Assembly (NCBI GenBank): GCA_005882275.1
Contig: VBAK01000106.1
Location: 28,242-92,241, forward strand
Length of the DNA: 64,000 bases
Direction of reading: 5' to 3'
Source: Candidatus Segetimicrobium genomatis
GTDB taxonomy: Bacteria > Sysuimicrobiota > Sysuimicrobiia > Sysuimicrobiales > Segetimicrobiaceae
The notes under the pieces are model-generated. The model made no database searches. It had not been told where the DNA came from and saw only the letters and a list, made by a program, of their open reading frames with translations. Every line of letters starts with the position of its first letter. The first letter of the stretch is position 1. Of the stretch, positions 1-64,000 are shown piece after piece. The translations under genes were made by a program, and so were the position numbers.

Positions 1-97
1 GCAGGTGCTTCGACGCCTCGACGCATCGTCGATGGTCTCGATCGCCCTCGTCCAGGAGGGCCACCAGCGGACCCGCGTCAACCAGAACCCGCCTCAC
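1..97 (-). CDS. PIN-domain toxin (VapC-like), 3' part beyond window edge
   Basis: Only the first 32 codons are in the window. Starting from a GTG that overlaps the stop of the upstream antitoxin gene by 4 bases (GTGA), the frame reads VRRVLVDAGPLVALLDEGD. The LVDAGPLVALLD stretch matches the first beta strand and first acidic metal ligand of PIN-domain ribonucleases. Antitoxin-then-toxin order with overlapping stop and start is the usual VapBC layout. Toxins of this family cleave tRNA or other RNA when free of antitoxin. The rest of the domain, including the remaining acidic residues, is outside the window, so activity cannot be judged. Confidence 0.7.
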   Translation of the reverse strand, partial: MRRVLVDAGPLVALLDEGDRDHRRCVEASKHL

Positions 98-357
98 CGC
101 TTCGCCCGTCTTTTGGCGAACATCGCCCGTAGGAGCTCTTCACTCCTCGCCGCCCGGCTTCCCCTTCCACGGTTCACAATACCGATGACGTCCGCGATTG
201 TGTCATGGAAGGTCGGGCCGGCGGGCGCTCCCGCAGTTTCCTCGCTCAAGCGCAAGATGGCATCCCGGATGATCGCCGACCTGCTCCGTCCTGATGATCT
301 CGCCAGCCGTGTCAGCGAACGCTCTGTCTCTGGATCCAGGCGCACACTCGTAGTCAT
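94..357 (-). CDS. Ribbon-helix-helix antitoxin (CopG/VapB type)
   Basis: An 87-residue protein beginning MTTSVRLDPETERSLTRLA, the short beta strand plus first helix of a ribbon-helix-helix fold (about residues 1-45). GRSRSAIIRDAI is the second helix. The basic C-terminal half (about residues 50-87) would be the toxin-binding tail. It overlaps the downstream PIN toxin start by 4 bases, so the two are translationally coupled. By family knowledge it neutralises the toxin and represses the operon as a dimer. A near-palindrome overlapping a possible -10 box lies about 40 bases upstream. A decayed copy of its last 13 codons occurs 600 bp away. Confidence 0.75.
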   Translation of the reverse strand: MTTSVRLDPETERSLTRLARSSGRSRSAIIRDAILRLSEETAGAPAGPTFHDTIADVIGIVNRGRGSRAARSEELLRAMFAKRRAKR

Positions 358-393
358 CCGTGCCCTCGCATGGCTCAGAATTTGTCATACTGT

Positions 394-422
394 AGTGTAA
401 TACACACCTCCATTAAATGCAA
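394..422 (-). promoter_or_regulatory. Putative promoter and operator of the toxin-antitoxin operon
   Basis: On the minus strand TTGCAT (417-422) and TACACT (394-399) are 17 bases apart, a weak sigma70-type pair. A perfect odd palindrome GTGTA-A-TACAC (395-405) covers the -10 box, where an antitoxin repressor would be expected to bind. Base matches only; no direct evidence. Confidence 0.3.
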
Positions 423-429
423 CTCTCGA

Positions 430-777
430 TTCACCCTGCTCCTGTGTGACGTTCTCTTGACCGCCGGCCCAGAATGCGGGTAGGATTTTAACGAGTTCGC
501 CGCTTGAAGACGGCTTCCGCGAATTTCCAAAGAGACGGGGCGATGCATGAGACGGGTCCGGCGGATCAAGAGGCTGAGACAGTCCGGGAAGTTGCGGCGC
601 AGGAAGCGGTCCAGGGATCGCCGCATTCGAGCGGCTCAGGCCGCGATTCTCAAGGGGCCGGAGGCGACGGGCGCGGCGTCTCGCTCGTAACCCGCCTCAC
701 GGCTTCGCCCGCCGCGCGGCGAACATCGCCCGTAGGAGCGTGGCCATGATGCGCGAGACGGGTCCGGGGGAAACCCG
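430..777. other. Intergenic stretch with no convincing gene
   Basis: No reading frame here has a recognisable product. It holds a decayed duplicate of the antitoxin 3' end (689-739) and a short repeated motif, GAGACGGGTCCGG, near 549 and again near 753. A very arginine-rich 47-codon frame at 547-690 looks like chance coding in GC-rich DNA. Confidence 0.5.
689..739 (-). repeat. Decayed duplicate of the antitoxin gene 3' end
   Basis: Positions 689-739 repeat 86-136 with about seven mismatches over 51 bp, mostly one block of six. On the minus strand the copy still reads LLRAMFAARRAKP-stop, against LLRAMFAKRRAKR-stop in the intact antitoxin, and carries on into the base string that starts the PIN toxin. 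The rest of a second toxin-antitoxin locus is missing, so this is a remnant or a local copying event. Confidence 0.6.
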
Positions 778-2394
778 CTACCCGAAGTGCACCTTCACCG
801 TGTGGTATCCCTGGGGGCCGTCCGGCAGCGTCGGCTTCTGCTCCGCGGGCTGCACACGGCCGTCCCCGTCGGCCGCCCGCACCTGGATGAAGTAGTCGCC
901 GGTACCGGGCGGGGTCCAGAGCAGCGACCAGAACTGCCAGCAGTTCTGCCCGAGCGGCTCTTTCACGGCCGCCGGGATCCAGGTCTTGCCGCCGTCGGGG
1001 CTGATCTCCACCTTCGAGATGCCCCGGCTGCCGGCAAACGCCCATCCGCCGAGGGCGAGCGCCGCGCCTTCTTTGGTCTCGACGCGGAACGCGCTGTTGG
1101 TCTTGACGATCGCCTCGTGGTCCCACCCCTGCTGCTCCCAGTACCCCTGGGTGCGCGCGTACTCGCGATCGGTGACCTCGATGGCGGTGAGCCACTTGGG
1201 CTGCTTCATGCCGTAGCGGTTGCGCAGCAGCACCCGGACCGGGGCGCCGTGCTTCTGCGGGATCGGCCCGCCGTTCATCTCGTAGGCGAGCAGGGATTCT
1301 CCGTCCGCGGCGATGTCCAGCGGGATCGACTCGGTGTATCCGTCCGCCGCGTGCCAGATCACGGTCCGAGCGCCAGGCCGCACCTGCGCCAGCGCTAGGA
1401 TGTCCTTGACGCGGACACACGTCCACCTGGCATTCCCGATGAGATCGCCGCCGATCTCGTTGCTGATGCACTCGAACGTCTGGTACCGCTCCACCGCCGG
1501 CGCCGCCTTCTTGAACTCGTCGAACGACAGCTTGAGCGGCTTCGCCACCAGCCCCTTGACTTCGAGGGACCACCGGGCGGTGTCCACCGTCGGGTCGAAA
1601 AAGTTCTTCGAGACCTGGTAGAACCGGCCGGCCGGCGTCACCTCCTCGGGCATTCCCTTGAACAGCGCAAACGTCCGCGCGGCCGCCGCGGCCACCCGCG
1701 AAACGCCGCCGGCGATCCACGCGGCGCACCGGCTCCCCGCCGCCGCGGCGGCGAGTACGAGCGCCGAGCGCCGGAGCGCGTCCCGCCGGGAGACCGCATC
1801 CGGCGAAGCCCTCTGCCCGGCCTCGCCCGGCGCAGGGCGGGACTCGCCCCGCCGGGACATCGGTCCTCCCGCGCCCTCCACGGGCCGGCGGCCGGCCGGA
1901 TCGCTCCTCTGCCCGCCGGGGACCCCCGCGAGCAGCACCAGCACGGACGCGTAGACGGCGCTGGCCAGCGCCATCGGCAGAGTGGGAGAGGGGACCGCAA
2001 CGGTCAGCGGGATACCGAGGACGCCGCCCTCGATGAACGGGAGGAAGCCGTACGTCAAGAACGCCCAGGTGATGACCGCGATCGCCAGGCCGAGCGCGGG
2101 ACGCGGCCGCCGGGTCCCGCGGCTGACGCGGACGAAGAGCGCGCCGCCCAGCCCAAATCCGATCACGCTCGTGATGATGGCCATGACGAAGCCCAACGGC
2201 TTGGCGAGGTGCTGCAGCTTCGCCAGGAAGAGCGCGAAGACCTGATAGGGGAGCAGGCGGATCATGCGCTCGGCCAGGGCTTCCGGCAGCGTCGGCGTGC
2301 CCGTCGCGAACCGGTAGGCGAACAGCACGGCCAGCGCCGCGGCGCCGCCGGCGGTCCCTGCCCAGAACCCTCGTCTCAGGTCAGCCCATCTCAC
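778..2394 (-). CDS. Molybdopterin oxidoreductase (sulfite oxidase/MsrP-like) with N-terminal membrane domain
   Basis: 538 residues. Residues 1-160 carry four or five hydrophobic segments. After a polar linker comes a twin-arginine-like motif SRRDALRR (about 202-209) with a hydrophobic stretch. The catalytic part has YQTFECISNEIGGDLIG, with Cys near 309 in the place of the Mo-ligating Cys of the sulfite oxidase family, then RYGMKQPKWLTAIEV and a C-terminal Mo-co dimerisation domain ending VKVHFG. The family catalyses oxo transfer (sulfite oxidation or Met-sulfoxide reduction) outside the cytoplasm. It is last in the suf-nuo strand run. An in-frame ATG at 1858-1860 is preceded by GGGAGGACCG, so a separate Tat-exported enzyme may also be made. 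Substrate unknown. Confidence 0.85.
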   Translation of the reverse strand: MRWADLRRGFWAGTAGGAAALAVLFAYRFATGTPTLPEALAERMIRLLPYQVFALFLAKLQHLAKPLGFVMAIITSVIGFGLGGALFVRVSRGTRRPRPALGLAIAVITWAFLTYGFLPFIEGGVLGIPLTVAVPSPTLPMALASAVYASVLVLLAGVPGGQRSDPAGRRPVEGAGGPMSRRGESRPAPGEAGQRASPDAVSRRDALRRSALVLAAAAAGSRCAAWIAGGVSRVAAAAARTFALFKGMPEEVTPAGRFYQVSKNFFDPTVDTARWSLEVKGLVAKPLKLSFDEFKKAAPAVERYQTFECISNEIGGDLIGNARWTCVRVKDILALAQVRPGARTVIWHAADGYTESIPLDIAADGESLLAYEMNGGPIPQKHGAPVRVLLRNRYGMKQPKWLTAIEVTDREYARTQGYWEQQGWDHEAIVKTNSAFRVETKEGAALALGGWAFAGSRGISKVEISPDGGKTWIPAAVKEPLGQNCWQFWSLLWTPPGTGDYFIQVRAADGDGRVQPAEQKPTLPDGPQGYHTVKVHFG

Positions 2395-2504
2395 GGCGAA
2401 TCACCTCGCGTCTCTCTCACGGCCGGCGCGCGGGAGCCGCGGGGCCGCCTCCCATGCTAGGCCGCCTGTGTAAAGGTCCGATAAAGTCCCCGGCGCCCCG
2501 GCGC

Positions 2505-3074
2505 TCAAGCGAGGCGGACCCCCCGCGCCACCCCCAGGGCGAAGTTCAGGGCCGGCCGCAGCGGGGCTTCGGCCCGCAGCGCAATCCCCGCGCACGCCGC
2601 CCCGACCACCATGCCGCCGAGAATGTCGGATGGATAGTGGACGCCAACGACCACCCGCGACGCCCCGATGATCACCATGCCGAACAGGCCAAGACGTGCC
2701 CATCCGGCTGCCACCCCGCGCAGCGCTACCGCAACCGCGCAGGCGACCGCCGCGTGGTCGCTCGGAAAGGACGGATCGCGCGGGGGCGATGTGAGCAAGA
2801 GATGGGTGGGAAGCACGAGGAACGGGCGGGGCAGCGGAAGGAGGACGTCCAGCGCCGCGTTCACGCCCAGGGCGAGCCCCGCGGCCAGCACGGACAGGAG
2901 AAGCACCCGTCTCCGCGCATCCGGCTCGCCCGCGCCGCGCCACCACAGGCCGAGCAGCAGCAGCGGATACAGCCCGATACCGTAGATGGCCACCAGGACG
3001 GCGGCTGTGCCGAGCGCCGGCGCGCGCGCCGGCAGCCCATTCATGTACAGGAACCACGCCCGGTCGATCGGCAG
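2505..3074 (-). CDS. PAP2-family phosphatase, probable undecaprenyl-diphosphate phosphatase (BcrC-like)
   Basis: Integral membrane phosphatase with the three PAP2 motifs in order: a short form of motif 1 (LPLPRPFL), PSFPSDHAA (motif 2) and SRVVVGVHYPSDILGG (motif 3), the last two carrying the catalytic His residues. It would dephosphorylate undecaprenyl diphosphate or a similar lipid for wall synthesis. The first ATG (3044) would cut off the family's N-terminus. The frame is open back to the nuoC stop and reads IDRAWFLYMNGLPARAP, as BcrC proteins do. The only start with a ribosome site is CTG at 3072-3074, six bases after GAGGAG, and I used it. It lies 18 bases after nuoC. Confidence 0.8.
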   Translation of the reverse strand: MPIDRAWFLYMNGLPARAPALGTAAVLVAIYGIGLYPLLLLGLWWRGAGEPDARRRVLLLSVLAAGLALGVNAALDVLLPLPRPFLVLPTHLLLTSPPRDPSFPSDHAAVACAVAVALRGVAAGWARLGLFGMVIIGASRVVVGVHYPSDILGGMVVGAACAGIALRAEAPLRPALNFALGVARGVRLA

Positions 3075-3092
3075 GACAGGCTCCTCGGATGG

Positions 3093-3758
3093 CTACGCGC
3101 GCGGTCCGCGACCTTCCCACGCTTCGCCCGTGGCGGCGATCTCGCGCTGCCGCTGGGTCGCGATGTCCACGAGCCATTGGGGGTCCTCGTAGACGTAGTC
3201 CTTGCGCAGCGGGTGGCCCTTCCAGTCGGCGCTCATCATGATGCGCCGGAGGTTGGGGTGCCCCTCGAACACGATCCCGAAGAGATCGAACGCCTCCCGT
3301 TCGTGCCAGTCGGCGCCGCGCCACACCTCGATGACCGACGGGATGCGCGCGTCATCCTTCGGGACCGGCACCTTCAGCATGACCCCGTGGCCCCGCGAGA
3401 GCGACGCCACGTGGTAGACGACCTCGAAGCGATCGGGCCAGTCGATCGCGGAGACGAAGGAGAGGTAGGCCATGTCCAGCTCCGGCGTGTCGCGCAGCCA
3501 CCGGCAGACCTCGAGGATGTCCTCCCGGGCCACCCGGACCGTCGGGCCGTGGTGGTGGTAGACCTTGGACTCCTCGCGCTTGAGCGGGCGCGGGGCGGGC
3601 TTGCCCTCGGCCTTCGCCGCATCGGCCGCGGCCTGCCACTCCCGCTCTTTGGCCGCCCACTCGGCGTCGGCCGTCGCGTCCTCGCCCTGCTGCTCGGCGA
3701 CGAGATCGCGGGCGCGGGGAAAGCGCGCCAGCAGCTGCGCGATCCGGTCCGGGGTCAC
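3093..3758 (-). CDS. nuoC: NADH-quinone oxidoreductase subunit C (30 kDa)
   Basis: 221 residues. The C-terminal half holds the NuoC signature EREAFDLFGIVFEGHP followed by LRRIMMSADWKGHPLRKDY. It is a peripheral-arm subunit that packs against NuoD in the quinone module. The N-terminal half has a charged, probably helical insertion (about residues 25-60). Start is the GTG at 3758, whose GTGA overlaps the nuoI stop. Placing nuoC after nuoI rather than between nuoB and nuoD departs from the usual order. Confidence 0.93.
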   Translation of the reverse strand: MTPDRIAQLLARFPRARDLVAEQQGEDATADAEWAAKEREWQAAADAAKAEGKPAPRPLKREESKVYHHHGPTVRVAREDILEVCRWLRDTPELDMAYLSFVSAIDWPDRFEVVYHVASLSRGHGVMLKVPVPKDDARIPSVIEVWRGADWHEREAFDLFGIVFEGHPNLRRIMMSADWKGHPLRKDYVYEDPQWLVDIATQRQREIAATGEAWEGRGPRA

Positions 3759-4228
3759 GGGACCCTCCCGCCGATGATGCCGCGGGCGATAGGCTCCTTG
3801 GGGGCGGCCCGATGGAGGTCGTCGAGGTTGTACAGCAGCTGGTCGCGGTTGTACGTCGAGGCCTCGTAGTGCGGCACGAACACGATCGCCTCGGTCGGGC
3901 AGACTTCCACGCAGTACCCGCAGTAGCAGCACTTGTCCATCTCGATGTCGAACCGGGTGAGGACCCGCTCTTTGCCCTTCCCTTCCGCCTCGATGTGGAT
4001 GCACCGGTCCGGGCAGATGCGCTCGCACTGGAAGCAGATGATGCAGAGGTCCTTGCCCGTCTCCGGATCGATCGGCAGCGCCAGGAGCCCGTGGAACCGG
4101 TTGGAGACGTCCACCTTGTCGATCGGGTACTTCACCGTGACCTTGCGGCGCAGCATCACCCGGAAGCTCAGCGCCAGCCCTGTGGCGAGCGCGGTCACGG
4201 CTCGGGCGGCGCGGGTCACCAGCGGCAT
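3755..4228 (-). CDS. nuoI: NADH-quinone oxidoreductase subunit I (two 4Fe-4S clusters)
   Basis: 157 residues with two ferredoxin motifs: CIICFQCERICP (Cys 62, 65, 68, 72, plus Cys 76 in PDRC) and CCYCGYCVEVCP (Cys 100, 103, 106, 110). These bind clusters N6a and N6b, which pass electrons towards NuoB in complex I. The N-terminal 30 residues are amphipathic, as in NuoI, which touches the membrane arm. It sits 10 bases after nuoD and overlaps nuoC by 4 bases. Confidence 0.95.
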   Translation of the reverse strand: MPLVTRAARAVTALATGLALSFRVMLRRKVTVKYPIDKVDVSNRFHGLLALPIDPETGKDLCIICFQCERICPDRCIHIEAEGKGKERVLTRFDIEMDKCCYCGYCVEVCPTEAIVFVPHYEASTYNRDQLLYNLDDLHRAAPKEPIARGIIGGRVP

Positions 4229-4238
4229 CTCATTCCCC

Positions 4239-5342
4239 CTAGCGGTCGACGTCCGAGAGCACGATGTCGATGCTTCCCAGGATCGCGATCACGTCGGCGA
4301 TCTTCCATCCCTTCATCATCTCGGTCAAAGCGTAGAGGTTGCTGAACGACGGGGCCCGGATCTTCACCCGGTACGGGGTCTCGCCGCCGTCGCTCACCAG
4401 GTGGATGCCGAGGTCGCCCCGGGGCGACTCGGTGTGGACGTAGACCTCCCCGCGGGGCGCCTTCATCGTCATCGGCACGCGGGCGCGGATCTCGCCCGCG
4501 GGGAGGTTGAGCAGCGCCTGCCGGACGATCCGGACCGACTCCCGCATCTCCGCCAGGCGCACCAGATACCGGGCGTAGCAGTCTCCGTCGGTGAGCACGG
4601 GGACGTTGAACTCCATCCTGTCGTAGACCTCGTACGGCGCGGCTTTGCGCACGTCGTAGGCCACCCCGCTGGCGCGGGCCACGGGGCCGGAGGCGCCCAT
4701 CGCGATCGCGTCGGCCCGGCTGATCGTGCCGACCCCCTTGGTGCGCGCCAGAAAGATGGGGTTCTTGGTCAGGAGCGTCTCGTACTCATCGACGCGCGTG
4801 AGGAAGTAGTCGAGGAAGGCGCCGCACTGCTCGACCCAGCCCTCCGGCAGGTCGGCGTAGACGCCGCCGAGCCGGTAGTAGACGTGGTGCAGCCGCCCGC
4901 CGGTGACCTTCTCGAAGAGGTCCAGGATCATCTCCCGCTCGCGGAAGCACCACAGGAACACGGTGGTGGCCCCCAGATCGATCGCCCAGGTGCCCAGCCA
5001 GACCAGGTGGCTGGCGATCCGGTTCAGCTCGTCGAAGATGACCCGGATGTACCGGGCGCGGTCCGGCGTCGCAATGCCGGCGAGCTGCTCCACGGCGAGG
5101 CAATACGCCTGCTCGTTGTTGAGCGCGATCAGGTAATCCATCCCCCGGTCGACCAGGGCGACGTTCTGGACGTAGGTCCGGTGCTCCATCATTTTCTCGA
5201 CCGAGGAGTGGAGGTAGCCGATGTCGGGCTGCACGTCCATGACGTTCTCGCCGTCCAGGGTGACGACCAGGCGCAGCACCCCGTGCGTGCTGGGGTGCTG
5301 GGGGCCCATGTTGAGCATCAGCTCTTCGGTCCGCAGCGCCAT
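4239..5342 (-). CDS. nuoD: NADH-quinone oxidoreductase subunit D (49 kDa)
   Basis: 367 residues starting MALRTEELMLNMGPQHPSTHGVL (first 20 diagnostic), the conserved NuoD N-terminus with the quinone-site His. ESPRGDLGIHLVSDG and a C-terminus ending GSIDIVLSDVDR complete the family pattern. NuoD forms the quinone-reduction cavity with NuoB. The ATG at 5342 was chosen because the conserved segment begins there; the longer frame upstream is a shadow of nuoB. Spacing of 11 bases to nuoB and 10 to nuoI indicates one operon. Confidence 0.96.
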   Translation of the reverse strand: MALRTEELMLNMGPQHPSTHGVLRLVVTLDGENVMDVQPDIGYLHSSVEKMMEHRTYVQNVALVDRGMDYLIALNNEQAYCLAVEQLAGIATPDRARYIRVIFDELNRIASHLVWLGTWAIDLGATTVFLWCFREREMILDLFEKVTGGRLHHVYYRLGGVYADLPEGWVEQCGAFLDYFLTRVDEYETLLTKNPIFLARTKGVGTISRADAIAMGASGPVARASGVAYDVRKAAPYEVYDRMEFNVPVLTDGDCYARYLVRLAEMRESVRIVRQALLNLPAGEIRARVPMTMKAPRGEVYVHTESPRGDLGIHLVSDGGETPYRVKIRAPSFSNLYALTEMMKGWKIADVIAILGSIDIVLSDVDR

Positions 5343-5353
5343 GCCCGTCGCCT

Positions 5354-5989
5354 CTAGGCCCCGCGCAGCGCCGCGGCGGCCTGCTGCCGGAGGATGGGCT
5401 CGCGCTTGATCTTTTCCTGGAGCTTGAGGATCCCCTCGATCAGCGCCTCCGGCCGCGGCGGACACCCCGGCACGTACACGTCGACGGGGATGACCTGGTC
5501 GATGCCCTTGAGGATCGAGTAGTTGTCGTAGTAGAACGGTCCGCCGCAGGTCGCGCACGACCCCATCGAGATGACGTAGCGGGGCTCCGGCATCTGCTCC
5601 CACAGCCGGCGGACGATCGGCGCGATCCGGATCGTCGCCCGGCCGGCGACGATGATGAGGTCGGCCTGGCGGGGGGTGGCGCGGGGAATGATCCCCATCC
5701 GGTCCAGGTCGAACCGGCTGGCGTACGCCGCCATCATCTCGATCGCGCAGCAGGCCAGCCCGAACGTCAGCGGCCAGATCGACGAAGCGCGCCCCCAGTT
5801 GAGCGCCGCTTCCATCGTGGTGAGGATCAGGCCGCCCCCGGGGATCTGGTCCATGATCGCGACCGCATCGGCGATGGGCGCGATCTGGCTGCGGCGGGGG
5901 AGCGGCTGCGCGGCCGCGGAGCCGGGCGGGGGGGCGGCGGGCGTGGCGGAACCCGTGGCCATGGTGGGAGATGTCTTCAACGTGTTCAC
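5354..5989 (-). CDS. nuoB: NADH-quinone oxidoreductase subunit B (cluster N2)
   Basis: 211 residues. [10 protein letters not shown] (Cys 80, 81), MGSCATCGG (Cys near 145) and [11 protein letters not shown] carry the four Cys that bind the terminal 4Fe-4S cluster N2, the direct electron donor to quinone. About 45 residues of Pro/Ala-rich extension precede the core. I chose the GTG at 5989: it overlaps the sufU stop (GTGA) and follows GGAGGAGG by seven bases. The later ATG at 5962 has no ribosome site. It forms the junction between the suf and nuo parts of the gene run. Confidence 0.95.
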
Positions 5990-6408
5990 CGCGCCGCCTC
6001 CTCCAGGGCTCCCTCGAGGGTGAGCCAGCCCAGGATCGCGCACTTCACCCGCACCGGGAACTTGCGGACGCCCTGCAGGGCCTCGAGGTCGCCCATCTCC
6101 TCGCCGGCCGTCTCCCCGCGCATCATCGCCTTGAACGCCGCGATCAGGCGGCCCGCCTCCTGCACGGGCCTGCCCTTGATCCGCTCCGTCATCATAGACG
6201 CGGACGCCTGGCTGATCGAGCATCCCTTGCCGTCGAACCGGACGTCCTGCACCACCCCATCGCGCACGACCAGCGAGAGCCGGATCTCGTCGCCGCAGAG
6301 CGGGTTGGCCCCCTCGCGGGTCACGGTCGCCCCCTCCAGGGTCCCCTTGTTCCGCGGGTGGCTGTAGTGGTCCAGGATCACATCCCGGTAGAGGTCATCC
6401 AGCGACAC
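5986..6408 (-). CDS. sufU: SUF system sulfur relay/scaffold protein SufU (IscU family)
   Basis: 140 residues. The three Cys of the family are visible in NPLCGDE (about 38), [10 protein letters not shown] (about 63) and [10 protein letters not shown] (about 123). The 20-odd residue insertion between the second and third Cys relative to IscU is typical of SufU, which binds zinc and takes persulfide sulfur from SufS. It overlaps sufS by 14 bases upstream and nuoB by 4 bases downstream. Confidence 0.93.
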
Positions 6409-7630
6409 GGAACAGGTCCCTTGTCTTGAGCAGCGCCCGGGCCAGGATGTCGATCTCCTCCTTGGTCGTGTACACGTAGAAGCTGGCGCGGACGGAGGCG
6501 CCGAGGCCGAGCTTCCGGTGGAGCGGCTTGGTGCAGTGGTGGCCGGCCCGGACGCAGACCCCCTCGGTGTCGAGCACCTGCGAGATGTCGTGGGGGTGCA
6601 CCCCGTCGATGACGAAGGAGACCACGCCCCCCCGGTCCTCGAGTCCCGGGCCGAGGATGGTGAGGCCGGGGATCCCGGCGTCGCGCAGCCGCCGCAGGGC
6701 GTAGGCGGTGATCTCCCGCTCGTGCGCCTCCACCGCCTCCATGCCCAGGCGCTCCAGATACTCGACCGCCGCCCCCAGCCCGATGACGCCGCCGACGTCC
6801 TGCGTCCCCGCCTCGAACTTCCACGGCACCTCGTTCCAGGTGGCGTGGTCGAGCCAGACGTCGCTGATCATCTCGCCCCCGCCCAGGAACGGGTCCATCT
6901 CCTCGAGCAGCGCGCGCCGCGCCCACAGCCCGCCGGTGCCCATCGGCGCGAGCATCTTGTGGCCGGTGAAGCCGTAGAAGTCGGCGCCGAGCTCGCGGAC
7001 GTTCACCCGCCGGTGCGGGGCGCTCTGCGCCCCGTCCACGACCACCAGGGCCCCGCGCGCGTGGGCGGCCCGGGCGATCTCGGCGACCGGGTTGATCGTG
7101 CCGAACGTGTTGCTCACGTGCACGAGGGACACGATCTTCGTCCGCGGGGTGATCAGGCGATCGAGGCCGGCCAGAATCAGCCGCCCCTGGTCGTCGAAGG
7201 GGATGTGCCGCAGGCGGGCGCCGCGCTCCTGCGCGAGCAGCTGCCAGGGCACGAGGTCGCTGTGGTGCTCCATCTCGGTGAGGAGGATCTCGTCGCCCCC
7301 TCCGATGTGGCGCCGGCCCCAGGCGTACGCCACGAGGTTGAGGGCCTCGGTGATGTTGCGGGTGAAGACGATCTCGGCCGGCTCCGCCGCCCCCAGGAAT
7401 CGGGCGACCTTGGCGCGCGCCGCCTCGTACTCCGCGGTGGCGCGCTCGGCGATCGAGTAGACGCCCCGGTGGATGTTCGCGTTGTACTCCTCGTAGTACC
7501 GGACCACCGCCTCGATCACCTGGCGCGGCTTCTGCGAGGTCGACGCGCTGTCCAGATACACCAGCGGCTTCCCGTTGACGCGCTGGCGGAGGATCGGAAA
7601 ATCGTCGCGGATCGTTGCCGGGATTCCCAT
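6395..7630 (-). CDS. sufS: Cysteine desulfurase SufS
   Basis: 411 residues, the family's usual length. Begins with DFPILRQRVNGKPLVYLDSA; GFTGHKMLAPMGTGGLW carries the PLP-binding Lys, and RAGHHCTKPLH the persulfide-forming Cys (about 363) of a group II desulfurase. It removes sulfur from cysteine as a protein persulfide for SufU and SufBCD. The start ATG follows GGAG at good spacing. It lies between the Rieske gene and sufU. Confidence 0.96.
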   Translation of the reverse strand: MGIPATIRDDFPILRQRVNGKPLVYLDSASTSQKPRQVIEAVVRYYEEYNANIHRGVYSIAERATAEYEAARAKVARFLGAAEPAEIVFTRNITEALNLVAYAWGRRHIGGGDEILLTEMEHHSDLVPWQLLAQERGARLRHIPFDDQGRLILAGLDRLITPRTKIVSLVHVSNTFGTINPVAEIARAAHARGALVVVDGAQSAPHRRVNVRELGADFYGFTGHKMLAPMGTGGLWARRALLEEMDPFLGGGEMISDVWLDHATWNEVPWKFEAGTQDVGGVIGLGAAVEYLERLGMEAVEAHEREITAYALRRLRDAGIPGLTILGPGLEDRGGVVSFVIDGVHPHDISQVLDTEGVCVRAGHHCTKPLHRKLGLGASVRASFYVYTTKEEIDILARALLKTRDLFRVAG

Positions 7631-7680
7631 TCGCCTGCGCTCCTCGCCCTCGCTCTCGCCCCGGGTCCCGCCGCGCCGGC

Positions 7681-8025
7681 CTATCGCCGGTGGGGCACCC
7701 CTGCCGTCCGCTGCGCCTCGGGGGAAACCAGCACCTCGTCGCCGTCGACCCGCACCGGGTAGACCGCCGCCGAGCGCACCGCCGGCAGCGCCAGCACCCG
7801 GCCGGTCTTGACGTGGAACCGGGCGCCGTGCTTCGGGCAGACGACCACCTCGCCGGTCAGCGTGCCCCGGCTGAGGGAGGCCTCCTCGTGGGTGCAGGTG
7901 TCGTCGATCGCGAAAAACTCGCCGCCGACGTTGACCACCACCACCGCGCGGCCGGCCACCTCGACCCGCTTCATCGTCCCGGGCGCGATCTCGTCCGTGC
8001 GCGCCACGCGGACATACTCGCTCAC
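7681..8025 (-). CDS. Rieske-type [2Fe-2S] ferredoxin in the suf operon
   Basis: 114 residues. CTHEEASLS and CPKHGARF supply the two Cys and two His of a Rieske cluster (CTH-x15-CPxHG), the spacing of small non-haem-dioxygenase-type ferredoxins. The start is GTG at 8025, overlapping the sufD stop by GTGA and five bases after GGAGG. It is probably a soluble electron carrier. Rieske ferredoxins are found in SUF operons of several phyla, where a role in supplying electrons for cluster assembly or repair has been suggested; nothing here proves that. Confidence 0.9.
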   Translation of the reverse strand: MSEYVRVARTDEIAPGTMKRVEVAGRAVVVVNVGGEFFAIDDTCTHEEASLSRGTLTGEVVVCPKHGARFHVKTGRVLALPAVRSAAVYPVRVDGDEVLVSPEAQRTAGVPHRR

Positions 8026-9350
8026 ACGTAATCCTCCATCTTGCGCTCCACGGTCTCGCTGAGCCGCCGGCGCACCATCTCCAGCGGGATCCGGTCGAAG
8101 ATCTCCGAGAGGAACCCGTCCACCATCATGCGGACGGCGACGGCCCGGGGCAGCCCGCGGCTCATCAGATAGAAGATCTGGTCGTCGTTCAGCCGGCTGG
8201 TGCTGGCCCCGTGGGTGCACCGGAGGTCGTTGGCCATGATCTCGAGCTTGGGCATGCTGTCGGCCCGGGCGCCCTCGGAGAGGATGAGATTGCGGTTGAG
8301 CTGGAACGCGTTGGTCTTCTGGGCGCCGTAGTCCGCCCGGATCAGCCCGGAGAACACCGACCGCGCCTTGTCCTTGAGCACGCCCTTGTAGAGGAGGTCG
8401 CTCGTGGTGGACGGGGCGGCGTGCTCCTGCAGCGTGTGGTAGTCGAAGTGCTGGGTCCCGTCCCCGAAGGCCACGCCGAGCATCTCGGAGGTGCTCCCCT
8501 GGCCGCGCAGCGAGCTCTCCACGTTCGTCTTCACCAGCCCCGCCCCGAACGCCACCATCAGGCTGTGGACCGTGGCGTCGCGCTCCAGGACCGCGCGCAC
8601 GATGCCGAACTCCCAGAGCTGCCGCCCCCACTCCTGCAGGTTGATGTAGCGGATCTGCGCGCCGGCCTGGGGAATCAGCTCGACCGCGTGGTTCACCAGC
8701 GCGCGCGCGGATCCCTCGGCGGACCCGAACACCTCGACGAGCGTCACCCGGCTGCGCTCCTCCGCCACGACCAGCGTGTGCGGGAGGAACGCGGCGCCCT
8801 CGCGGTCCAGCCACGTGCCCGTCACCAGCTGCACGTCGACCTCCAACCCCTTGGGCACGTAGAGGAACGTGCCGCCGCTCCACAGCGCCCCGTGGTGCGC
8901 GCGGAACTTGTTCTCGTCGTCCCGCACGACGGTGCCGAGGTACCGGCGGACGAGATCGGGATGCGCGGCCACCGCCTCGGACAGCGAGGTAAAGATGAGC
9001 CCGCGCTGCGCGAGGTCGCGCGCCGGCCGCTCCTCGATCTGGGCCCCGTTCACCACGAGGCGCATCCCCGCCGCGCCCGCCGGATCGCCGACCAGGGCGG
9101 CCAGCGGGGCGGGCGCCCGGCCCTTCTGCACGCGGTGGGGCAGCACGCCGAACGCGTCCAGGTCGAGGGCGCCGATATCGGTGCGCCGCCACTCCTCGTC
9201 GTTCGCGGACGGCAGCGGGAGGCGGACGAACGCCTCCCAGGCCGCGAGGCGGCGATCGCGGAGCCACGCCGGCTCTCCGGCCGCCCCGCTCATCTCCTCG
9301 ACCAGGGCCCGGCTCAACGTGGCCGCCGATGCCGGGGAACTGTCACTCAC
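8022..9350 (-). CDS. sufD: Fe-S assembly protein SufD
   Basis: 442 residues of the SufBD beta-helix family. It has the short N-terminal helical domain (EEWRRTDIGALDLDAF) and the conserved core END/DYHTLQEHAAPST and LNDDQIFYLMSRGLPR near the C-terminus. With SufB and SufC it forms the scaffold on which clusters are built. GTG start at 9350 with GGAGGG five bases upstream. A 133-base gap, with no gene, separates it from sufB. Confidence 0.93.
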   Translation of the reverse strand: MSDSSPASAATLSRALVEEMSGAAGEPAWLRDRRLAAWEAFVRLPLPSANDEEWRRTDIGALDLDAFGVLPHRVQKGRAPAPLAALVGDPAGAAGMRLVVNGAQIEERPARDLAQRGLIFTSLSEAVAAHPDLVRRYLGTVVRDDENKFRAHHGALWSGGTFLYVPKGLEVDVQLVTGTWLDREGAAFLPHTLVVAEERSRVTLVEVFGSAEGSARALVNHAVELIPQAGAQIRYINLQEWGRQLWEFGIVRAVLERDATVHSLMVAFGAGLVKTNVESSLRGQGSTSEMLGVAFGDGTQHFDYHTLQEHAAPSTTSDLLYKGVLKDKARSVFSGLIRADYGAQKTNAFQLNRNLILSEGARADSMPKLEIMANDLRCTHGASTSRLNDDQIFYLMSRGLPRAVAVRMMVDGFLSEIFDRIPLEMVRRRLSETVERKMEDYV

Positions 9351-9483
9351 CGATTCCCTCCATCCTCGCAGGCGGGCGAAGAGGGCAGAGCCGCCGCCCT
9401 GCCCTCCCCGGTGCCTTCAGGCGCCGCCCCGGCAGACCCCAGGCGCCGCGCCTTGCTCCTCCTCGTGCGGGAGCGGACGGCGG

Positions 9484-10893
9484 TTAGCCGACCGACCCCT
9501 CCATCTCCAGCGCGATCAACTTGTTGAGCTCCACGCTGTATTCCATGGGCAGCTCCCGGGCGATCGGCTCGATGAACCCGCGGACGATCATGTTCATCGC
9601 CTCGTCCTGGTTGATCCCGCGGCTCATCAGGTAGAAGAGCTGCTCGTCCGAGACCTTCGACACGGTCGCCTCGTGGGTGACCTGCACATCGTCCTCGTCG
9701 ATCTCCATCGTCGGGTAGGTGTCCGACCTGGACCGCTCGTCGAGGATCAGCGCGTCGCAGCGCACCGCGCACTTGCTGCCCCGCGCCCCTGGGTAGATCT
9801 TCACCAGCCCCCGGTACCCGGCCCGCCCGCCGGACTTGCTGATCGACTTGCTGACCACGGACGACTGGGTGTGCGGAGCGGCGTGGATCACCTTGCCGCC
9901 CGGGTCCTGGTGCTGCCCTTCGCCGGCGAACGCGATCGAGAGGATCTCCGCCTTGGCCCCCGGCTCGAGCATGTAGACGCTCGGATACTTCATCGTCAGC
10001 TTGCTGCCGAGGTTGCCGTCCACCCACTCCATCGTCGCGTCGCGGTACGCCACGGCCCGCTTGGTGACGAGGTTGTAGACGTTCTTCGACCAGTTCTGGA
10101 TCGTCGTGTACCGGACCCGCGCGCCCTCTTTCACGATGATCTCGACGACCGCGCTGTGCAGCGAGTCGCTGGTGTACGTCGGGGCGGTACACCCTTCCAC
10201 ATAGTGGACGTAGGAACCGGGCTCGGCGATGATCAGGGTCCGCTCGAACTGCCCCATGTTCTGGGCGTTGATCCGGAAGTAGGCCTGCAGCGGGATGTCC
10301 ACGTGCACACCCGCCGGGACGTACACGAACGACCCGCCGCTCCAGACCGAACTGTTGAGCGCGGCGAACTTGTTGTCCTCGGGCGGCACCACCGTTCCGA
10401 AGTACTCTTTGACGATGTCGGGGTGCTCCCGCAGCGCGGAGTCCATGTCGAGGAAGACCACGCCCTGCTTCGTCCACTCCTCGCGCAGGCTGTGGTAGAC
10501 GACCTCGCTCTCGTACTGCGCGCCGACGCCCGCCAGGAACTTCTTCTCGGCCTCGGGGATCCCCAGCCGGTCGAACGTCTTCTTGATGTTCTCGGGGACC
10601 TCTTCCCAGGTCTTCCCCTGGTTCTCCATCGGCTTCACGTAGTAGTAGATGTCGTCGAAGTTGATCTCGCCGACGTTCCCGCCCCAGGTCGGCGTGGGCT
10701 TCTTCTCAAAGACCCCGAGCGAGTGGAGCCGGTACGCCCGCATCCAGTCGGGCTCGGACTTCATATGGGAGATCATCTGCACGATCTCGCGGTCGAGCCC
10801 CTTCCGGGACTTGAACGCGTAGGTATCCTCGGGATCGCGGAACCCATACTTGTACTGGTCGAGGTCGATGCCGAGCGGGTTTGCCACCGCCAT
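9484..10893 (-). CDS. sufB: Fe-S assembly scaffold SufB
   Basis: 469 residues. Conserved stretches include [40 protein letters not shown] and the C-terminal [19 protein letters not shown]. SufB is the subunit on which the nascent cluster forms, and it carries the acceptor Cys in the beta-helix core. It follows sufC by 18 bases, with GGAGG eight bases before the ATG. Confidence 0.95.
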
Positions 10894-10911
10894 GGTGCGT
10901 ACGCCTCCTCG

Positions 10912-11748
10912 CTAGTGCCTGACCCAGAAGACCTTGCCGGCGCTGCGGACCTCACCCTCGTGGGCGACGTCCGCGGCGACCTGCTCGTACTGCGCCCGGA
11001 TCCCGTCGTACCCGATCTGATCCAGCTCGTCGGCCAGCTCCGCGTCTCCGGACGTCACGATCCGGCCGTCGAACATCACGTGCACCGTGGTCGGCTGGAT
11101 GTACTTGAGAATCCGCGGGTAGTGGGTGATCACGAGCACCCCGAGCGTTCGCCCGGAGGTCTCGTACATCCTGTTCACCCCCGCCGCGACGATCTTCACG
11201 GCGTCGACGTCGAGCCCCGAGTCCGTCTCGTCCATGATCGCGATCTCCGGCTCGAGGACGGCCATCTGGAGGATCTCGGCGCGCTTCTTCTCGCCGCCGC
11301 TGAACCCCTCGTTCACATACCGCCCGAGGACCGCCGGGTCGACCTGCAGCTCCTCGACCTTCGCCCTGACCAGTTTCTGGAACTCCGCGAGGCTCATCAG
11401 GCCGTCCTTGTCGAAGCCCCGCCGGGCGCTGACGGCCGTGCGGAGGAAGCTGGCCATCGTTACCCCGGGGATGCTCACCGGGTACTGGAACGCGATGAAC
11501 AGGCCCTTGCGGGCCCGCTCGTCCGGGGCCATCGCCACCAGATCCTCGCCCTTGTAGAGCACCTCCCCCTTCGTCACTTGATAGAAGGGGTTGCCCATCA
11601 GCACGTTGGCGAGCGTGCTCTTCCCCGAGCCGTTCGGGCCCATCAGCGCGTGGATCTCCCCGGTGCGCACGGTCAGGTTCGTCCCCTTGAGGATGACCTT
11701 GTCCTCGACCTGCGCCCAGAGATCCCTGATGGAGAGTTCGGCGTTCAT
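10912..11748 (-). CDS. sufC: Fe-S assembly ATPase SufC
   Basis: 278 residues. Walker A is MGPNGSGKSTL; the signature FSGGEKKRAEILQMAV and the Walker B region IMDETDSGLDVDAVK have the ETDSGLD form characteristic of SufC rather than transport ATPases. It powers conformational change in SufBD. About 25 residues longer than usual at the C-terminus. First gene of the long minus-strand unit, with GGAGGAG just before the ATG and a strong promoter about 105 bases upstream. Confidence 0.96.
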   Translation of the reverse strand: MNAELSIRDLWAQVEDKVILKGTNLTVRTGEIHALMGPNGSGKSTLANVLMGNPFYQVTKGEVLYKGEDLVAMAPDERARKGLFIAFQYPVSIPGVTMASFLRTAVSARRGFDKDGLMSLAEFQKLVRAKVEELQVDPAVLGRYVNEGFSGGEKKRAEILQMAVLEPEIAIMDETDSGLDVDAVKIVAAGVNRMYETSGRTLGVLVITHYPRILKYIQPTTVHVMFDGRIVTSGDAELADELDQIGYDGIRAQYEQVAADVAHEGEVRSAGKVFWVRH

Positions 11749-11852
11749 CCACTCCTCCGTTCGGCGCCCCAGCCCCGGAAGCCTCGCCTCAGGCGCAGGC
11801 AGAGCGGGGGTAACTCCGGATTCTGGACTAATTTGATCACCTTTCTTCCTCC

Positions 11853-11881
11853 ATTCTATGGACGGGCCCGCAGAATGTCAA
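11853..11881 (-). promoter_or_regulatory. Sigma70-type promoter of the suf-nuo operon
   Basis: TTGACA (11876-11881) and TAGAAT (11853-11858) on the minus strand are exactly 17 bases apart, five or six of six matches each. Transcription would start near 11846, leaving a leader of about 95 bases before sufC. Confidence 0.75.
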
Positions 11882-12034
11882 CAGAGCACTTGCATAAGTA
11901 GGGCGAACCCGCCGAGGGGCCGGAAGGCGCTGCAGCGCCGCCCGGGGGACCCGCAGCGATCTCGGCGAACCATGAGGGTGCGGCGGGAGCGGGGACGCAC
12001 GGCCGCCGCGACGGTCATCCGGGGGGAGCGAGCG

Positions 12035-12856
12035 ATGCCTGAGGCCACGAGCGACCTGTTTCGAACGGTCATCGGCAAGCGGGTGTACGATCTCGAGCAG
12101 CCGCGGACGGCGGGGATGCCGGTCCATCCCAACCATCGTCCCGGGTACGCCTACTTCCTCTACCGCCGGCACCGGGACGCCTACGCGCCGAAGCAGCGCG
12201 GCCCGCGCACCAGCGCGTCGGGCACCGTCGTGATGATGGAACACACCGGCACCCACATCGACGCCCTCTCCCACCAGGCGGCCGACCTCCGGCTCTACGG
12301 CGGGGTGGAGGTCACCCCTCAGGTGGAGACGGCGCAGGGATTCACCGCGCACGGCATCGAGACGATGGCGCCGATCGTTGCCCGCGGCGTGCTCCTGGAC
12401 GTCGCCGCCGCGAAGGGCCAGGATCCGCTTCCCGAGCATTACCGGATCACCCCTTCCGACCTCGAAGCGGCCGCGCGGGCCGGCGGAGTGACCGTGCAGC
12501 CCGGCGATGCCCTGCTCGTGCGGACGGGATACGCCAGGTTGTGGGGAGATGAAGGACGCTACCTGGCTGCGGCCGGGGTGGGACGGGCCGCATCGGAATG
12601 GGTGGCGGCGCGCAAGGTTCGGTGCGTCGGGTGCGACAACATGACCTGGGATGAGACCGAGGAGCGGGACCCCGAGACGGGGGGGATGCTGTTTGCGCAC
12701 CTGCACCTCATCGCCCGGTGCGGAATCCCGATCATCGAAAACCTGGATCTGGAAGCCCTCAGCCGGGACCGGTGCCGGGAGTTCCTGTTCATCTGCACGC
12801 CGCTGAAGCTGGTGGGCGCGACGGGATCGCCGGTGCGCCCCATCGCGCTCGCCTGA
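12035..12856 (+). CDS. Cyclase family protein (kynurenine formamidase-like metal hydrolase)
   Basis: 273 residues. EHTGTHIDALSHQ is the HxGTHxDxPxH-type metal motif of the cyclase/kynurenine formamidase family (with Ala-Leu in place of the usual Ala-Pro). GDALLVRTGY and CVGCDNMTWDETE fit the C-terminal half. Members hydrolyse N-formyl or cyclic amide and ester bonds using a divalent metal; the substrate is not predictable. Start ATG 12035 follows GGGGGGAG by six bases; the longer upstream frame has no ribosome site. It stands alone on the plus strand, ending three bases from the convergent pyrE. Confidence 0.85.
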   Translation: MPEATSDLFRTVIGKRVYDLEQPRTAGMPVHPNHRPGYAYFLYRRHRDAYAPKQRGPRTSASGTVVMMEHTGTHIDALSHQAADLRLYGGVEVTPQVETAQGFTAHGIETMAPIVARGVLLDVAAAKGQDPLPEHYRITPSDLEAAARAGGVTVQPGDALLVRTGYARLWGDEGRYLAAAGVGRAASEWVAARKVRCVGCDNMTWDETEERDPETGGMLFAHLHLIARCGIPIIENLDLEALSRDRCREFLFICTPLKLVGATGSPVRPIALA

Positions 12857-12859
12857 GCC

Positions 12860-13432
12860 TTACGGCACCGGCCAATCGCGCATGTTGTAGAGCGCCTCGT
12901 ACGGGTACCCGGCGGCCTGGACGCCGGCCGCGCCGCCCTCGTTCCGGTCGACGACCGCGAGCACGAGCAGCACCTCCGCCCCGGCGGAGGCGACCGCGCG
13001 GGCGGCCCGCACCACCTGCGCGCCGGTTGTGACAACGTCCTCGAGCACCACCACCCGGTCCCCCCGATCCAGGATCCCCTCGATCGTCCGCGCGGTGCCG
13101 TGGCCCTTGGTCTCCGGCCGGACGATCACAAACGGGAGGCCGGTCTCCAGCGCAACCGCCGTCGCGATCGGCACCCCGCCGACGGCCGCGCCGGCCAGGG
13201 CGGTCGTCCCCGGAGGCAGGGCCTGGGCGAGGAGCCGCGCGATGTCCCGGAGGAGATCCGGGCGCGTCTCGAACCGGTATTTATCGATGTAGTGGCTGCT
13301 CTTCCGCCCCGAACTGAGCACGAACTCGCCGCGGAGAAACGAAGCCTGGATGAGCCGGGTCCAGGTCCGCTCGCGGAGGGCGCCGAGCACCGCGCCGGGA
13401 ATCCGCTCCACGGCCGGGACGTCCTGGCTCAC
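12860..13432 (-). CDS. pyrE: Orotate phosphoribosyltransferase
   Basis: 190 residues. Residues near 130 read RVVVLEDVVTTGAQ, the PRPP-binding motif of orotate phosphoribosyltransferase, and GRKSSHYIDKYRFETRP near residue 45 fits the orotate site. The enzyme makes OMP from orotate and PRPP in pyrimidine synthesis. No other pyr gene is nearby. The GTG start at 13432 lies inside the first unit of a 23-bp tandem repeat and has no Shine-Dalgarno sequence. Upstream repeat units each form an 8-codon frame ending in a GTGA overlap. Confidence 0.93.
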   Translation of the reverse strand: MSQDVPAVERIPGAVLGALRERTWTRLIQASFLRGEFVLSSGRKSSHYIDKYRFETRPDLLRDIARLLAQALPPGTTALAGAAVGGVPIATAVALETGLPFVIVRPETKGHGTARTIEGILDRGDRVVVLEDVVTTGAQVVRAARAVASAGAEVLLVLAVVDRNEGGAAGVQAAGYPYEALYNMRDWPVP

Positions 13433-13533
13433 GCCGTAGGCACGTTTTGGCTCACGCCGTAGGCACGTCCTGGCTCACGCCGTAGGCACGTCCTGGCTCA
13501 CGCCGCAGGCACGCCTTGGCTCACGCCGCAGGC
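13419..13533 (-). repeat. Five tandem 23-bp repeats carrying the pyrE start codon
   Basis: Five exact-length units at 13419, 13442, 13465, 13488 and 13511, differing at one to four positions. On the minus strand the unit starts GCCTACGGCGTGAGCC. Every unit contains GTGAGCCA; read from that GTG the peptide is VSQDVPTA then TGA, and the TGA overlaps the next unit's GTG. The last GTG starts pyrE, whose N-terminus is VSQDVPAV. Confidence 0.95.
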
Positions 13534-13555
13534 ACCCGGAAGGGCGGCTGCGGCG

Positions 13556-14191
13556 TCAACGAGACGCCGCGGGAGAGACCGCGAACCCCACGCTCAGCAG
13601 CAGGAGCTGGGTGAGGGGCGCGAGCACCTCTTCGAGCGGATCCGGCTTTCCGGTGTTGACCCACCGGAGGACCACTTCGCTGATCGCGCCGATCCACACG
13701 TATGCCGCCGTCTCGGTGTCCTGCGCGGCAATCTTGCTGTCCTCCACCGCGCGGTCGAGATACCCCCGCAGCACTTCGACCAGCATCGCCTTGAGCGCGA
13801 TCCGCCTCCCCTGAAACTCCGCCCCGACCGACGGCCAGTCGACGAGCACGATCTTGGCAAGATCCCGGTCGGCCTGGAAGATGCGCACCAGCGTCGCCAC
13901 CGCCGCTTCGACCTGCGCCACCAGGCCGCGGGCCCGCTGAACCGCCCCCTGGATTTCTCGGGCGAGGGACGACGCAAAGTCCTCGACCAGGGAGAGAAAG
14001 ATCTGTTCCTTGCTCTCGAAATAGAAGTACACCGCCCCCTTGGAGGTCCCGGAGGCTTTCACGATGTCGTCGACCACGGCGCTGTGAAATCCCTTGGCGG
14101 CGAAGACCTGCGCGGCGGATCGGAGGATCTTCCTGCGGGTCTCTTCGCGCTGCAGCTTCTTGGTTAATCGATCCAAGGTAGTGGTGGCCAT
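13556..14191 (-). CDS. TetR/AcrR family transcriptional regulator
   Basis: About 211 residues. Residues 15-60 form the TetR helix-turn-helix: RRKILRSAAQVFAAKGF, then VDDIVKASGTSKGAVYFYF. The rest is the helical ligand-binding and dimer domain. ATG 14191 follows AGAGG by five bases; a GTG six bases earlier is possible. The 5' region has a consensus promoter with an 18-bp near-palindrome just downstream of the -10, so it probably represses itself. Ligand and other targets unknown. Confidence 0.9.
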   Translation of the reverse strand: MATTTLDRLTKKLQREETRRKILRSAAQVFAAKGFHSAVVDDIVKASGTSKGAVYFYFESKEQIFLSLVEDFASSLAREIQGAVQRARGLVAQVEAAVATLVRIFQADRDLAKIVLVDWPSVGAEFQGRRIALKAMLVEVLRGYLDRAVEDSKIAAQDTETAAYVWIGAISEVVLRWVNTGKPDPLEEVLAPLTQLLLLSVGFAVSPAASR

Positions 14192-14207
14192 TGTCACCTC
14201 TCACCTC

Positions 14208-14263
14208 AGACTGACCGGTCGGTCTACCCTGCGCATTGTACAGCGGCCAGGCAACGTTGTCAA
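14208..14263 (-). promoter_or_regulatory. TetR gene promoter with overlapping operator
   Basis: On the minus strand TTGACA (14258-14263), 17-base spacer, TACAAT (14235-14240). Ten bases after the -10 lies AGACCGACCGGTCAGTCT (14208-14225), an 18-bp inverted repeat with one mismatched pair, the ACCGACCGGT form seen for many TetR proteins. Repressor bound there would block transcription start. Confidence 0.75.
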
Positions 14264-14265
14264 AT

Positions 14266-14637
14266 TCACCCGTCATCGGGGCCGTTCTCTTCCCAGGCTT
14301 CCATCTGGTCATCGGTCAACCCGAAGTGGTGCCCGACCTCATGGATCACGGTCTTGCGAATCTCGTCGATGATCTCGGCGTCGGTCCGGCACACCGCTTC
14401 GATGTTGTCCTGGTAGATCACGATCACCTCCGGGAGCTCGTACGGAGCCATGGGCGACTGCTCCATCTCGCTCGCTCCCTGGTACAACCCGAGGATGTCG
14501 GCGCCGAGATCGCGGGCCACCTCGCGGGACGGACGGGGTTCCACCATGACGGCGATGTTCGTGAGCCGCCGGGCGAACTGCGGCGGGAGCGTGTCCAGCG
14601 CCTGAGCGACGAGGCGCTCGAATCGGGCTCTCTGCAC
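14266..14637 (-). CDS. Zincin-like metallopeptidase family protein
   Basis: 123 residues. VIHEVGHHFGLTDDQM holds the HExxH zinc motif with a third ligand in the G-L-TDD region, characteristic of the small DUF1025/zincin_1 family. The N-terminus (FERLVAQALDTLPPQF) also matches. Substrate unknown; the family is often encoded near Fe-S or ribosome-associated genes. GTG start at 14637, seven bases after the stop of the Nfu-N gene, suggests co-transcription. Confidence 0.85.
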   Translation of the reverse strand: MQRARFERLVAQALDTLPPQFARRLTNIAVMVEPRPSREVARDLGADILGLYQGASEMEQSPMAPYELPEVIVIYQDNIEAVCRTDAEIIDEIRKTVIHEVGHHFGLTDDQMEAWEENGPDDG

Positions 14638-14643
14638 CGGGCA

Positions 14644-14925
14644 TCACGCCGCAGGTCCGAGGTGCTGCCGGATCAGTGTTTCCGCGCTCGCGACCACGCC
14701 CTCCCAGGCCACCCCGGCCTCGCGCGTCACCGTGATGAAATCATTCAGGAAGAAGACCTGGCGCACGCCGGGGATGCCGAGCAGGTCACGGGCCAGCGGG
14801 GACGTCGCGGTGCTCGGATCGGTAAACGTCTGGCTGCGTCCCTCCGTCATCCGCCGGTTGACCACGAACTTGAGGGCGTTTTCGTTCGGGGTCGGTTGAA
14901 CGGTCACCCGAAGCGGGTCTGGCAC
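14644..14925 (-). CDS. Nfu N-terminal domain protein
   Basis: 93 residues. VQPTPNENALKFVVNR, then SPLARDLLGIPGVRQVFFL, then DFITVTR: a complete Nfu_N domain (the N-terminal half of Fe-S carrier Nfu) with no C-terminal CxxC cluster domain. The GTG start at 14925 is seven bases after GGGAGGGG. A role in Fe-S handling is inferred from the family only. Its first 140 bases overlap the 3' end of the PASTA frame. Confidence 0.8.
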   Translation of the reverse strand: MPDPLRVTVQPTPNENALKFVVNRRMTEGRSQTFTDPSTATSPLARDLLGIPGVRQVFFLNDFITVTREAGVAWEGVVASAETLIRQHLGPAA

Positions 14926-15658
14926 GACAACACCCCTCCCGGTCTGTCGGAGTTGGGGCCGCCCCCGCTCGTCCCGGCTGGATCGAGGCGGCGATCTGCG
15001 GGCGCGCCGGGGGCGCATCCGGCGGGATCGGGGACGCCGGCGCGGACGGTCCGGCCCACGCCGCAGGTCCGGCCGGTGCATCCGGTCCCGTGCTCACCAT
15101 CACATCCACCGGGCCGCCGGCGGCCACCTGTCTTCCCGGAGGCACGAACTGCTCGAGCACGGTGCCCGGCGCCGTGTCGTCGTTCAGGTAATAGACGCGC
15201 CCCAGCCGGAGGCCGGTCGCCTCCAGCTGCTGGGCCGCCTTGTGCACCGGCATGTGCCGCAGCGCCGGGACAACGCCGGAGCCCTGGCTGATCGTCAGTT
15301 GAATGACCGAGCGCGCGAAGAGCAGACGGCCGGGCGCGGGATCCTGGGCCAGGATCACCCCAACGGGCGCGTGGGGATCCTGACGGAACCCGGCGACGAT
15401 CACCCCAAAGTGCAGAGGCACGACCACCTCGGCCGCCGAGTCCACCGTCCGGCCCAGAAGGCTCGGCAGGAGATGGGCTTCCCCCCATCCGGCGCGCTGA
15501 GCGGCGACCGCCAGCGTGCCCAGCCACACCGCGCACGCCGCCAGGATCACCGTCCCCATCAGGACCCGCTTCGAGGGCCGGGGAACGGCCGCCCCGTCCT
15601 CCTGCGGCTCCGCCGGCCGATCACGTCCAACCATAGAAGAACAGCCCCGATGCCGCAT
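14786..15658 (-). CDS. PASTA-domain membrane protein
   Basis: Up to 290 residues. One transmembrane helix (VLMGTVILAACAVWLGTLA, about 32-50) then two PASTA domains: LLPSLLGRTVDSAAEVV... ending LTISQGSGVVP, and MPVHKAAQQLEATGLRLG... ending DVMVSTG. PASTA domains bind cell-wall muropeptides or mediate divisome contacts; there is no kinase or transpeptidase domain here. ATG 15658 follows GAAGGGGG. The tail after about residue 185 is Pro/Ala-rich and then arginine-rich, running 140 bases into the Nfu-N gene. The true end may lie earlier, or a frameshift may be present near 14930-14990. Confidence 0.7.
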   Translation of the reverse strand: MRHRGCSSMVGRDRPAEPQEDGAAVPRPSKRVLMGTVILAACAVWLGTLAVAAQRAGWGEAHLLPSLLGRTVDSAAEVVVPLHFGVIVAGFRQDPHAPVGVILAQDPAPGRLLFARSVIQLTISQGSGVVPALRHMPVHKAAQQLEATGLRLGRVYYLNDDTAPGTVLEQFVPPGRQVAAGGPVDVMVSTGPDAPAGPAAWAGPSAPASPIPPDAPPARPQIAASIQPGRAGAAPTPTDREGCCRARPASGDRSTDPERKRPQVRGQPADDGGTQPDVYRSEHRDVPAGP

Positions 15659-15743
15659 CCTGCCCCCTTCCGCGGCATGCCCCCCCGGGCAGCGCACGTC
15701 CATGCGGATAATGCTCCGGCGGCGCGATCCTCCCCTGCTCTCG

Positions 15744-16646
15744 CTAGTGAAGCCGCTGGCTGGTCGAGAGCCCGGGCAGCTCCGTGGTCCACGAAGCGCG
15801 GCGGGCAAACGTGATGATGGCAGGGAGGTAGGCGCGGATCTGCGAGATCACGCGCTCGGGCACCATCGCGGCGCTGCCGCTGAGCAGCGTCCACCGGGTC
15901 TCCACCATGGCCGCGAGGTGCAGCGCGAGTTCCATCGGGATGATCCCGATGTCGGCGAGGGGCAAGAACACTTCCCATCGCCGGCTGGGACGCGGGATGC
16001 TGAACGTCGTGAGCATCGCCTTCGCGATCCCGGTGGTGGCTCCGCTCGCGTTCCCGAAGACGCCGATGATCTGGGTGACCCGCTCGGCATCCTGGGCCAC
16101 GGCCTCAACGTCCCGCGTGAACATTTCGATGATGGGCACGGAGGTGAGCACCCGGCCGAAGCGCCAGCCGATCCGGACCGGATCGAGGGGCCGCGAGAAC
16201 TGCGCCATGGTAGGCACCGGATCCCCCGCGGCGGGGAGCCCGAAGGTCCGGGCCTGCATGATCGATTCGTGCGCCTCCTCCAGCAACCGCGGCCGTTCCT
16301 GTTCCAGGCGCTCGGCCATGCGCCGCACAAACCCTTCGCGCTCCGCCGGGTCGTTGTCCGCGACCAGCCGGCCCCAGGTGACCACCTCGTGGATGACCGG
16401 GAGGATGTGGGCGTTCAACGCAAACGGCATGAGGATCCCAGGAGATTCTCCGAGCGGGTTGCTGCTCGTCAGCCCCTCGAGATACTCCGCGACCGCCTCG
16501 GGGGTCATCGTGTTGCGAAAGAGGAGCCCGATCTCGATGTCGGAGTCCGGCCACGTGCGATCCGTTGCCGGCTGGCCGTACAGGTAGGCCGCGGCCACCT
16601 CTTCTTCGCCGCTGAAAAACGCCCCCAGATGCTCGAACGCCGTCAT
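15744..16646 (-). CDS. Nucleotidyltransferase-like protein with helical C-terminal region
   Basis: 300 residues, mostly unrecognised. Near the N-terminus AYLYGQPATDRTWPDSDIEI resembles the MNT/pol-beta nucleotidyltransferase motif (GSxxxG...SDIDL), but GQ replaces GS and the second Gly is missing. The remaining 220 residues are helical and hydrophobic in parts. RPRLLEEAH fits an R-x5-H pattern as in HEPN RNases, but that pattern is short and easily random. ATG 16646 chosen because TAGAAT, a possible -10 box, lies about 35 bases upstream. It might be an aminoglycoside-type nucleotidyltransferase or a fused MNT-HEPN-like protein. Confidence 0.55.
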   Translation of the reverse strand: MTAFEHLGAFFSGEEEVAAAYLYGQPATDRTWPDSDIEIGLLFRNTMTPEAVAEYLEGLTSSNPLGESPGILMPFALNAHILPVIHEVVTWGRLVADNDPAEREGFVRRMAERLEQERPRLLEEAHESIMQARTFGLPAAGDPVPTMAQFSRPLDPVRIGWRFGRVLTSVPIIEMFTRDVEAVAQDAERVTQIIGVFGNASGATTGIAKAMLTTFSIPRPSRRWEVFLPLADIGIIPMELALHLAAMVETRWTLLSGSAAMVPERVISQIRAYLPAIITFARRASWTTELPGLSTSQRLH

Positions 16647-16721
16647 CCCCGCTGCGCCCCCGGCTATTGCCCCGACTATTGATTCTAGCACAGGGCGGCG
16701 CCGGCGATCGGCCCGGGCGCC

Positions 16722-21251
<4,530 letters not shown>

Positions 21252-21335
21252 GGGCGACCCTCCTCGTTCTCCGGCGCGGTGCGCGGCGGGCCGCGCCGCC
21301 TCCTGCCCCCCGCCTTGCGCCCCGACTGCCTATGC

Positions 21336-21490
21336 AAAAAGCCCGAGGGAGCGATCCTCTGAGTGAGAGGAACCTCTCCCTCGGGCTTTTATCCCGAAGG
21401 TGTGGCGCCGCGTGGGCTGCCCGTGCCGCTCGGTCCTGACCGGCCGCTCGTGGAGGCCGCGGAACCCTAGGCACGCTCCCTCTCGCGCCT
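21336..21490 (-). ncRNA. ykkC-class riboswitch (ppGpp or PRPP subtype likely) in the gltB leader
   Basis: The minus-strand leader holds the conserved ykkC blocks in order: CTAGGGTTCCG (21460-21470), GGTCAGGACCGAG (21430-21442), CACACC, and GGGATAAAAGCCCGAGGG (21377-21394). Known subtypes bind guanidine, ppGpp, PRPP or nucleoside diphosphates. Association with a glutamate synthase gene fits the ppGpp subtype as I recall it. Because the terminator uses part of the aptamer, ligand binding should allow read-through (an ON switch). Subtype cannot be fixed by eye. Confidence 0.85.
21337..21390 (-). terminator. Riboswitch-controlled terminator before gltB
   Basis: Perfect 15-bp arms at 21376-21390 and 21337-21351 with a 24-base loop, ending GGGCTTTTT on the minus strand. 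The first arm is also the conserved 3' part of the ykkC aptamer, so aptamer folding and terminator folding exclude each other. The second arm can instead pair with GAGGGAGCG at the aptamer 5' edge. Confidence 0.85.
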
Positions 21491-21597
21491 GACGGCGGAA
21501 TCGGGACTCAGCGATGCCGCTGATCCGCGTTCTACACGACCGCCGCCGGCCGAAAGTATGGACCCGGACTCCATCTGCCGATCCGGATATTAGGAAA

Positions 21598-21626
21598 TTA
21601 CTATCAAAAGACGAACAGGTTGTCAA
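21598..21626 (-). promoter_or_regulatory. Promoter of gltB with long leader
   Basis: TTGACA at 21621-21626 and TAGTAA at 21598-21603 on the minus strand, 17 bases apart, with TG-A before the -10. It lies in a locally AT-rich stretch. The implied leader of about 340 bases contains the riboswitch and terminator. Confidence 0.6.
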
Positions 21627-21750
21627 GAAAACCGGTAATTGTTCGGATTCTCCGCCGCCCAAATCATCCCCGCTCGCATTCGAGCATAATATCGGCCGGT
21701 CGTTTGGTGCAATTCGGAAAATCCCGGACCGCGGGTAGGGGACGCTCGCC

Positions 21751-22911
21751 TCATCCCCGGGCGCCGCGCCGGAAGGCCACCTCGCCGGAGACCAGCGTGA
21801 GGGCCACGTCTCCCTCTCGATCCAGCACGACGAGATCGGCATCGCAGCCCGCGGCGATCCGGCCCTTGCGGCTGAGGCCGAGCAGGCGCGCCGGCACGAG
21901 GGTCGCGCACTGGACCGCCTCCCGCAGCCCCACCGACGCCGCGCGCGCGAAGTTGTGGACGCCCCGGATCATCGCCAGCACGCTGCCCGCCAGGGTGCCG
22001 TCGGCCAGACGCGCCACCCCGTCCCGGACGTCGACGCTCTGAGCCCCGAGCGTAAAGCTCCCCCGCCCCATCCCGGCGGCCGAGATGGCGTCGGTCACCA
22101 GGGCCACGCGAATCGGTCCCGCCACGCGCGCGATGAGTTGAATCGCGGCGGGGTGGAGGTGGACGAAGTCGGCGATGACCCCGAGCGTCAGCGTGGGGGT
22201 CAGCAGCGCGGCCCCCGCCGCGCCGGGCTCGCGGTGGTGGAACCCCCGCATCGCATTGAACACGTGCGTGACCATGCGGGCCCCCCAGGCCGCGGCGGCC
22301 GCCACCTCGTCGGCCGTGGCATCGGTGTGCCCGATCGAGACGATGACATGCTCGGCGGCCAGCCGGCGGACGACGGCCTCGGCGCCTTCGAGTTCGGGAG
22401 CGAGCGTGACCATCCGCAAGAGCCCGCCGGCGCGGCGGTGGGTCTCCTCGATCTCAGAAACCGACGGGTGACGGAGGTCCTGGGCGCGGTGGGCGCCGCG
22501 GCGCAGCGGATTCAGGTACGGCCCCTCCAGATGGACGCCCAGGATCTGGGGCAACGGCCGGCGCCGCGCCGCCGCGGCGCCGGCGCAGGCCGCGGCCCGG
22601 CGCATCTCCTCGAGCGGGGCGCTGACGATGGTCGGCAGGTACGCGGTCACGCCGGTGGCGGCAAGATACCGGCCCAGGATCTCGTAGCCCTCGGGGCCGC
22701 ACCGAAGACAGTCCACGCCGGCGCCCCCATTGACCTGCAGGTCGATCAGGCCGGGAATCAGCGTGCCGTCTGGAAAGGCCGCGGCCGGACCGGGGGCGTC
22801 CGGCGCCGGGGTCCCGGCCGCGACCCGGACGATCCGGCCCTCCTCGACCACGACGTATCCGGGGCTGAGATCGCGATCGGGGGCGAGCACGGTGCCGGCG
22901 GACACGATCAT
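21751..22911 (-). CDS. nagA: N-acetylglucosamine-6-phosphate deacetylase
   Basis: 386 residues. LIPGLIDLQVNGGAG, HLEGPYLNPLRRGAH, SIGHTDATADE, THVFNAMRGFHHREPG and ALVTDAISAAGMG are the successive metal and substrate motifs of NagA. It deacetylates GlcNAc-6-phosphate in amino-sugar and wall recycling. ATG 22911 was chosen at the start of the amidohydrolase fold (MIVSAGTVLAPDR); it has no Shine-Dalgarno. The longer frame upstream is antisense to the GNAT gene. It is divergent from the transporter/recycling genes, with about 110 bases between. Confidence 0.93.
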   Translation of the reverse strand: MIVSAGTVLAPDRDLSPGYVVVEEGRIVRVAAGTPAPDAPGPAAAFPDGTLIPGLIDLQVNGGAGVDCLRCGPEGYEILGRYLAATGVTAYLPTIVSAPLEEMRRAAACAGAAAARRRPLPQILGVHLEGPYLNPLRRGAHRAQDLRHPSVSEIEETHRRAGGLLRMVTLAPELEGAEAVVRRLAAEHVIVSIGHTDATADEVAAAAAWGARMVTHVFNAMRGFHHREPGAAGAALLTPTLTLGVIADFVHLHPAAIQLIARVAGPIRVALVTDAISAAGMGRGSFTLGAQSVDVRDGVARLADGTLAGSVLAMIRGVHNFARAASVGLREAVQCATLVPARLLGLSRKGRIAAGCDADLVVLDREGDVALTLVSGEVAFRRGARG

Positions 22912-23020
22912 GGAGGCGTTGCTTTCGGCCCACGCGTTCCACCTCCTGCGTTCGACGACCGCCGCGCGGCGCGATCCCATCGCGGATGTGGAAGGCCCGC
23001 GGCGGCGGTCCGGAGAATAC

Positions 23021-23509
23021 GTGCCTGTGACGATCCGGCCGTTGGTCGAGGCCGACGTGGACGCCTGCGCCGCCATCATGCTCGCAACCCCGCTGCTGGC
23101 GCGCTATGGGGTCACGACGGCGGCGGCCGCGCGGGGCGCGCTCGCCGACGTGTTCGCAGGCCCGTGCCGGGGCCTGGTCGCGGAGGAGGCCGGCCGCATC
23201 ATCGGGTTCGCCGTCTACAGCGTCCGGGGAACGTTCGCGCACAGCGGGTACGTGCGCACCATCGCGGTCGCGCCGGACGCGCAGCACCGGGGTGCCGGCC
23301 GCCGGCTGATGGACGCCGTGGAAGCGGCCATCTTCGATCACGGACCGAACGTGTTTCTGCTCACCTCGGCCTGGAACGCGGAGGCGCAGCGATTCTACGA
23401 GCGCCGCGGGTACCGGCGGATCGGCGAGATCCCCGACTACGTGCGCAGCGGCATCACGGAGGTCCTGTACCGCAAAACGCTCGGCCCGATCCAGGGAACG
23501 GGCGCATAG
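23021..23509 (+). CDS. GNAT family N-acetyltransferase
   Basis: 162 residues. VRTIAVAPDAQHRGAGRRLM is the acetyl-CoA binding motif A of GNAT enzymes and ERRGYRRIGEIPDYV is motif B. It resembles RimI-type acetyltransferases; the acceptor is unknown. GTG 23021 is five bases after GGAG; the following GTG (23027) is an alternative. It is first in the plus-strand recycling cluster, 10 bases before the binding-protein gene. Confidence 0.88.
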   Translation: MPVTIRPLVEADVDACAAIMLATPLLARYGVTTAAAARGALADVFAGPCRGLVAEEAGRIIGFAVYSVRGTFAHSGYVRTIAVAPDAQHRGAGRRLMDAVEAAIFDHGPNVFLLTSAWNAEAQRFYERRGYRRIGEIPDYVRSGITEVLYRKTLGPIQGTGA

Positions 23510-23519
23510 GGGGTGCTCG

Positions 23520-25055
23520 ATGCCATCGAGGCGGTGTCTGGCTCTTGGACTGGCGCTGGCGCTCGCGGCCGGACCGGCCGCGGGTTCCTTCGCGCCGAGG
23601 ACGCAGGCGGCCGGCGCCAGGGCGACGCTGACGCTCGGCGTCGATCAAGAGATCGTCGGCCTGGATCCCAACAAGGTCACCGCCTTCTCCTCGTTCCGGC
23701 GGGTCGACCTCCTGTACAACAAGCTGGTCACCTACGACGCCGACCTGCGCGTGGTCGGGGACCTGGCGGAGTCCTGGGACACCCCCGACGCCCGGACCTA
23801 CGTCTTCCACCTCCGCAGGGGCGTGCTGTTCCATGACGGCGAGGAGATGACCGCCGACGACGTCGTCTTCACGATCGAGCGGATCCTCGACCCCAAGACC
23901 GCCTCGCCCGGCCGGTCCTACCTGGATCCCGTGGACACCGTCACGGCGGCGGATCGCTACACGGTCCGCCTCCACCTCAAATACCCGCTGGCCTCGATCT
24001 TTTCCGGGCTGGCGTCCGGGAACGCCGCGATCGTCGAGAAGGCCGCGGTCCTCCGCGCCGGCGACCTCCAGAAGACCGAGGCCGGCACCGGACCGTTCAC
24101 GCTGGCCGAATGGGTGCCCGACAACTTCATGCGCCTGACCAGGAACCCCCGCTACTTCAAGCGGGGGCTGCCGAAAGTGGACGAGGTGGTGTTCCGCATC
24201 ATCCCCGAACAGGCCTCGCTGCTGGCCGGCGTCCGGACGCGGAGCGTCGATCTGGCCACGATCTCGGACGGCAGCGTCGTCAAACAGGCGCAGGGCGACC
24301 GCGGGCTCGTCGTCGCGCAGATGCCCGGCCTCAACCTCCGCATCTTCTCGTTCAACACGACCCGCGCGCCGTTCACGGACGCGCGGGTGCGGGACGCGAT
24401 CGCCTACGCCATCGACCGCGACGCGGTCGTCAAGGCCGCGGAGTTCGGGCTCGGCGTGGTCAGCGGCCCGGTGCCGGCGCCGGCGAAGCTCTGGGCGCTC
24501 CCGGTGGGCGCGTTTCCCGAGTATCATCCGAACCCGGCGAAGGCCCGGCAGCTGCTCCAGGACGCGGGCGCCGCCGGGGCCGCGTTCAAGATCGTCGCGT
24601 CGCCGACCTACGAGGGCGGGCTGGCGGTGGCCGAGGTGATCCAGAACCAGCTGCGCGGCGTGGGGCTCGCCCCCACCATCGAGAACATCGAGTGGGGGAC
24701 CTACATCAACCGCTGGGTCAAGCGCGACTTCGACACGATGATCGAGCTCCGCGGCGGCGATCCCGACCCGGACCGGTTCCTGTACCGGACGTTCTACAGC
24801 ACCGGCGCGGTGAACAACTTCCTCTTCAAGGACGCCGCGGTGGACAGGCTGCTCGACCGCGGCCGCGTGCACGTGGCGGCCGCCGAGCGCAGGCCGATCT
24901 ACGACGACCTCCAGCGCGCCCTCGTCGAGAAGGCGCCGGCGGTCTTCCTGTACGCCCCCTACGAGTCGGCGGTCCTGCAGCCGTACGTCAAGGGGTTTCG
25001 CCTGATCCCGACCGGGGCGCTCACCTACCTGGAACAGACCTCGATCGAGCGATGA
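23520..25055 (+). CDS. ABC transporter substrate-binding protein, peptide/muropeptide type (family 5)
   Basis: 511 residues. A signal peptide occupies about residues 1-30 (LALGLALALAAGPAAG). The family 5 extracellular fold shows in LYNKLVTYDADLRVVGDLAESWDT and FHLRRGVLFHDGEEMTADDV, with a hinge and a second lobe ending ALTYLEQTSIER. No lipobox Cys is obvious. It binds oligopeptides or, given the neighbours, possibly muropeptides or sugars for the two permeases that follow. No ATPase gene is beside it. Confidence 0.9.
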   Translation: MPSRRCLALGLALALAAGPAAGSFAPRTQAAGARATLTLGVDQEIVGLDPNKVTAFSSFRRVDLLYNKLVTYDADLRVVGDLAESWDTPDARTYVFHLRRGVLFHDGEEMTADDVVFTIERILDPKTASPGRSYLDPVDTVTAADRYTVRLHLKYPLASIFSGLASGNAAIVEKAAVLRAGDLQKTEAGTGPFTLAEWVPDNFMRLTRNPRYFKRGLPKVDEVVFRIIPEQASLLAGVRTRSVDLATISDGSVVKQAQGDRGLVVAQMPGLNLRIFSFNTTRAPFTDARVRDAIAYAIDRDAVVKAAEFGLGVVSGPVPAPAKLWALPVGAFPEYHPNPAKARQLLQDAGAAGAAFKIVASPTYEGGLAVAEVIQNQLRGVGLAPTIENIEWGTYINRWVKRDFDTMIELRGGDPDPDRFLYRTFYSTGAVNNFLFKDAAVDRLLDRGRVHVAAAERRPIYDDLQRALVEKAPAVFLYAPYESAVLQPYVKGFRLIPTGALTYLEQTSIER

Positions 25056-25097
25056 CCGACCGCCGGGCCGGGCGCGCTCCCGGCCCGGCCGGGCCGC

Positions 25098-26051
25098 GTG
25101 GCCGCGTTCATCCTCGCCCGGCTCCTCACCCTCCTGCCAGTCCTCTGGGGGGTGTCGGTTGTCGTCTTCCTGCTCATCCACCTGATTCCGGGGAACGCCC
25201 TCCAGATGTTCCTCGGCACCCAGGTGGACATGACCCCGGCGCAGATGGATGAGCTCCGGCGCCTCTTTGGCCTGACCAAGCCGCTCCCGCTCCAGTACGC
25301 CGACTGGCTCGGCCGCATCGTCCGGGGAGACTTCGGCGTCTCGCTGCGCACCGGCCGTCCGGTGCTGCCCGACATCCTCGCCCGGCTGCCGGTGAGCGTG
25401 GAGTTGACCCTGCTGGCGCTCGTCTTCGCCCTCGCCCTGGCGCTCCCCATCGGGATCGCGTCCGCGATCCGGCGGGGGACCGCCGAAGACGCGGCCATCC
25501 GGGTGGGGGGACTGATCGGCCTCAGCATCCCCAACTTCTGGCTGGCGACGATGCTGCTGCTCTTCCTCCCCGGGCGCGTCCTCCCGATCGCCTCGATCGG
25601 CGTCTACGTCCGCTTCTTCGCCGACCCCATCGGCAACCTGACGGTGCTGGCCCTCCCGGCGTTCTCGCTCGGGGTCGTCCTGACCGCGGTGCTCATGCGG
25701 TTCGTCCGCTCCTCGCTGCTCGAGGTCCTCGGGCAGGACTACGTCCGGACGGCGCGGGCGAAAGGGCTGCGGGAACGCCTGGTGATCGACCGGCACGCGC
25801 TGCGCAACGCGCTGATCCCGGTGATCACCGTGGTCGGCTTTCAGGCCGGGTATCTCCTCGGCGGCACGGTCGTGATCGAGGAGGTGTTTGCACTGCCGGG
25901 CATGGGCCGGCTGGCGCTCAACGCGATCGCCCAGCGGGACTATCCGGTGGTGCAGGGCGTGGTCCTCGTCATCGCCATGCTGTTCGTGCTGACCAATATC
26001 GCGGTGGACGTGCTGTACGCGTACGTGGATCCGCGGGTGCGGTACCGATGA
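25098..26051 (+). CDS. ABC transporter permease, DppB/OppB type
   Basis: 317 residues, six membrane segments. N-terminus LARLLTLLPVLWGVSVVVFL and the EAA loop DYVRTARAKGLRERLVIDRHA (first 20) are standard for DppB. It pairs with the next gene to form the channel. GTG start at 25098. It overlaps dppC-type permease by 4 bases (ATGA). Confidence 0.92.
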   Translation: MAAFILARLLTLLPVLWGVSVVVFLLIHLIPGNALQMFLGTQVDMTPAQMDELRRLFGLTKPLPLQYADWLGRIVRGDFGVSLRTGRPVLPDILARLPVSVELTLLALVFALALALPIGIASAIRRGTAEDAAIRVGGLIGLSIPNFWLATMLLLFLPGRVLPIASIGVYVRFFADPIGNLTVLALPAFSLGVVLTAVLMRFVRSSLLEVLGQDYVRTARAKGLRERLVIDRHALRNALIPVITVVGFQAGYLLGGTVVIEEVFALPGMGRLALNAIAQRDYPVVQGVVLVIAMLFVLTNIAVDVLYAYVDPRVRYR

Positions 26052-26932
26052 GCGGCCCCCCGGCGGCGCGCCGGCCGCGGCCGGCGGCGCCGCCGCGCCC
26101 GCGCCCCACCTTCGCCGTTCGGCTCCTGCGGACGCCTGTCGCGGTGGCGGGGGCCGTGATCGTGGGAACCTATCTCCTGGCCGCCGGGGCGGCTCCCGTG
26201 CTGGCGCCCGGCGATCCGCTCGCCATGGCCCCCCAGGCCCTCCTGGCCCCGCCGGGCGGACCGCATCCGTTCGGCACCGACCAGTTCGGGAGAGATGTCG
26301 CGAGCCGGCTGCTCTACGGAGCGCGCGTGTCGCTGTCCGTGTCGTTCGCGTCGGTCCTGGTGGCCCTGGTGACGGGAGGCGCGGCCGGCGTCGCCGCGGG
26401 GTACTTCGGCGGGACGCTCGACGGGGTGCTGATGCGCGCGATGGACGTGATCTTCGCCTTTCCCGCGGTGCTGCTGGCGATCGCCATCATGGCGGCCGCC
26501 GGCACGGCGGTGTGGACGATCATCGCGGCGATCGGTATCGTCTACACGCCCCAGTTTGCCCGGGTCAGCCGGGCCGGCGCGCTGGCCGTCCGCGGCCTGG
26601 AGTACATCGATGCGGCCGCCGCGCTGGGAGCCGGGACCGGGCGAATTCTCTGGAACCACATCCTGCCGAACATCGCGGCGCCCTTGATCGTGCAGACATC
26701 GCTCAGCCTGTCGCTGGCGATCCTCACCGAATCCGCGCTGAGCTTCCTCGGCCTCGGCACGCAGCCCCCCACGCCGTCCTGGGGGAACATGCTCGCCGAA
26801 TCCCGCCGGTTCATGGCCCTTGCCTCGTGGACCGCCGTCTTCCCGGGGGCGGCGATCGCCCTGATCGTGCTCGGCTTCAATCTCATCGGCGACGGCCTCC
26901 GCGACCTCCTGGATCCGCGCCTGCGGGTGTGA
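26048..26932 (+). CDS. ABC transporter permease, DppC/OppC type
   Basis: 294 residues. HPFGTDQFGRDVASRLLYG is the conserved periplasmic segment after the first helix, and ALAVRGLEYIDAAAALGAG the EAA loop. Second half of the peptide importer. The ATPase subunits DppD/DppF are not within the window, so a shared ATPase elsewhere would be needed. Confidence 0.92.
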   Translation: MSGPPAARRPRPAAPPRPRPTFAVRLLRTPVAVAGAVIVGTYLLAAGAAPVLAPGDPLAMAPQALLAPPGGPHPFGTDQFGRDVASRLLYGARVSLSVSFASVLVALVTGGAAGVAAGYFGGTLDGVLMRAMDVIFAFPAVLLAIAIMAAAGTAVWTIIAAIGIVYTPQFARVSRAGALAVRGLEYIDAAAALGAGTGRILWNHILPNIAAPLIVQTSLSLSLAILTESALSFLGLGTQPPTPSWGNMLAESRRFMALASWTAVFPGAAIALIVLGFNLIGDGLRDLLDPRLRV

Positions 26933-27002
26933 GACCGGCGGGCCGAGAACCGGTATGAGATCCGGACGACCTGGGCATCCAACGTAGGTGACGAGGTGCG
27001 GC

Positions 27003-27899
27003 ATGCGCGACTCTGAGCTCCTGACCGAAGCCATCAACGAGCGCACGCGAGACCTGGACCTCCGCGCTCCGCTCGACCAGGCCCGGGTGATGAACGAGGA
27101 AGACCGGCGCGTCCCCGCCGCGGTGGAAGCCGTGCTCCCGCAGATCGCGGACGCCGTGGTCCGCATCGCCGCAGCGCTGCGCCGCGGGGGCCGGCTGATC
27201 TACGTCGGCGCCGGGACCAGCGGCCGGCTCGCCGTGCTGGACGCGGCGGAGTGCCCGCCCACGTTCGGCACCCCGCCGGACCTCGTGCAGGCGGTGCTGG
27301 CGGGAGAGGCGCAGGCGGTAACCGAGGCTGTGGAGGGCGCCGAGGACGACGAGGCCGCGGGCGAGCGGGCGATGGACGCGCGGGGCGCCGGGCCGGACGA
27401 CGTGGTCGTCGGGATCGCGGCGAGCGGACGGACGCCGTTCGTCGTCGCCGCCGTCCGCCGCGCGCGGGCGCGCGGGGCGGCCACGATCGCCGTGGCCTGC
27501 ACGCCGGCCTCGCCGCTCGAGGCCGCGTGCCATCTGAGCATCGTGCCCCTGGTGGGCCCCGAAGTCATCGCCGGAAGCACGCGGCTCAAAGCCGGGACCG
27601 CCCAGAAGCTGGTGCTGAACATGCTGAGCACGCTGACGATGGTCCAGCTCGGCAAGGTCTACGGGAACCTGATGGTGGACCTGACCGCGACGAACGCCAA
27701 GCTCCGCCGGCGGGCGGTCCGGATCGTGGCGGCCGCGGCCGAGGTCGCCGAACCCAAGGCCGTCGAGGCCCTCGCCCGCGCCGGCGGGCGTGCGCCGGTC
27801 GCGATCATCATGCTCCGCGCCCGTCTCGACCCGGAGGCGGCGGCGGAGCGGCTGGCGCGCGCCGGGGGAAGCGTCCGCCGGGCGCTGGCCGGGCCGTGA
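27003..27899 (+). CDS. murQ: N-acetylmuramic acid 6-phosphate etherase
   Basis: 298 residues with an SIS domain: YVGAGTSGRLAVLDAAECPP, then GIAASGRTPFVVAAV and KLVLNMLSTLTMVQLGKVYG. MurQ cleaves the lactyl ether of MurNAc-6-phosphate to give GlcNAc-6-phosphate, which NagA then deacetylates. ATG 27003 follows GAGGTG; the 15-base longer GTG start lacks a ribosome site. About 70 bases after the transporter. Confidence 0.94.
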   Translation: MRDSELLTEAINERTRDLDLRAPLDQARVMNEEDRRVPAAVEAVLPQIADAVVRIAAALRRGGRLIYVGAGTSGRLAVLDAAECPPTFGTPPDLVQAVLAGEAQAVTEAVEGAEDDEAAGERAMDARGAGPDDVVVGIAASGRTPFVVAAVRRARARGAATIAVACTPASPLEAACHLSIVPLVGPEVIAGSTRLKAGTAQKLVLNMLSTLTMVQLGKVYGNLMVDLTATNAKLRRRAVRIVAAAAEVAEPKAVEALARAGGRAPVAIIMLRARLDPEAAAERLARAGGSVRRALAGP

Positions 27900-27939
27900 C
27901 CGCGGGACCCGTGACGGCGCCCCCGGCGACGCCCCGCCC

Positions 27940-29151
27940 ATGACCGCCGACCCGTTCGCCCGCATTCGGGCCAAGCCCACCAAGACGATCATCGGACTCA
28001 TCTCCGGCACCTCCGCGGACGGCATCACCGCGGCTGCCGTCGAGATTACCGACCGGCCGGGGGACCGGCCCGGCATCAGCCTCCGCGGCTGGGCCACCAC
28101 GCCGTATCCCGACGGCGTGCGGAACCGGTTGGTCGACCTGTTCACCGAGCCGGCCACGATGCAGGACGCGGCCTCCCTCAACTATCTCCTCGGGGACTTG
28201 TTCGCCTCCGCCGCCGAGGCGGCGGCCCGGGCGGCCGGGTACGGGATGGAGTCGGTCGACCTCATCGCCTCGCACGGCCAGACGGTCGCCCACGTCGCCG
28301 TCGGCGACCCCGCCGATCCGCTGAGCCGCGCCGCCACGCTCCAGCTGGCGGAGGCGGCGGTGATCGCCGAGCGCACCGGCCGGCCGGTCATCGCGGACTT
28401 CCGCGCCGCCGACATGGCGGCCGGAGGGGTCGGCGCGCCGTTCGTGCCCTACGCCGACCTGCTCCTGCTCGGCGGACCCACCGGCCGGATCGCGCTCAAC
28501 CTCGGCGGGATCTCCAATTTGACGGTGCTGCCGGCCGGGGCGCGGCGCGAGGACGTGTATGCCTTCGACTGCGGCCCGGGCAACATGATCATCGACGGGC
28601 TCGCCCGCCACGTGTTCGGGGAGCCCTTCGATCGCGACGGCGCGCATGCGGCCCGCGGGCGCGTGCACCGCGAGATGCTGGCGTCGCTGATGAGCCACCC
28701 CTTCGTGGCCGCCGCCCCGCCGAAAGCGGCCGGGCACGAGCAGTTCGGCCGCCCCTTCCTCCGCGATCTGCTGACCCGATGGGGCACGGTCCCACCCGAC
28801 GACCTGCTGGCCACCGCGACCGCCTTTACAGCCCAGGCGGTCGGGCTGAATATCTCCCGGCACGTGCTGCCCCGCCATCCCGTCGAGGAGATCGTCGCCT
28901 CGGGCGGAGGCGTCCACAACCCGACCCTGCTGCGGGACCTCGCCGCCGCGGTGGCGCCCTTGCGCGTGCGTCGAATCGACGAGTTCGGCGTCCCCTCGGA
29001 CGCGAAAGAAGCGCTGGCCTTCGCGCTCCTCGGCCACGCGTCCCTGATGGGCCTCCCCGGGAACCTCCCCCGGGTCACCGGGGCGCGCCACGCCGCGGTG
29101 CTGGGAAAGTTCACGTGGCCGCCGGGCGCGGCGGGCGGCCGCCCCTCGTGA
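27940..29151 (+). CDS. anmK: Anhydro-N-acetylmuramic acid kinase
   Basis: 403 residues. GLISGTSADGITAA is the phosphate-binding motif, with Ile-Thr where many homologues have Ile/Val-Asp. DLIASHGQTVAHV, NLGGISNLTVL and FDCGPGNMIID complete the family pattern. It opens and phosphorylates 1,6-anhydroMurNAc from lytic transglycosylases to MurNAc-6-phosphate, the MurQ substrate. It starts 41 bases after murQ and its stop abuts the hydrolase start region. Confidence 0.93.
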   Translation: MTADPFARIRAKPTKTIIGLISGTSADGITAAAVEITDRPGDRPGISLRGWATTPYPDGVRNRLVDLFTEPATMQDAASLNYLLGDLFASAAEAAARAAGYGMESVDLIASHGQTVAHVAVGDPADPLSRAATLQLAEAAVIAERTGRPVIADFRAADMAAGGVGAPFVPYADLLLLGGPTGRIALNLGGISNLTVLPAGARREDVYAFDCGPGNMIIDGLARHVFGEPFDRDGAHAARGRVHREMLASLMSHPFVAAAPPKAAGHEQFGRPFLRDLLTRWGTVPPDDLLATATAFTAQAVGLNISRHVLPRHPVEEIVASGGGVHNPTLLRDLAAAVAPLRVRRIDEFGVPSDAKEALAFALLGHASLMGLPGNLPRVTGARHAAVLGKFTWPPGAAGGRPS

Positions 29152-29174
29152 GAGCGCGCGGAGACGCGGAGGAG

Positions 29175-30293
29175 ATGCGCGGGGCGGTCGGGGACCCGCG
29201 CCGCGTTCCTCCCGCGCTGGCGCCGGTCCGCGCGCTGCTCGAGGAGGGCATCGGCCGCGCCTATCCGGGCGCGGTGCTGGCCGTCCTCCACCGCGGGGAG
29301 AGGATCATCCGGTGGGCGGTCGGGGACCGGTCGCTGACCCCGACCCGGCAGCCCGCGGCGCCGGAGACGATCTACGACCTGGCGTCCCTGACCAAAGTCG
29401 TCGTCACCGTCCCGCTGATCCTCCAGGCCGCGGCCGAAGGCCGGCTTGCGCTCGACGATGCCGTCGCCGCGCATCTCCCCGAGTGCGGCCCCTCCGCCGT
29501 CACGCTGCGTCACCTGCTGTCCCATACCGCCGGCCTGCCGGCCTGGATCCCGTTCTACCTGGAGGCGGCGGGATACGACGCCGTGGTCGCGCGCGCGGCG
29601 GCGCGGGTGTCCGGCGCCGTCCCCGGGGGGCCGGCCGTCTACAGCGACCTGGGGTTCATCCTGCTCGGCGAGGTCGTGCGCCGGACCTTGGGCGCGCCGT
29701 TGGACGTCCTCGCCCGAGGGCGCATCTTCGGTCCCCTCGGCATGATCGACACAGGCTACCTGCCCGATCGCGCGCTCCTCGAGCGCATCGCGCCGACCGA
29801 GGACGGCACCGCCATCGAGCAGGGGATGGCCGGCGAGGCCGGCCGGAGACACACGTGGCGGCGGCGCCTCATCTGGGGCGAAGTGCACGACAGCAACGCC
29901 TACGCCATGGGCGGGGTTTCCGGTCACGCCGGCGTGTTCGGCACCGCGGACGACCTCATCGCCTATTGCCGCCTGTGGCTCGACGGCGGAGGGGGCCCCA
30001 ACGGCCGCCTCCTCGATGCCGCCCTCGTCCGCGAAGCGACGGCGGATCAGACGCAGGGAGCCGGCCGCGGCCTCGGATGGGCGCTCACGGGCCCGCAGGG
30101 GTGGTGGGGAGCGTCGCTCTCGCCCCGGGCGTTCGGGCACACCGGCTTCACCGGCACCTCGATCGTGATCGATTCGCAAGACGATCTGGCCATCGTCCTC
30201 CTCACCAACGCCATCCATCCGGGACGGGACCGCACCGAGATCCTCGCCCTCCGTCCCAGGATCGCCGCCGCGGTGGCCGCCGCCCTGCTCTGA
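29175..30293 (+). CDS. Serine hydrolase, class C beta-lactamase/YfeW-like
   Basis: 372 residues. Catalytic motifs: SLTK (SxxK), YSDLGF in the YxN position (Asp instead of Asn) and HTGFTG in the KTG position. No signal peptide is seen, so it may act in the cytoplasm. In E. coli the beta-lactamase-family gene yfeW sits with murQ and murP, so a muropeptide or D-Ala peptidase role is plausible here. Start ATG 29175 chosen; a GTG at 29148 overlapping the anmK stop is the alternative. Confidence 0.88.
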   Translation: MRGAVGDPRRVPPALAPVRALLEEGIGRAYPGAVLAVLHRGERIIRWAVGDRSLTPTRQPAAPETIYDLASLTKVVVTVPLILQAAAEGRLALDDAVAAHLPECGPSAVTLRHLLSHTAGLPAWIPFYLEAAGYDAVVARAAARVSGAVPGGPAVYSDLGFILLGEVVRRTLGAPLDVLARGRIFGPLGMIDTGYLPDRALLERIAPTEDGTAIEQGMAGEAGRRHTWRRRLIWGEVHDSNAYAMGGVSGHAGVFGTADDLIAYCRLWLDGGGGPNGRLLDAALVREATADQTQGAGRGLGWALTGPQGWWGASLSPRAFGHTGFTGTSIVIDSQDDLAIVLLTNAIHPGRDRTEILALRPRIAAAVAAALL

Positions 30294-30370
30294 TCGGTGC
30301 GCCACAGGGACCCGAGCACCATCCGGGAGCGGGAGGATCGGCCGCGGCGGTCCGAGAAGCCTGCTCGCCC

Positions 30371-31360
30371 ATGGAATATTTTCTCGGCGTCGACGGCGGC
30401 GCCACGAGCACAGCCCTGGCGCTGTGCGACCGCGAAGGGCGCGTCCTCGGCATCGGCCACGGCGGTCCCAGCAACCACATCCTGGCGCCTGGGGGAGAAG
30501 AGCGCGCGCGCAGCGCCGTCCTCACCGCGCTGAACGGGGCCCTGGCCGGCGCGGGGCTCGAGTCGCCCGCGTTCGAGGCGGCGCATTTCGGCATGACCGG
30601 CATCAGCCGGGACAGCGAGCCCGCTCGGGCGTTTGCCGCCGTCGTCGCGCCGCTGCTCACGGCGCGCATCGTGCGGATCGAAAGCGATGCGTCGGTCGCG
30701 CTGGCGGGCGCCCTCGCCTGCCGGCCCGGGGTGGTGGTGATCGCCGGCACGGGGTCCGTGTCCTTGGGCCGGGATCCTCTGGGCCGGGAGGCGAGGGCCG
30801 GCGGATGGGGATACCTCTTCGGAGACGAGGGGAGCGGGTTTGCCTTGGGCCTGGGCGGCGTGCGCGCCGCCCTGCACGCGCATGACGGCACGGGACCGTC
30901 CACCGTGCTCGAGACCGAGATCCCGCGCCGGTTCGGCCGGAGCCTGGGGGAGATCCCGCTGCTCTTCTATGAGGGCCGCGTTCAGCGGCCGGAGATCGCG
31001 GCCCTCGCGTCCGCCGTCACGGCCGCCGCGGCCGCGGCCGATCCGGTCGCGGTCTCCCTCGTCAACACGGGGGCCGAAGGACTCGCCGCGATCGCCGCCG
31101 CGGTCGTCCGCAGGCTCACCTGGCCTGATGGAACGGCGGCGGTGGCCCCGGTCGGCGGCGTCTTCAGGGCGGGTTCGGTGATCCTCGCCCCGCTCAAAGC
31201 CGCCATCGCGGCGCGCGCCCCCGGCGCGGTGCTGGTCCCGCCGAGGTTCGAGCCGGCGGTCGGAGCGCTGCTGCTGGCGATGCAGGCGGCGGGGGTGGCG
31301 CACTCCCCCGAGCGGCTGGCGCTGCTCGCGGCGACCTGGGAGCTGCGCAGCAGAACGTGA
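30371..31360 (+). CDS. BadF/BadG-family amino-sugar kinase (GlcNAc/MurNAc kinase-like)
   Basis: 329 residues. N-terminal phosphate-1 motif FLGVDGGATSTALAL, VIAGTGSVSLGR, and GGWGYLFGDEGSGFALG fit BadF/BcrA-type ATPases that phosphorylate N-acetylglucosamine or N-acetylmuramic acid (NagK/MurK). Context among murQ, anmK and nanE supports that. It overlaps nanE by 4 bases (GTGA). Confidence 0.88.
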   Translation: MEYFLGVDGGATSTALALCDREGRVLGIGHGGPSNHILAPGGEERARSAVLTALNGALAGAGLESPAFEAAHFGMTGISRDSEPARAFAAVVAPLLTARIVRIESDASVALAGALACRPGVVVIAGTGSVSLGRDPLGREARAGGWGYLFGDEGSGFALGLGGVRAALHAHDGTGPSTVLETEIPRRFGRSLGEIPLLFYEGRVQRPEIAALASAVTAAAAAADPVAVSLVNTGAEGLAAIAAAVVRRLTWPDGTAAVAPVGGVFRAGSVILAPLKAAIAARAPGAVLVPPRFEPAVGALLLAMQAAGVAHSPERLALLAATWELRSRT

Positions 31361-32058
31361 CGCATCCGATCCTCCCCCGGCTGCGCGGCCGCCTCATTGT
31401 CTCCTGCCAGGCGCTCCCCGGCAGCCCGCTTCGGGATCCCACGATCATCGCCGCCCTGGCGCAGTGCGCGGAGCGGGGCGGGGCCGGCGGGGTGCGCGTC
31501 GATGGGCCCGACGACATCGCCGCGGTCCGCCGCGTTGTGGCCATTCCCGTCATCGGCCTCTACAAGATGCGGGAGTCGTCGCCCGTGTACATCACCCCCA
31601 CCTTCGACGCCGCGCGCGCCGTCGCCGCGGCCGGCGCCGATATCGTGGCGGTCCAGGCAACCCGGGAGCGCGCCGTGACTCCGCACCCCCTTCCCCAACT
31701 GATTGCCCGCATCCACGAGACCTGCCGTGTCGCGGTGATGGCGGACGTCTCCACCCTGGACGAGGGAGTGGCGGCCGAGGCGGCGGGCGCCGATCTGGTC
31801 GCCACCACAATGGCCGGGTACACGCCCCACAGCCGCCAACTGCCGGGACCCGACCTGGAACTCATCCGGGAACTGGCCGGCCGCGTCTCCGTCCCGGTGG
31901 TGGCCGAGGGCCGGATCGGGACGCCTGAGCAGGCGGCCGCCGCGCTCCGGGCCGGCGCCTGGGCCGTCGTCGTGGGCCGGGCGATCACGATGCCGGACGC
32001 GATCACCGAGGGATTCGTCCGCGGGATGGCGGGCGCCGGCGAGGCTGGAACCGTTTAG
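31357..32058 (+). CDS. nanE: N-acetylmannosamine-6-phosphate 2-epimerase
   Basis: 233 residues of a TIM-barrel NanE. RLIVSCQALPGSPL, VIGLYKMRESSPVYITPT, MADVSTLDEGVAAEAAGADLVATTMAGYT (first 20 diagnostic) and VVVGRAITMP are family landmarks. It converts ManNAc-6-phosphate to GlcNAc-6-phosphate, feeding NagA. GTG start coupled to the kinase stop. Last gene of the recycling cluster. Confidence 0.93.
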   Translation: MTHPILPRLRGRLIVSCQALPGSPLRDPTIIAALAQCAERGGAGGVRVDGPDDIAAVRRVVAIPVIGLYKMRESSPVYITPTFDAARAVAAAGADIVAVQATRERAVTPHPLPQLIARIHETCRVAVMADVSTLDEGVAAEAAGADLVATTMAGYTPHSRQLPGPDLELIRELAGRVSVPVVAEGRIGTPEQAAAALRAGAWAVVVGRAITMPDAITEGFVRGMAGAGEAGTV

Positions 32059-32120
32059 GCTGTGCGCCGCGGGGAGATCGGCGCATCACCGCGCCATGAA
32101 GCGGGCCCGACCGCGGCCGG

Positions 32121-32855
32121 TTATTTGTGCCGAATGCTGATCAGCTCAGTCCTTCCCAAGCCAACGGCAGGGGTTTCCAAGACCACTCCGGCGTCAGGAC
32201 AGTAATACTTGTATTCGGCCGGGTAGGGGTGGCGCGCATCCCAATCTTTGGTCTTGACGCAGTTGGTGTAAGTGCCGGCCGGCACGGTGACGGTCTCGGT
32301 GGTACCGAGCACTTGCGCCATATCCTCCGCGACGCCTTTGGAGTATTCCTGTCTCCACGACTCATCGACCTGAGGATGCTTTTTCATGATGATCCCCGGC
32401 AATGCGCCGTTCTTTCCCGCTTCCCAGGTGCCCGCCTTGCTGACAGCCTTCCCATGCTTATACACCGTTGTATCCTCGCCGAAGTACCACACGTCCCCGT
32501 TTTTGTCCTGCGCGTACCAGTCGTAGGTATCCTCGATCAGCTCGTTGTTTTTATTGACCTCTCGATCCCGGACCTGAGTGGTCTTCACGCCCATGATCGT
32601 CTTCGTTTCGCCCGTCACGACCATCGTCTCGGTCGCCCCGCTCCCCGCTCCTCGCGACACAAAGGTGGTCCCTGGGGCGAGGGGGAAATACCTGTTGTCC
32701 ACGCGCCCAACAAAGTCGGCGGGCCTGATGACAGGAGCGTAGGCTTCTTGCGCCTGCGTCGCAGCCGGCCTGATCCGGCTGAGCGCGAGCCCGCCGATGC
32801 CGACGGCAACGACTGCGACGAGACTGATGATCAACCTTTTCGGTTCAGAGTTCAT
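32121..32855 (-). CDS. Secreted protein of unknown function
   Basis: 244 residues. A signal peptide or anchor covers residues 8-25 (LIISLVAVVAVGIGGLAL). The mature part begins near ADFVGRVDNRYFPLAPGTTF, a pattern I associate with uncharacterised exported proteins, followed by beta-rich sequence with two Cys (NCVKTKDWD, YYCPDAGV) that may form a disulfide. Codon use is less GC-rich than neighbours (more Lys and Asn), hinting at transfer. AGGGGG precedes the ATG. Function not recognised. Confidence 0.75.
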   Translation of the reverse strand: MNSEPKRLIISLVAVVAVGIGGLALSRIRPAATQAQEAYAPVIRPADFVGRVDNRYFPLAPGTTFVSRGAGSGATETMVVTGETKTIMGVKTTQVRDREVNKNNELIEDTYDWYAQDKNGDVWYFGEDTTVYKHGKAVSKAGTWEAGKNGALPGIIMKKHPQVDESWRQEYSKGVAEDMAQVLGTTETVTVPAGTYTNCVKTKDWDARHPYPAEYKYYCPDAGVVLETPAVGLGRTELISIRHK

Positions 32856-32967
32856 GGCTTCGTCCCCCTATGGGCCCGGGTGCGCTGAGACGCCGCCCCT
32901 GGCGTTTTGCCTCAGCATCAAAATACGCGGCGCCCATCCGGGCCGGAATCCGGTGAACACCGACCGC

Positions 32968-33030
32968 CAAATGGGCAGCAAGAGTCACAAATGGGCAGCG
33001 AAAGTCGAACATGAAAGATCTCTCATGTTC
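32968..33030. mobile_element. Possible insertion sequence end remnant (IS21-like)
   Basis: Two 20-base direct repeats containing AAATGGGCAGC (32968-32987 and 32988-33007) run straight into an inverted repeat, GAACATGA/TCATGTTC (33007-33014 and 33023-33030). The plus strand then reads ATGTTCTCC, the start MFS found in several IstA transposases. The pattern resembles the multiple terminal repeats of IS21-type elements as I remember them. No transposase remains. Confidence 0.3.
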
Positions 33031-33093
33031 TCCGCCGGCGCCTCAGCGGCGGTGGCCCGTGCCACGGCCGCCGTCGCAGGGTAGCTCGGCGGG

Positions 33094-34005
33094 CTACCGC
33101 TCGAGAAACAGCGGGTTCGTCCAGGCCTGCTCACCGGAAGGCGTGATGATCTCGATCCGGACGAACTTCTCGCGCCCGCGCAGCGAGTAGGTGGCGCGCT
33201 CGAGCGGCGGCCCCTCGGCGACCACCCGCTGACCCCACCGGCGGTCGCAGATGAATCGGACCTCGGCGGCCCCGGGCGGCGGAATCCGCACGGCCACCGT
33301 CGCGCCGTCGAAGGCGACGTTCTCCAGCACCGCCCCGGTCGACGCGTAGAACGCCCCCGTGCCCAGGGCTTCCGCGACGGCCTGGGGCGTCAGGCTCTCG
33401 AGCCGCAGCATCGTCCAGGCGCGGCCGTAATCCCGGAGGCGCCAGTGCGCGTCGTCGTTCGCCGCCCCGAGCAGGAGTTTCCCGCGGCTCAGGCAGTCGT
33501 CCCAGTGGACGCCGCTGTAGCCTTTGCCGATGTCGACCTCCGTATTGGCGTTGAACACCTCGATGCCGGCGACGCCGTGGAGCGGAAGGAGATCCTCGAC
33601 CACCAGCCCGCTCCAATAGGGGTGGGCCACAAACACGGTCGCGGCGGCCTTCCGGAGCGCCTCGATCACGGCCTGGACGTCCAGGCCGTGGCGCGCCGCG
33701 ACGTCGCGGGGGAGATCGATCATCTGGCGCAGGCCGATCCCCAGGATGTGGTACGGCTCGCCGAGCCGGGTTCGCCCGACATCGACCTCCGTGCCCGGGA
33801 TGACCAGCGGGCGATCGCGGCGGGGATCGGGAACCCGCGTCATCTGGTTGTGATCGGTGATGGCGACGACATCGTATCCCTGTTCCGCGTACCACGCGAT
33901 CACGGACTCCACCGGGCGGTCGCCGTCGGAGTTCGTGGAATGGCAGTGAAACACCCCGCGGTACCACCGTCCTGGACGGGCGAACGGGTTGAGCAGCTGC
34001 GGCAC
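33094..34005 (-). CDS. PHP-domain phosphoesterase
   Basis: 303 residues. FHCHSTNSDGDRPVE and VVAITDHNQM give the metal-binding HxH and DH of the PHP domain; VIPGTEVD, HPYWSG and GAANDDAHW are later ligands. The last 80 residues form a beta-sandwich-like tail. Such stand-alone PHP proteins act as phosphoesterases or nucleases; substrate unknown. It follows glpK by 30 bases on the same strand, so the two are probably co-transcribed. Confidence 0.88.
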   Translation of the reverse strand: MPQLLNPFARPGRWYRGVFHCHSTNSDGDRPVESVIAWYAEQGYDVVAITDHNQMTRVPDPRRDRPLVIPGTEVDVGRTRLGEPYHILGIGLRQMIDLPRDVAARHGLDVQAVIEALRKAAATVFVAHPYWSGLVVEDLLPLHGVAGIEVFNANTEVDIGKGYSGVHWDDCLSRGKLLLGAANDDAHWRLRDYGRAWTMLRLESLTPQAVAEALGTGAFYASTGAVLENVAFDGATVAVRIPPPGAAEVRFICDRRWGQRVVAEGPPLERATYSLRGREKFVRIEIITPSGEQAWTNPLFLER

Positions 34006-34035
34006 GAATCCCCCTCCTCTGGGCTGTGGGTCCTG

Positions 34036-35598
34036 CTACGCTGTGGGCGGGGCCGCCGCCCAGCCGCGCGCGCGCGCCACCGCGCGCCGCCAGCCGGCGT
34101 AGCCCGCCTCGCGGCGGTCGGCCGACCAGGCCGGCTCGAACGTGCGCTCCACCTGCCACTGCTCCCGAAGGCGCTCCAGCGACTCCCACACTCCGGCGGA
34201 CAGCCCGGCGGCATACGCGGCGCCGAGCGCGGTGGTTTCGCTCACCGTCGGACGGATCACCGGGACGCCCAGAATGTCGGCCTGGAGCTGCATCAGCAGT
34301 GCGTTGCGCGACGCGCCGCCGTCCACCCGGAGGGCCGCGAGGTGGATGCCCGCGTCCCGCTCCATCGCCTCCAGCACCTCCCGGGTCTGGTAGCAGATCG
34401 CTTCGAGCGTGGCGCGGACGAGATGCGCGCGCGTCACGTAGCGGGTCAGGCCGACGATCACCCCCCGGGCGTCCATATCCCAGTGGGGCGCGAAGAGGCC
34501 GGAGAACGCGGGGACGAAGTAGATCCCCCCGGCGTCTTCCACCGAGGCGGCCACGGACTCGGTGTCGTCCGCGGCGGCGATCAGGCCCAGGTTGTCCCGC
34601 AGCCACTGCACGGCCGCGCCCGCGACGGCGATCGACCCTTCGAGGGCGAACGCCGTCTGCCGGGGAAGCGCGTACGCGACCGTCGTCAAGAGGCCGCTCC
34701 GGCTCGGCACCGGCCGGTCGCCGGTGTGCTCGAGCAGGAAGCAGCCGGTGCCGTAGGTGTTCTTCGCATCGCCGGGCCGGCAGCAGGTCTGCCCGACGAG
34801 CGCGGCCTGTTGATCGCCCAGGTCCGCGCAGACGGGCACGGCGGCGCCGAACGGGCCGTCCGGGACCGTCGCCCCGTACCGGTCGCTGCTCAGGCGGATC
34901 TCGGGGACGGCGGCGCGCGGGATCCGGAAGATGCCGAGCAGCTCGTCGTCCCAGGTCCGGGTGTGCAGGTTCATGAGCAGCGTGCGCGACGCGTTCGTCG
35001 CATCGGTCACGTGCACGCCGCCCGCGGGCCCTCCGGTCAGCCACCAGATCACCCACGAATCCATCGTGCCGAAGCAGACGTCGCCCCGCTCCGCGTGCGC
35101 CCGGACCCCGGGGACGTGATCGAGGATCCACGCCGCCTTGAGCGCCGAAAAGTAGGTGGCGACCGGCAGGCCGGTGCGCGCGCGCACGGACGGCTCCAGC
35201 CCGCGATCGATCAGCGCCCGGCAGGCGTCGCGCGTCCGGGTATCCTGCCAGACGATCGCCCGATAGAGCGGGCGGCCGGTCCGGCGGTCCCAGAGGACGC
35301 TGGTCTCGCGCTGGTTGGTCACCCCCACGGCCGCGAGCCGGCCGGCCGCGCCGTCCGCCAGACCCGCCTGCCCCAGCGCGCCGCGGATCACGTCGACGGT
35401 CTTCTGCCAGATCTCCTCCGGATCGTGCTCGACCCACCCCGGCTGGGGAGTGAGTTGGGCGTGCTCTTCGTAGGCGCTCGCCCGCTGCCGGCCGGCCGCA
35501 TCGAACAGGATGCACCGGGTCCCCGTCGTTCCCTGGTCGATCGCGGCAACGAGAGGCCCGGATCCCTCGGGCGAGCGGTGCGATCGGGCCGTGCTCAC
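34036..35598 (-). CDS. glpK: Glycerol kinase
   Basis: 520 residues. [17 protein letters not shown] is the ATP-binding start; [40 protein letters not shown] and [20 protein letters not shown] (20) are signatures of FGGY glycerol kinases. It makes glycerol-3-phosphate from glycerol and ATP. GTG 35598 is about seven bases after AAAGGA; the longer frame is unlikely. No glpF or glpD nearby. Confidence 0.94.
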
Positions 35599-35635
35599 GG
35601 CGCAGTCCTTTCCACGCCGACGGCGCCCCATCCCT

Positions 35636-35835
35636 GCGCGCGGATCTTCCAAACCGCGCGCGGCGAGATCGTCCTCTACCCGGCCTCAGGGACGGGCGCC
35701 CGGGAAGCCTCCCCGGTCAACACCGTCGGCCCCGGCGACCGCGCGCCCGCCTTCACCATCGGACACGTCAGCCATCTCCACGCGGAGTGCGCGCGGCGCC
35801 ACAGTCGAGGCGATTTCTGGGCGCGCGGCTCGTTA
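35636..35835 (+). pseudogene. Possible PfkB-kinase C-terminal fragment
   Basis: The plus frame reads ...GEIVLYPAS...SPVNTVGPGDRAPAF..., which resembles the NTVGAGDAF catalytic region of PfkB sugar kinases with GPGD for GAGD and an insertion. There is no start, no N-terminal domain, and the frame runs on antisense through the next gene. Could be chance. Confidence 0.2.
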
Positions 35836-36528
35836 GGACGCGCGCCGGCCCCGCCGCCACAGCAGCGCCGGCGGCAGCCCGGCGCCGAGCAGCAGCAGGC
35901 TCGAGGGTTCGGGGACCGGCACCGGCGGATCAAACTGCAGGTCATCGACCTGGCAAAACGAGCAGCGCACCCCGAGGGCCGCGATCTCGCTGACACTGTC
36001 GGCGAAGCCCGAATAGTTCTCGTGGAACGTAAACCCGTCAAACGTAAAATCGGGCCCCTGGGCATTCGTCGCGATCACATTCATGTTCACATCGTACGCA
36101 TCGATGAAATTGCTCGACGGCGGCGGGACGGACGAGTCCGCGATTCCGATCCCGATCCTGTCGGTGGGGCGCGCCAGCAGGAAGATCGCGTTCATGGCCC
36201 AGCCGTCATGGACCCCCGTCCCCACGGCGTTCAAGAAGCTCTGGCTTCCCGGAACCACAAGAAGCGGGAACGATGGATCAGCATTTGTCATCGAGACGAC
36301 TCCCTGCGCCGCATACTGGAGCGGCGGCAGCGGGCTGTTCGTGGCCAGATCATCGAAGTTGATGATCGTTCCGAATCTCGGAACCGGGCAGCTCGTGTTG
36401 TCCAGGGAGCCGATGCAGGGCATCCCCGAAAAGAAGACAGGAGCGCCGGTCGCAGGCGCCGGGGGCGCCGTCCAGAGGAAGCCCAGGACACCCAGCATCG
36501 AAATCCACGCCGGGCAACGCTTCTGCAT
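35833..36528 (-). CDS. PEP-CTERM sorting-domain secreted protein
   Basis: 231 residues. Signal peptide (about 1-30, ISMLGVLGFLWTAPPAPATG), a beta-rich middle with paired Cys, and a C-terminal PEP-CTERM signal: VPEPSSLLLLGAGLPPALLW then RRGRR. PEP-CTERM proteins are processed by an exosortase in diderm bacteria that make exopolysaccharide; no exosortase is in the window. The ATG at 36528 is nine bases after GAGGAGG; an ATG nine bases earlier abuts that site. Surface or matrix role inferred only. Confidence 0.85.
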   Translation of the reverse strand: MQKRCPAWISMLGVLGFLWTAPPAPATGAPVFFSGMPCIGSLDNTSCPVPRFGTIINFDDLATNSPLPPLQYAAQGVVSMTNADPSFPLLVVPGSQSFLNAVGTGVHDGWAMNAIFLLARPTDRIGIGIADSSVPPPSSNFIDAYDVNMNVIATNAQGPDFTFDGFTFHENYSGFADSVSEIAALGVRCSFCQVDDLQFDPPVPVPEPSSLLLLGAGLPPALLWRRGRRAS

Positions 36529-36640
36529 CAGCCTCATCCTCCTCGAAGTGTGGACCCACCTCCGATTATCGTGCGCGGCGGCGATCGCGGAATGCAATCC
36601 TTCCAAGGGAGGGTCCTGCGCGATCAGCCGACGACGGACG

Positions 36641-36733
36641 GATCGAGTGAATACCCAACGCCTACAGGTCTCGATGGGCAACGGATCGAGTGAATATCCG
36701 ACGCCTACAGGTTCTCGATGGGCACCGGATCGA
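36641..36733 (-). repeat. Tandem duplication of the S9 peptidase gene 3' end
   Basis: Units at 36641-36683 (43 bp) and 36684-36727 (44 bp) with a 6-base start of a third. The unit at 36684 contains the last codons and stop of the S9 peptidase gene; the other lies downstream and repeats that stop-codon region. About five mismatches and one indel. Confidence 0.85.
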
Positions 36734-38636
36734 CCGGATCCGCCAGGGGGAAGCGAAAGACCCGTGAGTAAAAGTAGAGTTCCGCGTCCAGCGTCCGCTT
36801 GATGTTCTCCGCTTTGCGAAATCCGTGCTGCTCCCCCTCAAAGGCGATGTAGGCGACGGGGAGCCCCTTCTGACGCAGGGCGGCGACCATCAGTTCGGCC
36901 TGATTCGGCGGCACGATCTTGTCGTCCAGCCCCTGGAAGAGCAGCATCGGGCAGCGGATGCGGTCGACGTAATGGATCGGCGACCGCTCCCGGTAGCGGT
37001 CGCGCATCTGCGGGTAGGGACCGACCAGCCTGTCCAGGTAGCGGGATTCGAACTTGTGGGTGTCCCGCACGAAGACCTCCAGATCGCCGATGCCGAAGTG
37101 GCTCGCGCCGGCCGCGAAGGCGGACCGGAACGTGACCGCGCAGAGCGTGGTATAGCCTCCCGCGCTGCCCCCCCGGATCACCAGCCGGGCCCCGTCCACG
37201 AGCCCGCGGCGCACCAGGTCGCGCGCGCCGTTGACGCAGTCGTCCACGTCCACGACCCCCCACCGGCCGTTGAGCCGCTCGCGGTACCGCCGGCCGTAGC
37301 CCGTGCTCCCGCCGTAGTTCACGTCGAGGAGGGCGAAGCCCCGGCTGGTCCAGTACTGGAACCCCGGGCTGAACGTGGCGGACGCGGCCCCGGTCGGCCC
37401 GCCGTGGCTGACCACGAGCAGCGGAGGCTTCTCGCCCGCGGGAGCGGCGAAGTCGCGGTTGCGCGGCGGATAGAAGAAGCCGTGCGCGGTGTGCCCGTCC
37501 TCGGTCGGGAACTCGACGGCCTGGGGGACCGAGAGGTATCCCGGATCGATCGCGACCTGGCTGGAGCGGCGGAGCACGTCCCGGCCGCGCCCGCGGAGAT
37601 CGACCCGGACGATCGCCGGAGCCTCGGTCGGCGAGCCGGCGACCATGACCACGAATCCCGGGCCGGCCTGCGGGCTCGACACCTCCGAGTAGGGCGGCTC
37701 GTGGATCTCCAGGCGCCGCGTCTCCTCGTCGAGCACGCCGAGGCGGCGCAGCCCGCCCGCCTTGGGGACGCAGACGATGCGGCCGGCCGATTCGAAGGCG
37801 TACGTCGCCGTCCGGAACATCCATTGGGGGGCGCCGAACTCCGCCTCCTGCTCGGCCAGCGGCTCGATGCGCCCGCCCCGCCACCGGTAGAGGTTCCACC
37901 ACCCCGTCCGGTCCGAGACAAAATGCAGCACGTTGTCCGGCGACCACGCCGGCTGGAAGATGGACTCGTCCTCGCCGCCCGCGACCCGCCGCGCCTCGCC
38001 GAGCGTCCCGCCGTCCCGAACGGGGGCGACCCACAACTCGGTCCCGTCCCAGGGCATGTTGGGGTGGCGCCAGGTCAGCCACGCCAGGGAGGCGCCGTCT
38101 GGGCTGAGGCGGGGGTCGGAGTAGAAATCGTTGCCGGAGACCAGCACCCGGCCCTCGCCGGGATGCGCCGGATCGACGCCCACCAGGGTGTTGACCGCCT
38201 CGCGCGTGGCATCCGTGTGATCCTCGCGCACCCAGATCATGAGCCCGCGGCGCCGGTCCATCACGCCGTCGGCGTACCGCCACGCGCCTTGGGGCGTGAG
38301 CGCTTGAGGGGACGCGCCGGGGGCCTGCCGGTACAGCCGCTGGTCGGCGAAGTTCGAAAAGTAGACCGTGCCGCCGTCGACGAGGAAGGCGCCCCCGCCG
38401 TACTCGTGGACGCGGGTGCGGACGTTGAACCCGGGAGGGGTGACGTCCGCGGCGCGGCCGTCCGGCGTGCGGCGGACGACGACGTTCCGGCCTCCCTCGG
38501 TCGGCCGCATCTCCACCCAGTAGATGTCCCGGCCGTCGAGGGCGATCTCACCCAGTCCGATCGTGCCGGCGACGATCAGATCGGACGTCACGGGCGACTT
38601 CCAGGAGCCGTAGGGCGCGATGCGGGAGCCGGGCAA
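36705..38636 (-). CDS. S9 family prolyl oligopeptidase-like peptidase
   Basis: About 643 residues. An N-terminal beta-propeller is followed by an alpha/beta hydrolase with nucleophile [10 protein letters not shown], Asp in QGLDDKIVP and His in EQHGFR. Typical of dipeptidyl/acylaminoacyl peptidases that cut short peptides. No signal peptide is evident. The start is uncertain: TTG 38636, 11 bases after the upstream transglycosylase stop, fits the operon and the conserved N-terminus; no ATG is near. The gene's last 12 codons lie inside a tandem duplication. Confidence 0.88.
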
Positions 38637-38646
38637 TGGTCGGTCT

Positions 38647-40869
38647 CTAGGGGGTCGTGGAGGGATGGCCGTCCCGGTACAGCCACCGGTACATCGCCGC
38701 CGACTGCAGGACGGCCTTGACGTAGCCCCGGGTCTCCGCGTACGGAATCTCTTCGACAAACGCGTCGGGATCGAAGCCTCCTCGACGGGCCTGCCAGCTC
38801 CTGACGATATCGGGCCCGGCGTTGTAGGCGGCGAGGGCCAGGTCCACCCGGTTGTACCGCTGCAGGAGCTCCTGGAGCACGACGGTCCCCAGCATGATGT
38901 TCGTCTGCGGGTCGGTGAGCCCGCTCGTTGCGGGCGACGGCAGCCCCGCGTGCCGCGCCGCGCTCCTTGCGGTCACCGGCACCAGCTGCATCAGGCCGTA
39001 GGCGCTGGCGCCGGAGACGGCCTTGGGCTCGAACCGGCTCTCTTCGCGGATCAGCCCGGCGATCAGGTACGGGTCGACCCCGGTGCGCGTGGAGGCGCCG
39101 GTAATGGCCTCCCAAAACGCCTGCGGGTACAGCGCCTGCCACAGGATGAGCGGCAGCCCGCGCCCCGCGCCGCCGAGGCCGTCGCGGACCTGCTCGGCCG
39201 TCGCGATCCCCTGCCTGACGTCCCCCTGCTGCGCGTACCGCTGGCTGAGCAGGGCGCCGAGATCGTCCCGGTACTTGGGGGGCGCCGACTCGGCGGCGGC
39301 CTTCAACTGGCTGGTGGCGTCGTCGACCTGCGCGAGCGCTTCGAGCTCGACGTAGCCATCGTACGCGGGGACTTCGCCCGCGGGCGGCTCTCCGAACGGG
39401 ATCACCGCGGCCCTCAGAGGCATGTTGATGCGGGCCGCCCCGCGCTGCCCGTAATACGAATCGGGATACTGTGTCGCGACGCGGCGGTACTCTTCCGCCG
39501 CGAGACTCGACCGCCCCTGGGCCTCGGCCGCGCGGGCCGCCCAATAGAGCGCCGCGGGCGTCGACTGTCCGTTCGGCGACTGCGCCATGCGCAGCCAGGC
39601 CGCTCGGGCGGGGCCCCACTCCTGGGAGCGGAACTGGACCCAGCCGACCGCGAACAGCGCCCGCTGGCCCCAGAGCGTCGCGGGGAACCGCTCGCCCGCC
39701 TCCTGGAACAGCCCCATCGCCGGTCCGAGGGCGCCGCGGTCCTGGCGGACTTCCGCGATCGCGTACAGCGCGCGGGGCGCCTGCGGCGATTGGGGGTAGT
39801 CGCGGACCAGCTGTCTCGCCAGCGTCAGCGCATCGCCTTCACGATACCGGCGCAGGGCGATCCGCTCGAGATCGTACAGCGCGTCGTCCGCGCGTGAGCC
39901 GCGCAGCTGGATTTCGCGCTGGAAGTATCCCGCGGCTTCGTCCAGGCGCCCGCCCTGATAGGCGATGGTGCCGAGCTGCATCAGCACATCGTCGATGATC
40001 CGCTGGCCCTCCGGCATCGAGAGGATGCGCTCGAGCTCTTCGCGCGCCGCCGTGACATACCCGCCGCCGAGGTCGGCCTGCGCCCGCTGGTAGAACACTT
40101 CGGGCGGGGTCGTATCCGGCGGCAGCAGGTGGGCCGACCCGAGCGCCTGGAGGCGCGCATAGGCGGCCTTCCAGAACGGGCTGCCCTCGTACCCCCACCG
40201 GATTCGCCGGTACGCCTCGGCCGCTTCCGTCCACCGGTGGAGCTGGGCCAGCGCCTCTCCCATGTCGAACCATGCCTGCGCCACCTGGGTCTGGGCCCTC
40301 TGGGCGCTCGGGCTGCCCGGCCCCCACCATTGGACGACCTTATTCCAATGCCCCCCCTGGTTCCCCTGGATCATCTCGCCGGACTCCACCAGGTACTGAC
40401 GGAAGGCCGCCGGCGTATCGGGGGAATGGATCCCCCACAGGCTCTCGGCTTTCCAGAAGAGGGCCGCCGCGCGGAGCGACGTCGTCGGATAGCGGATCAG
40501 CAGCTCCTGGAAGCCGTCGCCGGCCCGCGCGTAATCCCCGGCGTGAAACGCCGCCACGGCGCGGTAATAGATCGCATGATCCGCGAGGACGGGCAGCTTC
40601 GCCGCCGCCTGTTCGAACGCGGTCATCGCCCACGTGAATTTTTCCTGTTGAAGATCGATCACCCCGAGCAGGTATGCCGCGCGGCCGCCCATCGGGCCGG
40701 GGTCGCGGGTGAGCGAGTCCAGCAGCGCTCGGGCCTGAGGCAGGCGTCCCTGGCTGTAGGCGTCGACCGCCTTGGCGAGGTCGTCCTCCGGCGTGGAGGA
40801 CGCGGGCGCAGGCGGCCACGCCAGCGCCAGCGTGAGCACGACGACGACGGGGGCGAGCGGTCGGGTCAT
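38647..40869 (-). CDS. Soluble lytic murein transglycosylase with TPR domain
   Basis: 740 residues. Signal peptide 1-25, then about 550 residues of TPR-like helices ([21 protein letters not shown] and others). The catalytic SLT domain is [27 protein letters not shown] (first 20 key), with the catalytic Glu in REESRF, then AYNAGPDIV. It cuts the glycan strand to 1,6-anhydroMurNAc ends, the substrate source for anmK. Next to the S9 peptidase gene with overlapping expression signals. Confidence 0.93.
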
Positions 40870-40984
40870 CTGTGGGACGTCCTCACACTTCCTGTAATTG
40901 CCATGATTGCGATCTCGCTAGACGCGCGGCAGGTCCAGAGTATTCGCCGGACGCCGCGGGGGCCCCTGCGGCCCCCGACCGAGG

Positions 40985-43240
40985 TTACTTGTGCGCGCTC
41001 TGCGGGTAGATGGCCCGGGGGCTGTTGAAGTAGACCACGCCGTGCGGCGCGCGATTCGGATCGGTCTCGGCGACATAGAACGAGGTCCAGGTGATCGGAT
41101 AGTTGAGCCCAGGCGGCAGTTGGGCGGTGACGGACCGCCAGCCCTGCCAGGTCACCCGGCGCGCAAACGTGACGGCTCCCGGCGGACCGCTGGATTGCTC
41201 ATAGGTCCCCCGCAGCCACACGCCGCTGCCGTCCCCGTACACCCAGAGCGTGATCGCCGCGGGGCTGCCGGCGATGCCCAGGCGCGTGAGCAGGTAGGCC
41301 GCCCGGACCGAGGAGCCGTCGAGGCGGAACGCCAGCTGCGCGGACGGACGGTGCTGATGGCTCGGCGTCGTGACCTGCGCGACCGAGCCTGTCACGGTCT
41401 CCGGATCCCCCCGGAACGACCAGTCGCCCCGGTCGAACTGCACCACGGGGCGGGCGGTGTTCCCGATGGCCACGCGGACCTGATCGGCCGCTCCGCCGAT
41501 GCGCGCGTCGATCGTGCCGAGCCCGATCTGCTCCCCGGCGACAAACTCTCCCGGCCCCGAGAAGGTCCCGAGCCACGGAGGGTTCACCACCCATGTCCCC
41601 GCGGCGGCGGGCAGCACCACCTGGTTCCCCGTGGCGTCTTCCCCGGCGAAGGAAAAGTTCCACCCGGCGCCCGGAACGAGGTTGACCGCATCCGGGCTCA
41701 CCACGAGCCGCTGAATACGGTTGACGACGAAAATCCGGGCGGTCCCCGTCGCCGCGCCGCTCTGCACGTTGAGCACACCCTCTCCCGGGGCCGCCCCCGC
41801 GGTCACCGTCCCGCCGGACACCGTGACGGCCGGCGTGGACGAGGAGACCTGGAGGGGCTCGGGCGGCGGGACCGGATTGCCGTACGCATCGATGCCGATC
41901 GTCCGCAGCGTCTCCGCCGCCCCGGCAAAGAGCCGCAGGGGCTGGTTCGCGTTCACCAGGAGCTTCACGGCCGGCCCCGGCACGGAGGTGCTGTGGATCA
42001 GGAGCGCGTTCGCCACCGGCCGCTCCCGTCCGTCGGAGGGCGAGTTCACCACGGCCGGGGCGGGCAGCCCGGGCAGCCGGGCGACCACGGTGGCCGATCC
42101 TCCGCTGTCGAACGCCATGGCCTGATAGGCGCCGAGCCACTGCATGTACGCGGCGAGCTCGGGCCGGGTGAGCCCGATGCTCAGGTTGGGCTGGCGGCCG
42201 TCGACCTCCACGATCGTCAGCGTGCGGGCGTCCCGCGAGATGCCAGCCGCGATCACCGGATGCCGCGCGTCCCGCTCCCTCGGCGCGGGCGGGTCGGGAT
42301 CTTCAACGATCCGACCGTTCTTGACCAGCACCGGTCCGCCGCCGATCGCGGCGACGAGATCCCGCCAGTCGGGATCTGTCGTGAAGTTCACCTTGACGAT
42401 CACCCCGGCCAGGAATTTGCTGGCGAGCCAGTCCGCTCCGCTCCCGCGGCCGACGAGGAGGATCTCGTCCTGGGGGATGGGCGCGTAAAACGCCTGCTGG
42501 GGCCAGACCTGCTTCACAAAGTAGCGTCCCGAGTCGTTGACGGACGGGGCGGAGAGCGGCGTGACCGAGTCCGGCTTGACGAGGACCTGGGTGGTGTCGC
42601 CGGCCGGCGTCAGCTCCACGACGGTTTGGCGCTTCCCCGGGTCGGGAGGCGGAGCGCCGTACCCGCGGACGTCGGAGATCGCGGCGATCCCGTCCTGAGG
42701 CAGGCTGCTGTTGAAACCGTCGAGCGGACGCGTCTCCCCCGTCTCGGTGAGCGTGACCGTTCCGGCCCAGCGGTATCGGGCGATGCGGGCCGTGCCGTCT
42801 TTCGTGATCGCCAGGGCCACGAACCGCCACGGGCTGCGGAGCAGCTGGCCGTCCCGCACGAGGATGTTCAGCGGCATCCCGGATTCGTGGATATCGAAGT
42901 AGTCGCCGTTGATCCCCGCGATCGCGCCGCTGCGCAGCACCATGGACGACACCGGCTCGTCCGGGCTCATCAGCTGGTCGTGGGCGAGCCCGACCTCGAG
43001 GCGCACCGTGGGATTGCTGAGATCGATGCGGAGGTGGTGGATGTCCAGCGGCCCGTCCGAGGTAATGACGCCGAAGTGGCTGTAGAATATCCCCGAGGCC
43101 ACGGGGACCGTGAACCCCGACGACGACAGCACCTGCGGCCAGTGAATCGGCGCGGACTGCGCCAGGCCGCGCCCGACCGGCAGGAGCAGGGGCACGAGCG
43201 CCAACCAAATGAGGAGGCGGCGGCTTCTGTTTGGGGTCAT
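40985..43240 (-). CDS. Secreted phosphodiester glycosidase-family protein
   Basis: 751 residues. Signal peptide (LLIWLALVPLLLPVGRGLAQ, residues 8-27). About 60-430 is a NAGPA/phosphodiester glycosidase domain: GAIAGINGDYFD, IGGGPVLVKNGR, and AAYMQWLGAYQAMAFDSGGS with the conserved D-SGGS. The C-terminal 320 residues look like beta-sandwich (Ig-like/galactose-binding) domains. Probably removes or remodels phosphodiester-linked sugars on surface polymers. ATG 43240 starts the signal peptide; the 59-codon longer frame lacks a ribosome site. Confidence 0.85.
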   Translation of the reverse strand: MTPNRSRRLLIWLALVPLLLPVGRGLAQSAPIHWPQVLSSSGFTVPVASGIFYSHFGVITSDGPLDIHHLRIDLSNPTVRLEVGLAHDQLMSPDEPVSSMVLRSGAIAGINGDYFDIHESGMPLNILVRDGQLLRSPWRFVALAITKDGTARIARYRWAGTVTLTETGETRPLDGFNSSLPQDGIAAISDVRGYGAPPPDPGKRQTVVELTPAGDTTQVLVKPDSVTPLSAPSVNDSGRYFVKQVWPQQAFYAPIPQDEILLVGRGSGADWLASKFLAGVIVKVNFTTDPDWRDLVAAIGGGPVLVKNGRIVEDPDPPAPRERDARHPVIAAGISRDARTLTIVEVDGRQPNLSIGLTRPELAAYMQWLGAYQAMAFDSGGSATVVARLPGLPAPAVVNSPSDGRERPVANALLIHSTSVPGPAVKLLVNANQPLRLFAGAAETLRTIGIDAYGNPVPPPEPLQVSSSTPAVTVSGGTVTAGAAPGEGVLNVQSGAATGTARIFVVNRIQRLVVSPDAVNLVPGAGWNFSFAGEDATGNQVVLPAAAGTWVVNPPWLGTFSGPGEFVAGEQIGLGTIDARIGGAADQVRVAIGNTARPVVQFDRGDWSFRGDPETVTGSVAQVTTPSHQHRPSAQLAFRLDGSSVRAAYLLTRLGIAGSPAAITLWVYGDGSGVWLRGTYEQSSGPPGAVTFARRVTWQGWRSVTAQLPPGLNYPITWTSFYVAETDPNRAPHGVVYFNSPRAIYPQSAHK

Positions 43241-43425
43241 CGCGACCGTCCGATGCTGTGATGTCTGCGTCACGTGATGGCTCGACCTGATAGTTCGCCG
43301 CGGCGCGGCCGCGTCCTGCTGCATTGGGCGCTGCACAGGAGACCGGCCGCCGGCCGACGAAGCGCCGAGCGGTGCGGGCCGATCACGACCGTTGGTCCTA
43401 CCTTGGCTCCACTCCACGCTTACCT

Positions 43426-45099
43426 TTGCACCACTCCTCGCTTCGATCGGCTTTCGATTGGCCTCCCGTTGCGTGGACGCGCTGGCTCCTCGCCGCGGGG
43501 ATCGTCCTCCTGCTCGCGGGGATGCCGCTGCCCCTCACCGATGGGGTCACCGCCCTCTACGGCAAGGTCGCCAAGAACATCCTGGCGTCCGGGAACTGGC
43601 TGACCCTCCACCACGCCACCATGCAGGTGGTGGACAAACCTCCCCTGACCTTCTGGCTGATGAGCCTCTCGATGGCCGCGTTCGGGACGGCGGAGTGGGG
43701 TCTGCGGGCCTGGCACACCGCCCTGGCCGCCGGCGCGCTCGGGGCCACCTACGCGCTGGCGCGTCTCGCGCTGCCTCCGCAGCAGGCCGCCCTCTCGGCG
43801 CTCATCCTCCTCACGTCGACGCAGTTCTTCTATCAAAGCCTCGTCCCCGAGCAGCACATCCCGCTCGCGCTCTTCCTCACCCTGGCGGTCTACTGGTACC
43901 TGCGGTGGGAGGAGGCGGGCGGTCTCCGCGCGGCCGCCCTGGCCGGGCTCGCGGTGGCGCTGGCGGTGCTGTCGATCGGCCTCGCCGGCCTGATCATGCC
44001 CGTCCTGATCGTGGGCGCCCGCCTGCTGATCGACCGGCCTCCGCTGCCCCGGCGCGCCGTCCCCGAGGCCGCGCTGGGGGCGCTGGTGCTGCTGCTGGTG
44101 GCCGCCCCCTGGTTCGTCATCGGCGCCGCGCGCCAGGGAGCGCCGTTCGTGAACACGTTCTTCCTCGGCGGCACGCTCGGGGTGGGTCGATTTTTTCGCC
44201 AGGTGCAGGCGGCGCCGACCGTTGTGCCCTGGTGGGCGGGGCTGGGGGCGTACGCGCTGCTGGTCCCGCTGGGATTCTTGCCGTGGACGGGTTGGCTCTG
44301 GCCCGCGCTCCGAGAAGGGTGGAACGCGAGGCGCACCCGGGAGCGGGTCCCGTGGGTCTGCACCCTCTGGGTGCTCGCCGTGCTGGGGTTCCTCTCGATC
44401 TCGCCCGGAGACAAAGCGAGCCGCTACATCCTCCCCGTCCTTCCGCCGCTGGCGGTCCTCGCCGGTCGCGTGGTGGGGAGAGCCGATCTGGCGAGACCGG
44501 CCGCCGTGGTGTCCCTGACGCTCGCGCTGCCGCTGTTGGGCCTGGTCATCGTCGTGCCGTTCTGGAAGTTTCCAGCGGAGTCCACGCGGTACTCGCTGCT
44601 TTTTTGGACGTTCATCCCGACCCTCGCCGCCGGACTGGCCGCCTATGCCGTCGCGGCGTTCCGCGGGCGTTCGCGGACGGGGATCGTCCTGCTGGCCGCG
44701 ATGACGCTGGTGTCGTACGGTCTGGCCATGACGGCGCTCGCCCGCATCTGGGACCAGATCTCGCCCTGGCGGCCGCTGGCGAGAACGATCAACCGGGTCC
44801 AGGCGGCAGGCGCGCAGCCGGCCGGCGGGCGGGCCCGCGTGCTGATCCAGGGCGGCTTCAACGAACTGGCCGACTACTATATAACGGGGCCGGTGGAGTT
44901 CGTGAGCCGCGACGGTATCATCGACGCATGGCGCCAGGGGCCTGTCCTCGCGGTCGTCTCCCGAGGGGACCTGCCGGCGCTGCCCGGCGTCCCTGCGCCC
45001 GCGATGGTCATGACCGCTCCCGGCGGCCTGGTCCTCGTCAGCAACTTTCCACCTCCCACAAACGGCGCGCACGGAGATCGCGCCCCCGGCGGCTCGTAA
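43426..45099 (+). CDS. ArnT/PMT-type membrane glycosyltransferase (GT-C fold)
   Basis: About 557 residues with ten or more membrane segments. The first loop, PLPLTDGVTALYGKVAKNIL, is where GT-C enzymes carry catalytic acids; one Asp is present but the usual adjacent Glu is Gly. VVDKPPLTFWLMSL matches the KPPL motif of ArnT/dolichol-P-mannose-type enzymes. It transfers a lipid-linked sugar to a lipid or protein at the outer face of the membrane. Start unclear: no ATG; TTG 43426 leaves a short tail before helix 1, and TTG 43324 is the longest option. Divergent from the glycosidase gene. Confidence 0.82.
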   Translation: MHHSSLRSAFDWPPVAWTRWLLAAGIVLLLAGMPLPLTDGVTALYGKVAKNILASGNWLTLHHATMQVVDKPPLTFWLMSLSMAAFGTAEWGLRAWHTALAAGALGATYALARLALPPQQAALSALILLTSTQFFYQSLVPEQHIPLALFLTLAVYWYLRWEEAGGLRAAALAGLAVALAVLSIGLAGLIMPVLIVGARLLIDRPPLPRRAVPEAALGALVLLLVAAPWFVIGAARQGAPFVNTFFLGGTLGVGRFFRQVQAAPTVVPWWAGLGAYALLVPLGFLPWTGWLWPALREGWNARRTRERVPWVCTLWVLAVLGFLSISPGDKASRYILPVLPPLAVLAGRVVGRADLARPAAVVSLTLALPLLGLVIVVPFWKFPAESTRYSLLFWTFIPTLAAGLAAYAVAAFRGRSRTGIVLLAAMTLVSYGLAMTALARIWDQISPWRPLARTINRVQAAGAQPAGGRARVLIQGGFNELADYYITGPVEFVSRDGIIDAWRQGPVLAVVSRGDLPALPGVPAPAMVMTAPGGLVLVSNFPPPTNGAHGDRAPGGS

Positions 45100-45174
45100 G
45101 GAAGCACGCCGCCCACGCCGGCGCGTCCGGAACGCGCGAAGGCGCGCGGGCGCGGGATCCGCGGGGCGCCGCGC

Positions 45175-45221
45175 GTGGACGGCCGCTTCCCTGGACGCCG
45201 GCTTACGTGGACGGCGCTTAC
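45175..45221 (-). repeat. Three short tandem repeats over the DUF4340 gene stop codon
   Basis: Units of 16, 16 and 15 bp at 45175, 45191 and 45207 share (G/C)TGGACG..GCTT.C. The unit at 45207 contains the TAA stop of the DUF4340 gene, and the others are downstream copies. Confidence 0.7.
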
Positions 45222-46582
45222 TTGGGCTTCGGCGGAGACTTCGGCGGCCGCTTGGGGGCCTGCTGCGGCTTGGGAGCGGGCGCCGGCGGCGGTGTGAGAC
45301 CGAGGAAGGTCTTGATCGGACCCGGCAGACCGTCGAAGGCGGTGGCGGTCAGGCGGTACCGGAGGGCCAGCGCGGGGTCCGCGGCGAGCCATCCCCCCTT
45401 CGGCTCCCGGTACATCCGCACCAGGAACTTCGCGTCGGCGGCGCCGTCGGTCTGGATCTCGAAGGCCGGAGCGCCCGCGGGAGCGGCGGAGAGCGGTTCG
45501 ACGCGGTCGGCGTCCAGCAGGTTGATCGCCGAGAACATGCCGGAGATGTCGCCGTCCGACAACCCCCCGCCCGTGAATCCGGGCCCCTGCCGGCGCACCT
45601 CCAGCGCCTGCCGGCCGCGCCGCCAGACGACGCTCGTCAGATCCTGGGCGTTGTACGGGAGCACGCGCCGGCTGACGAGCGAGAGCGTCTCGGGCGCCAG
45701 CTTGCCCTCGACCGAGGCGTCCAGTTCCAGGACCGTCGGGGTCCCCGGCACCGTCGCGTAGGTGATCTTTCCCCGCCGGCTCAGGAGAATGCGCAGCGGC
45801 TCCGGCCGATCCCGCAGCGTCAGATCGACGGTGACCGCGGGATGGTCGAGACCGTAGGGCGCCAGCGCGCCCGCGCCGTCGTGAAACACCTTGGCCTCCG
45901 ACGTGGTGAGCGGGAAGAACAGGTCCGTGATCTTGAAATCGTCCGCCGGCCACGCGTGCGGCCCTTCGATCTGCCACCGGTCCGGCCCGAGCCGGTTCAC
46001 GGCGAGCGTGCCGGCCGGCGAGACGATCCGGACCTTCTGCACGTCCGCGTTCGCAAAATCGGCCACCGTCTTCTGGCGCAGGTCGGTCGCAGACTTGGCG
46101 AGGGCGTCCTTGGTCGAGCTGTCGATCTGATAGAGTTTCCCCCCCGGCTGCACCCGCGCGTAGGACGTGCTCCCCACGGCTGAGGGTTTGCCGATGTCGA
46201 GGGTGACGGTCTGCCCCCGGGAGGTGCCCAATGTGATCTGCGCGGCCGGCTTGTCCAACCCGTACTCCCCGAGATTCCCCCCGGATCCGAGGGTCCGCTG
46301 CGGCACGATCCCCGTGATCGTGTCGAGCAGGCTGCTCACGGCAAAGGACGCCGCGGGGACGCGCACCGGGCGCGTCACGTCCCAGTGCGTCGCATCGCGG
46401 CGGGACAACCCGACCTCGCCCTTGGAGGACACCAGAGCGATCGTGGAGATGTCCGCGCTCGAGAGCTGGAGCAGGCGCTTGGCCTGCTCCGCGCGCTGCG
46501 CCTGCGGACGGTCGACGAGGTAGATGTAGCCGACGAGGAGCGCGAGGACGACCGCCAGGCTGATCGTGGTGCGCGGACTCAC
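45218..46582 (-). CDS. DUF4340 domain protein
   Basis: 454 residues. One N-terminal anchor (ISLAVVLALLVGYIYLV), then repeated beta-rich modules of the DUF4340 type: EVGLSRRDATHWDVTRPV, GEYGLDKPAAQITLG, YGLDHPAVTVDLTLRD. The C-terminus is a Pro/Lys-rich tail. It overlaps the GldG-like gene by 4 bases, the usual context of this family, so it is probably an extracytoplasmic partner of the ABC system. Molecular role unknown. Confidence 0.88.
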   Translation of the reverse strand: MSPRTTISLAVVLALLVGYIYLVDRPQAQRAEQAKRLLQLSSADISTIALVSSKGEVGLSRRDATHWDVTRPVRVPAASFAVSSLLDTITGIVPQRTLGSGGNLGEYGLDKPAAQITLGTSRGQTVTLDIGKPSAVGSTSYARVQPGGKLYQIDSSTKDALAKSATDLRQKTVADFANADVQKVRIVSPAGTLAVNRLGPDRWQIEGPHAWPADDFKITDLFFPLTTSEAKVFHDGAGALAPYGLDHPAVTVDLTLRDRPEPLRILLSRRGKITYATVPGTPTVLELDASVEGKLAPETLSLVSRRVLPYNAQDLTSVVWRRGRQALEVRRQGPGFTGGGLSDGDISGMFSAINLLDADRVEPLSAAPAGAPAFEIQTDGAADAKFLVRMYREPKGGWLAADPALALRYRLTATAFDGLPGPIKTFLGLTPPPAPAPKPQQAPKRPPKSPPKPK

Positions 46583-48021
46583 AAACTCCTCCTCCGCGCG
46601 TAGACCAGGCCGCCCAGCGCCAGCAGGAGGAGCGGCACGAAGACGACGCTCTCGAAGAAAATATACCGCACCTGGTTGCCGCCGAGGATGAACGCGTCAA
46701 AGGGGGAGGTCCGCGGCGAGATGCTCACGAGGTTGCCGGACTGCGTGAGCCACGCCACCGCGCTCATGAAGAGGTCCCGGTTGCCCACCAACCCGATGGA
46801 GGCATTGCGGATGAACCCGCTGTTGCCGAACACCACCGCCGCGCCCTTGGGCGCCTCCGGTTTGGCGGCCTGAGCCGGCTTGGCGCCCGGGGCCGCCGAC
46901 GCCGTCCCGGGCGTCTTGGGGGCGGGCTCCGCCTTGGGGGCCGGCGGGGTGGAAGCCGCGCCCGGGGCGGGGACCACCTCGACGGCCAGGATCGCCGGCC
47001 CTTTGACGTCGGTCCCGGCCTCGAACTTGAGATTCTCTGATTCCAGATTCACCTTGACGTAGCTCGCCTCCGACGCCCTGACCACCGGCGTGATCGTCAC
47101 CCCGCTCGGCTTGGGCTGCGGGACCAGGGGCGTGCTCAGCGGGAACGCGGTGGCCAGGGTGAAGTTCTGCGTGATGTCGTTGAACGGGTACTGGGTCACG
47201 ACGGGGATCCTGGGGTCGACCAGCCGGGAGATGGGATCGACCACGACGCCGCCCGGCGCGCCGACGCGCAGGGCCGACTCGAGCCACGCCCGGAACCCGG
47301 CGGGGGTCTGAGGATCCACCAGGATCAGCAGCTTGCCCCCCGATTGGTAGTATTGCGCGAGGGCGTCGCGCCCCTGCGGGAGCAGGTCGCGGGTGGGGGA
47401 CGGCACCACCACCGCGGCGGCGTCCTCCGGCACCCGGCCGGTCTGGACGAGCAGGAGCGGCCTCACGTCGAACCCCTTGCCCACCAGCGCCTGCTTCACC
47501 GTCCCCATGCCGTTGCGGGTGAAGTCGTCGAGCGGGATTTCCCCTTCGCCCTGGAGCACGTACACGGTCTTCTTCGCGGTCTCCAGCAGGTGCAGCAGGC
47601 CGTTCGTGAGCTGCTCCTCGCTCTCGGAGTCCACGGTGTACGAGGCTTTCCCGCGGGTGAGGACGATCTGGCCGTACGAGGTGATCTTGAGCTTCTGCGC
47701 CTCCGCGGGGTCGCGGTCGGGGTCGACGATCCGGAACTGAAAGTTCTTCGAGTAGTACTGGTAGGTGGCGAGCACGCGCCGGTAGCGCTGCACCTGCGAG
47801 GTTTCGGCGCTGAAGCTCGGAAACGCCACGACCTCGATCGGGCCGGGCAGGGACCGCAGCACCTTGATCGTCTGCGGCGAGAGCGAGTGCTCCCGGGTCG
47901 CCGTCAGATCCCAGCGCACATGGTGTTCGGTCCCCAGGTAATAGAGCGCCACGAGCAGGGCGGCGACGAGCGCCGCCGAGACGATCGCGTTGGTGGTCAG
48001 GAGGGTGTTGCGCCGCTGCAT
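46579..48021 (-). CDS. GldG-like ABC auxiliary protein
   Basis: 480 residues. N-terminal membrane helix (IVSAALVAALLVALYYLG), a large extracytoplasmic domain starting VRWDLTATREHSLSPQT with LRSLPGPIEVVAF, and a C-terminal helix (VVFVPLLLLALGGLVYARRR). An Ala/Pro-rich insertion occurs near 340-390. This is the GldG/ABC_transp_aux fold that works with a GldA ATPase and GldF permease. In Bacteroidetes that trio serves gliding; in other phyla its cargo is unknown. Confidence 0.88.
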   Translation of the reverse strand: MQRRNTLLTTNAIVSAALVAALLVALYYLGTEHHVRWDLTATREHSLSPQTIKVLRSLPGPIEVVAFPSFSAETSQVQRYRRVLATYQYYSKNFQFRIVDPDRDPAEAQKLKITSYGQIVLTRGKASYTVDSESEEQLTNGLLHLLETAKKTVYVLQGEGEIPLDDFTRNGMGTVKQALVGKGFDVRPLLLVQTGRVPEDAAAVVVPSPTRDLLPQGRDALAQYYQSGGKLLILVDPQTPAGFRAWLESALRVGAPGGVVVDPISRLVDPRIPVVTQYPFNDITQNFTLATAFPLSTPLVPQPKPSGVTITPVVRASEASYVKVNLESENLKFEAGTDVKGPAILAVEVVPAPGAASTPPAPKAEPAPKTPGTASAAPGAKPAQAAKPEAPKGAAVVFGNSGFIRNASIGLVGNRDLFMSAVAWLTQSGNLVSISPRTSPFDAFILGGNQVRYIFFESVVFVPLLLLALGGLVYARRRSL

Positions 48022-48025
48022 CGGC

Positions 48026-48787
48026 CTACCTCCACTTCCGGGACTCGAGCGCCACGATCCCGAGGAAGAGGAAGAACCCCGCCAGGCTCAGGAAGTACAC
48101 GGCATCCGTGGTGTCGACGATGCCGCTCGCCAGGTTCGAAAAGTGGGCGGAGATGGAGAGGGCGGAGAGAATCTGCTGCCCGCCGGGCCCGGACGCCTGC
48201 TGGGCGAAGCCCACCACGTAGAACAGCAGCAGCAGGGCGAACCCGATCGCGGCGGACACGATCTGGTTCTCGTTGAGGGTGGAGGCGAACAGCCCGATGG
48301 CCAGGAAGGCCCCGCCGAGCAGCACCAGGCCGATGTAGGTGGAGCCCAGGAGGCCCCAATCCAGCCGGCCGATCAGCGCCAGGCTGAGCGGCATGAACGC
48401 GCTGATCAGCAGCAGGGCGCCGAAGAGGAGGAGGACGCCGAGGTATTTCCCGAGGAGAATGGCGGCGTTGGTCACCGGCGAGGTGACCAGCAGCTCCATC
48501 GTCCGCGCCCGGTCCTCTTCGGACACCAGCCGCATGGTGAGGACCGGGACCAGCAGCATCAGCACAAAGGTCATGTCCTGGTAGAGCGGGGTGAAGATGA
48601 TCCGCGTCGGGTTGAACTCCGGCGGCGGCGTGCCCTGGAGCTGCAGGACCTGGAGCGTGTACCCCCCCACCAGCGCGTAGAAGAGGAACCCGTTGACCAC
48701 AAAGAACATCGCCAGGGCCACGTAGGCGATGGGCGAGCTGAACAGCTGCCGGAGCTCCTTGCGCGTGATGACCAGGGTCCCGCTCAT
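48026..48787 (-). CDS. ABC-2 type permease (GldF-like)
   Basis: 253 residues, six membrane segments. ITRKELRQLFSSPIAYVALA and RLVSEEDRARTMELLVTSPV are ABC-2 permease landmarks. It overlaps the ATPase gene by 4 bases and is 4 bases before the GldG-like gene, one tight operon. Confidence 0.92.
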   Translation of the reverse strand: MSGTLVITRKELRQLFSSPIAYVALAMFFVVNGFLFYALVGGYTLQVLQLQGTPPPEFNPTRIIFTPLYQDMTFVLMLLVPVLTMRLVSEEDRARTMELLVTSPVTNAAILLGKYLGVLLLFGALLLISAFMPLSLALIGRLDWGLLGSTYIGLVLLGGAFLAIGLFASTLNENQIVSAAIGFALLLLFYVVGFAQQASGPGGQQILSALSISAHFSNLASGIVDTTDAVYFLSLAGFFLFLGIVALESRKWR

Positions 48788-49731
48788 GCGCGCGGCGCCT
48801 CCGCCGCCTCTTCGTGGGTCACCAGTCTCAGGAAGACGTCCTCGAGGCTCATCGCCAACGGGCGCAGCTCGAGCAGCCCGGCCCCCGCCTCGACGACGGT
48901 CCGGGCGATCTCCTCGCGGAGATCCGCCCCGAGCCCCGCCTCCACGATGACCTCCCCCGTCCCCTCTCCGGGCGTCACGTGCACCGCCCCCCGCAGCGCC
49001 GCGAGCCGGCCGGTCAGGCGGCCGTCGGGCCGGGCGACCCGGACCAGGGTCTTCTCCGACCGCCTGAGGCGCGCCGCCAGCTGCTCGTAGGTGTCCACCG
49101 CCACGACGCGGCCCTCGTTGATGATGATCACGCGGTCGCAGACGGCGGTGGCCTCCGGCAGGATGTGCGTGCTGAGGATGATCGTGTGGCTGCCCCGCAG
49201 GCCCTTGATGACGTTCCGGATCTCGACGATCTGGCGGGGATCCATCGCCGAGGTCGGCTCATCCAGGATCAGCACCGGAGGATCGTGCACGATCGCCTGC
49301 GCGAGCCCGACCCGCTGGCGGTAGCCGCGGGACAGGTTGCGGATCAGCCGGTCCGCCACGTCCGTGATCCCGCACAGCGTCATCGCCCGGTCGATCGCAT
49401 CCCCGATCTTCCGGCGGTCGACGCCTTTGAGGCGCGCGACAAACCCCAGGTACTCGCGGGCGGTGAGATCGTCGTACAGGGGAAGGGTCTCGGGGAGATA
49501 GCCGAGCCGCCGCTTGGCCTCCAGCGGCTGGTCCACCACGTCGAAATCGGCGACCGACGCCCGGCCCGAGGTGGGGGCGAGGAACCCGGTCAGGATCCGC
49601 ATCGTGGTGGTTTTGCCGGCGCCGTTGGGCCCCAGGAACCCGAGGATCTCGCCGGGACGCGCCTTGAACGAGACCTCTCGGATCGCCAAGCGATCGCCGT
49701 ACCTGCGGGACAACGCGTCGGCCAGAATCAC
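48784..49731 (-). CDS. ABC transporter ATP-binding protein (GldA-like)
   Basis: 315 residues. Walker A GPNGAGKTTTMRILTG, Q-loop LPETLPLYDDL, signature LSRGYRQRVGLAQAI, Walker B VLILDEPTSAMDP and switch STHILPEA. A C-terminal 85-residue domain follows, as in ABC-2 export ATPases. The GTG at 49731 gives the usual start (VILADALSRRYGD) and is six bases after GGAG; a GTG four codons earlier is possible. Confidence 0.92.
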   Translation of the reverse strand: MILADALSRRYGDRLAIREVSFKARPGEILGFLGPNGAGKTTTMRILTGFLAPTSGRASVADFDVVDQPLEAKRRLGYLPETLPLYDDLTAREYLGFVARLKGVDRRKIGDAIDRAMTLCGITDVADRLIRNLSRGYRQRVGLAQAIVHDPPVLILDEPTSAMDPRQIVEIRNVIKGLRGSHTIILSTHILPEATAVCDRVIIINEGRVVAVDTYEQLAARLRRSEKTLVRVARPDGRLTGRLAALRGAVHVTPGEGTGEVIVEAGLGADLREEIARTVVEAGAGLLELRPLAMSLEDVFLRLVTHEEAAEAPRA

Positions 49732-49833
49732 GGTCCGCTCCACCCCTCCGAAACGAACAGCCTCTATCCTAATGTGGAGCACTCGGAGTTGGCAAGAGGG
49801 AGGAGCCGCCCGCCCTGCTGCGAACTCTTTGTC

Positions 49834-51441
49834 ATGCGGTTTCTGCTCCGCTCCGGCGGCTCCCCCGTCGCGGCCCTCGCGGCCGCCGCCCTCGCGGTCG
49901 CTCCCTCGCCCGCGGTGGCGGCGCGGCACGCCCCGCCGCATCTTGCGCTCTGGATGGAGCCGGGGGCCAATCTGCCCACGCTCAGCACCGTCGAAGGGGT
50001 CCAGCAGACCCTCGACCACGCCAGGGAGGCGGGCGTCGACGTCGTGATCCCGGAGGCCAAGAACGCCTGGGGGTACGTGACGTATCCCAGCGCGTTCGCC
50101 CCCGCGATCGGCACATCGCCGCTCCCCCACGCCGCGGCGCCGACGTACCCTCCGCCGGCGCAGTGGTACCCCTCCGGATACGACATGCTGGGGACGATCG
50201 TGGAAGAAGCCCACGCGCGGGGCATGCGCGTCGATGTCGCCGTCAACAGCTTCTCCGAAGGATTCTCGCCCACCCGCGCCGGGCCCGGATTTGACCATCC
50301 GGAGTGGCAGACCACCGCGTATCTCGGCACGCGGCCGGTGATCGCGCCCGACGGCTCATCATACGCGCTGGCCGGCGTGGATGTTCCCCGGGACGACAAC
50401 GCGCTCGTGCTCTACACGCCCGACTCCGGCCCGGCCACTCCGACGTCACGGTGGGGCGTCGAGGCGGCGGTCCAATGGGGGCAGGTCACCGAGGTGCGCG
50501 ACCGCGCCGCCGGGGACTCCGACCCCGGTCCCACCCCGATCCCGCCCGGAGGGTATGTGCTGTCCGGCCACGGGGAGGCGGCCCGCTGGCTCGCGCGCGC
50601 CCTTCCCGTGGGGGCGGTCGTCGCGATCGGACCGGCGGAGTCCCGCATGGTCCCTTCGTCCGCGCACAGCATCTTCGCCTTCGTCAACCCCGCCGATCCC
50701 GCCGTCGACGGGTACGAACTCGCCGTCATCTACGAGATCCTCACCCGGTACGATGTCGATGGGATCGTGCTCGACCGGACGCGCTACCAGGACGCGAGCG
50801 AGGATTTCTCGCCGCTGAGCCGTCTTCGCTTCGAAGCGTTCATCGGGCACGCGGTGGCCCGCTGGCCGGAGGACATCTACGCGTACGCGGCGAGCGGGTA
50901 CTGGGTGAAGCGGGTGCCCGGCCCGCTCTACCGGTCCTGGCTCGGCTTCCGCGCGCATACGATCATGGCGTACGTTCGGGCGGCGGCGCAGCTGGTCCAC
51001 ACGCTCCGGCCCAAGGTGGCGGTGGCCGCCTACGTTGGAGCCTGGTATCCCGTCTACTACGAAGAGGGCGTCAACTGGGCCAGCCCCGAGGTCCGGCCGC
51101 CGTATCCCTGGATCGGGCCGGAGTGGGTTCGGGCCGGCCTCGCGCCGCTCCTCGACTACCTGATGGTCGGCCTGTACTACCCGCCGCTGACCGTTCGGGA
51201 GGCGCGGGCCCAGCACAACGACCCGGAGATCAGCATCCAGGGCGGGGCGCAGCTCGCCGATGCCCTGGTCGACGGCGCGACGCCCGTCGTCGGCGCCCTC
51301 CTCGTCCCGTTGTACGCCGGCGAGCCGGACCGGCTTGCCAAAGCCGTGCGGATGTCGCAGACCTTGACCCGGGGCGCCATGCTCTTCGACCTCATCTACC
51401 TCGGCGAAGAGGATCTGTGGCGCGCGATCCCCGGGTCATGA
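49834..51441 (+). CDS. Secreted glycoside-hydrolase-like protein (GHL10 family)
   Basis: 535 residues. Signal peptide 1-28 (VAALAAAALAVAPSPAVAA). The TIM-barrel pattern of the GHL10/YngK group follows: HAREAGVDVVIPEAKNAWGY, EEAHARGMRVDVAVNSFSEG, YDVDGIVLDRTRYQD and LDYLMVGLYYPP. These are predicted extracellular glycoside hydrolases of unknown specificity. Divergent from the Gld-type operon. A hairpin terminator follows 75 bases after the stop. Confidence 0.85.
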   Translation: MRFLLRSGGSPVAALAAAALAVAPSPAVAARHAPPHLALWMEPGANLPTLSTVEGVQQTLDHAREAGVDVVIPEAKNAWGYVTYPSAFAPAIGTSPLPHAAAPTYPPPAQWYPSGYDMLGTIVEEAHARGMRVDVAVNSFSEGFSPTRAGPGFDHPEWQTTAYLGTRPVIAPDGSSYALAGVDVPRDDNALVLYTPDSGPATPTSRWGVEAAVQWGQVTEVRDRAAGDSDPGPTPIPPGGYVLSGHGEAARWLARALPVGAVVAIGPAESRMVPSSAHSIFAFVNPADPAVDGYELAVIYEILTRYDVDGIVLDRTRYQDASEDFSPLSRLRFEAFIGHAVARWPEDIYAYAASGYWVKRVPGPLYRSWLGFRAHTIMAYVRAAAQLVHTLRPKVAVAAYVGAWYPVYYEEGVNWASPEVRPPYPWIGPEWVRAGLAPLLDYLMVGLYYPPLTVREARAQHNDPEISIQGGAQLADALVDGATPVVGALLVPLYAGEPDRLAKAVRMSQTLTRGAMLFDLIYLGEEDLWRAIPGS

Positions 51442-51489
51442 ACGCCCGGCGCCCCGCGGGCGCCGCGGGGACCACCCGTGGGGATCGAG

Positions 51490-51548
51490 GATGAACGATG
51501 GATGAACGATGAAAGAGGAAGGGCCCCCCGAATCCGGGGAGCCCTTCC
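51490..51548 (+). terminator. Hairpin terminator after the GHL10 gene
   Basis: GGAAGGGC (51517-51524) pairs with GCCCTTCC (51541-51548), extended by CCCC/GGGG around an AAT loop. No T-run follows on the plus strand. Just before it, GATGAACGATG is repeated in tandem (51490 and 51501). Confidence 0.6.
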
Positions 51549-51555
51549 CGTCTTC

Positions 51556-51860
51556 CGCATGCTGTCGAGAGTCTTCTTGAGCGCTTCCTGAGGACCTGCG
51601 AGCAGAGAAAGCGCTGAACTGCCCTCCAGCCGCACCGTCGTCATCCAGCTGAGCCGCAGCGTGGGCGACGGCCGGAGTGCGCGAGCGCGCTACCCGGTCA
51701 TCACCTCGCTCCGCGGATACTGGTGGCAGGTCGTACGGTACGGCATGGAGCGTCTACTATGATCCATCCGCATCACCTCCTCGTTCGACTAGCACAATCA
51801 TCGCGCCCGGGGCCGCCGGCGTCAAGAGCAGGTGGCGCGGCGGCACGCGGGGCAACCCCT
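51556..51860. other. Intergenic stretch, no gene recognised
   Basis: No frame with family resemblance or ribosome site. A minus frame beginning near 51644 runs through the terminator hairpin and is probably not real. Confidence 0.45.
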
Positions 51861-52259
51861 TCACTTTCTCTTGGAGTGCGCCCGCAGCCACGCCGCGATG
51901 TTGTCGCGGGTGGACCCGCCGCGGGCGACGTTCGTGATGAACTCGACGGATTCGTGCGCCGGGGCGAGGGTGAGCCGGTACCCGGCGCCTTCGAGGAAGA
52001 GCCGGGCCGTTTCCAGCGCCGTCCGCTTGTTCCCGTCGTGAAAGACCTGGTCTCGGGTCAACCGGTCGAGGTAGAACGCCGCCATGTCCCAGATGGACGG
52101 CTGCGGCCGCAGCGCGATCCGCGTCTGCACAAAGTTCACCAGCGTTTCCAGGCTCGGCGGATACACCACGTTCTGCTCGCCCGCGAGGTAGAGGCCGCCG
52201 GTGGCCCGGATCATCCGCTGGTTCACCGTCTTCAATTGCTCGACCGTCAGGTATTTCAC
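51861..52259 (-). CDS. Doc/Fic-family toxin-like protein lacking the catalytic His
   Basis: 132 residues. LTVEQLKTVNQRMI and the helical core match death-on-curing proteins. The Fic loop reads DQVFHDGNKRTALETA, where Doc/Fic enzymes have HxFxx(G/A)NKR: the first His is Gln (CAG for CAC/CAT), while Phe, Asn, Lys and Arg are kept. Doc enzymes phosphorylate EF-Tu; without the His the protein may be inactive or use another residue. The start overlaps the stop of a 27-codon frame (ATGA). No clear antitoxin. Confidence 0.85.
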   Translation of the reverse strand: MKYLTVEQLKTVNQRMIRATGGLYLAGEQNVVYPPSLETLVNFVQTRIALRPQPSIWDMAAFYLDRLTRDQVFHDGNKRTALETARLFLEGAGYRLTLAPAHESVEFITNVARGGSTRDNIAAWLRAHSKRK

Positions 52260-52339
52260 CGTTTCGCCAAAGCCTCCCAGACTGTTCGATAATCCCTGAG
52301 GCTTCGTTCGAGGCTGCCGGTGAACATCCGTTCGTCCAT
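52256..52339 (-). CDS. Short ORF coupled to the Doc-like gene, possible antitoxin remnant
   Basis: 27 codons, MDERMFTGSLERSLRDYRTV then WEALAKR, ending in an ATGA overlap with the Doc-like gene. The frame is open further upstream but becomes arginine-rich. The position is that of an antitoxin gene, but no DNA-binding domain is visible. Either a truncated antitoxin tail or a small coupling peptide. Confidence 0.35.
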   Translation of the reverse strand: MDERMFTGSLERSLRDYRTVWEALAKR

Positions 52340-52539
52340 GGGTTCGGGAGCCTTGAGCGGGCGTTTCCCACGGTGGGCCCCCATCGATCGGGATCCCACG
52401 ACTCTCACCCTGGCTGCAGGCCGATTTCGGGCGACAATTCGCCGCCTGACGCCGGATTTGAGCCCGGCACGGCGCGATCTGGGCCTGCGCGACGACCCAG
52501 ACGGCCGCGCATGCGCTCTTGCCAACCTACGCGACATCC

Positions 52540-52815
52540 GTCTACCCCCTCATTTTAATCTAGCATGGCCATAAGGTCCGCGCAATCCCCCGATTTGACT
52601 TAAATTTTGACTCGGGAGGCGTTGAGGACTGCCCCGAGCGATCAATAGGGTTAAACGAAAAAACATGCTCCGAGGTTTTGCGGGGACGAATCACAGTCCA
52701 AGAATGAGGCAATCCTGTCTAAATTGGCGTTCGGAAGAGATTTACAGAGGTAATTACGAAATTTACGGTAATATCGTCCGAATAGGCCGAAAAATGGTCC
52801 ATTTCAGCATAAACA
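52540..52815. other. AT-rich non-coding island
   Basis: Base composition drops sharply (runs such as TTTTAATCTAG, GGTTAAACGAAAAAACATG, AATTTACGGTAATATC). No long frame or recognisable product; a 67-codon plus frame ends inside the cold-shock terminator. Could be foreign DNA or the far 3' region of the cold-shock unit. Confidence 0.5.
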
Positions 52816-52818
52816 ACA

Positions 52819-52849
52819 AGGACACCGGGGAAGGTCTTCCCGGTGTCCT
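52819..52849 (-). terminator. Rho-independent terminator of the cold-shock gene
   Basis: 11-bp perfect arms AGGACACCGGG (52819-52829) and CCCGGTGTCCT (52839-52849) around a 9-base loop. On the minus strand the hairpin is followed by TGTTGTTTATG, a T-rich tail. Confidence 0.85.
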
Positions 52850-52886
52850 CGGGATCGCTCAGGTGTGATGTGGCGGTTTTTGAAGG

Positions 52887-53090
52887 TTAGCCTACGACGC
52901 GGACGTTCTGAGCCTGTGGACCCTTCTGCCCCTGGGTGATCTCAAACTCGACGACCTGACCTTCCTCGAGGTTGCGAAAACCCTCCCCCGCAATCCCGGT
53001 GTAGTGCACGAAGACGTCCTTCCCTTCCTCCGGAGTTATGAACCCGTACCCTTTCTCCCGGTTGAACCACTTCACGGTACCCTTTGGCAT
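52887..53090 (-). CDS. csp: Cold-shock domain protein
   Basis: 67 residues. [16 protein letters not shown] contains RNP1 and [12 protein letters not shown]2 of the CspA family; the protein is a single OB fold that binds single-stranded RNA or DNA as a chaperone. GGAGGAAGGAAG precedes the ATG. A TATAGA box (53140-53145) on the minus strand could be the -10, giving a leader of about 45 bases, without a good -35. Followed by a strong terminator, so it is monocistronic. Confidence 0.96.
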
Positions 53091-53198
53091 ACGCTCTTCC
53101 TTCCTCCCCCAGGGGCCGGTTGCCCTGATTCAGTACCCATCTATACAACGGGATCTCCGCGAATCCTGCCTCCTTCCCCGCCCCCGATGCGGAGCCGG

Positions 53199-54482
53199 TC
53201 AGCCATCGAGCGCAGGCGCAGGCGCCTCCGCGCCGGCAATGGCGGGGAGCGGCACCGGCCGCACGGGGGCGCGGACACTCGGCAGCGGCAGCCGGCCCAT
53301 GGGGACATCCAGCGTCCCGCTCAGCCACCGCATGACCGCGGTCCCGCACCGGCGCCACTGGCAGGCGCCCATCCCGCATCGCGTCCGCCGCTTGAGCTCG
53401 TCGGCGCTTCGCGCGCCGTCATCGACGGCGGCCTGAAGGATCCCGACGCTCACCCCCTCGCACGGGCAGAAGATGGTCTCGGGCGGCCCCTCCCAGCGTT
53501 CCACGACATCATCGGGCATCGCGCCGATCACCATCGCCTCCCGCGCCACCGCGACAAACGGCGCCGACGCCGCGCGCAGCTGCCGCCGGGCCTCGTCCTG
53601 CCTCACGCCGGCCTCCGGGAGGAGGCCGAGCGCGCCGAGGGCGGATCGCGCCGCCAGCCGGCCCGACTCCGCCGCCGCCCGCGGCGTGTCCACGCCACCG
53701 GCGTCGCCCGCGATGTACAGCCCCGCGGTCGGGCCGTGCAGCGCCAGCGTGCGGTCGTAGCGCGGCACGAACCCACCGAGACTCGGCTGGTAGATGCACG
53801 GAGCGCCCGCCAGCCTGGCGAGGTCCACGAGCGGCGCCCTCGGCGATTCCACGCAGAGCATGCGGCACTCGTGCTCGGTCCCGTCCGCCAGTAGGACGCG
53901 CTCGACGCTCCCGTCGTTTCCGCGCGCGGAGGCGACGGTGCCGGGGATCACGGGAACCTTCTCGGGGAGATTCTTGGGGCGCTGCGCGCTGATCAGCAGG
54001 ACGCCCGTCCCCCGCTCCGCCAGACGGGCGGCCAGCGTTCCCGCGTCCGGTCCCCCGGCGACGACCGCGGGCCCGCTCGCCTGACCGATCCCCCCGGCGC
54101 GGACCAGTTCCCATCCCGCTTCCACGGTCATGACGCCGCCCAGCGTCCAGCCGGGGAACGGCACGAGGCGCTCGAGCGCGCCCGTCGCCAGAATGACGGC
54201 ATCGGCGGTCGCGAGGCGGGTCCGGCCGCCGTGCAGCGCCGCGAGTGTGCGGCCAAAGAGGCCCCACACGAGGCTGCCGCGCCACACCTCGGCCGCGCGC
54301 AGATCGCGCATCAATCCTTCGGCGAGCCCGCGGGCGCCCGGGACGATCACCGCGCGCCCGCCCAGCGCCGGCCGCTCATCCACGAGCAGCACGCGGGCGC
54401 CGGCGGCGTGGGCCTCCCCGGCGGCGGCGAGCCCGGCCGGCCCTCCGCCCACGACCGCGATCTGCACGGTCACGCCGGTCAC
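53199..54482 (-). CDS. FAD/NAD(P) oxidoreductase with BFD-like [2Fe-2S] domain (HcnB-like)
   Basis: 427 residues. Residues 5-40 give the FAD dinucleotide fold (IAVVGGGPAGLAAAGEAHAA); a second nucleotide fold and AGLYIAGDAGGVDTP follow. The C-terminal part FCPCEGVSVGILQAAVDDGA, then TRCGMGACQWRRC, is a BFD-like [2Fe-2S] domain with four Cys. This is the layout of the HcnB/opine-oxidase alpha family, which passes electrons from an oxidised amine or amino acid. GTG start overlaps the Mo-subunit gene stop by 4 bases. Confidence 0.88.
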   Translation of the reverse strand: MTGVTVQIAVVGGGPAGLAAAGEAHAAGARVLLVDERPALGGRAVIVPGARGLAEGLMRDLRAAEVWRGSLVWGLFGRTLAALHGGRTRLATADAVILATGALERLVPFPGWTLGGVMTVEAGWELVRAGGIGQASGPAVVAGGPDAGTLAARLAERGTGVLLISAQRPKNLPEKVPVIPGTVASARGNDGSVERVLLADGTEHECRMLCVESPRAPLVDLARLAGAPCIYQPSLGGFVPRYDRTLALHGPTAGLYIAGDAGGVDTPRAAAESGRLAARSALGALGLLPEAGVRQDEARRQLRAASAPFVAVAREAMVIGAMPDDVVERWEGPPETIFCPCEGVSVGILQAAVDDGARSADELKRRTRCGMGACQWRRCGTAVMRWLSGTLDVPMGRLPLPSVRAPVRPVPLPAIAGAEAPAPALDG

Positions 54483-56749
54483 ACGGAGGGCGCCCGCCGC
54501 AGCGCGGCGACGACCACCTCAGGAACGATCGGCAGTTCCTCGACGCGGGCGCCGCTTGCGTCCATGATCGCGTTGGCGATGGCGGCGGCCACCGGCACCA
54601 CCGGCGGCTCGCCGACGCCCTTCGCGCCGTATGGGCCCCGCTCCGACGGCACCTCCACCAGATTGATGCGGATCGGCGGCACGTCCGTGGCGCGGGGGAG
54701 GGCGTAATCGAGGAAGGTCCCGGTCGCCACCGACCCCTGCTCGTCGTAGAGCATCCGCTCGAGCAGCGCCCAGCCGACCCCCTGAGCCACCCCGCCGTGG
54801 ATCTGTCCCCGCACCGCCGCGGGATTGATCGCCCGTCCGACATCCTGCGCCACCGCGTAGTCCACGACCCGCACCCGGCCGGAATCGGCGTCCAGGTGGA
54901 TCCGGGCCACGTGCGCGCCGAACGCGGGCGCCCGCTGGACGATGGCCTCGGAGGCGACCCCGAAGATCGGCGGGTTCCCCGCCCCGAATCCGGAGGTGAG
55001 CTTCACGAGATCGGCGACCGCGATCGTGCGGGCCGGCACCCCGCGCACGCCCACGACCCCGCCGGTGATCTCCAGGTCCGCCTCGGACGCCTCCAGCCGC
55101 CGGGCGGCCAGGGCGAGGAGCTGGCGCCGCGCGTCCTCCGCGGCTTTGACCACCGCCGAGCCGACGGAGTACGTGATCTTGCTGCCGCCGGACATTCCGG
55201 CAGCGGGCGCGCTGTCGCTGTCCGCCCCGACCAATCGGACGCGCGAGACCGGGAGGCCGAGCATCTCCGCGGCGATCTGCGCCAGCCCGGTGGCGGTCCC
55301 GCTGATATCGATGGACCCGACGATCACCTGCGCGCCCCCGTCGGTATTGAGCCGGATGCAGGCGCTCGCCGGCTCGAGCCCGCCGAGCCATCCGCCGGCC
55401 GCCACACCGACGCCCCGTCCATCGCGCTCCCGGTGGCGCCAGACGGGATCCTCCTGGATCGCCGCGAGCGACTCCCGGAGCCCGATCCGCGGCCAGGGCT
55501 CGCCGCTCGGCATCGGGTCGCCGCCCTGGGAGGCGTTCCGCAGGCGGAACTCGATGGGGTCGAGTCCGAGGCCGCGGGCCAGATCGTCGACGACGGACTC
55601 CAGCGCGAACGCGGCCTGCGGCGCCCCGGGCGCCCGGTAGGCGCCGATCGGCGCTTTGTGCGTCAGGATCTCCCGCCCCTGGATGTCGAGGTGGGGCGCC
55701 TGGTAGTTGCCGCCGAGCATGAGCGCCGCGATGTTCAACGGCGCCCCGGGGAGCGCGCCCGCATCGAACAGCAGTTGCGCCTGAATGGCCACGAGCGTCC
55801 CGTCGCGGCGCGCCCCCAGCCTGACCTCCAGCGTCGACTGGGGCGCCGGCGTGGCCGTGCGGAACTCATCGGACCGGGTCAGCACGACCCGAACCGGCCG
55901 GCCGAGGAGCATCGCCAGGGCCCCGGCCAGGGGCTCCAGGAGCAGGATCTTGGCCCCGAACCCTCCGCCGACCGCCATGGGAATGATCCGGACCGACGAC
56001 TCCGGGAGCCCGAGGACCTGCGCGACGTTCTCCCGCGAATAGAACAGCCCCTGGGTGGCGGTCCAGACGGTCAGCCGCCGTGACGATGGATCGAAGGCGG
56101 CGGTCGTCGCGTGGGGCTCGATGTACGCCTGATGCACGACCGACGTGCGAAACGTCCGCCCGACCACGAGCGCGGACTCGCGCAGCCCGCGTTCGATATC
56201 GCCGCGCACGAACCGGACCCGGCCCGTGACATTGCTGGGCCGTTGATCGTTCGCCTCTTCCTCGACCTTGACCGCGGCGTGGAGGCTCGCTTCCGCGCTC
56301 TTGCCCGCGAGCCCGGGCTGCACCAGCGGGGCGGCCGGATCGGCCGCGGCGACCGGGTCCACCAGCGCCGGCAGCGGATCGAACTCCGCTCCCGAGGCGA
56401 GCCGCTCCAGCCCGTCCGCGGCGGCCTCCTCCGTCTCCGCCACGACGACCGCCACCGGATCGCCGGCGAACCGCGTCTCTCCCCGGGCCAGCAGGCAGCG
56501 GCCCCGCACGTTCGGCACCGCGTCCCCGAACGGCAGGTCGTCCGCCGTGAGCACGGCGACCACCCCGGGGACCGCGCGCGCGGCGGCCGCGGGGATCCTC
56601 CGAATCCGGGCGTGCGCGTACGGGCTCAGGAAGAGGCGGGCGTGGAGGAGCCCGCGCATCTCCTGATCCGCGACGAACTGTGTGCGGCCGGTGACTTTCT
56701 CCTCACCATCGACCCGCGGAACCGACTGGCCAACCACCGAGAACGGCAT
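54479..56749 (-). CDS. Xanthine dehydrogenase/aldehyde oxidase family Mo-binding subunit
   Basis: 756 residues. Begins FSVVGQSVPRVDGEEKVTG; YIEPHATTAAFD, GGGFGAKILLLEPLAGALA and GAYRAPGAPQAAFALE are Mo-pterin motifs, and GPYGAKGVGEPPVVPVAAAI holds the active-site Glu. Family members hydroxylate N-heterocycles or aldehydes. No FAD (CoxM) or plant-type [2Fe-2S] (CoxS) subunit is nearby; the flavin/[2Fe-2S] protein coupled downstream may replace them. ATG 56749 is seven bases after GAGGAG. Confidence 0.92.
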   Translation of the reverse strand: MPFSVVGQSVPRVDGEEKVTGRTQFVADQEMRGLLHARLFLSPYAHARIRRIPAAAARAVPGVVAVLTADDLPFGDAVPNVRGRCLLARGETRFAGDPVAVVVAETEEAAADGLERLASGAEFDPLPALVDPVAAADPAAPLVQPGLAGKSAEASLHAAVKVEEEANDQRPSNVTGRVRFVRGDIERGLRESALVVGRTFRTSVVHQAYIEPHATTAAFDPSSRRLTVWTATQGLFYSRENVAQVLGLPESSVRIIPMAVGGGFGAKILLLEPLAGALAMLLGRPVRVVLTRSDEFRTATPAPQSTLEVRLGARRDGTLVAIQAQLLFDAGALPGAPLNIAALMLGGNYQAPHLDIQGREILTHKAPIGAYRAPGAPQAAFALESVVDDLARGLGLDPIEFRLRNASQGGDPMPSGEPWPRIGLRESLAAIQEDPVWRHRERDGRGVGVAAGGWLGGLEPASACIRLNTDGGAQVIVGSIDISGTATGLAQIAAEMLGLPVSRVRLVGADSDSAPAAGMSGGSKITYSVGSAVVKAAEDARRQLLALAARRLEASEADLEITGGVVGVRGVPARTIAVADLVKLTSGFGAGNPPIFGVASEAIVQRAPAFGAHVARIHLDADSGRVRVVDYAVAQDVGRAINPAAVRGQIHGGVAQGVGWALLERMLYDEQGSVATGTFLDYALPRATDVPPIRINLVEVPSERGPYGAKGVGEPPVVPVAAAIANAIMDASGARVEELPIVPEVVVAALRRAPSV

Positions 56750-56954
56750 AGCGGCGCTCCTCACCCTGACGTGGTGTGCGGGGACACCGGACTCTTTCCA
56801 GGCGCGCCGGAAACCCTCCTCCTGCCGACGCGCGCCGTCAAGGGTTCCTGAGAACCCACAGCGAAGGCAGTGCGTAATTGGGCATATAACACGAGAGGGA
56901 GCCCGGCGGCGGCGCGGGCGTCCGTCTCCGCCGCCCGAACGGACGCCGTCTCGG

Positions 56955-56987
56955 GCCTACGGCGTGAGCCAGTACGTGCCTACGGCG
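56955..56987 (+). repeat. Dispersed copy of the pyrE 23-bp repeat unit
   Basis: A full 23-bp unit (56955-56977), one mismatch from the pyrE consensus, plus the first 10 bases of a second. Same orientation relative to the downstream gene (LCP, 37 bases later) as at pyrE. Reads VSQYVPTA from GTG 56964. Confidence 0.85.
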
Positions 56988-57024
56988 CGAATCGAAACGT
57001 CTGCGGGGTCCCACCGAGCGTGCC

Positions 57025-58068
57025 ATGACGCGTTTTCATGTCGTCCGGGTTCTGGAGTCCGGCTCCCCGCGTCCCCCGCGGGATCCCCGCTCGCCGGGGC
57101 CCGTCGGGGGGCTTGGGGGCAAGGCGCAGAAATACGGCCTCGAGGCGCTGACCGTGCTGGGCCTGTTCCTGCTCGGCCTGCTCGGCGGGATGCTCACGCG
57201 CGGGTGGTTTCCGGAGCCGCAGCAGACCCCGCCGGCCCCGCCCCCACCCCCACCCGTCGCGGCCCCGGCCCAGCCGCCCCCGCCGCCGGTCGAGCACGGG
57301 GACGACCGGTTCCTCGTCGTCGGGCTCACGCAGGATCTGCACCGGACCGATTCCATCATGGTCGTGCAGTGGGATGCATTCCACCACCAGGCCCGCATCC
57401 TCGGCGTCCCGCGCGACACCGGGGTGGTGATCCCCGGGATCGGGTACACGAAGCTCGTGCACGCGTACGCGACGGGCGGGGTGGGACGAACGCGGGCCGC
57501 CGTGGCGAGGCTGATCAACGTGCCGGTCGCCCATTACTTCATCTTCAGCATCCCCGCGATGCGCCACCTCGTCGATCTGGTCGGCGGGGTGCCGGTCATC
57601 GTGGACAAACGGATGCTCTATCACGACACCGAGCAGGGGCTGTTCATCGACCTCCAACCCGGGAGCCAGGTGCTGGACGGTGAGCGCGCGGAGCAGTATC
57701 TCCGGTTCAGGAACGATCCCGACGGCGACATCGGCCGCATCCGGCGCCAGCAGCTGTTCCTGCGCGCGGCGATGCAGACGGTCCACCGCCCGGGGGTGTG
57801 GATCCGCCTTCCCCAGATCATCGGCACCGCCCGGTCCGAACTGGGCACCGATCTCACGAGCGAGCAGTTGCTGGGGTGGGTGCACGAGATCGACCATCTC
57901 GCGCCGGACGCCGTCTCGGCCCAGACCATCGATGGACACCCCGCGACGCAGGACGACGCGCTCATGAAGATGCCGCTGAGCTTCTGGATTGTCGACCCCG
58001 ACGACCTGCGCGCCAAGGTCCGCTGGCTCCTCACCGGGGTCCTGCCGCCGCCCCTGCCGAAGCCGTAG
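57025..58068 (+). CDS. LytR-CpsA-Psr (LCP) family protein
   Basis: 347 residues. One membrane helix (LEALTVLGLFLLGLLGGMLT, about 39-58), a Pro-rich linker, then the LCP domain: RTDSIMVVQWD, ILGVPRDTGVVIPG, KLVHAYATGG, LVGGVPVIVDKRM, and LRFRNDPDGDIGRIRRQQLF (20). LCP enzymes attach polyprenyl-phosphate-linked polymers to the wall or to proteins. The key Arg and Asp residues are present. Stands alone on plus. Confidence 0.93.
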   Translation: MTRFHVVRVLESGSPRPPRDPRSPGPVGGLGGKAQKYGLEALTVLGLFLLGLLGGMLTRGWFPEPQQTPPAPPPPPPVAAPAQPPPPPVEHGDDRFLVVGLTQDLHRTDSIMVVQWDAFHHQARILGVPRDTGVVIPGIGYTKLVHAYATGGVGRTRAAVARLINVPVAHYFIFSIPAMRHLVDLVGGVPVIVDKRMLYHDTEQGLFIDLQPGSQVLDGERAEQYLRFRNDPDGDIGRIRRQQLFLRAAMQTVHRPGVWIRLPQIIGTARSELGTDLTSEQLLGWVHEIDHLAPDAVSAQTIDGHPATQDDALMKMPLSFWIVDPDDLRAKVRWLLTGVLPPPLPKP

Positions 58069-58072
58069 GTCC

Positions 58073-58813
58073 CTAATACAGGCCGCCGTTGACGTCGAGG
58101 ATGGCCCCGTGCATGTGCCGGGCGCCGGGCCCGGCCACGAAGACCACGACCTCCGCGATGTCCTCGGGCTGGGCGATCCGTCCGATCGGGGTCCGGCGCG
58201 TCATCTCGGCCCGCTGCTCCGGCGTCGTCACCCGCCGCAAGAGCGGCGTCTCCACGGGACCCGGGCAGACGCAGTTGACGCGGATCCCCGTCCCCGCCAG
58301 TTCGGCCGCCAGGTGCCGGGTCAGGCCGATCAGGCCATACTTCGAGCAGGTGTAGTGCGCGCCGTTCGTGAGGCTCGTGCGCCGGCCGGCGATCGAGGAG
58401 ACGAGCACGATCGATCCCTGCCGCCGCGGCAGCATCTGGGGGAGCGCCGCCTGCAGGCAGAGGAACGCCCCCTTCAAGTTGACGCCCAGCACCCGGTCCC
58501 AATTGTCATCCGTGATCTCGAGGATCGGGTCCGGGAACCCGATCCCGGCGTTCGCCACCAGGATATCCACGCCGCCGCACCGCTCAACCGCTTCGGCGAT
58601 CATCGCCCGGACCTGCGCGCGGTCCGCCACATCGGCCGCGAGCGGCACGCACCGGCCGCCGCGAGACGCGATCGCCGCCGCGGTGTCGAGCGGCGGCGCC
58701 AGGTCGACGGCCGCCACCCGGGTCCCGCCGGCCGCGAACCTCTCCGCGATCGCGCGCCCGATCCCGGCGGCGGCGCCGGTGATCACCGCGGTGGTCTCCC
58801 TCGCCTCGCTCAC
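58073..58813 (-). CDS. Short-chain dehydrogenase/reductase
   Basis: 246 residues. TGAAAGIGRAIAERF binds NAD(P); NAGIGF, SSIAGRRTS and HYTCSKYGLIG give the catalytic Asn-Ser-Tyr-Lys. CPGPVETPL follows. Classical SDR, substrate unknown. Ends four bases from the convergent LCP gene. The 95 bases upstream of its start hold no gene. Confidence 0.93.
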   Translation of the reverse strand: MSEARETTAVITGAAAGIGRAIAERFAAGGTRVAAVDLAPPLDTAAAIASRGGRCVPLAADVADRAQVRAMIAEAVERCGGVDILVANAGIGFPDPILEITDDNWDRVLGVNLKGAFLCLQAALPQMLPRRQGSIVLVSSIAGRRTSLTNGAHYTCSKYGLIGLTRHLAAELAGTGIRVNCVCPGPVETPLLRRVTTPEQRAEMTRRTPIGRIAQPEDIAEVVVFVAGPGARHMHGAILDVNGGLY

Positions 58814-58908
58814 GCGCGCCCCCGCCCCGCCCGCCGGCTCCTCAGGAAGCGGCGCGCGACGGACCCCCCGGCGCCCTCAGCCCCTCACGGCGGCGACCTC
58901 GTCCCCGA

Positions 58909-59109
58909 TCATTCCTGGGGCGTGCCCGCCGGCGCGTTGGGATCCCGCTCCCCGGTCTGCGTCCAGTCGTCGGGCGGCGCCGCCGGCGCCGGTTCGGCCG
59001 GGTCGGAAGAGGCTCGCCGCGCGAGCTTGCGGGCCAGCTTGGCATCCCGCTTCGCCTTGCGCTTGAGTTCCTTCGCCCGTTTGAGGCTGGAGTAGTTTGG
59101 GCGGGCCAT
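58909..59109 (-). CDS. Small basic protein of unknown function
   Basis: 66 residues: MARPNYSSLKRAKELKRKAK begins a highly basic helix of about 35 residues, then an acidic, Pro-rich tail. I recognise the N-terminal pattern from small uncharacterised bacterial proteins. AGAGGAG precedes the ATG. TATACT (59159-59164, minus) is a possible -10 and GTCAC/GTGAC (59139-59156) an inverted repeat between it and the start. Confidence 0.65.
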   Translation of the reverse strand: MARPNYSSLKRAKELKRKAKRDAKLARKLARRASSDPAEPAPAAPPDDWTQTGERDPNAPAGTPQE

Positions 59110-59191
59110 CGCACGCTCCTCTCAAGCGTCCCTGTGAGTCACATCGATGCGTGACCCCAGTATAGCACGCGGCGGCCGCGGAGAGCCGCAT

Positions 59192-59220
59192 TCGACAGCG
59201 GTGCGAAACAATGCTACACT
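59192..59220 (+). promoter_or_regulatory. Promoter of the LAGLIDADG-derived gene
   Basis: TCGACA (59192-59197), 17-base spacer ending TGC, TACACT (59215-59220). Transcription would begin near 59227, at or just past the first ATG (59223), so the mRNA is probably leaderless or nearly so, favouring GTG 59229 or ATG 59235 as start. Confidence 0.65.
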
Positions 59221-59222
59221 GA

Positions 59223-60038
59223 ATGCACGTGCGGATGCGAGGCCCGAGCGGCCCTGATCTGGAATGGCGAGAGCGAACCCAAAAGATCCGGGCGGCCGCC
59301 CGCAAAGGGAAAAGCTCCACCGAAATCGCCGAGCTGGTCGACCTCCCCGTCGCGACGGTGGAGCGGGCGCTGGCGCGCGCGGAACACCCCCGCCTCTCCG
59401 ATCCGGTAGAGCTTCTCCAAAGCCGCCGGGAAGGCCCCGGCAAGGCGCCGGCGGACGTCCAGCTGTACTGGCTCGGCTTCCTCACCGCGGCGGGGCACAT
59501 CTGCGGGCACGGATCGCTGCTCACGCTCGTCGTGACGCTCGGCGAGGATGGGCGGGACTGCGTCGCGACCCTCATGGCCGACCTCGCCACGGAGCACATC
59601 CGGTACGAGTTCTGTCACAGCAGCATTGTCGGGTGGCAGGTCTACCTGCGCGACCAGGGCCTGTGCGAAGCCCTGCTCCCCTGGGGCATCCCGTCGGATT
59701 TTCACGGGGACGATCCGGCCGTGCTCGATGATCTGCCGAAGGAGTTCGCCGCCCCGTTCATTCGCGGATACGCGGACGGTGACTCGATGTCCCGCCGATC
59801 CTCTGCCGGCTCGCGGAACGGCCACTTCGCGCTCCAGGGCACGCCCGCCGTCCTGGCCGGCATCAATGCGCTGCTCAAGCGGTGCTGGGCGGTCTCGAGC
59901 GGCGTGGTGAGCCAGCGGCAGGACAGGACGGAGCTGCGCGTCTCGGAATCCGGGGCCTGCCACACCATCTCCCGCCACCTGGACACGGTCGCGTCCCGGT
60001 TCCAGGCGGAGCGCGCCAAGGTGGCGCCGAGGAAGTAA
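59223..60038 (+). CDS. HTH plus LAGLIDADG-like domain protein, probable regulator
   Basis: 271 residues. Residues 20-55 are a helix-turn-helix (KIRAAARKGKSSTEIAELVD, then LPVATVERAL). Then YWLGFLTAAGHICG matches the first LAGLIDADG helix, with Ala in place of the catalytic Asp, and FIRGYADGDSM the second, Asp kept. It is not inserted in a host gene. The loss of one active-site acid and the added HTH argue for a domesticated DNA-binding protein (as WhiA is), not an active homing endonuclease. The start may be 59235 given the promoter. Confidence 0.8.
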   Translation: MHVRMRGPSGPDLEWRERTQKIRAAARKGKSSTEIAELVDLPVATVERALARAEHPRLSDPVELLQSRREGPGKAPADVQLYWLGFLTAAGHICGHGSLLTLVVTLGEDGRDCVATLMADLATEHIRYEFCHSSIVGWQVYLRDQGLCEALLPWGIPSDFHGDDPAVLDDLPKEFAAPFIRGYADGDSMSRRSSAGSRNGHFALQGTPAVLAGINALLKRCWAVSSGVVSQRQDRTELRVSESGACHTISRHLDTVASRFQAERAKVAPRK

Positions 60039-60041
60039 CCG

Positions 60042-60323
60042 CTACTTCGAGAGCTGCTGCTTCACGACCCGATCGGCGTCATCGTTCGAAATCCATCGCC
60101 CGGTCTGCTGGAAGGTCAGGAAGCGCAGAAACCCGGACAGCGACATCCCGTTCGTGTCGTCCGAATAGGGTTTCAAACCCTTGATGCTCGGCCACTGCCC
60201 GGGTGCGGCCGGCGCCGTCTTCGCTGCGGACGCCGGCGCCGGCGCGTTTTGAGCGCCCGCGGGGCCCGCGAACACCGCCGCGACCAGGGCTGCGACGATC
60301 ACCGGGAGCAGCAATCTTCCCAT
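60042..60323 (-). CDS. Small secreted protein
   Basis: 93 residues. Signal peptide LLLPVIVAALVAAVFAGPAGA (first 20 hydrophobic), an Ala/Pro-rich linker, then a conserved-looking domain SDDTNGMSLSGFLRFLTFQQ with TGRWISNDDADRVVKQQ. Function unknown. ATG 60323 is six bases after GGGGG. It is downstream of the HD-GYP gene with a structured 108-base gap between. Confidence 0.75.
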   Translation of the reverse strand: MGRLLLPVIVAALVAAVFAGPAGAQNAPAPASAAKTAPAAPGQWPSIKGLKPYSDDTNGMSLSGFLRFLTFQQTGRWISNDDADRVVKQQLSK

Positions 60324-60349
60324 GGCGATCCCCCCTGCCACCTCTGCTT

Positions 60350-60421
60350 GCCGTTTGCCCCATTCGGGGATGGAGTCCCCGGAGGGGAACACCCTCTCCA
60401 CCAGGGTATACGGCAAACGGC
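60350..60421 (-). ncRNA. Candidate structured leader (three-way junction)
   Basis: Perfect 10-bp arms GCCGTTTGCC/GGCAAACGGC (60350-60359, 60412-60421) enclose 52 bases that fold into two hairpins: GGGGA/TCCCC (60366-60370, 60376-60380) and GGAGGGG/CCC-CTCC (60381-60399). No T-run, so not an ordinary terminator. It lies in the leader of the small secreted protein gene. I could not match it to a known riboswitch. Confidence 0.5.
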
Positions 60422-60431
60422 GCGGCGTCTC

Positions 60432-61640
60432 CTATGCTCCCCGCCGCGCGGCGGCCGGGAATCCGAGCACGGCGGCCGCGAGCGAGTCCGCGCGGAGCCC
60501 CAGGAACGCGTCGACAATCGTGGGATCGAATTGGGTGCCCGCGCAGCGCTGCAGCTCCGCCACCGCCTCCTCGACCGCCCAGGCTTCCTTGTACGGCCGT
60601 TCGTGCGTCAGCGCGTCAAAGGAGTCCGCCACCGCGACGATCCGTCCCGCGAGAGGGATGGTCGCTTCCCGCAGGCCGTGCGGGTACCCCGTGCCGTCCC
60701 AGCGCTCGTGGTGGGTGAGGGCGATCTCCTCGGCCAGCTTCAGGAGCGCAAACCGTCCCCCCGAGAGGATCTTCCCCCCGATCGTCGTGTGGGTCTTGAG
60801 CACCTCAAACTCCTCCGCCGTGAGGCGGCCCGGCTTCAAGAGGATCTGATCCGGGATGGCGATCTTCCCCACATCATGGAGGGGAGCGGCCCGCCGCAGG
60901 AGCATCACCTGATCCTGCGCCAGCCTCAGCGCCCGGCCCAGGAACGCCGAGACCTGGCCCACCCGCTTCGTGTGCTCCCCGGTGTCGTCGTCCCGATACT
61001 CGGCGGCCAGCGCCATCCGCTCCAGCATCTCGATGTGGGCGTCCTCCAGGTCCCGGTGGGCCGCCTGCAGGTCATCGTTGGCCTTTTGCAGGTCGCGCGT
61101 GCGCTCCTGCACCTTCACCTCAAGGATCTGATTCTGGTTCGCGAGCTCGAGGTGGAGCAGCCGGGTCTGCAGCAGGTTGTTGCTCCGCAGGAGGACCTCG
61201 GTCGTATCGAAGGGCTTGCTCAGGAAGTCTTTGGCCCCGCCGGCCAGGGCGCGCTGCTTCGCCTCCGGGGTGACGTCGGCCGTGAGCACCAGGATCGGGA
61301 GGAACGCATCGGCCGGGATCACCTGCTTGAGGTCCTCCATCACCATGAACCCGTCCCGCTCCGGCATGTGGAGGTCGAGCAGGATCAGGTCGGGCTCGAA
61401 CTCGGCGATCAGGGCTTCGACCTCGCGCGGGTTGGTCGTGCTCTTGAAGTTGGTGTTGCCGGCCACCCACCTGAGCGTGCCCTCGAGGAAATGGACGTTG
61501 ACCTCCTGGTCGTCCACGATCAGGATCCGGGCGGTCTTGATGGGGTCTTCCTGCATCATCTGGTCACCTGTGTTCCACGCGCGTCGATCGGCGTTCCCTT
61601 CGTTCCACTCCTCGCGTCGCTTGGCGTTGGCGTCCGTCAT
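60432..61640 (-). CDS. Response regulator with HD-GYP domain
   Basis: 402 residues. Receiver domain ([12 protein letters not shown], phospho-Asp in [13 protein letters not shown], Lys in DFLSKPFD), a coiled coil (about 165-215), then [48 protein letters not shown] domains hydrolyse cyclic di-GMP; the HD and GYP motifs are intact. ATG 61640 overlaps the receiver gene stop by 4 bases, with GGGAG upstream. Confidence 0.93.
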
Positions 61641-62020
61641 CTGGCTCCCACCCGCGTCAGATATTCCGCAACGATCTCCGGCAGCAGATTGGTGTTGATC
61701 GGCTTGGGGATGTACCCGTCGCAGCCGGCGCCGAGGGCCCGCTCCTCATCGCCCTTCATGGCGTACGCGGTGAGCGCCACCACGACGGCGTCGCGGGTGG
61801 CGGGATCGGCTTTGAGCCGCCGGGTCAGCTCGAGCCCGTCCATGCCCGGCAGCTGGATGTCCATGAGGATGAGGCGCGGGCGGAACGTCTGCAGCACCGT
61901 CAGGGCCTCTTCGGCGTCCGCGGCCGTGCGGACGTCGTACCCTTCGGTCGCCAGCAGCACCCGCACGAGCTTGAGGTTCACCGGATTGTCGTCCACGATC
62001 AGGATGGGCTCACCCGCCAT
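61637..62020 (-). CDS. Single-domain response regulator
   Basis: 127 residues, a receiver domain only: [11 protein letters not shown], phospho-Asp in [13 protein letters not shown], Lys in [10 protein letters not shown] (DivK-like). It probably relays phosphate between the hybrid kinase and the HD-GYP regulator. ATG 62020 used; a GTG at 62029 overlapping the kinase stop is the alternative. Confidence 0.92.
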
Positions 62021-62025
62021 GCCCG

Positions 62026-64000
62026 TCACCGGGACACCGCGAGGTGTGCCTGCAGTTCTTTCACGAGCGGCTCGACTCCGCCCCCGCCCTTCATGACGAT
62101 CGCCTGCGCGGCCTTCTTGAGCCGGGATCGATCCTGCGCCGTCAGGTCCGCCCCCGTCCACACGATCACGGGGGTGCGCCTGCCGTTGTCGGTGCGGCGG
62201 AACCGGTCCAGGAACTCGAGGCCGCTCATTCCCGGCATCCGGAGGTCCAGCACCACCGCCCTGGGACGCTCCTTCGCCGCCGCCGCCAGGCCGCTCTCGC
62301 CGTCCGGCGCGCACACGGACCGGTATCCCATCTCCGCGAGGGCCGCTTCCATGATCTTCAGCGCTTTGAGATCGTCGTCCACGACGAGGACGGCCCCGTC
62401 CTCGTCCCCGGCCCCGTCCTCATCCGGGCGCACGCCCAGCCGCCGCAGGGAGCCGAGCAGGTCCTCGGACCGGACGGGCTTCACCAGGACACCGTCGGTA
62501 CGATGGCCTTCCAGCGCTCCCTTGTCGGCCACCACCGTCACGACGAGCACCCGCGCGTTTTGATTCCGCGCTTCGGCGCGGATCGCCGTGAGCACGTCCC
62601 ACCCCTTCATGTCGGGGAGCAGCAGGTCGAGCGTGATCGCGCTGAAGGCCTTCTCCCGGCACCGCGCCAGCGCCTCGGCGCCGCTGGCCGCCGCCTCCAC
62701 GGCGTACCCCGCTCCGCCGAGCGTCTTCACGAGCCAGGCCCGCTCCCGGGGATCATCGTCGATGACCAGGACCGCCGGACCGTCCGCCGCCGGCGCTTGG
62801 GCGGGGAGCGCGGCCCGTCCGGCCGGGCTTTCCCGTTCCGCCCAGAACACCCGCGGCAGCACGGCGAAGAAGATGCTGCCGGTCCCCGGCGCGCTCCGCA
62901 CGCCCACCTGGCCGCCCTGGGCCTCCACGATTCGCTTGGTCAGCGCCAGGCCCAGCCCCGTGCCCTGGTATTTCTTGGCCGCCCCGGCGTCCAGCTGCTG
63001 GAACTCGACGAAGAGCCGGCCCAGGTCCTCCGGCCGGATGCCGATGCCCGTGTCCTCGACCTCGATGCGATAGGTGTCGGCCGCCTCCGGGCCCGCCCGG
63101 AGCGTCACCTGCCCCCCCTCCGGCGTGAACTTGAGCGCGTTCGACAGGTAGTTGTACAGCAGCTGCTTGAGCTTCGCCGGGTCCGCCGTCACCCCGGTCA
63201 GCCCCGGATCGATCTGCGTCTTGACCTGGATCCGCTTGGTGGCCGCGAGCGTGCGCAGGCCGTCCCGCACCTCGCCGACCAGCTTCGCCAGATCCACCGC
63301 CTCCGGGTGGAACTCTATCCGGCCCGCTTCCACCCGCGCCAGATCCAGCACGTCGTTGATGAGCTGCAGCAGGTGCCGCGAACTCGTCAGGATGTCCCCG
63401 AGGTACTCTTTGTGGGGGTCGGACACCGGCCCCACCTTGCCGCCGTGCATCAGCTCGGCGAAGCCGATGATCCCGTTGAGCGGCGTCCGCAGCTCGTGGG
63501 ACATGTTCGCCAGGAACTCGCTCTTCAGCCGGTTGGCCTCCTGGACCCGATGGTACTGCTCCACGAGCTCTTCGTTCTTCCGGCGCAGCTCCTCCTCCAG
63601 GGCCTTCTGGGCCGTGATGTCCTTGGAGACCAGGAGGTAGCCGATCGGATCGCCGGACACGCCCCGGCGCAGCGTGATCGCCACCTGCGCCGTGAACTGC
63701 TCGCCGCTCTTGCGCATCCGCTGGAACTCGCCTTCGAACTTCCCGGTCTCGAGCGCCTGGGCCAGCGCGGCCTCGACCCTGCCGCCCTCGACGTCTTCCC
63801 CGGTGTGGAGGATGCGGGAGTTCTGCTTCCCGACCATCTCCTCGGCCGCGTAGCCGTAGTTCCGCCGCGCGCCTTCGTTCCAGGCCAGGACGCTGCCCTC
63901 GAGGTCCATGGCGATGATCGAGTACTCGGTGGAGGACTCCAAGATATTGTTCAGGAACGCCGTCGTCTCGCTCCGCTCCCGATACTGCTGGGTGATCTGC
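62026..64000 (-). CDS. Hybrid sensor histidine kinase, 5' end beyond window
   Basis: At least 658 codons; the frame is open to the window edge (QITQQYRERSETTAFLNNIL precedes the first in-window Met). Order: helix, PAS (VLAWNEGARRNYGYAAEEMV), coiled coil, HisKA (FLANMSHELRTPLNGIIGFA), ATPase (NYLSNALKFTPEGG, GTGLGLALTKRIVEAQGG), then two receiver domains (TLDLLLPDMKGW and VLDLRMPGMSGLEF). Senses an unknown signal and drives the two response regulators below it. Confidence 0.93.
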   Translation of the reverse strand, partial: QITQQYRERSETTAFLNNILESSTEYSIIAMDLEGSVLAWNEGARRNYGYAAEEMVGKQNSRILHTGEDVEGGRVEAALAQALETGKFEGEFQRMRKSGEQFTAQVAITLRRGVSGDPIGYLLVSKDITAQKALEEELRRKNEELVEQYHRVQEANRLKSEFLANMSHELRTPLNGIIGFAELMHGGKVGPVSDPHKEYLGDILTSSRHLLQLINDVLDLARVEAGRIEFHPEAVDLAKLVGEVRDGLRTLAATKRIQVKTQIDPGLTGVTADPAKLKQLLYNYLSNALKFTPEGGQVTLRAGPEAADTYRIEVEDTGIGIRPEDLGRLFVEFQQLDAGAAKKYQGTGLGLALTKRIVEAQGGQVGVRSAPGTGSIFFAVLPRVFWAERESPAGRAALPAQAPAADGPAVLVIDDDPRERAWLVKTLGGAGYAVEAAASGAEALARCREKAFSAITLDLLLPDMKGWDVLTAIRAEARNQNARVLVVTVVADKGALEGHRTDGVLVKPVRSEDLLGSLRRLGVRPDEDGAGDEDGAVLVVDDDLKALKIMEAALAEMGYRSVCAPDGESGLAAAAKERPRAVVLDLRMPGMSGLEFLDRFRRTDNGRRTPVIVWTGADLTAQDRSRLKKAAQAIVMKGGGGVEPLVKELQAHLAVSR

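Follow-up and report, generated by a model that had tools for sequence, protein, structure and literature searches.

The window, that is the whole stretch of 64,000 nucleotides analysed here, carries on its minus strand the gltB gene encoding the large subunit of glutamate synthase (16722..21251), whose product matches NF008730 as a full subunit with 1744 bits for a cut-off of 1047. No ATG, GTG or TTG codon is present between the upstream stop codon and the conserved N-terminus SGLYHPRFEHDSCGVGF. The start was taken to be the ATC at 21251-21249 (minus strand), which follows an AGGAGG motif and corresponds to an ATG in the relatives G001, G002 and G007; this ATC is either a rare start codon or a base-call error. 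The open reading frame directly downstream of gltB (15747-16691, minus strand) gives a weak match, below the cut-off, to an MntA-type adenylyltransferase antitoxin (26.7 bits, cut-off 60). Upstream of gltB, a ykkC-fold aptamer overlapping a 15-bp terminator-like hairpin occupies positions 21487-21336 of the minus strand, itself preceded by a probable promoter of the extended -10 type (21598..21626, minus strand) composed of TTGACA, a 17-nt spacer ending in TGA, and TAGTAA. A generic consensus scan of the leader listed neither promoter sites nor the terminator hairpin, so that the promoter call rests on conservation: TTGACA followed after 17 nt by TAnnnn, with a TG before the -10 element, is found in all ten gltB leaders inspected in the window's family (nine with an intact aptamer and that of G002). 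In G008 and G010, the promoter ends 6 nt ahead of the aptamer model, a gap which supports the 5' boundary given to the aptamer.

The conserved ykkC blocks CTAGGGTTCCG, GGTCAGGACCGAG and GGGATAAAAGCCCG were all found, in this order, on the minus strand, as the preliminary description of this DNA had claimed. A comparison with the Rfam covariance models, proposed there as a check, yielded in a permissive search a significant full-model match to RF00442 (Guanidine-I) with 50.2 bits and an E-value of 4.5e-8 for 501 bases searched, yet one below the Rfam gathering score of that family, which is 63 bits. RF00442 was the only ykkC-type family among the matches listed for the leader. Because of this low score the leader RNA is missed at the gathering score, and such a search over the whole window returned no match. 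When the 3.7-Mb genome was searched with RF00442, the leader RNA was the sole match at E ≤ 10 (E 8.1e-8), and the folding z-score of the leader was -4.05, none of 200 shuffled sequences being equally stable. The covariance E-value, the single match in the genome and the folding z-score together argue that the match is not due to chance. Matches to mir-550 and other miRNAs at the hairpin were dismissed as chance similarity to a long stem.

Related RNAs were sought in 61 genomes. At E ≤ 0.001, RF00442 gave at least 44 matches in at least 33 of them, these counts being lower bounds since at most 52 candidates were scored per genome. All 33 are among the 43 genomes of the order, and none of the 18 more distant genomes gave a match among the candidates scored. 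Only eight of the 44 RNAs pass the gathering cut-off. A covariance model, R1, was built from 43 of them, L044 with its long P2 being left out, and it finds all 44 RNAs again, L044 scoring 76.9 bits. The aptamer of the window (21364..21487, minus strand; helices P0, P1, P1a/P1b, P2 and P3) scores 115.9 bits with R1, its own sequence being among the 43 used, fills all 124 model positions and retains the invariant letters. The ACACC at 21399..21403 (minus strand), which in our alignment corresponds to A74 C75 A76 C77 C78 in the aptamer from T. mathranii, falls in columns that are almost invariant among the 43 RNAs; in PMC6031431, C75 is described as the pairing partner of the ppGpp base in a mutant structure. 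Two structural variants were seen. L044, which lies before gltB in G020, has a P2 region of much increased size, with 171 bases matched, and a match to P0 that is short. Four gltB leaders of family f2 (L034, L037, L038 and L039) carry, as judged by eye, a long extra hairpin located after the P0 3' strand and ahead of the distal terminator arm.

In the R1 alignment, 98.1% of the 1404 pair cells hold standard pairs, and double-sided changes occur in 17 of the 32 pairs and in five of the six helices, compared with a mean of 8.1 pairs after shuffling; none of 500 shuffles reached 17. Versions of the alignment that had been slid were at most 48.8% paired. In P1a, a helix of two pairs, changes are confined to one side. 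The six modelled pairs of P0 are 98.9% paired with double changes at four of them, each in one or two sequences. Since the alignment was fitted to R1 and leans towards the model, the shuffles and slides serve as controls and not as proof; the counting of pairs on such an alignment, together with the small number of sequences behind each double change in P0, weighs against reading the leader as a ppGpp switch.

The ykkC subtypes can be told apart by a few residues. According to PMC6031431, guanidine-I RNAs have A as residue 49 where those of the PRPP and ppGpp classes have a pyrimidine, G96 is the mark of the PRPP class, and helix P0 separates the ppGpp and PRPP aptamers from guanidine-I; the primers given in that source fix the numbering of the 3' end. 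In the window, the equivalent of position 49 is C (21428, minus strand) and that of position 96 is A (21381, minus strand). The C is found in 44 of 44 RNAs, as are the A following GCCYG and the residues A5 and G6. The leader RNA thus combines the characters of subtype 2a, namely the P1-P3 core, a pyrimidine at 49, a residue other than G at 96 and a P0 helix with A5-G6. As a control set, RF00442 was run over 82 genomes from the class of G067 (Peptococcaceae), giving 113 matches in 52 genomes, of which the 30 higher-scoring loci were read; their genes were labelled by NCBIfam for representatives and by shared sequence for the rest, and some of the 3' blocks were read from the printed sequence. 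Fourteen of the 30 show A49 and GGGAG after GCCY, that is the guanidine type, and five of these precede SMR-like genes; the other 16 show C49. Among the C49 controls, the GCCC-to-UU stretch of the five preceding purB is 11 nt long and includes G96, and the seven preceding ilvE or ilvD have a 10-nt block with A96, which is the layout of the window RNA. Four more precede the branched-chain amino acid gene cimA and have a block of 8-9 nt with G as its second letter (read by eye). The window block is equal in length to that of the seven ilvE/ilvD controls and differs from that of the four cimA controls. The G-bearing block of the latter indicates that marker 96 reads differently in some amino-acid-linked RNAs, and these four RNAs, which a simple position-96 rule does not place, count against the ppGpp-class assignment.

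The genes downstream of the 44 RNAs, identified by tblastn to representatives, are gltB in 24 cases, ilvB in 15, a related ThDP enzyme in three and cimA in two. All nine intact copies of the window's family sit before gltB. Conversely, gltB was detected in 27 of the 43 genomes of the order, and in 22 of these 27 an intact RNA lies directly upstream. The leader of G002 holds a relic, that of G004 is cut by the contig end, and the gltB loci examined in G019, G022 and G032 hold no ykkC RNA. The remaining two of the 24 gltB leaders belong to G033 and G034, whose contigs end inside gltB. A T-box, at the gathering score, follows the ykkC RNA at nine of the 44 loci, with ilvB downstream in six cases and the ThDP enzyme gene in three. 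The latter three are L005, L023 and L025, and the enzymes of L005 and L025 have TPP_enzyme_N/M domains with no NCBIfam match at 1e-20. The nine loci resemble the ppGpp/T-box tandem leaders already published (PMC9481103), unlike the gltB leaders, none of which (0/24) has a T-box at the gathering score. Branched-chain amino acid genes, glutamate synthases and natA transporters are given as targets of subtype 2a in PMC5912903, and PMC7266159 describes the ppGpp class as activating branched-chain amino acid and glutamate synthesis. By its markers, its P0 helix and its target genes, the leader RNA is therefore consistent with the ppGpp riboswitch, ykkC subtype 2a.

Other identities were weighed against these data. 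The fold, C49 and P0 are common to 2a and 2b and would also suit a PRPP riboswitch (subtype 2b) upstream of gltB. The window RNA nevertheless has A in place of G96, 1 nt is missing from its GCCC-to-UU block in comparison with the PRPP RNA of T. mathranii and all five purB controls, and a purine gene lies downstream of none of the 44 RNAs; we consider this identity very unlikely. The preliminary description had proposed an aptamer of the ppGpp or PRPP type, and between the two the sequence markers point to ppGpp. By gene context, an NDP riboswitch (2c) is not supported, as NUDIX or HAD hydrolase genes lie downstream of none of the 44 RNAs. That the best Rfam model is RF00442, with which the leader shares the P1-P3 core and most conserved letters, speaks for a guanidine-I riboswitch. 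Such an identity is scarcely credible given the score below the gathering threshold, the presence of C instead of A at 49, of A instead of G at 96 and of a P0 helix, and downstream genes which are gltB, ilvB, the ThDP enzyme and cimA.

It could also be supposed that the hairpin is a constitutive terminator accompanied by a decayed aptamer, as the congener G002 has such a relic, scoring 31.2 bits, in which the P1 strands are lost and the hairpin is kept. The window copy fills its 124 model positions at 115.9 bits with intact invariant letters, and decay is highly improbable here. The relic (L128 1303-1404), which precedes gltB in a genome of the same genus, has also lost the P0 match and keeps its promoter, and it constitutes a natural aptamer-less leader.

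The terminator-like hairpin (21336..21390, minus strand; predicted -38.3 kcal/mol) consists of a perfect 15-bp lower stem, formed by the arms AAAAGCCCGAGGGAG (21390-21376) and CTCCCTCGGGCTTTT (21351-21337), and ends with TTTTT. The earlier claim that the last ykkC block is itself one arm of a perfect 15-bp terminator is thereby borne out. The 5' strand of P0, GAGAGGGA (21477..21484, minus strand), pairs with 21372-21365, and its 3' strand, TTCCTCTC (21365..21372, minus strand), also lies inside the hairpin. The hairpin thus overlaps the 3' strands of both P3 and P0 and is predicted to form the platform, mutually exclusive with P0 and P3, that characterises subtype 2a. For the full-length RNA, the predicted fold favours the terminator, with -80.0 kcal/mol compared to -62.6 kcal/mol when the aptamer is forced, energies which include no ligand or tertiary contribution; an RNA ending at P0 is predicted to form P0 and P3 together with most of P1. 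A terminator with only five T, missed by the generic scan, is a point against the ppGpp-switch reading.

Fold, covariation, C49 with a residue other than G at 96, P0, the overlap of the terminator with the 3' strands of P3 and P0, and the gltB target can all be read from the sequences themselves. On these grounds, the gltB leader very probably comprises an aptamer with the ppGpp-class (2a) markers, overlapped by a terminator-like hairpin, and gltB is predicted to be ON when ppGpp is bound. In the published model of a ppGpp riboswitch, the ligand stabilises the P0 helix, named P1 there, against the terminator (PMC10687018). We infer that the same ON-switch logic most likely applies to the gltB leader. 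Without ppGpp, P0 would be labile, and pairing of AAAAGCCCGAGGGAG with the distal arm would end transcription ahead of gltB; bound ppGpp would keep P0 and P3 closed and the hairpin blocked, and gltB would be transcribed, which would raise the supply of glutamate during the stringent response. The 2a marks and the overlapping stop hairpin suggest that more glutamate is likely to be made when ppGpp rises. One RelA/SpoT match, located in an 890-aa frame, was found in the genome. A ykkC-class RNA acting on gltB by predicted attenuation, the main proposal of the preliminary description, is hence supported by sequence, covariation and context.

The preliminary description had further placed the switch in a pairing between the other terminator arm and the 5' edge of the aptamer. 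Such a pairing does exist in the window, where GAGGGAGCG (21474..21482, minus strand) is a 9-nt complement of the distal arm CGCTCCCTC (21353-21345), but it is confined to the window's family, and it is P0 that is conserved as a pairing throughout the order. All 9 nt are found in five of the nine intact members, the window and four relatives, and 7 nt in three more (L026, L031 and L043). In L043 the longest match lies elsewhere than the 7-nt arm pairing, and in L030 it is the T-tract that is matched. None of the 35 RNAs outside the family reaches 9 nt, yet P0 is kept there; a match of 7-8 nt occurs in 15 of these 35, mostly with T-rich stretches. Shuffle tests gave p ≤ 0.05 for five of nine family members (L043 by way of its different match) compared with two of 35 elsewhere, and shuffled sequences equalled the length of the match in 2.5% of the trials for the window and in up to 54% for other members. 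It is consequently doubtful that, with a ppGpp-type aptamer, the switch within this family is decided by pairing of the 5' edge to the distal terminator arm and not by P0 alone. As the two purine tracts are similar, the 5'-edge match may be a by-product, and we have treated it as either a family-specific extra or such a by-product. The 5'-edge pairing uses the strand of P0 and would oppose the bound aptamer. One may tentatively imagine, with little likelihood, a third state in the window's family in which the 5' strand of P0 captures the distal arm (GAGGGAGYG with CGCTCYCTC), so that a three-way contest between P0, the terminator and a long-range antiterminator would set gltB expression and allow a basal readthrough without ppGpp, absent in the other families.

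With the ppGpp-responsive ON switch retained as the preferred reading, the window RNA resembles subtype 2a (Sherlock, Sudarsan and Breaker 2018) in its fold, P0, C49, a residue other than G at 96 and terminator platform, and in targets that are genes for glutamate synthase or for branched-chain amino acids, as these are described in PMC5912903, PMC6031431 and PMC7266159. It differs from the known 2a RNAs in its spread across the present order and in a family linked to gltB only, with the extra complement to the distal arm. The mechanism and the link to gltB having been published already, the window RNA extends a known system and is best taken as a new example of a ppGpp-type switch, its ligand and switching being predicted. 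Our literature search met no experimental study of a gltB-linked ppGpp riboswitch, and we do not claim that none is in print. If the ligand is as predicted, the stringent signal would be tied to ammonia assimilation by RNA alone, without a protein regulator, across the order. Searches at the Rfam gathering score leave most of these RNAs unlabelled and name the rest (8/44) guanidine switches.

R1 was also run against 80 named gltB loci (L045-L124, the top 80 among at least 591) and gave no convincing match, the weak one at E 0.14 being in L102, whose gltB lies about 2.3 kb downstream. In eight whole genomes behind the named gltB loci, R1 gave two weak matches, L157 and L158, and L157, from Clostridium caldaquaticum, is by eye of the guanidine type, with A49 and G96.
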